From assembly GCA_963681505.1 (NCBI GenBank), contig OY811972.1, positions 10,893,320-10,957,319 of the forward strand: a stretch of DNA of 64,000 nt, read 5' to 3'. Position numbers and translations under genes: made by a program. Under the pieces are notes generated by a model. The model worked only from the letters and a program-made list of their open reading frames with translations. It had not been told where the DNA came from and made no database searches. This document shows positions 1 through 64,000 of the stretch, in pieces. Source of the stretch: Eunapius fragilis (taxonomy: Eukaryota > Porifera > Demospongiae > Spongillida > Spongillidae). Position 1 is the first letter of the stretch. The number at the start of each line of letters is the position of its first letter.

Positions 1-31
1 AAACTTCTGGGGCGGAGCCCCAGACCCCGCT
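1..31. repeat. Fragment of GC-hairpin dispersed repeat
   Basis: The window opens inside a short self-complementary GC segment (GGGGCGGAGCCCC followed by AGACCCC). The same kind of segment lies inside the repeats at about 6.8 kb and 13.66 kb, so this is probably the edge of a related dispersed element. The rest of that element is outside the window. Confidence 0.35.
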
Positions 32-106
32 GCTATTACTTGTAGTCCGGTTACCAGCCTGTCCATTTTTCTAGAGCTGCTTACGGACCTGTGGTGTGTT
101 GTTAGT

Positions 107-720
107 GTGCAGGACTGGCGTGTTACAAGCATGTACTGGACTGGTGTGTTGTATGCACTGGACTGGTGTGTTGTATGTACTGGGCTGGTGTGTTGCATGT
201 ACTGGACTGGTGTGTTACATGTACTGGACTGGTGTGTTGTATGTACTGGACTGGTGTGTTGTATGTACTGGACTGGTGTGTGTTGCATGTACTGGACTGG
301 TGTGTTACATGTACTGGACTGGTGTGTTGTATGTACTGGACTGGTGTGTTGTATGTACTGGACTGGTGTGTTGTATGTACTGGTCTGGTGTGTTGTATGT
401 ACTGGACTGGTGTGTTGTATGTACTGGACTGGTGTGTTGTATGTACTGGACTGGTGTGTTGTATGTACTGGACTGGTGTGTTGTACGTACTGGACTAGTG
501 TGTTTCATGTACTGGACTGGTGTGTTGCATGTACTGGAGTGGTGTGTTACATGTACTGGAGTGGTGTGTTGTATGTACTGGACTGGTGTGTTGTATGTAC
601 TGGACTGGTGTGTTGTATGTACTGGACTGGTGTGTTGTATGTACTGGACTATGTGTTGGTCTGGTGTATAGAAAGTTCTGGACAAGTGTGTTTTATGTAC
701 TGGACTGGTGTGTTCATAAG
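107..720 (+). repeat. 22-bp minisatellite
   Basis: About 27 head-to-tail copies of a 22-bp unit (GTATGTACTGGACTGGTGTG plus TT). Copies differ by single substitutions, and one carries a 2-bp insertion near 281. All six frames are partly open because the unit lacks stops, which yields spurious Tyr/Trp/Cys-rich reading frames. I see no gene here. Confidence 0.9.
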
Positions 721-1162
721 AATATAAGTGTGTTGTCTGTACTCATGTTGTATGCACTGGATGAGTATGTTGTAGGTGTGATGTACCTACTGGATTGCAA
801 TGTGGCACTGTGGTCACTGTGATCCAGAAACCTACTTTAAATGACACCAAGTACTTTGATTATGGGTGGGTGTGTCTCACTAGTTCCTGAGTCCTACATG
901 CAGTACAGAAGCATTAGCTATTAGCCAGCCTATCTGCTTGCCACCACCTCACATATATTGTCATTGCAAACTGTGTGTGCTTGTGTACGCGTTTTTTTGT
1001 AATGTACATGGTCTATCTGTAGCTTTTTACTGGAAGGAAGCCTTGATAGTGGCAGTGAAACCCTATCTCAATAGATTTGAAAGGGCTGGGCCACTGGAAA
1101 GTTTATAAACTGAGCTTTTCACACACATGGCTTCATATAAACTCATGACTTCTCCAAGGTAG

Positions 1163-1164
<2 letters not shown>
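721..1164. other. No gene recognised
   Basis: The sequence after the minisatellite decays into unique AT-balanced DNA. I find no convincing exon, RNA gene or transposon end. Confidence 0.5.
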
Positions 1165-1235
<71 letters not shown>

Positions 1236-1252
1236 TGCGTGTGTGTGTGTGT
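1165..1252. repeat. (GT)n microsatellite
   Basis: Nearly pure GT dinucleotide run with a short GC interruption near 1231. Confidence 0.9.
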
Positions 1253-1429
1253 ATGTAGGGGTGGGGGACACTCACCTAAATTTACAAATTCTGAGGATGG
1301 TACACTGGTGTCTAGTACTTCTCACCACGACCCTTCCTCTTTAACAAAGGTGCAGGGGCAATGCCCCACCCCCTTTCCTCCCCCCTCATACAACATACCA
1401 GTTGAGTACATGCAACACAGCACATACAG

Positions 1430-1625
1430 TGTATTATGTACTGGACTGGTGTGTTGAACTGGACTGGTATATGTACTGGGCTGGTGTTTTGGACTGGTAT
1501 GGCCAGTGCAGTACATACAACACACCAGTCCAGTGCATACAACACACCAGTCCAGTACATACAACACACCAGTCCAGTACATACAACACACCATTCCAGA
1601 ACATACAACACACCAGTCCAACACA
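1430..1625. repeat. Inverted second block of the 22-bp minisatellite
   Basis: The first third (about 1435-1500) carries the unit in the same orientation as the block at 107-720. From about 1505 to 1625 the units run as reverse complement (CCAGTCCAGTACATACAACA). The block therefore contains an inversion point inside the array. Confidence 0.8.
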
Positions 1626-1766
1626 GGATGGATGGGTCTCTTCTAAAATAAAGAATGGTGTGGCAGTAAGTCCTGAAAATAGTGTGGCAGTAAGTCCTGA
1701 AAATAGGAAGGGCATTTTAGCTTGGAAGACATGTGGATTTGAAATTGTTGCTAGTCCTTTTATCTT

Positions 1767-2052
1767 ACAAGTAAATAAAAACATTCTCTACGAGAAAGTT
1801 GGTGGGATATAGGATTTGATTATGACATTGGTGGTGTAAAAAGCAAGGAAAAAAGGTCTTATCAGAAGGGAAAATGTCATAGTCCTATATTTAGCACATT
1901 TCTAGGGCATGTGTTGTTTGTGTGCTAAATATGGGACTATGACATTTTCCCTTCTGATAAGACCTTGTTTCCTTGCTTTTTACACCACCAATGTCATAAT
2001 CAAATCCTATATCCCACCAACTTTCTCGTAGAGAATGCTTTTATTTACTTGT
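1767..2052. repeat. Foldback (long inverted repeat) of copy I
   Basis: Near-perfect palindrome starting ACAAGTAAATAAAA and ending with its complement. The arms are about 125 bp around a loop of about 30 bp. Each arm contains GATATAGGATT and, near the centre, TCCTATATTTAGCACA. A transcript would form a long hairpin. Confidence 0.9.
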
Positions 2053-2415
2053 TTTCTTAATTTTTTTTCATATATTATATAAAAGCGAGTCCTCCAGCCG
2101 ATTCTGAAGCTATTGGTGAAATTTTCATCGCTTAGAAATGTTCCTGTCCTGAGTTATGCGTTGCCAAGAAGAAGGAGGAGAAGGAGAATAAGAAGACGAC
2201 CCGCCCCTTGTTCCGAGACTGGGTACGAGGACGGGCAGTACACTCTTGTTCTCAACAACCACGCGGTTCAGCGACATGAAACAAAAACGAAACTACTCAT
2301 TTTTGACTTCTAGATCGATTGCTAAAACAAGCTACACGATCCGATCGTCGGGAGTGTTGTTACAGACGGGTCGCGTTTTTTAAAATGACTTCATAGTCGT
2401 GGTCAAATCCTATAT

Positions 2416-2437
2416 GGAAGTTTCTAACGAAACTTCC
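2416..2437 (-). other. 5' terminal hairpin of copy I
   Basis: On the minus strand the stem GGAAGTTTC pairs with GAAACTTCC around a GTTA loop, directly after the terminal TC. The same geometry is found at 18550-18571, 57375-57396 and 61354-61375 with different stem bases. Confidence 0.8.
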
Positions 2438-2700
2438 GATACATGTATACCACAAGCGTGGTTTTGTAGGCCACAGCATGAAGCAGTATGTGAACTACAT
2501 GTACCTTAGTCCAGATAACCACAAATTTGACAGAGAGCTGATAATTCTATAACTGCTTCTGGGTTTGTTTTTGAATGCCAATGTCTCTGTCTTTGACAAT
2601 GCATATGGCATGATTTTTGAAATAGATGCTGGCCTCATGAAGGCACTTGCCCAGGAGACTACTGCTGATTGCAGATTTCCATCTTAATGTGCCCCTCCTC

Positions 2701-2703
<3 letters not shown>

Positions 2704-2764
<61 letters not shown>

Positions 2765-2768
2765 CGTG

Positions 2769-2840
<72 letters not shown>
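2704..2840. repeat. (GT)n microsatellite
   Basis: Long GT run with a few GCGT interruptions around 2760-2776. Confidence 0.95.
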
Positions 2841-3189
2841 CACAGAGCCCTGCCTACCAACCCATATTGGAGTAAGGTCTGGAGAAGAAAATGGAGGTCA
2901 CTACCATGTGCTGGAATCAAACTTTTATGTATTTGTTGTTTAGTAGTGTGAACATTTCGGTTCTCTCCACATAAACTGATTTCTGTAACAATGGGCAAAT
3001 GCCACAAATGGCTCAGCACAGCAGGGGACTTTCATGATGATTCACACATGTGTGTATAAAGCATGGCATGGGACATTGGCTACAAAATTGTCTACATGCA
3101 TATGTAGATGTGAAAAATCAGTTTGGGATCTGTTATACAACATGACACTACTGATGTGATGTGGTCAAGAAATCTTATGAGCATGCAAC

Positions 3190-4228
<1,039 letters not shown>

Positions 4229-5045
4229 TTGAAGAATATAAAAAAGACTGATGTAAGTGAGCATGGTGCCATTACAGCTCCTGTATTAAGGAATGGGTTA
4301 GTTTTCTATATAAACTACAAATTAACCAATGACAACCCAAATGAAACAGCCAAGATAGTTGAAAAACTAGCAACAGAGCATATGAACCTAAAGGCATTGT
4401 GCACTTCCATTCGTCGCTTGCTTCAAATTGTCATATGAAGAAGCACCTTTCTAGAGCTTGGGATGATATTGTTTTGTATCTAAATCTGCCATTTGGACTT
4501 CCATTTGATAATCCAGTGCATGCAGTAATTGTGGAAAAAGAAGAAGTGCAGTACGGCAATTGCTCACTTCAAATGAAGCTCTCAAGGCTAAGCTCCGAGT
4601 ACTTGCTGCTGTTAAAATGCAGAATTGCTATCTTTTTTAAAAAGTGAGCAGGAAGTCAACAATTGAAAAAACTACGTTCTAAATTGCGAAGTGTGAAAAA
4701 AGAAATGATGGCAAGTAATGCAATGGTTAAGAAGTTGACAGAGGAAAATGAGAAATGAAAGCAGTCCGGCTGAAGTGAGGTAATTAAAAAAAATCACTGG
4801 TTGAATTAAGATATTCTTATCACAGATTCAAAATAACAGAAAACGTATGCAAATCATAAAACAAGCTAGGATAGTCAGGCATGCGTGTCAAGTGCATGAG
4901 CAAAACATTGCAAAAATACAGGATCAACGACAATAACGCGTGAATCAAAAGGAGGAGAGTTTTAGAAGAAGTATTGAAAGGAAATTACGTTCTGTCGCAT
5001 GCAGAAAATTTAGACAGAGTTTCCAGAGCTGTTATGTCAGATAGT
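4229..5045 (+). pseudogene. Decayed open frames of an unrecognised protein
   Basis: Two overlapping frames (4229-4438 and 4399-4647) give protein-like text, including a stretch reading ISLAND-like LYLNLPFGLPFDNP. They are followed by short lysine/glutamate-rich pieces (about 4670-4758 and 4840-5040) that look like coiled coil but are broken by stops and frame changes. I do not recognise a family. The pattern suggests an old transposon-borne or host gene that has lost its frame. Intergenic noise with chance open frames is the alternative. Confidence 0.3.
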
Positions 5046-6194
5046 TAATCCCTTAATGGCCTTTACTTTGAACATGTTTGGTATGTAAATGAACATAATG
5101 TGCTCTATAACGGACACATCATTTTTGTGAAACCGGCCTTTAACAAAATCTAAAATTCCAATGTCATAGTCACATAATGTTACAATTACATCATATGGGC
5201 TACTAGCTGATTATATTGCTGGTGACCTTAACTTAAGTGGTGGACTTAATCCGTGAACTTTTGGCATCAATTTATTGTCATTGCTAATGAGTTATTTAAT
5301 AGTGACTTAATATGTCTAGATTTTGCTTTATGTTTAACAGGTTTGAATCTTAATTTTAACTGTGCGTATACGGATCATAATGACCTTCTTTGTTATCTTG
5401 ATTTATAATACATGAAAATCACATAATCAAGCAGTATTAAGTGCATCACTATGTATAACTAGTCAGACTATGTGTGTTTTAAGGTTTTGGTTAAGGTTGC
5501 ACACTTATAAATATCTCTGTATTGAATAGAAACACAACCGGGACAGTTTTTGTTTTACGCATCCCATTCATTCGCGTACATTACCGATCGTTTTTATTTT
5601 CATCTTTAAAATTATGTGGTACTTGTGGTACTCGCATGGAGATACATATTCGAACAAGTAAGATATCGTTGAAATGCAGAAATTTTGCTCTTTCCAGTGG
5701 TATACAATTTATAAATTTGAAAAAAATTGTCAACTACATACCCCCCTATGCCATTGACCTAAAAAAACGTTTGACCTTTCACAAAAATTTTGGTCCGGCC
5801 ACAAATGGTCCGGCTGGACCAATTTTGGTTGTTAAAATTGCCCCTGACGGACTCTCTTTGACGCCAATAATAGTCCGGCCTGACGAAAACCAGTCCATGC
5901 TTGCGCAACGCATTCAAGGAGACTGGGAACGAGGTGCATTCCAATACATGTACATTGTATTACGCCCACCCACTGGTGGGAATGATTAATGGCGGCGGAT
6001 AGGAATTATGTGCAGGTATTTTTTTACTTTAAAATAAAATGAGGTTTAGCGTAGCTAACTTAGCTAAGCACAGTTAATCAGGCGCCAGCCACGGCGCGCT
6101 CTCACCGTTCTATTCAGGGTACTTTACTGTGTACCCAGCCGGCTCGACGCAGTTAGCCATATATATACCCCGGACTGCTGCATGGGTCTTGCCG
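5046..6194. other. Nothing convincing
   Basis: A 155-codon open frame runs from 5522 to 5989, but its composition looks like translated non-coding DNA and I see no domain. Around 5790-5830 there is a small imperfect palindrome built from GGTCCGGC repeats. I call no gene. Confidence 0.4.
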
Positions 6195-6932
6195 CAGGGG
6201 CGGATTTAGGGGGGGGGGGGGGGGGGGGGGGGTCCGAACCCCCCCTTTCCTATATGAAGAATGACGTAATTTATACTGTCATCTATGAAGCGTTCTGCAT
6301 GTTACTGTCCTTGGATTTGCAAGCTTGCTAATCGTTCTAGCCAAGCGGGGTCTATATCGATCTAATTAAATCCTCCGACATAACGGCATGTGTGCATGTA
6401 GATAATTAGTATTTAATCGCGCGCGATCGGCAGCAATTGATCATGAGGTAAGCGATCAAAAGACATGAGTGGAATGGATCTCAGATTCTTTTCCTAACAG
6501 GTAGCTATAGAGCTAAACAACTAATACTAGAGTAAAACATGCATGATTCGTTAACGTTTATAGACCGACATGTATATCTGGTGCATGGTCACGTGCACGC
6601 TTCGGTCACAAATTCACAAAAGCTTTCCGTCACGAATTGAATTGCTGAGCAGTAGGAACCATAGCATTGTGAAGAATGAAGAGTTTCTCGTCATCCATGC
6701 AGGCTCTAGTAATTCGGATATCGCGTGATATATATGTATTGGATATCACTATGAATTTCATGCTAAATAAGCGCAAAAAAGCAAAAAACGCGGCTGGGGC
6801 TTCGCCCCAGACCCCAATGGTGGGGCTATCAGCGCTCACCCAGACCCCCTTGCTGTCACGGGAGGGCATGCCTCCCCTAGTTGTGAATATATTTATCAGA
6901 CCCCCTTTCCCAAAATCCTGGATCCGCCCCTG
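6195..6932. mobile_element. CAGGGGCGG-type terminal-inverted-repeat element
   Basis: Begins CAGGGGCGGATTTAGG and ends CCTGGATCCGCCCCTG, an imperfect inverted pair. The interior includes a long G run (about 6210-6231) and a GC hairpin (CTGGGGCTTCGCCCCAG near 6798). It has no transposase frame, so it looks non-autonomous. I could not identify a clean target-site duplication. A second copy lies at 13544-14021. Confidence 0.6.
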
Positions 6933-8109
6933 GTGCCACGTGTTGGTTATATCGTATCGCGCTAGATTCTTGCTCCACCTCCCGCAGCTGCCTCCATCCA
7001 TCACTATAGTGATGTGACCTAGTCTGGGCAGCTGATCCGCCCACCTGTCACGGTAGGGGACTCACACATCGATTGTTACTTGCTGGCAACGGTGATTAAC
7101 TGTTTTCCACTATCAACGCACTACGAAGTATGGGACAATTTTTTGCTTATACTGAGATTAAAAATATAGCGTCGAGACCCTTATTTAATATAGCTTGAAG
7201 CTTGAGGCCCGCGGGCTGCTTCCCCCCCCCCCCCCCCCCCCCCCCCCATCACCAGCCCTGCCATGGGCCACGTTCAACGCTTCCATTTCAGAGAAGGTGA
7301 CGAACACAATCCCATAAACTATGATTTTACACAGGGAAAAAGTTGAAAACACAATGGTTCATTTACTATATTTAACAACGTTTGACATCATATATCAAGT
7401 ACAGTGGGTTTAATCACAACATAATACAACGTTAGTTTCAAACGTCGTTGTGAAAATGACAATAAAATACAACAGATGAACGGTATATGAACGGTATATG
7501 TTGTTGAATGTTGTATTTTGGCTGACTAGAGATGAATAAACCTTGCGAATCTGATAAAACAACAGCAAACAATCATTGTGAAATTAGAATCACGTGATGT
7601 AATCGCAATCCCCAGGCCTTTCATTCTTCGCGCTCCGCCTTAGTTTCGTCATCGCAAACGGAGTCTGGGGACCAGACTAAAAGTTTTGTCGGTACAAACT
7701 ACTGGTAGCTGTACGAAGCGTAAGCATCCGAATGTCTTCTGCTATAACTCAGTACGGGCGTAATTGGGTGAGGTTTTAATAAAACATATAAACGTATGTA
7801 TGTTTAGCGGTGATGTAATCCATCTGCAGCTGTGGGAGTAAGGGTCTGGATACGAGACTTTGCACAATGTCCGAAGTGTATACTGTATACGTCTTCCAGT
7901 TGGAAGACATACGAAGACATCCCGATCCAGTAGTACGTTTACAACGATTCCGAACTGCTTGTCTTTGAGTGTCGAATAAGATCGTTCGCGGTACATCTTC
8001 CATCACCATTGCTGATTGGTACATGTAGGTCTATTTGAAATAACTTCTTGTTACAGTATAGCTAATTATAAAGTATGCAACTACTTCATACGCTTGGCTT
8101 TCTCCACAG
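6933..8109. other. No gene recognised
   Basis: Mixed unique sequence with a run of about 27 C at 7221-7247. I found no supported exon or RNA. Confidence 0.4.
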
Positions 8110-8214
8110 GATTGCTGTCGTTTTCTGATGTTGTATATCGGGGAAGCATGTCCAGCTGTTGGCCATTGGGGAACAGGCACCTGCTGTCATTCATCAGGAC
8201 TGCTGCACTGCAGA
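8110..8214 (+). CDS. Candidate cysteine-rich exon
   Basis: Bounded by a CCACAG acceptor and a GTATGT donor. It is open in phase 0 for 35 codons with six cysteines (a CC pair at the start, then GEAC, TCCHSSGL and HC). A related TCFHSSGL stretch occurs near 9240 after a diverged duplicate block, suggesting repeated extracellular exons. No start, stop or neighbouring exons can be tied to it, and the family is unknown. Confidence 0.3.
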
Positions 8215-8376
8215 GTATGTACAGTACTGGTAGTTAAGTAGCAAGTGTTTAGCATTTAACAAAGCATTTTTAAAATGCAAGTGTAGGCTGTGTAGCATGT
8301 GTTAAGACCCATAATATGTGTGTGTGTGTTTGCATTTGACCAGTGCATGTACATTCACACCAAACACTGTTTAATC

Positions 8377-8600
8377 CAACCACACACACACACACACTCA
8401 CACTCACACACACTTTCTCTTTCTCTCTCTCTCTTCTCTTCCGTCTACAGTAGCCACCACACAAACCATTCAGATCATACTCACACAAACTGTTTGGTCA
8501 CACCCATGCACACACACACACACACTTTTCAGTCCAGCCACCCCTCCCTCACACACACACACTGTCACCTCTCAACCCCACACACAAACCTTTTGGTACA
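8377..8600. repeat. (CA)n and (TC)n simple repeats
   Basis: Several short CA runs with a CT run between 8412 and 8435. Frames across it are spurious. Confidence 0.8.
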
Positions 8601-8798
8601 CACACAGACGCAAACATACAGCTCCTTCCCATCTGTTCACTGCGCCTCCTCTCCACTGCACTTCCCCTTCTCCACTGCGCCTCTGTGTAGTGTGGACAGG
8701 GCTAAGGATATTTCTTAACTGCGAAATAATGAAATAAATAATGATTACATTGTAAGTCTCTCTCACACAATATACACATGCATAAATGTTCTCTTGTC

Positions 8799-9122
8799 AT
8801 CCTCCCGACTTCTCTTCTCCTCCACCCCTCACCCTCACCTCCCTTCCTCCCCACTTCCTCTCATCCCCTGCCCCTCCTACCCACTTCCCATTCTCCCCCA
8901 CCCCTCACTTCCCCACCTCCCCTCCTCCCCACGTCCCCTCCTCCCCTCCAACCATCCTCCCCTCCAACCATCCTCCCCTCTCCCATCTCCCTACTTCCCC
9001 TCCTCCCTCCTCCCCACCTCTCCACCACTCTCCCTTGCTCCCTTCCTCCCTCCCTCCCTCTCTTCCTCCCTCCCTCTCTCCCTCCCTCTCTCCTTCCCTC
9101 TCTCCCTCCCTCCCTCCCTCAT
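8799..9122. repeat. Pyrimidine-rich CCTCC/CCCTC tract
   Basis: Degenerate CT repeat ending in CTCCCTCCCT tandem units. It abuts the AG of the candidate exon that follows, so it could serve as an extreme polypyrimidine tract. Confidence 0.85.
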
Positions 9123-9124
9123 AG

Positions 9125-9237
9125 CCTATATTCAATGTCTCCACTCTCCTACTACGGGTTGTGCCTCCAACATTCCACTCTCGGGTGCCCAGTGCTCATT
9201 GGACCAGGGACCAGCTGTACCCTGCTCCTTCCATTAG
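9125..9237 (+). pseudogene. Diverged duplicate of the 9814-9931 candidate exon
   Basis: Shares a block of about 80 bp nearly identical to 9814-9931 (reading CASNIPLSGAQCSLDQGP), but the upstream part has lost several bases and the frame runs into a stop at 9237. A relic of an exon duplication is the simplest reading. Confidence 0.35.
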
Positions 9238-9589
9238 GGAACAAGGCACATGTTTTCATTCATCTGGACTGGTTAGTGTTTCGCATTTAACGTAGCATTT
9301 TGCATAGCGATACATGTAAATATGTAAGTGTGTAGCATGTGTTAACACATGTTTCCCCATGCCACCATCCACTGCTTAATCCAACCACGCACGCACACAC
9401 ACACACACTGAGACAATATACACACACACTCCCGCCCACACACACACACACACACACACTGTTCACACACTGTTCTAACCCACACACCTTTTGGTTCAAA
9501 CACACACACACACTGTCTGTGGTATGCATTTGTGTGTGTGTATTTGTGTTTGTGTGTGTATTGTGTCCCTATTATGCACACGTTTGTTT

Positions 9590-9812
9590 ACTCCTCCCCA
9601 CTTCACCTCTTCCCCACTTTCCATCCTCCCCACCCTCACTCTCACTCTCACCTCCCCACCTCCCCTCCCCTCCCCACCTCCCCTCCCCCTCCCCTCCCCC
9701 TCCCCTCCCCCTCCCCTCCCCCTCCCCCTCCCCACCTCCCCTCCCCCTCCCCCTCCCCACCTCCCCTCCCCCTCCCCACCTCCCCTCCCCCTCCCTCCCT
9801 CCCTCCCTCATA
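9590..9812. repeat. Pyrimidine-rich CCCCT/CCCCA tract
   Basis: Degenerate CCCCTCC repeat directly preceding the AG at 9812-9813. Confidence 0.85.
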
Positions 9813-9813
9813 G

Positions 9814-9931
9814 CCTATGTTCAATGTCTCCCCTACTGATGTGAACACTACGGGTTGTGCCTCCAACATTCCACTCTCGGGTGCCCAGTGCTCATTGGAC
9901 CAGGGACCAGCTGTACCTTGCTCCTTCCCTT
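9814..9931 (+). CDS. Candidate exon of an extracellular protein
   Basis: Follows a long pyrimidine tract ending in TAG and ends at a GTAAGT donor. It is open for 39 codons containing NTTGCASNIPLSG, AQCSLDQG and VPCSF. It starts in phase 0 and ends in phase 1. The three cysteines and an N-glycosylation sequon (NTT) fit a secreted or surface protein. The partner exons are not evident, though the 21048-21418 exon on the same strand is a remote possibility. Confidence 0.35.
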
Positions 9932-10082
9932 GTAAGTGTGCCCCACTTTAGGGTAGACAAGTAAGGGGTTACAAATTATGTTGTTGTGTTTGTGTATACG
10001 TATGTGCCCTATCATACTTATAAACTCACTCACACAAACGTTTTGGTTCACACACACACACAAACACACACATGCTGCTCAA

Positions 10083-10116
<34 letters not shown>

Positions 10117-10429
10117 GTCACATATTAACACCTGAGTCATAGGCAACCTATCCTCATTATGTTGAAGTACAACTTGTAACTTGTAATATTATATCATATC
10201 TCATCTAGGCTTAGTATTGAAAGTGATAACAAGTTTAATCAAATTATACAGCAGAATTATATGTGTAGATAATAGCACCCAGCACGTATTTCAAATGCTA
10301 TGTTACATATTATATTTGAGATAGGTTGTGTCACGGTTTCTAACAGAGATGGTTTCCATCGAGGGTTGAGACTTCCCACTTTGTGCAGAGGGTTGCATAT
10401 CACTTGCTCTGTTTCCCTTTCGACTCTTG

Positions 10430-10873
10430 CTACAATGAAGTATATGCACCTCCCTTTACTTCAACTATTTCATTTGCTTCAGGGTAGTGTGGGACGTCAA
10501 TAGCTGTAATAGACACACAATGGTTTGGATCTATGCACAGGTACTGGTTGCGTCTATGGTCTATTGCATAGAGCATAACCTTACGTTCTATGTATCTCAC
10601 TGGTTGGATGCATAACCTTTTATACTCTTTCCTAACAAGCTTAGGCTGATTTGTCCATTCATCTATGTCGATACTTCCATCAGCAAGAGTTCTTGCTGCA
10701 AAATAAATCCCATTGTAGAACTGTACATATTTGTTGTTAACCGGTCCGTACACAATAAAACTAAGAATTGTACTCTCAGAGAGATGCTCATACATGCTGG
10801 AAACAGGCTTGTGGATGAAAAAATAGTGAAACTCACCAGAAGTGCTGGTATCACAAAAGATGACATTATAATA
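10430..10873 (-). CDS. 3' terminal exon of an unrecognised gene
   Basis: On the minus strand an AAAG acceptor at 10875-10874 is followed by 147 open codons and a TAG stop (10430-10432). The sequence has ordinary protein composition with aromatic and charged residues (for example YVQFYNGIYFAAR, VRYIERKVMLYAIDHRR, NQYLCIDPNH). I recognise no domain. Upstream exons, if any, would lie to the right, where the 328-bp array interrupts. It may be a single exon left from a transposon-borne gene. Confidence 0.4.
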   Translation of the reverse strand, partial: YYNVIFCDTSTSGEFHYFFIHKPVSSMYEHLSESTILSFIVYGPVNNKYVQFYNGIYFAARTLADGSIDIDEWTNQPKLVRKEYKRLCIQPVRYIERKVMLYAIDHRRNQYLCIDPNHCVSITAIDVPHYPEANEIVEVKGGAYTSL

Positions 10874-11220
10874 CTTTAGTTTATGTATATTCCTGTATTT
10901 ATGTTATTCATATTGCTGTATTTATATTGCATATAGTGCATTCATGTATATAGCCATTACCACCAGCTTACGTCCTTATCTTCGACGAATGATACTGCAA
11001 CCTAGTTGTCCAGCTGTTGAACATGACAACGATAGCAGCTTATTAAAAACAGTTAAAAAGTCATTAGCGCTAGGCTGGGTAGATAATTTAGACAAGACTA
11101 AAACAACATAAACACACAATGAATTTAATTGACATGACCAAGCAGATGATACTGGTGAACAGCCTTCACTCTCTTTGGCGGGTTTGAGCTAAACCTCCTA
11201 CAGGAAGAGATAGAAGATCA

Positions 11221-12310
11221 GTGCTTTGGGGTCACTGAATGACTGGTTTGGAGTGTGTTTCCACTACAGTGACACTGTTGGTATCCACCCCTGTCAACCA
11301 TTTCTATACACAAACCACAATCTTCCACCTAGCTAATATGCGACAGGAGTAGTGACGTTGGCCCTGACCCAAACACACCCAGGACTTGGGGGTCATCATC
11401 CACAACACTTATGCACTCCACTTGTGCGCTGTGTCCGTACCCATGGGAAGACGGCAAGCTTTCTGCCTCTCAAGTCCCCAGTCCACTACTAGCAAAACAC
11501 ACTCCATAGCCACAGTTGCCATGACAGCAGGACTGTTGTCATGACACAGTGCTTTGGGGTCACTCAATGACTGGTTTGGAGTGTGTTTCCACTACAGTGA
11601 CACTGTTGGTATCCACCCCTGTCAACCATTTCTATACACAAACCACAATCTTCCACCTAGCTAATATGCGACAGGAGTAGTGACGTTGGCCCTGACCCAA
11701 ACACACCCAGGACTTGGGGGCCATCACCCACAACACTTATGCACTCCACTTGTGCGCTGTGTCCGTACCCATGGGAAGACGGCAAGCTTTCTGCCTCTCA
11801 AGTCCCCAGTCCACTACTAGCAAAACACACTCCATAGCCACAGTTGCCATGACAGCAGGACTGTTGTCATGACACAGTGCTTTGGGGTCACGCAATGACT
11901 GGTTTGGAGTGTGTTTCCACTACAGTGACACTGTTGGTATCCACCCCTGTCAACCATTTCTATACACAAACCACAATCTTCCACCTAGCTAATATGCGAC
12001 AGGAGTAGTGACGTTGGCCCTGACCCAAACACACCCAGGACTTGGGGGCCATCACCCACAACACTTATGCACTCCACTTGTGCGCTGTGTCCGTACCCAT
12101 GGGAAGACGGCAAGCTTTCTGCCTCTCAAGTCCCCAGTCCACTACTAGCAAAACACACTCCATAGCCACAGTTGCCATGACAGCAGGACTGTTGTCATGA
12201 CACAGTGCTTTGGGGTCACTCAATGACTGGTTTGGAGTGTGTTTCCACTACAGTGACACTGTTGGTATCCACCCCTGTGTACACCCTCAACCATTTCTAT
12301 ACACAAACCA
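11221..12310. repeat. 328-bp tandem array, about 3.3 copies
   Basis: Unit starts GTGCTTTGGGGTCAC fall at 11221, 11549, 11877 and 12205, a constant spacing of 328 bp. The copies are nearly identical, so the array is young. The fourth copy breaks off near 12280 and continues into the retroelement relic, which suggests the unit was amplified from a segment of that relic. Confidence 0.9.
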
Positions 12311-12870
12311 CAATCTTCCTCCTTATGCTAGTTCTTGGCTGTCAGTTGTTCCTTCGGTTGGCCTTGGATTGCATCTTGACTCCCCAGAGATCCGTACTGC
12401 AGGAAGTGGTGGCTTGGCTTGAATTCTTCTGGCAGGTCCTCCTGTCCTTTCTGTCCAGACATTGCTTTGGACCCACTTGGCCACCATGCAGCTTCATGCA
12501 GACATTGAGGTGGCTAAGTCAGCTGCTTATGATGTCACAGTAACCTCTCCCCTTACCCCAGCCACCCTGAATGAAGCCAACATCCATGAAGGAGCTGCTG
12601 CCTTAGCTGCTGAGACTAGGAAGCATGCAGCCAATAACACTAGATGCTAAGCACTTGGATGGACTTGCATTCCTCTTGCAGTTGAAATATTTGGGAATTG
12701 GAGAAAAGAAGCACAGTTGTTTTTTCTCATGTGTGGGTACTCTGCTAGCTTTAAGACAAGGTCAATCAAAGTCTTCAGTTGTTGGCAACATTTATGGTTG
12801 CCTCTACCTCTCTCTAGTCAGGTCTGTGGCAAGGTCCATCATGGGAAGAGAGGGAGTTACATGTAATTAG
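12300..12870 (+). pseudogene. Retroelement C-terminal region (decayed)
   Basis: Three frames together give a recognisable order: LGLHLDSPEIRTA (about 12360-12400), a CPFCPDIALDPLGHH zinc-knuckle stretch ending in SCRH (about 12435-12500), then YDVTVTSPLTPATLNEA and AALAAETRKHAANN (about 12525-12645), then TLLALRQGQSKSSVV (about 12735-12790). From memory this order is typical of the region after the reverse transcriptase in proteins abundant in sponges and cnidarians. Frameshifts and stops separate the pieces, so the copy is dead. Confidence 0.6.
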
Positions 12871-13016
12871 AACTTTTGTAGTGTTTAATGTTTGGTGTAT
12901 TGGTTTATGTTTGAGTTTTAAATAATAATAATATCTAGATGTTCATGTATCCATGCATTCCCTATTAACTTTAGGTACAAAAAAATAATAATTCATCTGT
13001 CCAGAACTATTCCACA

Positions 13017-13086
13017 TTTAGCTGGTGATGCCCTCAGTCTATTTGATGATGAGGTGCGGTCGTGTTTTGCAGAGTGTACTTCCTAG
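13017..13086 (+). pseudogene. Second retroelement fragment
   Basis: One frame reads LAGDALSLFDDEVRSCFAEC and then stops. It resembles a segment that normally lies upstream of the zinc-knuckle region in the same protein type, so it is out of order relative to 12300-12870. Confidence 0.45.
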
Positions 13087-13159
13087 TGGTTTGTTGTTAA
13101 TATCTAGTATAACTGTCTAGAGCTCTAGTTTAGATCTGTATTATATGACTTGTATTAAC

Positions 13160-13462
13160 ACAAGATATAAAAATTTAATTAAAATAAAATTGGTGATGTA
13201 GGATTTGTAGACAGCAATTGAGTAAAAAGTAAGGAAACAAGGAATTACGGATATTAGGCATTCATTTAATTATAAATATTACAGACCTACATTTAGCACA
13301 GAATTTCAAGGAGGTAGATTTGCTAAATAATGTAGGTCTGTAATATTTATAATTAAATGAATGCCTAATATCCGTAATTCCTTGTTTCCTTACTTTTTAC
13401 TCAATTGCTGTCTACAAATCCTACATCACCAATTTTATTTTAATTAAATTTTTATATCTTGT
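13160..13462. repeat. Foldback of copy II
   Basis: Near-perfect palindrome, ACAAGATATAAAAATTT at one end and its complement at the other, with arms of about 135 bp. It contains TTGGTGATGTAGGATTTG and, near the centre, ACCTACATTTAGCACA. These align with the foldbacks of copies I and IV, although the rest of the arms is very different. Confidence 0.9.
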
Positions 13463-13543
13463 TTCACACATTTTTATGCTAGGCGCTGTACATGTAAGCC
13501 GGGATCCGCCTGTGGTAATAAGCTAAAATTATAAACATGTATT

Positions 13544-14021
13544 CAGGGGCGGATCTAGGATATCGGAGCGAGGGGGGGAAAGTGATCGCGGTAAGGGACA
13601 CGCCCACACAGCTAGGGGGTATGGGGGAGCGCTGTAAGCTCCCCCATCGGGGTCTGGGGCTCCGCCCCAGCCGCTTTGCAACTTTCACACTTTTTAAGTC
13701 ACAAAACATAGCATAATTGCGTAGTAGCAGATATAATATCTAGTGAATGAATAGTTTTTCCCTCTTGCGCTCTGCCATTATGTGCCTTAGAGGTGCCAGA
13801 TCTTAACAAGGACGACCATTCACACACAGTGCCATTGACTTGGCTGTTTCCGAAGCCAAGGTTCCCACATTTGTGTAACTGATTACCTGTATTGTGTTGT
13901 TTATTTATACATTTATTTTTGTTATAAAAAAAAAAAAATGAATATTACTACGGCGGTCCAGCGGGGGGGGGGGGGGGAATTCCCTAGTTCCCCCCCCCCC
14001 CCCCCCCTGGATCCGCCCCTG
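13544..14021. mobile_element. CAGGGGCGG-type element inside copy II
   Basis: Starts CAGGGGCGGATCTAGGA and ends TGGATCCGCCCCTG, flanked by GTATT on both sides, which reads as a 5-bp target duplication. The interior has the GC hairpin (GGGGCTCCGCCCC near 13660), an A run and paired G and C runs near 13965-14007. It inserted after copy II. Confidence 0.7.
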
Positions 14022-14221
14022 GTATTATATCAGAGATACATGTATTGAATAATCGTGCCGTGTAATGCAAGATTACTTCTCATGGCGAGGAAGTATTCAT
14101 CCCTGCGCAATCACATGCATGCTCGTAACTAAACTGTCTTAACTTGGTCGGAAGATCGATACGGCGCAAACGGTAGCCCTGCTATATAGCATTCAAAAAA
14201 ACATTAGTTGTAATTATAAAT

Positions 14222-14509
14222 TTACGTATTTTTCGACACAAGGTGAAGTCCACCCCTCCCCCTTCCTCGCCGCCTTCTATACGGCCGAGCTCCAGGAGGC
14301 CCCCAGTACGGATGGGGCCATATTCCCCATGGGGCTGGGGCCAGCGGTGGAGCTGGGGCAAGCAGAGTGTGGGCCAGCAGAGCAGGTGGAGCTGGGGGCA
14401 GTGGCGGAGCTGGGGCCAGAGGTGGGGCAAGCAGGACCGGTATCGGAGAGTAGGGACCCTCCTCACCCGAGTCAACAGCAAACAGATTCTCAGCTTCTTC
14501 TGCCGTGAC
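14222..14509 (-). CDS. Exon 2 of the MPSR-type gene in copy II
   Basis: After a TTGTAG acceptor the minus strand is open for 95 codons and ends TAA (14222-14224). It begins acidic (VTAEEAENLFAVDSGEEG), becomes alanine/proline-rich (repeats of LAPAPPL), passes through tryptophan-proline motifs (WGIWPHPYWGPPG) and ends in an arginine/glycine block (RRRRGRGRGG). The same order, acidic then proline-rich then RG-rich, is seen after 59221 in copy IV. An RG tail usually means RNA or nucleic-acid binding; that function is inference. Confidence 0.5.
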   Translation of the reverse strand, partial: VTAEEAENLFAVDSGEEGPYSPIPVLLAPPLAPAPPLPPAPPALLAHTLLAPAPPLAPAPWGIWPHPYWGPPGARPYRRRRGRGRGGLHLVSKNT

Positions 14510-14770
14510 CTACAAGGGTAATAATAAATATTATATAGACATAATGCCATGCATGCAAATCCTATGTACACATGCATACCTCTTCCATATCTTAAAGTAA
14601 AGAGTGAGTGAGAAAATTTGCTTTATATAAACCAAAACTGATCTAATACGAGGGAAGGATTAAATTATTGGAACGGCCTCGCATAATAAATGTGTTGAAC
14701 AAACCAACTATATATGCGGTGGTGGGGGTGGGGCTGAATTAAGACGGCCTGCATTTCAAATGGCTAGTAT

Positions 14771-16000
14771 TTGCTGATATATGTGAAACTGCACACAATC
14801 ATGTGTAGAGAGAGGCCTAGGGTTGCTGCCACTTTAACTTATGCATGGGTAAAAATTACAATGATGTACTTGAGAACACAGGTTGCAGCCATAGAGATTT
14901 TAAGTCCACATGCTGGGACACCATACATGGAATCATGCAGGAAGTTAGTTAATCCTGCAAAGCATAAATCACTTATCCAAATTGAAACTATTAGAAAAGA
15001 GCTGCATGTAATAGGTAACTGGTTCCAGCTGAAAACAGGAGAACATCATGGAGGATGATTGGTGGTCCATGTGCATGTTTTAGCAGCCATAGAAGCTAGG
15101 TTTTAGACCACCACACACTGTGCCACCATATATGGAGGAAGGGGCAGGCTTGTGGTTTTATGAATGCAAAGTTGCAAGATAAATGCTGACACAGAGAAAC
15201 ATGTTAGACTCCTTGACATATGAACAGATACATGGGAGGGAGGCAAGCCTATTTTTAAGAGCAGTTTTGTATAGAGAACGTACAGCAACTGATATAAGGA
15301 TTGGATTGTGAGTTAAGTACAACATATAATTGTGTGAACTCATATTCTGGGGTTAGGGCCTATAGAGACAGATCCATTAATTTACATGCAGTCAAGGTCA
15401 CAGCTGCAACCCCATTTGCCATTTGATAATCCTGCAAAGCATAAATCTCTTAGTCAGAGTGACAGCTCTTAAAAGAGCTGTAATTGGTTCCAGATGATGT
15501 ACTGGAGAACCCAGGGAAGGTTCAGGTTTGCAGCCACAGTATATGTGTCAAAGTTTAAGACCACATGCTGGGACACCACACATGGAATCATGCAGGAAGT
15601 TAGTTAGTCCTGCAAAGCGAGGCAGATAGATAGCTCTTAAGAGAGGTGCATGTAATAGGTTCCAGCTGAAAATTAGAGATCATCATGGTCCTGCATGTTT
15701 TAGCAGCCATAGAAGCTATGACACATACTGGGCCACCAAATATGGTATCCATACAGGAAGGAGGCAAGCATGTGGTTTTATAGACTGTACAGCTGTAAGA
15801 TAAAATATTGTTTACACAGAGAACCTAGGGATCATGTTTTAGCAGCCATAGATGCTACATCCTGTATGGCGAGGTTTAAAAGACACATGCTGGGCCACCA
15901 TATATGGTATCCATTGACAGGCATGTGGTTTTATCCTTGTAAAAATATAATAGTCAACATTCACAGACATGTAGTGTGAATGTGGTATAAAAATCCCCTC
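14771..16000. repeat. Diverged large tandem repeats in the copy II intron
   Basis: Blocks containing CATGCTGGGACACCA, AATCATGCAGGAAGTTAGTT and TTTTAGCAGCCATAGA recur at about 14906, 15560 and 15840 in the same order with variable spacing. They occupy the intron between the two exons of the copy II gene. Confidence 0.6.
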
Positions 16001-16158
16001 AGAGAGTATCAAAGCTGGCAAGCATATACTCCAATGCAAACTGATCTGGCGTTATTCGTTTTCCTATCTCGCAGACGAACACACGCACACGATACAATAC
16101 ATCGGTCCCATGCGTGTAGGACATGCATATTGCATCCAAACATTGCAAACACTCCTAC

Positions 16159-16616
16159 CTCATAGTATTTCTTTTCCTGCAGCTGGCAGCTGTTTATCCT
16201 AATAGAGATATCTCTCTTGGCCTTTGGATTTGCCTGATATTGATCTTGTTTGGAGGCTAAAATCAGTTCTCGATTTTGATCATAGTAGGCCTTCACGCTA
16301 TCCTTCTTTCTTTCCGGATCAAGCCAGTATTGGGCCTTAGCGGTCTCCTTCTTACTTTCCGGATCAAGGCAGTATTGGGCCTTCGCGCTATCCTTCTTAC
16401 TTTCCGGATCAAGCCAGTATTGGGCCTTCATGCCTTCATGCTATCCTTCTTACTCTCAGGATCGGCTTTGTAGCGCTTCCTGTCGCAAGTCTTCTTTTTT
16501 TTCATGCGCTTCTTGAAAACTGTCACGCTCCTCAATATCTAGCGACTCGCCAACACAATAGTCATCATTTAACTTTGCGATCGATTCTTTTCTCTTCGCG
16601 ATCGACGTGACGGCAT
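16159..16616 (-). pseudogene. Exon 1 of the MPSR-type gene in copy II, broken
   Basis: The minus-strand ATG at 16616-16614 sits in the same context as the starts at 58016 and 61877 and reads MPSRRSRREKNRSQS before a stop at 16569. Further along, other frames give RYKADPESKKDS and repeats of QYWLDPESKKDSAKA, clearly the same repeat as YKADPEKKKASVR in copies IV and V. A short duplication near 16425-16440 shifts the frame. A GAG|GTAGGA donor follows QEKKYYE. It is therefore a dead or heavily diverged copy. Confidence 0.65.
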
Positions 16617-16910
16617 TTTGAAGAAAACAAACCAGACACGCCAAGCTTTTGGTATACAACCGTGACAACAATTGAATAGTAACTGTAGCGCATGCACTAT
16701 ATGAAATATAGAACGTGTTCAACCACACGTTCCCGCCCACTTTTATGTCTTCCAAAGGCCGATAAAATCTGTTGTGGGCTATACTAACAAAACTAAGTTT
16801 GCTAGAGATTGAAATTTGTGTCAAGCATAACTCTCGTTACTAACATAATAAAACAAATCTAACTCGACAATAAGTTTCTAATTTGTTGGTTCTAGTGCTT
16901 CCGCATAACA

Positions 16911-18336
16911 GAAGAAGAAGAAGAAGAAGAAGAAGAAGAAGAAGAAGAAGAAGAAGAAGAAGAAGAAGAAGAAGAAGAAGAAGAAGAAGAAGAAGAAGAA
17001 GAAGAAGAAGAAGAAGAAGAAGAAGAAGAAGAAGAAGAAGAAGAAGAAGAGAAGAAGAAGAAGAAAAGAAAGAAGAAGAAGAAGAAGAAGAAGAAGAAGA
17101 AGAAGAGAAGAAGAAGAAGAAGAAGAAGAAGAAGAAGAAGAAGAAGAAGAAGAAGAAGAAGAAGAAGAAGAAGAAGAAGAAGAAGAAGAAGAAGAAGAAG
17201 AAAGAAGAAGAAGAAGAAGAAGAAGAAGAAGAAGAAGAAGAAGAGAAGAAGAAGAAGAAGAAGAAGAAGAAGAAGAAGAAGAGAAGAAGAAGAAGAAGAA
17301 GAAGAAGAAAGAAGAAGAAGAAGAAGAAGAAAGAAGAAGAAGAAGAAGAAGAAGAAGAAGAAGAAGAAGAAGAAGAAGAAGAAGAAGAAGAAAGAAGAAG
17401 AAGAAGAAGAAGAAGAAGAAGAAGAAGAAGAAGAAGAAGAAGAAGAAGAAGAAGAAGAAGAAGAAGAAGAAGAAGAAGAAGAAGAAGAAGAAGAAGAAGA
17501 AGGAAGAAGAAGAAGAAGAAGAAGAAGAAGAAGAAGAAGAAGAAGAAGAAGAAGAAGAAGAAGAAGAAGAAGAAGAAGAAGAAGAAGAAGAGAAAGAAGA
17601 AGAGAAGAAGAAGAAGAAGAAGAAGAAGAAGAAGAAGAAGAAGAAGAAGAAGAAGAAGAAGAAGAAGAAGAAGAAGAAGAAGAAGAGAAGAAGAAGAAGA
17701 AGAAGAAGAAGAAGAAGAAGAAGAAGAAGAAGAAGAAGAAGAAGAAGAAGAAGAAGAAGAAGAAGAAGAAGAAGAAGAAGAAGAAAGAAGAAGAAGAAGA
17801 AGAAGAAGAAGAAGAAGAAGAAGAAGAAGAAGAAGAAGAAGAAGAAGAAGAAGAAGAAGAAGAAGAAGAAGAAGAAGAAGAAGAAGAAGAAGAAGAAGAA
17901 GAAGAAGAAGAAGAAGAAGAAGAAGAAGAAGAAGAAGAAGAAGAAGAAGAAGAAGAAGAAGAAGAAGAAGAAGAAGAAGAAGAAGAAGAAGAAGAAGAAG
18001 AAGAAGAAGAAGAAGAAGAAGAAGAAGAAGAAGAAGAAGAAGAAGAAGAAGAAGAAGAAGAAGAAGAAGAAGAAGAAGAAGAAGAAGAGAAGAAGAAGAA
18101 GAAGAAGAAGAAGAAGAGAAGAAGAAGAAGAAGAAGAAGAAGAAGAAGAAGAAGAAGAAGAAGAAGAGAAGAAGAAGAAGAAGAAGAAGAAGAAGAAGAA
18201 GAAGAAGAAGAAGAGAAGAAGAAGAAGAAGAAGAAGAAGAAGAAGAAGAAGAAGAAGAAGAAGAAGAAGAAGAAGAAGAAGAAGAAGAAGAAGAAGAAGA
18301 AGAAGAAGAAGAAGAAGAAGAAGAAGAAGAAGAAGA
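16911..18336. repeat. (GAA)n giant trinucleotide satellite, about 1.4 kb
   Basis: Almost uninterrupted GAA/TTC repeat with occasional one-base slips that switch frame between Lys, Arg and Glu codons. The long reading frames on both strands are artefacts of the repeat. On the minus strand it sits exactly where other copies of the hairpin element have a short CGTCGTCTTCTTCTT tract (57606-57622 and 61585-61615), so it is an expansion of that tract. Confidence 0.95.
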
Positions 18337-18549
18337 TGGAGAAACTTTTTTTCAGGTTCGAGTGTGGGAACAAGAGAGCGTTATCTCTGTTGTCTGAGCT
18401 TTCTAAGCGTCGGCAGTTTTATTACATTGTAGGTAATTGTTGGCTGTATCCAAATACGCTCGCTAAAGGCCAACTGATTCTACGGTGCAACGGCAATAGT
18501 GGAATCTGGTGTTTTGCTAATCGTCTTCATCACACTTCAAATCCTACAT

Positions 18550-18571
18550 AGGACCTACTAACGTAGGTCCT
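18550..18571 (-). other. 5' terminal hairpin of copy II
   Basis: Stem AGGACCTAC pairs with GTAGGTCCT around GTTA. It is preceded on the minus strand by TC and followed by ATGTAGGATT. Confidence 0.8.
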
Positions 18572-18659
18572 GATAAATGTATTCTCTTATTTAATAGTTA
18601 TTAATTAATTTTAAAAATAATAATAATTGTTTAGGGCTAGGGTTGGGGTTAGTTAGGTT

Positions 18660-18842
18660 CTAACTCTTCTTCTCCATCTCCTCCTCCTCCTCCTCCTCCT
18701 CCTCTTCTTCCTTCTCCTTCTCCTTCTTCTCCTTCTCCTTCTCCATCTCCTTCTCCTTCTCCCCCTTCTCCATCTCCTTCTCCTTCTCTTTCTCCTTCTT
18801 CTTCTCCTCCTCCTCCTCCTCTTCTCCTTCTCCTCCTTCTTT
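18660..18842. repeat. TCC/TTC-rich imperfect repeat
   Basis: Degenerate CTCCTT trinucleotide/hexanucleotide repeat. Arginine/lysine frames across it are spurious. Confidence 0.85.
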
Positions 18843-19104
18843 ATGGACTGCGCTTGCACGGATTAGATACATTACTCTTTGTTAGGCGTAAATGCAAGCA
18901 TTTGTACACTGACCATGTGCATTCATGCATGAAAGCCCATATGTGGTTATTCATTTTGGAGGTGTCTTTTCAAGACCTCCATTATCTTTCCTCCCTCTCT
19001 CATTCCTTCTCTTCACTTTCGCACAACATGCATACTGCTGTACACATGCATGGAGATGGTTACGTGACGCGCCTGCTTGATTTGTTCTATTCCTTCACTC
19101 CTTA

Positions 19105-19215
19105 CCAGAACAATGTAACTCCATTGAATGTGGCAAGTCAGAATGGTCATTATAATGTAGTACAGACCTTGTAGGGAACTGGTGCTGATGTGAATATAGC
19201 AAGATCAGACGTTCA
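19105..19215 (+). pseudogene. Ankyrin-repeat relic
   Basis: After a TTACCAG acceptor-like site the frame reads NNVTPLNVASQNGHYNVVQ, TL, a TAG stop, then GTGADVNIA. This matches one 33-residue ankyrin repeat (T-P-L, A-x-x-x-G-H, V-V-x-x-L, G-A-D-V-N), with the stop replacing a residue after the second helix. Flanking repeats are not visible. Confidence 0.6.
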
Positions 19216-20388
19216 TATACAAATAGATTATGTTTGTGGAAAACTGGTTTAGCAGTATACAGTAAATGTAGCCTATCTTACTAGCCCACATGATTGTACA
19301 TAGGGTCCACCACAAAGTACATCACAAATCCTGGGGGGATGGGGTGGGGTGGGGTGGAGGGTGGGGTGGGGGTGGTTGTGGGGGATATGTACCTCAGTCA
19401 GCTTATCCCCTGCAAATATAGGCTAGCTACATTGTACCTCTTACCACAAATCATGGCCAGTGGCTTACTTAGCATGCATTAAAAGTCATATTGCTGTGTT
19501 CTCACATCCCACAGCAACAGAAAAGGCAAACAGGTCCTACATATATGTGTGCAGTAGGTACAGTAGCTAGGAATAAAATTTTGGAAACCTCTTTTGTGTG
19601 TCTGTATGTTAAATGGATGTAGTTGGGGCAGTGCTCAAGGGGGTTGGGGAAGTGTTGTATGCTCACCCATAGGGGACCCCAGAAGCTGTGAAGCTTTAAC
19701 ATTTACATCATCAAATAAAACAATATGGTTCTGATGTTGTGCAAAGGGGAGGGGAGGGGGGGGGGGGTACACATTCCCAAAGTGCCCCTCACTTTGAGCA
19801 GGAGCCTGTGATTTCTATAACTGCTAGAGTAGCGATGCTATATAATTCTGTACTTATATGCAAAGTGTTTGGCCAGCTCCACGCATGCACTGGTGGATGT
19901 ATTAAAACCCTGTATTGCCCTTTTAGGGGCAGTCTGCTTGTAATTTTATATTTGCTATAGACCCTCGGCAAGAGCACTACACTTTGGATAATTCATTTGT
20001 TACCAAATTTATACCAAGTTATACCAGCAGTTACTATTTGTATAACCATAGTCAGCTTAAGTGTTATATATCATGGCAGAGTGTAAGGGGCAAGGGGGAT
20101 GAGTGAGAGAGATCCAGCAAAAGGGAGGTGTGGAGGAAAGAGTGTTGAGGGAGGAAGGAGAGACAGAATAGAAGAGAGAAGATGCGACATACATGTACAA
20201 TACCATTACTTATAATTCCTTTTAGCATTAACATTAAAAACATCCATTTTATTAAATATTAGAGGTATATGGGCTCACCTTCACTTCAGTAGGTAAAGAC
20301 AAGAATGTACCCACCAGGCAAACCCAGCCTGTGATTTGTGTATGTATGTGTACGTGCATATGTGTTCATGTATGTGTGTGTTCACGTA

Positions 20389-20392
<4 letters not shown>
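19216..20392. other. No gene recognised
   Basis: Includes a GGGGT-rich stretch near 19337-19385 and a G run at 19750-19768. I found no exon I can support. Confidence 0.4.

Positions 20393-20457
<65 letters not shown>
20393..20457. repeat. (GT)n microsatellite
   Basis: Pure GT run. Confidence 0.95.
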
Positions 20458-20458
<1 letters not shown>

Positions 20459-21047
20459 CCCTATCATATATGTGAGCATGTTATTGTACAAGACCTTTTA
20501 TGATACAGGTTAAGGGGCCCCTCCCACCCCACTTGATTTTCCTCATAGTGTGACTGTTCACCATCATGAAACATTCCAAGCTGTTATTATACACTAAACA
20601 TAATTTTCATTTTTCAAGTTCAGTTATTATATACTTATCCATATTTACATAAAATAATTCTTAGGCGCATGCCTATTTGGGTAGTGAGTGGGAGGTGTGG
20701 AGAGGAGGGGATTGTGAATGGGAAGGTAGTGAGTGGGAGGTACGGAGAGGAGGGAGGAGGATGACACCTTGGTGAGGACGCAAATACACTTGGGTACCCA
20801 CCCTCTTCCCTCCTCTCTGTTGCAATTGATGTTGGCATTTGTATATTAAAATGGTATTCAACGTGAGTTGTGAGCGGTACATATGTGTGTGATAATGCGC
20901 GTTGACGTTATTTAATTATATTAATTAAGCTTCTGCGGACCCTTCAGAGGTACGTTTCCTCCCAGTGCTCCCTCCCCCTCTCTCCCTCCTCCTCTCTCCC
21001 TCCACCATCTCCCTCCCACCTCTCCACCCCCTCCCCCACCCCAATAG

Positions 21048-21418
21048 CAAGCATGAAGTGTTCCAAGTTCGACTGCCAGTCCTCTATCGTCCTTTCCTCC
21101 TCATGTAACTTAAGCAAGGTGGAATACTGCCTTCCCTTGTTGGTGCCCCCGGGAACATCATTCCCAACCGAGGTCTCCCTCCAGGGGCAGCACTGCATCT
21201 CCAAATACAATGTTGACAGCTCCAGTGGACAGTGGTCACCACCATAGGGGGCTGCTTCATCATGGCAAACACATCTGGGACAGAGTGCACCCTCAAGCAG
21301 TCGGATAATTACGTGGGGAGGTACTTTTGTGAGTGCGGGGACGACATGTGCAACAGTCCTGATGCCATCGTCGTGCCCCAGCTGGCAAATCGGACACTTT
21401 CGTCTACCTTGTCCTCTT
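21048..21418 (+). pseudogene. Ly6/activin-receptor-like cysteine-rich exon, frameshifted
   Basis: Bounded by a CCAATAG acceptor and a CTTGTGAGG donor. The first frame gives KCSKFDCQSS, CNLSKVEYC and QGQHCISKY. The second frame, entered near 21228, gives GGCFIMANTSGTEC, RYFCECGDDMCNSP and a glycosylation sequon. Cysteine spacing and the terminal C-x-C-x4-CN pattern fit the three-finger (LU or activin-receptor extracellular) fold. Entry and exit are both phase 1, as expected for a modular domain. One missing base between the frames breaks it. No kinase or anchor exon follows, so it is either a pseudogene or an exon whose partners are too diverged to see. Confidence 0.5.
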
Positions 21419-21420
21419 GT

Positions 21421-22867
21421 GAGGGGGGGGGAGGGGGGGGGGGGGGGGGGGGGGAAGGGCCCAAAAGCTTAAGCAACACTTTGCCCTGAGACGAAACTGA
21501 GACTAGATGAAACATCACTTCTGGCGGTCCTGCTGTTTTTTCATACAACAAGTCCTTTTTAAATTTGCATCAGATTCGAATGATTTAAATGAATATCATT
21601 ATTCTACACAGGACTACACCTGTGCACATTTTACTGCAAAACCTTTCTGATACATCTGCATGAATAATTTCATATTGTTTACATGTCCTCTATCACTTCA
21701 TGCAAGGCTTTTTTTAAACAGTACTAGTGGTACTACTACAGTGAAACAATGTAATATGTGTACAGGTGTACACAACAGCGATTCGATTGCTTTGCCGTGG
21801 GCCCGTAACGTCACGTAAATTCATTTGTAACCCTGACGTGACGGATGACGTTGTCGTCAGATTCAGGCTTACGTACCCGCGTTCTGACCGATTACTCACG
21901 GGGATTGGATTACGGTCGTCATATTCGTCCGTGTGCTTGCGCGCGTGAGTATGTGAGCAGTATCCGCAAGACTACGTTATTACACCGTAATTTCATTTCG
22001 TCCCCACGTTGTTTGACTCGTTCCCAAGCTTTAATAAATTTGCCTGCATTTTATAACAATTTACATATTAATGTATAGAGGAGATCCACGGAGTGGACAT
22101 TTACGGATATTTAGATGTCCAATTGCCCATTTACGTAAAAATGATTTTGCTAGCTCATTAACGCACTAACATATTCAAAGCCGGTTTCTGCTATGACCCA
22201 GTATCACTACGCCTCTCCATTGATAACTCCATGCATATTAATAGTCTAAGCACAGACCCAAATCAACTGCTCACATGTTTATCGCATTTCAACATACGGC
22301 GCAACGTTTCAAGTAATCACGTGCTCCTTAATTCGTTACGAGTGCATCTTTTGGTGGACTATTTGTGAGGCTCTCGAACTTCCAGGTGAGTTGTGACGAT
22401 AAAATACAGAATCTACGAGCATTGTAAAACAATCCAAGCTGGGTCATATCTCGAGACGCGACGTCTAAGGCATATAAAATCGCTGTTGAAATCTATGAAT
22501 AATTATCAACATCTTGGTTATTATAATGCTTTGCGATGGAGTTCCATTGCAGTCTGCTTACAAAACATTGCAGGGTGTGCGGTGGGAGATTGGTGGTGGC
22601 AAAGAAATCAAAAAGAAGCATTTAAAACTCCCAATCTTACAAAAAAGAGCTTAAACTAGCATTTGGTGTTGATACAATGTATGATCATTGATCATGTCAC
22701 CATTATTCTGCAAACCATGTATGGAGAGGGTGTTAAGAGGCAGAAATAGCTAGTACCATTCAGATGGTCATGCCCTACAAGTGGAAAGTCCATATGTGTG
22801 AAGTGAGTGAAGAGCAAATTATAACTGAATTTAATTACATGATCACATTTATGTTTACCAGCATGTT
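21421..22867. other. No gene recognised
   Basis: Starts with a G-rich run (21421-21456). An 88-codon frame at 22393-22659 has no family I know. Otherwise unique sequence. Confidence 0.4.
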
Positions 22868-23575
22868 GAGGTGCTGGTGAAAGGTGGCATGAAAAAAAAA
22901 TACAGCCAAACATCAAGTGAATCACTACAGTCATTAGTTGCACATATTGAAATTGCACCAACAATTTCAATTAACTATCTAAAGTGTCCACTCAGCCATT
23001 GTTTTCTGCGCAGACCAGTAGAGCTACCATGCCGAAGTCATGTCTGTGCAGGATGCATCATAACATGCCTGACATTGTCAGCAAAGAACACATGTCCCTG
23101 TTGTTATGACAACTCACCTTTACCTGCTTCCAGCATATATATAAATGCAGCTCCTGACGTGTTCTTGTCCCTCCTAAGTGATGTACTGCTTCCATGCGAC
23201 TCCTGTAAAACAGATCAAACATTTCAGCAGGAGAGTACCTCTCACATGTTTGCAACACTTTATCTCCTCCATGTGAAATGGATACTGAGGTACAAGTCGG
23301 CATCTGTAATTCAAAGAATGCTGTCTGAAAGCCCAGAGCCAAATGTTTTGCAGATTCCAACTAGAGTAAAAAGTTTAAAGTCTTCAGGAACTGTCAGAAC
23401 AAACCACAATTGAAGCACAGCAAGCAGTAAGTTGTAAACTATTGAAAAGATCACCAAAGAAGGCTTTAAATTGCATGATGGTCCGTTTGTGAAAAGTCAT
23501 GATGTAGCACTTCAGAACATTGGAGTGGAGCCCCAGCAATACTTTGGGTGCAACCCCATTCACAAGACTTGAAGG
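22868..23575 (+). pseudogene. RAG1-like N-terminal RING/zinc region, decayed
   Basis: The frame from 22871 holds a RING-type finger (about 22985-23104): C-x4-C, then PVELPC, RSHVCAGCI, TCL and CPCC. In vertebrate RAG1 the RING likewise reads PVE-x2-C, a histidine, C-x2-CI-x2-CL and CP-x-C. About 20 residues later comes FLSLLSDVLLPCDSC, matching the FLS-x-L-x3-L-x3-C spacing that follows the RAG1 RING. After a frame change a piece reads ISAGEYLSHVC, again like the next RAG1 zinc-binding stretch. Later frames give IEKITKEGFKLHDGPFVK. Several frameshifts separate the parts, so it is non-functional. Another RING family (for example TRAF-like) is the alternative. Confidence 0.5.
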
Positions 23576-23616
23576 TCAGACAATTGTACTGAAAAGATAC
23601 TTTATTAAGATCAAAC

Positions 23617-23868
23617 TACCGTATACTATTTCCTTGATTACAAGTTGCGCCTTCTATTCAGGACACTACTGTACCTGCATTTAAAAATTTACCGGTACTT
23701 TAAATTGCTACAGTTGTGTAGTAGTGTTTGCGCACCTTTCACTCTACTCGTGCTCCGATTGGCACTTGACTCGGGTCTGTTCATCCAACTGTACCAAGTC
23801 AAAGTAGCAGTTAAATTTTTTAATGCGGGTACAATTGTGTAGCCACAGCTTATAATCAAGGAAATACG
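23617..23868. mobile_element. Small terminal-inverted-repeat element (MITE)
   Basis: Starts ACCGTATACTATTTCCTTGA and ends with the near-complement TAATCAAGGAAATACG, about 250 bp apart, with no coding capacity. A CA microsatellite begins exactly at its right end, a common origin for such repeats. Confidence 0.6.
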
Positions 23869-23888
23869 CACACACACACACACGCGCG

Positions 23889-23960
<72 letters not shown>
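23869..23960. repeat. (CA)n microsatellite
   Basis: CA run with CGCG interruptions near 23882-23891. Confidence 0.95.
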
Positions 23961-23962
<2 letters not shown>

Positions 23963-24397
23963 ATAGCATTAAATACGTTGCCATGAGACAGGATGGACAA
24001 AATATACTTAGCAATTCAAATCTAGCTATGAACACCACTTACATGCAGTTCAACCAGAAACAAAGAAAAGAGGCTACGGCGCATCGTTAAAGATCACTTC
24101 ATAAGTATTGCTCCTGACTCAATCCATGCTCAGCCACCCACAAAGACAGCAAAACGTATGCCAAAACACACTGCTGCTTCATAGTATAGTGGATTTATAT
24201 TCACGTACACAAAACACAACACGCGCGTTCTCTATTCCACTTGACGATGTTTGCCCATTACTTTTGAAGCATATAAGTCGCGTCTCAGAAAAAGAGTAAC
24301 ATAAAACGAAAGCTCTATCTATGTACAATACCTTTGTAAAAGTCGTTTCTCAACTGGAAGTTCGCACGTCCCGGACTAACTAGCTTTGAAAACCTAC

Positions 24398-24603
24398 CTC
24401 CGCGTAAGTAGGCCGCTTTTGAACGACACTTCTCCAGACCGAAACCATCTTTGATGCCCAATCATACCTCGCTCAGTAGAGCACAGGTTCATCTTCAACA
24501 ATACTTCGTCTAAAGGGTCATCACGTGTTCTATTCAGTAACTGTACAACGAATTCCAACGGGTACAAATCATTACAACCGTTGCTAGGTGAGGTAATTGC
24601 CAT
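24398..24603 (-). CDS. Candidate first exon, product unknown
   Basis: Minus-strand ATG at 24603, then 68 open codons of ordinary composition (LYPLEFVVQLLNRTRDDP, DEVLLKMNLCS), ending at a CGGAG|GTAGG donor in phase 2. I found no following exon to the left and recognise no family. Chance remains possible. Confidence 0.3.
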
Positions 24604-26500
24604 TTCAAATTTTTGGGGCGTAGGACTTTTTGTCCATCAATTCAATGGGTCGTAACACCCGTGGAGAATATAGCAATGTTACAAGTAGAGCCAATTGATG
24701 AGATCATGGCAGAAGCCTCTTCCACCCAGGCTACATATGCCTAGCCAAATAGAGCACTAATAAAACACACGCATGCTGAACGATCTGCTCTACCTGGTAT
24801 AAAGAATACTGCTTCATGATGTGCTTGATCCCGCCACCTGCATGCACGCAGCTATAGAGGCCTTAACTTTTGTAGGGATCGCTTGTCCTGCCTAGATGAA
24901 TCTTCACCGGCCTATTAAAGACGATATAGGGTTTAAAAATTCACCAACAGCACTACCTTGTACCTCTTCTTTATATCAAAGTTCTTCTATTCAAACCGGC
25001 TAAGAGACGCTAGGTTTGAAAGAAAAAGCAATCCACCGGCACAGAGGGGCGCTGTAAAATCTGCCTGTGAAGATGCCGCTAACCGTCACAGATCCAGTTT
25101 TCCTCAACTGGGTTGACACAACTGTACATGTAGGCAGCCGATTTTCCTGCAAGGCATATGACACGCGGGGTAAAGCAAAACCTCATCGTGTTGGTTTCAT
25201 ACCTTGTTTGACTTGCTTGTTTCAGAGCCTTACTAGAACACATACCTATGATGAGCGCAAATTTATCAGTACGCAGCGCAACACGTACCCTTTAAACGAA
25301 GAATGCCACTTACCAGGACAATCGTAGACTGAATGGCTACTAGCAACAAACGTACGCGTGTAAAACGTACCCTTCCTGAGGGTTGCAAAAAATGTAAAAA
25401 GGTTTGTACTATGGGTTTTCTATCTCACCATAGAATTGTATAGAATGCGGGATTAACGAAACGTGTCTCGAAACAGCCATTTTGCCAAAAAAAGGTCATC
25501 TAGCTACTGGCTGAAACGAAAGCATAACAGAATCACCAAGGCACATTATGAACAATTAGAGGATTTTGGCGCAGTAACCAGACCAAAGGTATGGCGTTAC
25601 GTACATTTGAGTCTGAGTACAAGACCCATCTTGGTTTGTAAACAGTCGTTACGTAAATTCCCCATAAAATACGTGATACGTAGTCATACGCAATCAGACG
25701 CCTGAATTGCTGTGCAAATTAGAGCATTTGACTGTAAACAAACAAAAACCATGTGTTTGATGTACATAAAATGTATATTGTATGGATGAATTTTGACTTA
25801 TTCAGAATGTTCCCCTCACATTTGTTTCATTCTCTAACTTTTACACTGTTCTGCAGTGCTATAGATGTTCCGATTAAGCTCGTCATTTCACCCAGCCAAA
25901 ATTAGCATATTCATGACATATTTAGCCACACGTTAGCACTACTATAGGGGGTTTATATCTTAATAACTTGTGCAAACAGCTGTCTGCTGGTAGGAGATAT
26001 ATTGCAGCAATAATATGTGTACCACTGTACACACCTTAGGAAATAGACAATATGACCAGTTATTCTGTACAGGACCTGAGGTCAAATATGCAGGCAGAAG
26101 AATGGTGAAGATACTATCCTGTTGGTTTTGTTGTTGTTAATGTTGGTTTCAGTGGGAAATCATGCACACACTTGCACAGCTATACAGTAATGGATTACGT
26201 AAAATCAGAACACGTATCAAATTTGAAGTGATATGAACCTTCCAACCAGAAAATGTGGCCAATTTGAACGCAATGGGTGGGGGTAATGTTGGTACCTCCC
26301 TTGTGCAAGAACATTGCTTACAGTATGCAGAGGAGTCAAGCAAAGTTGTTCTTGGAATATACATTTCTAAAATAAAAGCAAAGCAAAAAAATATAGTACT
26401 CTTCAGCTGCACTCAACTACATGCATGAAAACAAAGACACTACTAGTGCATATACATTTATACTCTCAGCAGCAGTACTCGTTATGTATACAACTATGTC
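24604..26500. other. Nothing firm; small open frames only
   Basis: Short frames at 25067-25327, 25333-25401 (starting MATSNKRTRVKRTLPEGCKK) and 25463-25705 look partly protein-like, but no reading frame joins them across the apparent splice sites. From 26149 leftwards lies the 3' flank of the receptor gene. Confidence 0.3.
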
Positions 26501-26512
26501 GCTGACAGCAAG

Positions 26513-26518
26513 TTTAAT
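26513..26518 (-). promoter_or_regulatory. Possible poly(A) signal of the receptor gene
   Basis: ATTAAA on the minus strand, about 20 bases after the stop codon at 26539. It is a common variant of AATAAA. The short 3' UTR it implies is unproven. Confidence 0.35.
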
Positions 26519-26538
26519 ATCACACCCCTCTACTTGCA

Positions 26539-47852
<21,314 letters not shown>

Positions 47853-47881
47853 GGTGTTGACAATAATACTAAGCTAATTGT

Positions 47882-47890
47882 CTGACGTAA
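47882..47890 (-). promoter_or_regulatory. CRE-like site upstream of the receptor start
   Basis: TTACGTCA on the minus strand about 30 bases before the ATG, next to a TATATTA stretch. It resembles a half-conserved CRE. The transcription start is unknown. Confidence 0.25.
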
Positions 47891-48587
47891 TATACTAACA
47901 TATGAATAACACGACTTGCCGTAATTGCAGGAAAACAATTACATCACGAATCCTACCACAGGAGAAAAAATTTAAAATCCGCTGTAAAGTGATTGATCAT
48001 TAAAATCAGACGCGTATGATTTTTGTGATTTTATACTGATCAATCACGCAATGATTCCAAAATATATACATGATTCTATGCATGTGTTTCCCTGCGAATT
48101 AACGGTTGCCGTGATTATAAACAATTGATTGGTTAAACGATCCTACATCATATTCGTCCAATATAAATAAATTTCTCTGTTGATATATTTTACGAAGGAA
48201 AAGCATCCATAAAATCATTATGCATGTTATTTGCCAAGATCCGTCGCTGATTTTCACCTGAATAGCTTTTACACCATCACCCGATTCATTGAATATTGAA
48301 TAATAAACCCTCGTCAAATCAAATAATGGTTCTTTTCTTGGTGATTCACTCCACATGCATGCATCGGGCCTTTCCATTGCATTGTAAAGAAAGCATGCAG
48401 CTCTTCACTTGAAGCCATCGCCATCAATACCACAGATAGCACGATGCAGAACTCTGTAACGGTGCAGGAATATATAATTTCAATTCTTGCTCATCCGTAG
48501 TTTTTAATTAATATCCAATGTCTAATACAAGCTTCAACTGAATACAGCACTATAACACCGACTATTTGATCACAGTAGGCACTCCTT

Positions 48588-48876
48588 CGTGAAGCTATTG
48601 GTGAAAATTTTAAAAAGTGTTCCTATCGGAACCTATCCCGAGTCATGCGTGGTCAAGAAGGGGTACTGGTAACGAGAGCGGGTAGGACCCCCCTTTTTTT
48701 TCTCTATGGCCACGCGGTTTTGCGACATAAAAAACGGCGAAACGGATCGTTTTCGTCTTCGCGTTCGATTACATCAACTAGCTAAACGATCCGTCTCGTT
48801 ATAAACGGTCGCGTGTTTTAAATGTTCAAGTTCATCGTCGGGGTCAAATCCTATATATACGTAGCGAAACTTCCGA
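48588..48876 (-). mobile_element. Hairpin/foldback element, copy III (5' fragment)
   Basis: On the minus strand it starts with TC at 48876 and GGAAGTTTCG, then TATATAGGATTTGACC, and continues with sequence aligned to copy I (2105-2439) down to the GAAGCTATTGGTGAAA match. The hairpin's second arm has decayed, and neither gene nor foldback is present. It lies between the divergent receptor and RCC1 genes. Confidence 0.6.
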
Positions 48877-49333
48877 TATCCTAGCATGTGTGGCTGCTCT
48901 TTCTGAAGGCAAATGCTTTTCATTATAGCTTGGTGCATGAGTGCATATGGATCAATCAAAAAATCATCACCATTTTTGATTAAACTTACATAATTAATTT
49001 TATTGCCACACGACTCCTGGTCATCATAGTATGCTAACCTTCACAAAAGTCCCGAGGCTCGCAATTGATTTTCATAACGGTCCCTCCTTACGTCGTACGT
49101 GTGCCGTGTGACCTTACAAGAAGGGCCAGCATGCGTATACTATTAAGTGACGTGCGATGTCGGATTAATTGTGCACTTTGGACAATAATTGAATTTGTTT
49201 TCGACTTGATGAGGACAGAATGTTCTAATTGTAGAACCGTGTCCATACAAGGGAAAGGGCGGGGTACGTAAAGGCATCACGTGATATTCGAGTCCGGCCC
49301 AAGCCCTTGTAGCGTATAGGGCTGCATGTTGAC

Positions 49334-50557
49334 ATGGCTGTGTACTCGTGGGGGTTCGGTAAATATGGTCAGCTCGGCACGGGAGAGACGAAAAACTGCG
49401 AGCTGCCCCAACGCCTGAAACTCCCCTCAGGAGCCTATCCGGTCAGGGTGTCGTGTGGGGCCCACTTCACTCTAGTGGTGTGCAAGAGAAGAGCGCGAAA
49501 GTGCGAACCGGACGACTCGCCATCGGACGGAGGGACGGCGCTGTTTGCGTGCGGGTGGGGGAAATACGGACGGCTTGGAGTCGGATCTGAGGAAAACCAG
49601 TTCGTGCCGGCGGAACTGGTGGCGTTGCTCGGTGCCGACCCAGCGGAGGTGTCGGCCGGCCACTGGCACGCGGCCTGCGTCACCGTCAAAGGAGAGCTGT
49701 ACGTCTGGGGATACAACAAATCGATCGGTGTCGGTCCGGAATCTCCTATCTCCGCTTCAGTTTTGGTTCCGAGGCGGATAGCGGGTCTGGAGTCCGTACG
49801 TTTCAAAAGCGTCTCCTGTGGCTACAATTACACATATGCCATAGACGAGGGAGGCGTGTGCTACTCTTGGGGCTGCAACAAGCATGGAGTGTTAGGCCAG
49901 GGTGACGTCATAGACAGGCCCAACCCACAAGTTGTTGTCTTTGGAGGCGAGTCGGTATCGCAGGTCAGCTCCGGATATTCGCACGCGGCGGTAGTGACCG
50001 TCCGCGGATCTCTGTACACGATCGGGAGCGGCAGTTGTGGTCAGCTAGGTCACGCGCGTGATAAATCTGACAAATTCGTGCCGACGAAAGTTGCAGGGCT
50101 CGTCGGAGTTGACGTGGTGGACAGTAGTTGCTCCAAGGGCGAACACCACTCGCACACAATAGCTTGCTCGCGTGACGGTCTCGCTTACTCTTGGGGCGAC
50201 GGGTACAAGGGCAAATTGGGACTAGGTAGTCAGGAGTCGACCGGTTTGCCCACCCTCATCGATCCAACCCACTTCCTGGGCGAGAGAGTTGCGCGCGTGT
50301 CTTGCGGAGGCATCCACAGCGCTGCCGTTACGGACGGGGGACGAGTATTCACGTGGGGGTGCGGGAGCGACGGCCGCCTGGGACACGCGGAAGCCAAGGG
50401 ACACAGGTACCTGTTCAGGAGCGACGTACCTAGACTGGTGGAGGAGCTGGCACCACAGGAGAAGGTGGACGATAAACCGCGCAGGTGCATCGCGCTGTCG
50501 TGTTCTTACTACCACACGGCTGTTCTCTGTGACGAACACAAAGCTGCACTGAGCTGA
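49334..50557 (+). CDS. RCC1-repeat protein (seven-bladed propeller), intronless
   Basis: 407 codons from ATG to TGA without an intron. Seven RCC1-type repeats are visible from their Y-x-W-G and G-x-L-G motifs: VYSWGFGKYGQLGTGE (residues 3-18), FACGWGKYGRLGVGSEE (about 72), YVWGYNKSIGVG (about 125), YSWGCNKHGVLGQGD (about 180), YTIGSGSCGQLGHA (about 231), YSWGDGYKGKLGLGSQE (about 286) and FTWGCGSDGRLGHAE (about 345). Conserved S-x-G-x-x-H turns (SCGAHFT, SAGHWHA, SSGYSHA, SCGGIHS) sit between blades. It is a stand-alone propeller with no BTB, HECT or membrane part. RCC1-fold proteins serve as exchange factors or scaffolds; the specific role here is unknown. It is visibly richer in G+C than its surroundings, and a transposon begins 15 bases after the stop. 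Confidence 0.88.
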   Translation: MAVYSWGFGKYGQLGTGETKNCELPQRLKLPSGAYPVRVSCGAHFTLVVCKRRARKCEPDDSPSDGGTALFACGWGKYGRLGVGSEENQFVPAELVALLGADPAEVSAGHWHAACVTVKGELYVWGYNKSIGVGPESPISASVLVPRRIAGLESVRFKSVSCGYNYTYAIDEGGVCYSWGCNKHGVLGQGDVIDRPNPQVVVFGGESVSQVSSGYSHAAVVTVRGSLYTIGSGSCGQLGHARDKSDKFVPTKVAGLVGVDVVDSSCSKGEHHSHTIACSRDGLAYSWGDGYKGKLGLGSQESTGLPTLIDPTHFLGERVARVSCGGIHSAAVTDGGRVFTWGCGSDGRLGHAEAKGHRYLFRSDVPRLVEELAPQEKVDDKPRRCIALSCSYYHTAVLCDEHKAALS

Positions 50558-51439
50558 CTGTACATGTATGTAGGCACTGGGGAATCTATGATTTTAGACC
50601 GTAAAACCCTAGACGTCAAATGAAAAAATTTCTGTTCGCAATTTTAAACTTTTCTGTTGACACCATTTGGTAAAAACGATCTGGTAGCTTCATTCAGCTT
50701 GATTGTGGCTTATCGTGCATTCAGAACGACTGCTGAATGCGTCAGCAATAGGGCAGACTAGTTTTTAAGCTTTAAAACACGCATCGTATTTCGTAAGTGT
50801 CGCTCAAATCGAATACAATTTTCTACCCACGATTTTCGACCCTTAAATGCTGTGTCCCCAGGTAAGCATTCTCCCCTCTAGATACTTCATCCATCTATCC
50901 TTTTACGAAATTTTGTAAAGATGAGTCCTAGCGCCGCGGTCCTTGTACGATGCGCCAGTTACTGAACATCATTGAACCAATACATCAAATGGTACGTTAC
51001 ACTAGGATCTTAAAAAACATCATGGTTAATATCTTAAGTCATACCTTTTGAGTTATCATCACTAAAAATATCAAAGTTCCAATTTGAGACAGAACTTTCA
51101 GGGTCAAAACATTAATGCATCATCAGGATTAGGTTTTTGGCTTACAACTCAACAAATAGTTCGACTTAAGAGCTCATTTTTTGATGCATAGATAACACAT
51201 TATAAGAGCTATATATATGGAATGCTTGAACTCTTAAGTCCTATTCGTTTTGAAGATAGGTTTTTTTTTATAAGGATTTTGATATGACCGCTGCTTAGCA
51301 TCACTATGGCCGATTTAATTCGACTTAAGAGATAAAAATCATGTCACACTACTCAGAGGTCCCTAAAGTAGCCATATAATTTTTAATAATTTATTGGACG
51401 CTTGCTAACATTGATAAAAATTGCAACAAAGGCAGAAAA

Positions 51440-52283
51440 GTGAAAAATTTTAAGAATTGCATTCAATCTTTGGATTCTTCAGTAAATGTGTACGATACAC
51501 GCGTGACGTCAGTGTTGGTGTGCGTGCTTGAGACAGCTATGTACGGCGAGTTTTCCGTTTCGAACGCCACGGGTTCTTTTCAGAACCATTGCAGCGTGGC
51601 ATCCCAAATGAACCCTTTCGCTGATCAACCAAGCTCTAGTGGAACAGGAGCCAAGAGACCGATCCGCAGGCGCGATATGACGGCTTTATTAGCGGATGTT
51701 GCTTTGCCATTTGTAATCGATGTAATTAACAAACAGATGGACGATTATCTCAGAGGGGAACTTGCTACACCGTCACCATCCATGCAAGTGTTGTCAATCA
51801 AAATCTGCTCCAGTCCACAATATGTTTTCAGAGCAAACACTTGGTTTGGCTGATCACCAAATCAGGAGGGCACACAATGCAAAGATAGGCTTTATAGATG
51901 GAAAAGTAAAAGCAACGAAAAATAAGACTATGTCATGGTTGTCAACCAAATCTTCTGCAGAACAGAGCAAAATTATATCCTTCTCAACAAAAAGAGCTTG
52001 CAAAATGAAAATAATTCAACACCAACGTGAGGAAACTTTAAAAAGAGTGCAAGATGAAAGGCACAAGGAGAAGCATCAGAAGATTGGCCAGAGAGAGAGA
52101 AGGAAAGTGGAGAAAAAAATGGCTTCTGTATTTAATGAAAAAAGCACTTTAAATGATGAGTTTCCTGAAATTACACAGGTACAGAAAACATTCATTTCTA
52201 GAGCCTTTACTGATTTAAATTCTCTGCTAGTTATATACTTAAATCACAGGTGGTATGAGAATTTCACCAATGTAATACTGTGA
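51440..52283 (+). CDS. Cargo protein of the TIR transposon, main part (unknown family)
   Basis: Two overlapping frames, 51440-51853 and 51762-52283, appear to be one protein broken by a frameshift or tiny intron near 51780-51830. The first holds MNPFADQPSSSGTGAKRPIR and a predicted helical stretch. The second holds NKTMSWLSTKSSAEQSKII, then a strongly charged lysine/arginine/glutamate helix (about 51990-52130) and PEITQVQKTFISRAFTDLNS. The likely initiator is the ATG at 51539 or 51608. I do not recognise a family. The conserved style (charged helix, then a small C-terminal barrel-like domain) recalls uncharacterised proteins of sponges and cnidarians. Confidence 0.45.
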
Positions 52284-52439
52284 TATGATCAATGATTAAT
52301 AACAAGCAGGAAGCGGGATCGTAAAGAGTACGGTACGGGTCCGGGTAACGGGCGTAAGAGACTGAGAAATTAAAAGTGTCCAATCACGTGCACTCTATTT
52401 AACCAATCACCATGTCAGTGTGTACGGAAATGAATTACA

Positions 52440-52634
52440 TTGAATATACAATGGCATGTTGTAAAAATAAGCCATAAAGCAAAGTTACCAAAACTAAAAA
52501 TTACATACTGGACTATAGATGAATCAGATAAAGAAGGAATTGATAACACAATTACAGTTATTGAAATGCTCGTGGACTATTTAAATGGTGATTTAGTGTT
52601 TGTTGAGGATGGAAATGATGTACATCAATATTGA
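52440..52634 (+). CDS. C-terminal part of the cargo protein
   Basis: Reads HVVKISHKAKLPKLKITYWT, IDESDKEG, VDYLNGDLVFVEDGN. Together with HRWYENFTN at 52245 this has the alternating beta-strand look of a chromo/Tudor-like barrel (W-Y ... G-x-V ... Y-W-T). In copy 2 the same two parts are contiguous, so the 165 bases between them in copy 1 are an intron or an insertion. Confidence 0.4.
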   Translation: MNIQWHVVKISHKAKLPKLKITYWTIDESDKEGIDNTITVIEMLVDYLNGDLVFVEDGNDVHQY

Positions 52635-53022
52635 GAAACTAAATGATGAGCCTTTTAAAAGTCTTCCCTATATCAGAATCACTTATGTGCAATGTTTGAA
52701 ATTAAAATCTCCGGGTTACGCCTCGTTATAACTCAACCGTCACAGTTTTTATTGGGATTACGCATTAACCGCTGTACTAAAAAAGTTGTCACTTTGAGGA
52801 TATGTATCTCTGGTATCGAATATGCTAGGGTGACGCAAGAAGTACTGTTAAACTCAACTTTTTTTGCTCTTTCTAATGATGGTAATATTATTATCCTCTG
52901 AGCATTTTTAAAAAAATTCCCCAGTACCTAATGTATGTGTTGTTATCTGTGCCTACACATAAAAATGTCTCCATGCAATTTCTACAGCAGCTTGCAACAA
53001 ATTAAAAATGACCCGGTGTCAT

Positions 53023-53215
53023 AGCGGATTTTGTCCCCCCCAAAAAGTGTCCTCCCGGACACAATCCGCTAGCGGATTCTGTCCGGGGGGATACAATCCG
53101 CTAGCGGACTCTGTCCGGGGGGATACAATCCGCCAGCGGATTCTGTCCGGGGAGACATGTTCTGCTAGCGGATTCTGTCCCTCCTCAGCAGAATGTGTCC
53201 CCCCCCCCCCCCCCT
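53023..53215. repeat. Minisatellite with palindromic unit
   Basis: Four to five units of about 32-44 bases built on ATCCGCTAGCGGAT followed by TCTGTCCGGGGGG, ending in a C run. A related array in the opposite orientation lies at 57214-57350. Confidence 0.8.
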
Positions 53216-53234
53216 CCAACAATTAATCCATTGC

Positions 53235-53375
53235 ATTTGATTAGCGAGCGTGTATAGGCATGCAGCTTCGTATGGTGAAATGGTCGTCAAACGCTCGGAT
53301 ACATATTAATTATATACAAGAAAAGCTGGAAATGGTTCAATCAAACAATAAATCAGTATCTCAGTCACACACATC
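53235..53375. repeat. 140-bp direct repeat, left copy
   Basis: The block containing GGCATGCAGCTTCGTATGGT and AATAAATCAGTATCTCAGTC recurs at 53668-53795 with a few changes. Confidence 0.75.
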
Positions 53376-53394
53376 CACACATGCACACAGGAAG

Positions 53395-53615
53395 AGTAGA
53401 TAGGCCAGGGGTTGCAGATCCAAATTGAGGCCAGGGGTAACAGATCCATATTGAGGCCAGGGGTATACAGAGCCATATAGTGAGGCCATGCAGGGATAAC
53501 AGAGCCATAGTGAGGCCTGCATGGGGTAACAGAGCCATAGTGAGGCCACGGGTAACATGCAGGGCCATAGTGAGGCTAGGGATAACAGAGCCATAGTGCG
53601 GCCAGGGGTAACCTC
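53395..53615. repeat. GAGGCCAGGGGTAACAGAGCC minisatellite (approx. 33-bp unit)
   Basis: Seven or eight degenerate units (AGGGGTAACAGAGCCATAGT) of variable length, lying between the two 140-bp direct repeats. Confidence 0.75.
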
Positions 53616-53667
53616 TCCTCCCCCCTCCCCCCCCCCCCCCTCCCCCATGCAACATTGCGTTTAGCAA

Positions 53668-53795
53668 ACTGAGCGTATAGGCATGCAGCTTCATATGGTG
53701 AAATGGTTGCCAAACGCTCAGATACATATTAATTTTACAAGAAAATCTGGAAATGGTTCAATCCAACAATAAATCAGTATCTCAGTCACATACAC
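53668..53795. repeat. 140-bp direct repeat, right copy
   Basis: Partner of 53235-53375. Together they bracket the minisatellite. Confidence 0.75.
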
Positions 53796-54830
53796 AGGAG
53801 AGCAACACCATTTGTCCTCATGCAGTGTTGGGAAGTGTGAGAATACCAACATATTTGATAAGGAACCATTTGTGACAGGTGTCACATTGCACCAAGTCTC
53901 TGTAAGCGGTGTCATGCAGGTATCAGTATCAGACACGCACAATGAACATAAATATCCTTAGGGATCGTTGTAGTGTTTGATTATACCAACCATTAGTTTG
54001 AGGATGGTATATGCTGTAGATTATCCTGTGTTCAGTTCCCGTTAATTGAAACAGTACTGCATTGACTCTGTTCACAAATTCAAGTTCTTGATCTGATATG
54101 GTAACATTGGTGCAACCATGCCTGTAAGAAAGTTACATGTTATGAAATGCTTATATGCTTATAGTCTTATATGTAAACTGAATTAATAAATCATTAACAT
54201 TTGCCTGCATAAAATCTTATACAGAAACTCAGCAACTGTTCTTGCAGTCTTGTCAGCTATAGGCTCAGTTAAAAAAGTAATTCACTAAGGTGATGATGTA
54301 ACAATTGCCTCGTTCAGTTTTTGGGAGAGGACCAATCAGGTCTATTCCAACCTAAATTGATAGTCTTGATTGCAACTAACTTGATGCCAAACACTAGGTT
54401 GTATAGGTATATGGGATGCAGAGGGGCTACGGTTATCATAAACTTGGCACCATGTATTGGTGCTTGGGCAAGCATCGCACGTCTAACGAACTCATGCACC
54501 TATACATCTTTCATCTGCGTCTTCCAGAAGAATCTCGATGAAACCTTAATTTTCTCTTGTTTTATCCCTTCCCAGGTGTCCACGTATTTATAAAAAGCGC
54601 TATTATGATTACTGGATCAATCCTATAGCGTGAGTCAGTGTTAATCCTCGGACACTTTTCGGGCGCTTGGTTATTGACGTTGGTGATCTACCAACCGTTT
54701 ACACGCGTGCATTGTATAAATTTAAAACAGCTTGCATGCGTAAAGACCAAGACTAAATGCGTAAATAGTTGGTTTCGATCATGAAGTATACTACTAATTC
54801 GATAACCGAGCCCCGATGCGTACGTATATA
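53796..54830. other. No gene recognised
   Basis: AT-rich sequence between repeats. An open frame at 54321-54593 has no family I know. Confidence 0.4.
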
Positions 54831-56681
54831 GGTACTGGGGAATCTATGATTTTAGACCGTAAAATCCTAGACGTGAAATGAAAAAATTTCTGTTCGCAAA
54901 TTTAAACTTTTCTGTTGACACCATTTGGTAAAAACGATCTGGTAGCTTCATTCAGCTTGATTATGGCTTATCATGCATTCAGAACGACTGCTTAGTGCGT
55001 CAGCAATAGGCCAGACTAGTTTTAAAGCTTTAAAACACGCATCGTATTTCGTTAGTGTTGCTCAAATCGAATACAATTTTCTACCCACGATTTTCGACTC
55101 TTAAACGCTGTGTCCCCTCCAAGGTAAGCATTCTCCCCTCTAGATACTTCATCCATCTATCCTTTTACGAAATTTTGTGTAGATGAGTTCTAGCGCCGCG
55201 GTCCTTGTACGATGCGCCAGTTACTGAACATCATTGAACCAATACATCAAATGGTACTTTACACTAGGATCTTAAAAAACATCATGGTTAATATCTTAAA
55301 CCATACCTTTTGAGTTATCATCACTAAAAATATCAGAATTCCAATTTGAGACAGAACTTTCAGGGTCAAAACATTAATGCATCATCAGGATTAGGTTTTT
55401 GGCTTACAACTCAACAAATAGTTAGACTTAATTAAGAGCTCATTTTTTGATGCATAGATAACTCATTATAAGAGCTATATATATGGAATGCTTGAACTCT
55501 TAAGTCCAGTTCATTGTGAAGATAGGCTTGTTTTTATAAGGATTTTGATATGACCGCTGCTTAGCATCACTATGGCCGATTTAATTCGACTTAAGAGATG
55601 AAAATTATGTCACACTACTCAGAGGTCCCTAAAGTAGCCATATAATTTATTATAATTTATTGGACACTTGCTAACATTGATACAAATTGCAACGAAAGCG
55701 GAAAGGTGAAAAAGATTTAAGAATTGTACTCAATGTTTGGATTCTTCAGTAAATGTATACGATACACGCGTGACGTCAGTGTTGGTGTGCGTGCTAGAGA
55801 TAGCTATGTAGTATGTACGGCGAGTTTTTCGTTTCGAACGCCACGGGTTCTTTTCAGAACCATTGCAGCGTGGCATCCCAAATGAACCCTTTCGCTGATG
55901 AACCAAGCTTTAGTGATCCGCAAGCGCGACTGATATGACGGCTTTATTAGCGGAAGTTGCTTTGCCATCGCCAATGAACTCGAGATCTGAAATTCTCTGC
56001 TAGGTATATACTTAAATCGCAGGTGGCATGAGAACTTCACCAATGCATTATACAATGGGCATGTTGTAAAAATAAGCCATAAAGCAAAGTTACCAAAACT
56101 AACAATTACATACTGGACTATAGATGAATCAGAAGAAGAAGGAATTGATAACACAATTACAGTTATTGAAATGCTCGTGGACTATTTAAATGGTGATTGA
56201 TGAATCAGAAGAAGAAGGAATTGATAACACAATTACAGTTATTGAAATGCTCGTGGACTATTTAAATGGTGATTTAGTGTTTGTTGAGGATGGAAATGAT
56301 GTACCTCAATATTGAATAATAACATTATTGTGTTTGATTGTGTGCGTGTTTCATTGTTTGTCAATTTTTATGTTAACAATTTGAAAAGATAAAAGTGAGG
56401 AAACTAAATGATGAGACTTTAAAAAGTCTTCCCTGTATCAGAATCACTTATGTGCAATGCTTGAATTTAAAATCTCCAGGTTACGCCTCGTTATACACAA
56501 CCGTCACAGTTTTTATTGCAATTACGCATTAACCGCTGTTCTAATAAAGTTGTCACTTTGAGGATATGTCTAATATGCTATGGTGACGCAAGAAGTACTG
56601 TTAAACTCACCTTGTTTTGCTCTTTCTAATGATGGTAATATTATTATCCTCTGAGCATTTTTATAAAAATTCCCCAGTACC
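54831..56681 (+). mobile_element. TA-flanked TIR transposon, copy 2 (internally deleted)
   Basis: Begins GGTACTGGGGAAT and ends with its exact 13-bp complement, flanked by TA. It aligns along its length with copy 1 but lacks about 480 bp of the coding middle (copy 1 about 51710-52220) and carries a tandem duplication of about 70 bp near 56120-56270. The coding potential is destroyed. Confidence 0.8.
56030..56312 (+). pseudogene. Remnant of the cargo C-terminus in copy 2
   Basis: Frames give NGHVVKISHKAKLPKL, ITYWTIDESEEEG and VDYLNGD, the last part duplicated. A stop separates the duplicated segments. Confidence 0.5.
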
Positions 56682-57213
56682 TAACGTATATACGTGCACT
56701 GCAGTCATACTCACTTTCTTTGGACGAATGGCATGAATGAAGGATTCGTTCTATTTCTTCTACGCCTCTAGGAACTTCAATTTTCCCTCTTTCTTTATCG
56801 TTTTTGCGGTACAGTATACGCCGCTATCGACCGCATAGTCCTTGCACACACTTGAGCCTGCTTTAGGTCCTTGTGATGCCATGCAGAGGGGTAACTAAGT
56901 ACCATACTCCAGAAAGCTGAAAATGGCATCGTACTCTTCTTCATCCATAATGCTGCAGCTGACTATTGAAAGCTAATAGCTACTAGCAGCTGCAAAGCGC
57001 ACCACGTGCAACTTAGAAGGGCGGAGGGGACAATATTCAGGGCCGCAGCCAGGACGTCTGGCGGGAAGGTAGATTGATAGCACTGCAGGACTGAAGGGGG
57101 AGGGGGAGGGTGTGTGTGCTAAGCTTACCCTTCTGGCTCGACGCTAAAAAGTGGGCGGGGCTTATAGGACCTGACACCAATTAAAAAAACCGGGACGGCC
57201 AAGCATCAGTTAA

Positions 57214-57350
57214 AGGGTGGGGGGGGGGGGGGACAATATCTGCGGAAGGGGGACAATATCTGCTAGCGGATAATGTCCGTGGGGGACAATTTCCGCTAAC
57301 GGATTGTGTCCGGGGGGACAAAATCTGCGGGGGGACAGAATCTGCTCCGA
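57214..57350. repeat. Palindromic-unit minisatellite, inverted relative
   Basis: Units of GGGGGACAATATCTGCTAGC type after a G run, ending CTCCGACACCGG. The reverse complement of this end matches the start of the 53023 array (CGGTGTCATAGCGGATTTTG). Confidence 0.7.
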
Positions 57351-57374
57351 CACCGGCGCTGTGGTTTTTATATC

Positions 57375-57396
57375 TGAACCTGCGTCAGCAGGTTCA
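57375..57396 (+). other. 5' terminal hairpin of copy IV
   Basis: Stem TGAACCTGC pairs with GCAGGTTCA around loop GTCA. Confidence 0.85.
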
Positions 57397-57730
57397 ATAT
57401 AGGATTGATTGAGGAATGATGAATGTCATTAAAATTTTTAAATCGCGTCGGGAGGGACAACGGAGAAACGGATCACTTATCTCGTTGCAGCAATCGAACG
57501 ACAACACCAAGATCTACGTTTTCATGCTAGTTTCATGTCATTAAACTATGTGCTTCCAGACAAACAAAGAACCTGCTTCTCGTGCCCATTCCCAAAAAAA
57601 TTGTTCGTCGTCGTCGTCTTCCTTAGGAAGGTATAACTCGAGCTACGAACGGTTTTAAAGAACGAAAATAGTACCAATCTCTTCAGAATTTACCGGCACG
57701 TTATCCTAGCATGTCATTTGGACACATATC

Positions 57731-57893
57731 ACATCTAGAAAGAAACTACAGCGAGAAATACCCTATTTTGTTGCAAGTTCTATGGCCATCTAGCAAGTTT
57801 TAGCAAGTTCTTAACATCTAGAAAGAAACTACAGCGAGAAATACCCTATTTTGTTGCAAGTTCTATGGCCATCTAGCAAGTTCTAGCAAGTTC
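57731..57893. repeat. 83-bp tandem duplication in the copy IV promoter region
   Basis: CATCTAGAAAGAAACTACAG through AGCAAGTTCTTAA occurs twice with one base difference, just upstream of the TATA box. Copy V has a diverged single version. Confidence 0.8.
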
Positions 57894-57919
57894 TTAATAA
57901 AATGTATAATTTTAGGGGG

Positions 57920-57927
57920 TATAAATA
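57920..57927 (+). promoter_or_regulatory. TATA box of the MPSR gene, copy IV
   Basis: TATAAATA followed by CTCCAACAGGCAC, 96 bases before the ATG. The identical box and downstream context occur at 61792 in copy V, supporting a real core promoter. Confidence 0.7.
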
Positions 57928-58015
57928 CTCCAACAGGCACTAAATTTATTTGGTGTTCCTAATATCGCAGTTTAGTCGTTACCTTACTTTGGCTAGTGAA
58001 GTTGTTTTTCTAAAA

Positions 58016-58653
58016 ATGCCTTCGCGTAATCAAAAGAAGAGATCTAAGCAACGAGCGGAATACCTCCAAAAACGAGAAGATATTTTATCACAAGAGAACA
58101 AGGCTAAAGCCCGAGCGCGCTACAAGGCCGACCCTGAAAAGAAGAAGGCCTCTGTACGCGACACCTACAACGCAAATGCTGTATCTAAGCGTACTGCTAA
58201 AAGGCAGCGATATCAAGAGGGCGTCGAGGAGAACCGTGCTGCTAAAAGGCAGCGATATCAAGAGGGCGTCGAGGAGAACCGTGCTGCTAAAAGGCAGCGA
58301 TATCAAGAGGGCGTCGAGGAGAACCGTGCTGCTAAAAGGCAGCGATAACAAGAGGGCGTCGAGGAGAACCGTGCTGCTAAAAGGCAGCGATATCAAGAGG
58401 GCGTCGAGGAGAAACGTGCTGCTAAAAGGCAGCGATATCAAGAGGGCGTCGAGAAGAACCGTGCTGCTAAAAGGCAGCGATATCAAGAGGGCGTCGAGGA
58501 GAACCGTGCTGCTAAAAGGCAGCGATATCAAGAGGGCGTCGAGGAGAACCGTGCTGCTAAAAGGCGGATATACAGGGGCAATTCAGCTACCATTAAGGCA
58601 GCTAGAAGGAGTCGGTATTGGAAGGGTCGTAGAACTACCACTACCACCAAAAG
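58016..58653 (+). pseudogene. MPSR-type basic repeat protein, exon 1 (copy IV, nonsense mutation)
   Basis: Starts MPSRNQKKRSKQRAEYLQKR, then KARARYKADPEKKKASVRDT, followed by nine or so 14-residue repeats (RQRYQEGVEENRAAK). In the fourth repeat the usual TAT codon is TAA (58346-58348), giving a stop after 110 residues. All other repeats keep TAT, so this is one point mutation. Beyond it the frame continues to KAARRSRYWKGRR and threonines, ending at AG|GTATGT in phase 2, which fits the acceptor at 59220. The repeats should form a highly basic helical rod, possibly nucleic-acid binding. From memory similar repeats precede larger Helitron-like proteins in sponges; this is not verified. Confidence 0.65.
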
Positions 58654-59220
58654 GTATGTTATAGCATGCTGTATGTAGCATTTAAAATCTAAGGGCTGCT
58701 TTGCACGTGGCTCATGGCTTCCCTGTCATGCACACATTAACACATTTCTTGTATGCCTGCATACCGTATTATCAGATGTACAGTAAGGCTTCCCAGTTTC
58801 CTTGTACACGTAAAGGTCAATGTTTGTACAAAAGGTATTTGTGCATGCATCTGTGTCTGTACATTATTGTATATTAGTTATCTGATGTTGAAGAAAGGAC
58901 TAGACACGTGTTTATAGTACAAGTTTGTCATGCGCATCCACCCTTTGCTGCAGCTGTGTTTAATTGTTATCAGATGTACAGTAAGGCTTCCCACAAGTAA
59001 AAGTTCCCCCATGTACATGTAAAGGGTTAGGTCAATCTTTGTACATGTCACGTTGTTTTAAAGGTCCACTACACGTGTGTACAGAAGTGTTACCCAAAAT
59101 TGAGTTGTATGAAAATGAAATAATTCATGTAATGCGCAATTGGTGAAATGTTTTGATGCATGTATAAGGCATAATGTGTGGTAAAATAAAAGTACTGCAA
59201 CCCTATCTTCTCCCATATAG

Positions 59221-59510
59221 TTACTCCCTGTTTGAGCCCAACTCTCGCACACTAGCAGAGTATGGAGTGAGTCTTGAAAAAGCAATTCTTAGGGATAGTG
59301 AGCTTCTCAGTGAAGTGGGGCAGCGGTGCTGCCCCCGCCAGCGCTACCAGCAGTAGCGCTGCCCCTGCCACTGCTCCCCCCAATGCTGCCCCCGCCTTTT
59401 TTCCTGCCCCCGCCACCCGCATGGCCATATCCAAGACGGGGGGGGGGGGGGGGGGGGAGAAGAGGAAGAGGAGGGAGAAGAGGCCGAGGACGTGGAACTA
59501 TAATTAATTA
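59221..59510 (+). pseudogene. MPSR gene exon 2, copy IV (frameshifted)
   Basis: After a CATATAG acceptor in phase 2 the frame reads YSLFEPNSRTLAEYGVSLEK, AILRDSELLSEVG and then stops at 59356. One frame over, the proline-rich part (LPPPALPAVALPLPLLPP, FFLPPPPAWPYPRR) and a glycine/arginine tail (RRGRGGRRGRGRG) follow. The order equals exon 2 of copy II, so a small deletion has shifted the frame. A G run at 59440-59457 may be the unstable site for the tail. Confidence 0.6.
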
Positions 59511-59641
59511 TATTAAAAACAATTATACATTATTAATTAACTATGTGTTCTATAATTTATTACTTTAATTATTAAAATCATATTGTAAAAGTTTATACGT
59601 TCTTTGACACGAAGAAAAAAAAAGAAAAAAAAACTTATAAA

Positions 59642-59938
59642 ACAAGTAAATAAAAACATTCTCTAACGAGAAAGTTGGTGGGCATATAGGATTGACAATG
59701 TTGGTGTAAAAAGCACGGAAACAAGTGTGACAGAAATGTTACTGGAAAATTGAAATAGGCCTATATTTAGCCCATTTTCTCAGGCGTGCGCTGCCTAAAT
59801 GTGACTGGGCTAAATATAGGCCTATTTCAATTTTCCAGTAACATTTCTGTCACACTTGTTTCCGTGCTTTTTACACCAACATTGTCAATCCTATATGCCC
59901 ACCAACTTTCTCGTTAGAGAATGTTTTTATTTACTTGT
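59642..59938. repeat. Foldback of copy IV
   Basis: Near-perfect palindrome with ACAAGTAAATAAAAACATTC at the left and the complement at the right. The arms are about 130 bp, with GCATATAGGATTGACAATG and a central GCCTATATTTAGCCCA. Confidence 0.92.
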
Positions 59939-59942
59939 AGTA

Positions 59943-60611
59943 ATTGGGACAGTTCACGTGACCCAAATATTATTAAAAACACCTCTGCATTTGAAATGTT
60001 ATAACGTCCGAACAGTGCACGCTATCAACGTCCTATTTTCAAGACTTCATACTGCACCATTGCTTTATTGTAAAATACATTTTGGGGTCTTGCACGTGCT
60101 CCGTACACGTGCCAGTATTACAACATCCGATGCACACACAGGGTTTGAACCGGCGCCATATAACTTTCAGCAGGTGTAACCTAATTGCTTCAAATTCGGT
60201 TCGGTTGTAGGTAGAGCTAGAGGTCCTGAACCTATTGAATTATTCTCTTTGTTAATTTTTATTGCATATATATGCATCCTTTATGGAGATCAGTGATAGC
60301 TGTGCAATGTTATGCCGCTCGATTCGCGCCGCATCCGCTTCCCTTGCATTGAATTGCCTAAATAATTGGTGCGAATTGAGCGGGAAACCGTGCACGCAGC
60401 AATTTGATTACTAGCTCCTGCTGAAAGATATGGCAGTTCAAACGGGGTATCGGACATTGTAATACTGGCACGCAGCAAGTGCAAGACCCCAAAATGTATA
60501 AAATAAGACGTTGATAGCCTTTACCGTTCGGATGTTATAACGATTCAAACGCAAAGGATATGTTTATTATAGCATGCACGGTCACAAAATTGTTTCGCGA
60601 ACTGTCCCAAT
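59943..60611. mobile_element. TA-flanked inverted-repeat element (MITE-like)
   Basis: Ends ATTGGGACAGTTC and GAACTGTCCCAAT, flanked by TA. The arms are long and imperfect (about 190 bp; for example CATTTTGGGGTCTTGCACGT against GTGCAAGACCCCAAAATG). No coding capacity. It sits two bases beyond the foldback of copy IV. Confidence 0.75.
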
Positions 60612-61351
60612 TATTTATACTCGTGTCATTTGTAGTACAATTTACTTGATAGAAGATTGATTGCTGTCAGAATTCTATTTTATCGCGTGGTGAAGCTTAA
60701 TAATCTATGATTGTATCGAGGCCCGGCTTTTTCTCCTGTACACGGCTGTTGGCGTATTATCGCACAGTAGCATAAAGGGCCAATATATCAGTATACTGCG
60801 TGAATGGATATGATATGTTTTGCTTATTTCGTAATGTTAAAATTGCACGAAGGAATTTCAAGATCTTGAATTTGGGTACCCATTTAAAAATTGCCACATG
60901 ATAAATTGGAATTTTTTAATGTACCCAAATCAAGATAAATGTTAAATCAAGATACATGAAATGAGGTGCTTGCGTTGTTTGAGGCTTCCCTGCATGGCAA
61001 ATACTACAGAGCTACACAAAATTATCTACAGCTGATGTTGGTAGACACGCACACCCTAACGCAGTAAATAATTTCTTTCCTTCCTATGGTACTTACCATA
61101 AACGATGCACCATTCTAAATTGATAACACTCTAAACTTATGCATTCCCTCGAGCAAATTCCAGCCATGCACATGCAGCCTAGGAACACATTCCAAGAACC
61201 TGGTCATCTAAATGGTCTCAGCCTATGAATACACTACTAGTATTAGTAATAACATTTGAACTCAGTACACTTTAATGCTCTCGAGCACATCATTTAAACA
61301 TATGAATATCATGCTGGAAATCGAAGTGCACATCCAAATAATTATGGCGTA
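60612..61351. other. No gene recognised
   Basis: AT-rich sequence without supported features. Confidence 0.4.
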
Positions 61352-61353
61352 TC

Positions 61354-61375
61354 TGAACCTGCGTCAGCAGGTTCA
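61354..61375 (+). other. 5' terminal hairpin of copy V
   Basis: Identical to that of copy IV (stem TGAACCTGC, loop GTCA). Confidence 0.85.
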
Positions 61376-61791
61376 ATATAGGATTGATTGAGGAGTCATG
61401 AAGTCATTAAACATTTTCAGTTGCGTCGCGAGGGACAACGAAGAAACGGATAGCTTTTCTCTTTGCAGCAATCGAACGACAACACCAAGATCTACGTTTT
61501 GGTGCTAGTTTCATGTCATAAAACTATGCGCTTCTAGACCAACTAAGAACCTGTTTCTCGTGCCCATGCCCAAAAAAGTTGTTGGTCGTCGTCGTCTTCT
61601 TCTTCTTCTTCTCCGTCAAGTATAACTCACGCTAGGAATGGTTTTAAAGAACGGCGATAGTACCAATCGCTTCAGAATTTACCGGCGCGGTGCCCCTTAA
61701 GGTAATAAAGAAGCTACAACGAAAAAGTACTATATACGGTATGGGTATATTACTTTGTTCTAAATACAGGAGTATGGATAATTTTAGGCAG

Positions 61792-61799
61792 TATAAATA
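61792..61799 (+). promoter_or_regulatory. TATA box of the MPSR gene, copy V
   Basis: TATAAATA followed by CTCCAACAGGCAC, 85 bases before the ATG, as in copy IV. Confidence 0.7.
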
Positions 61800-61876
61800 C
61801 TCCAACAGGCACAAAATTTATTTTGGTGTCAGTTTAGTCGTTACTTATTTTGGCTAGTGAAGTTGTTTTTCTAAAA

Positions 61877-62122
61877 ATGCCTTCGCGTAATCGAAAGAAG
61901 AGAACGAAGCAACGAGCGGAATACCTCCAAAAGCAAGAAGAGAACAAGGCTAAAGCCCGAGTGCGCTACAAGGCCGACCCTGAAAAAAAGAAGGCCTCTG
62001 TACGCGAGAGCTACAAGGCCGATCCTGAAAAAAAGAAGGCCTCTGTACGCGAGAGCTACAAGGCCGATCCTGAAAAAAAGAAGGCCTCTGTACGCAATAA
62101 ATACATACGTAAAGTTATATAG
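61877..62122 (+). CDS. Short MPSR-type protein, copy V
   Basis: 81 codons to a TAG stop, starting MPSRNRKKRTKQRAEYLQKQ. Three perfect-looking repeats of 14 residues (YKADPEKKKASVRE) follow, then a terminal NKYIRKVI. Intact within its exon but lacking the second exon's proline and RG-rich part, so it may be either a truncated relic or a minimal expressed form. An ATG 27 bases upstream is in frame, but the homologous start in copies II and IV favours this one. Confidence 0.6.
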   Translation: MPSRNRKKRTKQRAEYLQKQEENKAKARVRYKADPEKKKASVRESYKADPEKKKASVRESYKADPEKKKASVRNKYIRKVI

Positions 62123-62589
62123 TAACTTGTGGTCGGGGCAATGCACAAAGCGTTCGTAAGGTATAGACATTTGTCCATTGCACATCGTTCCTCATCACAT
62201 TACAGTTATGAAGCTTCGTTGACACGGAGAAAAAAAAACTTATGAAACAAGTAAATAAAAACCTTCTCTAACGAGAAAGTTGGTGGGCATATAGGATGGT
62301 GTAAACATAGATATTAGAGTAGAAGGATAGGAAACGCAGCCAATTAACACGACCTAACACCTGCAGTCCGCATAGTTCTCGTACCCATGCCACCATCATG
62401 GCTCGATGCCAAGTCGCATATCCAGAAATGCCCCATACATTGGAGGACATTCATAAAAAAATTCCAAATTGAATTCTATAACATTTTAACATATAGCGGA
62501 ATTTTTTTTCTTTCCACTATAAAAATTTGAGTGTCAGATTTTTATGGATTATGAAGTTAAAATCAAGATATGTTTTTTAATTACTACAT

Positions 62590-63560
62590 AGTTGACGTAA
62601 TTTTTGGGGGGGGGAGGGGGGTCGATTAACTAACTATTAAACGAATTAACAAAGTTTATGAGCAATTATAATCCTCTCATCAATAATATAAATAACCTAG
62701 ATCAGACTGATGGCCGGCTGACTTTCGATGTTTAGTGGAATATTGAAATACTAACCCTGGTAGGCAAGCGCGACGTAAGACGTCACTTTATTATCTCAAA
62801 TGGATCACGACACTAATACCTGCACACTACGGCAGTAGCCGGCATCAGCGAGGGGGGGTGATTCAGGTCAGGCCAAGTACGATGATTGGGGGGTGGGGGG
62901 GAGTTGCTGTTCGCTTCAGACCCAATACGAAAAGTGGGGGCTCTTTAATTGTTTGACATAGGGCCTACTTATTTAAATATTACCGGTTACAATTTTGGCC
63001 GAGGAGGGTGAAGCACCCGGAGCACCCTCTCTGGGATACGTTAGCTTCGGCTATATATACCTAACCGTTAATTATTAATGATAACGTATTTGCTGTGTGC
63101 CAAACAAAGGGCCCCCACTTTTTGTATCGGACCTGAAGTGGACAGCACTCCCCCCCCACCCCCCAAGGGCGTAGACAAGTTTTAAGGGGGGGGGAGGGGG
63201 GGGGGGGGGGGGAGGGGGGAAGGGGGCTAATTATGGTTGGGGATTTAGACCCGCGATACGACAAGCGGGGGGTGGGGGGGGGGGGGGGGGGGCTAATTAT
63301 GGTTGGGGGTTTAGCCCCGCGATACGACAGTGGGGGTGGGGGGAGGTGTACACTTCAGGCACAATACGAAAGGCGGGGGGGAGGGGGAGTTGCTTAGCAG
63401 AAGAGGGGGAGGTACCTTACATGAAAGGGCAACTCTATGATCTATTGAATAGCGAGCGCTTTACAATTGATTATAATGACTTCAGAAATTTGAAGTGCAA
63501 AAATCTGGGGGGTTAAAGCCCCCCCCCCCCCCCCCCCCCCCCCCTCCCCCCCTTCCATAT
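62590..63560. repeat. Poly-G/poly-C rich repeat cluster
   Basis: Contains many G runs, a tandem pair (CTAATTATGGTTGGGG near 63228 and 63291) and an inverted pair. The segment with GACCCAATACGAAAAGTGGG near 62920 faces its complement near 63110-63135. A C run of about 27 lies at 63520-63545. Probably fused fragments of low-complexity transposons; no coding. Confidence 0.65.
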
Positions 63561-64000
63561 TGAGTCTGACCTGAAGCACCCCCTTCGCTGAAGTCCTGGA
63601 TACGCCATTGATGGTGGGGTATGCTATGTCTCCACAAACAACTATGTGCGTGCACGTAACATTTGCTCCTCGAATACAAAGCCCTAAATCATAATGTCTC
63701 TACTCCCTCAATTGTTTATCAACTGTATACAGTGCACCGCCCCACATCAGAAATAGGGATAGATGTAGATATCAAACATTTTATACTCATTTCACTTCCA
63801 AATGCACCAACTGATACACAAAAGTCCACAAGTAATAATCAACGACGACTACTGCATAGCATCATGTCATTATCATCCAGTTAGAGTAGTGTCAGGAAAG
63901 GATTGCCATCTTCTTGAAATGGATTTCATTTCATCCTATTTAAAAGAGACCAGTGAATCAAACAGTTGATGGTGTACCAATGCAATGTACCATTCGTAGC
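63561..64000. other. No gene recognised
   Basis: Begins with TCCTGGATACGCCATTGATG, reminiscent of the CAGGGGCGG-type ends, then unique sequence. A 73-codon frame at 63663 has no family I know. Confidence 0.4.

What the first reader, a model, noticed from the sequence alone, without database searches (positions are those of the whole stretch)
57373..57396. Five-copy element family with a covarying 5' hairpin
The 5' ends at 2439(-), 18573(-), 57373(+) and 61352(+) each read TC, then a 9-bp stem, a GTYA loop and ATRTAGGATT. The stem sequence differs between copies I, II and IV/V (GGAAGTTTC, AGGACCTAC, TGAACCTGC), yet every substitution in one arm is matched in the other. Copy III (48876-) keeps one arm only and is a fragment. 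Such covariation means the hairpin itself is functional, as DNA end recognition or as RNA. Together with the gene and the 3' foldback this looks like an undescribed mobile element type.
Basis: seen in the sequence. Interest (0 to 1): 0.9.

Follow-up and report, generated by a model that had tools for sequence, protein, structure and literature searches.

The report
Helitron family with covarying terminal hairpins
The repeated hairpin is the front end of a large family of Helitrons, copy-and-paste "rolling-circle" jumping genes; hairpin-ended relatives are already known, but in this family the hairpin is separate from the repeat shared by both ends and the far end is one long palindrome.

Summary
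The hairpin lies at the exact 5' end of a Helitron. Inserts read A|TC...CTTG|T without target duplication; one empty site (a GAGAGTTAC-type insert) matches the joined flanks 108/108. The pattern TC-N9-GTYA-N9-ATRTAGGATT, arms free, occurs 1,233 times in the 219-Mb genome against 4 for the reversed pattern; a second tail class adds 1,038 against 11. Of the 200 hits printed, 181 pair 9/9, in six main stem types. Elements with these ends carry Rep and PIF1-helicase domains; the window's "gene" is their N-terminal part. The 3' foldback is the right end: 53 of 127 pairs show matched double changes, 16.5 expected from shuffles. Hairpins at both ends, asymmetric inverted repeats and compensatory changes are printed for Helitron2 (PMC3627910). 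Here the inverted repeat lies outside the hairpin, the hairpin has no 3' partner, insertion is A|T, and the right end is a ~280-300-bp palindrome. I call it a new terminal variant of Helitrons; the hairpin most likely is a shape-read single-strand DNA signal (inferred).

The parts
57373..59937 (+). Copy IV: complete non-autonomous Helitron, 2,565 bp, TC...CTTG, flanks A and T
   Evidence: 57370-57814 and 57814-59316 are 97.4% and 95.7% identical to the first ~1.9 kb of the Rep/helicase-bearing element L061
57375..57396 (+). 5' terminal hairpin, stem TGAACCTGC/GCAGGTTCA, loop GTCA, two bases from the 5' end
   Evidence: DNA fold -9.9 kcal/mol, z -6.59
57397..57408 (+). Left copy of the asymmetric inverted repeat, ATATAGGATTGA, element positions 25-36
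   Evidence: 12-nt inverted match to the 3' end, 41-53 nt from that end
58016..58345 (+). Truncated N-terminal part of the Helitron protein (15-residue repeats, premature stop)
   Evidence: 108/110 identical to L061:608-1312; no Pfam match in the correct frame
59641..59937 (+). 3' terminal foldback = right terminal sequence: two inverted arms, each with the ATATAGGATTG motif and a TTCTC/GAGAA hairpin
59885..59896 (-). Right copy of the asymmetric inverted repeat (TCAATCCTATAT on +)
59908..59921 (+). 3' subterminal hairpin TTCTC-GTTA-GAGAA, 16 nt from the CTTG end
   Evidence: DNA fold -4.6 kcal/mol, z -3.01 for 59881-59937, 3 of 200 shuffles as good
61352..62297 (+). Copy V: same stem type, about 79% identical to L061; right end broken after the first foldback arm
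61877..62119 (+). Truncated N-terminal part of the protein in copy V (81 aa)
1768..2439 (-). Copy I: complete 672-bp non-autonomous element, stem GGAAGTTTC, with 3' foldback
13161..18573 (-). Copy II: 5,413-bp element, stem AGGACCTAC, long TTC microsatellite inside, foldback at 13161-13463
   Evidence: similar at both ends to the Rep-bearing C1:5679052-5687559 element
48695..48876 (-). Copy III: decayed 5' fragment of the GGAAGTTTC type, right hairpin arm lost

Best explanation
The copies are Helitrons, rolling-circle transposons of a eukaryotic genome, moved by a Rep(HUH)-PIF1 helicase protein made by full-length relatives in the same genome. SHOWN: the 5' end is A|TC followed by a 9-bp hairpin; the 3' end is CTTG|T at the end of a ~280-300-bp palindrome; an 11-14-bp motif just inside the 5' hairpin recurs inverted 35-53 nt from the 3' end; insertion is between A and T with no target duplication; the stems differ between subfamilies but stay paired. 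INFERRED: the transposase binds the motif shared by both ends (its variants match between the two ends of a type), and the adjoining 5' hairpin is read by shape as single-stranded or extruded DNA to place the first nick two bases outside it. The strand is then peeled off by the helicase, and the 3' hairpin plus the long palindrome is the stop signal. Short copies such as IV are internal-deletion derivatives moved in trans.
For: Ends: 28 of 30 loci have A in front and 29 of 30 begin TC; 16 of 16 copies with both ends have T behind, 14 of 16 end CTTG (all 30 are best matches to copy IV's left end, and two share a duplicated flank); window copies I, II and IV agree, 3 of 3. Empty site: L063 insert against L068, 108/108, no duplication. 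Coding partner: Helitron_like_N and PIF1 above cut-off in L061 and in the GGAACCTAC type. The Rep aligns to Helraiser, E 9.5e-6, across the stretches that I recall as the HUH and two-tyrosine motifs. Of nine Rep genes whose upstream DNA I examined, seven have such a left end 3.4-3.75 kb upstream on the same strand, one of them after subtracting a nested 1,462-bp insert; for the C7 copy the place was predicted from L061 and then found. Covariation: left hairpin 6 of 9 pairs with double changes, 80 of 81 cells paired; foldback 53 of 127 pairs against 16.5 in shuffles and at most 10 when slid; shared motif 11-14 nt in 5 of 5 types, each above the maximum of 300 shuffles.
Against: The 3' end is CTTG, not CTRR. 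The small 3' hairpin is weak: z -3.01 in copy IV, -1.75 in copy I, +0.82 in copy II. Two Rep genes (C1:5626604, C2:6560269; open frames of 1995-1996 aa) have no such left end where expected. I found no coding partner for the GGAAGTTTC, GAGAGTTAC or AGGAACTAC types, and did not search for them systematically. The C7 and C1:11850697 elements were not read through. OTU matches are below the curated cut-off (19.1 and 23.0 bits against 23.3). A second paralogous empty site (L015 against L009, about 83% identity) spans the junction but has a substitution and a one-base gap beside it. Stem length, spacing and most of the loop were fixed by my patterns. Pairing could be kept by template switching. Nothing was tested biochemically.
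Confidence: 0.85

Rival explanations
1. A categorically new mobile element type, with the hairpin and foldback as the ends of an unknown transposition system.
For: The window's open frames have no Pfam match, the ends are unlike canonical Helitrons, and the Rep is far from Helraiser (26.7 bits, against 907 bits for another Helitron of the same genome).
Against: Longer elements with the same ends carry Helitron Rep and PIF1 domains; A|T insertion without duplication; 5' hairpins in Helitron2 are in print.
Confidence: 0.03
2. An ordinary Helitron2 or Helentron family with nothing new at the ends.
For: 5' hairpin, asymmetric inverted repeat, hairpins at both ends, compensatory changes. FoHeli1/2 start TC with a 5' hairpin, and in Chaetomium globosum Helitrons the inverted repeats are said not to be hairpins, so some variation in this point is already in print.
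Against: The inverted repeat lies outside the hairpin in 5 of 5 types and the hairpin has no complement in the last 100 nt (longest 4-6 nt, about the shuffle mean); A|T rather than TT or TTTT|T sites; no endonuclease domain matched in the parts scanned; a ~280-300-bp palindromic right end.
Confidence: 0.25
3. The hairpin is a by-product: template switching keeps the palindrome matched and nothing recognises it.
For: One copy has the loop inverted (TAAC) with the stem intact, as template switching would leave it (C1:7813720).
Against: Left ends found without the pattern, by walking upstream from Rep genes (L067, L068, L070), have the same position two bases from the end, 9-bp stem and GNNA loop. 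When the first loop base was forced not to be G, only 10 of the 100 printed hits were left-end hairpins with at least 8 of 9 pairs. Other stem lengths were not searched for.
Confidence: 0.15
4. The hairpin works as RNA, for instance in a transcript leader.
For: It would also explain paired changes.
Against: It starts two bases from the DNA end of the element, so a transcript holding all of it must begin at or before that end; copies of about 0.8 kb keep it.
Confidence: 0.05

Closest known systems
Helitron2 (Bao and Jurka 2013, PMC3627910; abstract, passages and section 9 read)
   Same: Hairpins at both ends, asymmetric inverted repeats, compensatory changes that maintain the terminal features, no endonuclease domain found here in the parts scanned
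   Different: There the 5' repeat is 0-2 bp from the end and forms part of the hairpin; here it starts at position 24/25, outside it. Helitron-1N1_CRe inserts between TTTT and T/C; here A|T. No giant palindromic 3' end in the passages read
FoHeli1/FoHeli2 of Fusarium oxysporum (PMC5148889; passages read)
   Same: TC start (as its authors assume), 5' hairpin, inverted repeat; a C-GAA-G loop resembles the C-GNNA-G loop here
   Different: Ends in ATTTT; the repeat is in the hairpin; shorter stem; site given as TNAT followed by T or A
Canonical Helitron / Helraiser (PMC4778049; passages read)
   Same: A|T insertion, TC start, 3' hairpin as terminator; CTTG ends also noted there for some mutant Helraiser inserts and maize
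   Different: No 5' hairpin (stated in PMC3627910), no inverted repeat between ends, CTRR end, distant Rep
proto-Helentron-Pi (PMC4067079; section 11 and passages read)
   Same: Inserts between A and T without duplication, has no endonuclease domain, regarded there as an intermediate
   Different: TT start, CTAG end; no 5' hairpin described in what I read

Membership tests
Helitron superfamily | Rep (HUH, two tyrosines) fused to PIF1-type helicase | tested here: met
   Helitron_like_N and PIF1 in one open frame of L041; alignment to Helraiser; motif names recalled
Helitron superfamily | No target-site duplication | tested here: met
   empty site 108/108
Canonical Helitron (Helitron1) | Insertion between A and T | tested here: met
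   28 of 30 A before, 16 of 16 T after
Canonical Helitron (Helitron1) | 5' TC | tested here: met
   29 of 30
Canonical Helitron (Helitron1) | 3' CTRR | tested here: not met
   CTTG in 14 of 16
Canonical Helitron (Helitron1) | Only one hairpin, at the 3' end; no inverted repeat between the ends | tested here: not met
Helitron2 | 5' terminal hairpin | tested here: met
Helitron2 | 5' inverted repeat 0-2 bp from the end and part of the hairpin | tested here: not met
   repeat starts at position 24/25; hairpin arms have no partner in the last 100 nt
Helitron2 | 3' inverted repeat 20-30 bp from the end, upstream of the 3' hairpin | tested here: inconclusive
   35-53 nt from the end; upstream of a TTCTC/GAGAA stem in four of five types, hairpin absent or weak in the fifth
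Helitron2 | RepHel clusters with Helitron2 proteins | not testable with these tools
   no Helitron2 reference protein at hand; Helraiser was the only PDB match
Helentron | Endonuclease domain after the helicase | tested here: not met
   none matched in the frames scanned of L061, L041 and L064; DNA further downstream was not scanned
Helentron | TT insertion site | tested here: not met

The most novel reading that the evidence does not exclude
A third terminal architecture of Helitrons, in which the two jobs merged in Helitron2 are split: a sequence-read motif common to both ends, and a 5' hairpin read by shape alone. The right end is an inverted double terminus whose two arms evolve in lockstep. 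If so, the printed model in which the 5' and 3' repeats pair and melt the 5' hairpin cannot hold here in that form.
Probability: 0.4. Interest if true: 0.6.

Novelty: new variant of a known kind. Interest (0 to 1): 0.45.

Why it matters
How Helitron transposases choose the 5' cut is, to my knowledge, poorly understood. A family with six main, naturally different but paired 5' stems, over two thousand pattern hits and Rep-bearing partners in one genome is a ready-made mutagenesis series. It separates sequence recognition (the shared motif) from shape recognition (the hairpin). Helitron finders built on canonical ends (PMC5148889 says most are) would probably miss these copies because of the CTTG end (inference).

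Tried and rejected
Solo mobile foldbacks: I suspected that the 3' foldback moved alone, but the cases looked at (window 13161-13463, L057, L063) proved to be right ends of ordinary elements.

GAGAGTTAC left end as the partner of the Rep at C1:11855656: rejected, it belongs to a nested 1,462-bp insert; the likelier left end is the GGAACCTAC hairpin at 11850697, seen in the listing.

The 3' end of L061: no intact right end to about 17.5 kb from its left end, only a decayed right-end-like arm in L069; the C7 copy served instead. Stem types with Y at stem position 3: 10 hits, decayed, foldback arms or unrelated. Viral contigs: no relative of the Rep at E 1e-3. My first Pfam scans of the window ORF used a frame off by one; repeated correctly, no match. 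No tree against Helitron1/Helitron2 was possible. That C-GNNA-G is an exceptionally stable DNA loop is recalled; one search listed no paper that I used for it.

Papers: PMC3627910 abstract, passages, section 9; PMC5148889, PMC4778049 and PMC6213432 passages; PMC4067079 section 11 and passages; others only search listings. That the detached repeat and palindromic right end are unprinted rests on those searches alone, and subscription papers and Repbase were not searched.

Full report
WHAT WAS CHECKED. Copy III keeps one arm. The window lies in a 218.9-Mb, 24-contig genome, C2:10893320-10957319.

GENOME-WIDE TEST OF PAIRING. I searched the genome with the two arms left free: TC-N9-GTYA-N9-ATRTAGGATT. 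It gave 1,233 hits; the same pattern read backwards gave 4. A pattern for the other tail class (no T after TAGGA, C-GNNA-G loop fixed) gave 1,038 hits against 11. Only the first 100 of each are printed, all on contig C1. Of these 200, 181 pair at 9 of 9 positions, 15 at 8 and 4 at 7. Six well-represented stem types appear: TGAACCTGC, GGAAGTTTC, AGGACCTAC, GAGAGTTAC, GGAACCTAC, AGGAACTAC. One further copy, AGGAACTGC, differs from the last by one matched A-T to G-C change. On nine left ends of my choosing, 80 of 81 cells pair, 6 of 9 pairs show double changes, and the covariation score is 0.685 against 0.227 in shuffles and at most 0.157 when slid; the count of further pair types does not beat shuffles (9 against 9.5). 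The patterns fixed the stem length, the spacing and most of the loop, so their constancy among pattern hits is no evidence. Three left ends found by walking upstream from Rep genes (L067, L068, L070) have the same geometry. A search for loops not starting with G gave 850 hits (68 in the control); of the 100 printed, many are arms of the 3' foldback and 10 are left-end hairpins with at least 8 of 9 pairs.

WHERE THE ENDS ARE. In 30 loci fetched by similarity to copy IV's left end, 29 begin TC and 28 have A in front. In the 16 with both ends, 16 have T behind and 14 end CTTG (L022 and L026 share a duplicated flank). The window's complete copies I, II and IV also have A in front, T behind and CTTG. 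The best proof is L063: a 1,462-bp GAGAGTTAC-type element sits upstream of the Rep gene of a GGAACCTAC-type element. L068, another copy of that element, has the same site empty. The joined flanks match it 108/108, so insertion was exactly between A and T with no duplication or loss. A second, older paralogous site (L015 against L009) spans the junction at about 83% identity, with a substitution and a one-base gap beside it. No empty site was found for the window's own copies.

WHAT MOVES IT. The genome has 91 Helitron_like_N matches. L061 starts with copy IV's left end and encodes, in broken frames searched apart, DUF6570, Helitron_like_N, PIF1 and Pif1_2B above their cut-offs and a sub-threshold OTU match. 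The GGAACCTAC type has the same order in long open frames, read from two copies (L041, L064); OTU there is just below its cut-off, 23.0 against 23.3 bits. The Rep aligns with Helraiser (7lcc) over 558-833, with GAPHYHVLLW opposite GLPHAHILLI and HYVTGYVTK opposite KYLFKYIYK, but at only 26.7 bits. Another Helitron of the same genome, L031, scores 907 bits. So this is a divergent Helitron lineage beside a Helraiser-like one. I examined the DNA upstream of nine Rep genes. Seven have such a left end on the same strand: C1:21584049 (3,708 bp), C7:6713414 (3,555), C1:5684158- (3,401), C9:6144420 (3,746; stem with one mismatch), C1:1777642 and C1:1405918 (3,497 each), and C1:11855656 (4,959 = 3,497 + the nested 1,462). 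Four of the seven were picked because a hairpin hit was already known nearby. Of the five picked without that (C1:1777642, C9:6144420, C7:6713414, C1:5626604, C2:6560269) three had one; the last two, with 1995-1996-aa frames, did not. Both ends are placed for C7:6709859-6725596 (15,738 bp), C1:5679052-5687559 (8,508 bp) and C1:11850697-11862680 (11,984 bp); the first and last were not read through.

THE WINDOW'S GENE. The open frame of copy IV, 58016-58345, is 108/110 identical to the first frame of L061. In L061 that frame runs into a GTATGT donor-like site, and the Rep frame follows a CCATATAG acceptor-like site, so it is probably exon 1 of the transposase (inference). It has no Pfam match.

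TWO SIGNALS AT THE LEFT END. Just inside the hairpin lies ATATAGGATTGA (or ATATAGGATTTGA, ATGTAGGATTTG, ATATAGGAATC). In 5 of 5 types 11-14 bases recur inverted 35-53 nt from the 3' end, longer than any of 300 shuffles, and the variant in each type matches between its own two ends (for the GGAACCTAC type the two ends come from two copies, L068 and L064). The 24-nt hairpin region has no such partner in the last 100 nt: longest match 4-6 nt, about the shuffle mean. Helitron2 is described with a repeat that forms part or all of the hairpin's 5' side (PMC3627910, section 9), so the arrangement here differs.

THE RIGHT END. Six foldbacks of 283-303 bp are self-complementary at 91.9-94.6%. Across five types RNAalifold predicts 127 pairs, run with RNA energies although the molecule is DNA. 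Of these, 53 show a matched double change, against 16.5 in shuffles (0 of 500 as high) and 3-10 when slid; 97.9% of 623 cells pair. The structure was derived from the same alignment, which favours it over the slid versions. A small TTCTC/GAGAA hairpin lies 16 nt from the CTTG end in copy IV (z -3.01); it is weaker in copy I (z -1.75) and missing or weak in copy II (z +0.82).

MECHANISM. The Helraiser work shows that the left end is essential and that the 3' hairpin acts as a terminator (PMC4778049, passages). By analogy the shared motif is the likely binding site, the 5' hairpin a shape signal beside the cut, and the palindrome a strong terminator. The first two are inference from covariation; the third is analogy. 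The caveat is template switching: a copy at C1:7813720 has its loop inverted with the stem intact, so matched changes need not all be selected.

VERDICT. A true and well-seen pattern, with identity Helitron. It passes the superfamily tests, fails one or more defining tests of each of the three named groups, and is best called a new terminal variant.

Noticed in passing
L031-L036 (C9:2930795, C2:9596102, C1:12743756, C3:9191060, C2:8146314, C1:14046791): A second Helitron lineage in the same genome (Helitron_like_N at 210-220 bits); L031, the one tested, is very close to bat Helraiser (907 bits, E 1.1e-271), while the family of this finding is distant.
   Followed up: partly
C1:7813720-7813753 (-): A left-end hairpin whose loop is inverted (TAAC) while the stem is intact, a possible signature of template switching at the palindrome.
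   Followed up: no
window about 16909-18340: About 1.4 kb of nearly pure TTC repeat inside copy II.
   Followed up: no
L019, 5' flank of its element: A TGAACCTGC-type element inserted inside another element's foldback.
   Followed up: no
L022 and L026: The same insertion with 99% identical flanks at two places; L026 has about 205 extra bases a few nucleotides after the element's 3' end.
   Followed up: no
L073 (C1:5621600-5624400): Tandem repeat of 165-bp spacing upstream of a Rep gene whose element ends are unknown.
   Followed up: no
window 29448-47378 and 49334-50557: A run of similar 65-68-bp repeats on the minus strand spaced as in a multi-exon SRCR gene (two stretches tested match SRCR), and an RCC1-repeat open frame of 407 aa on the plus strand.
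   Followed up: partly
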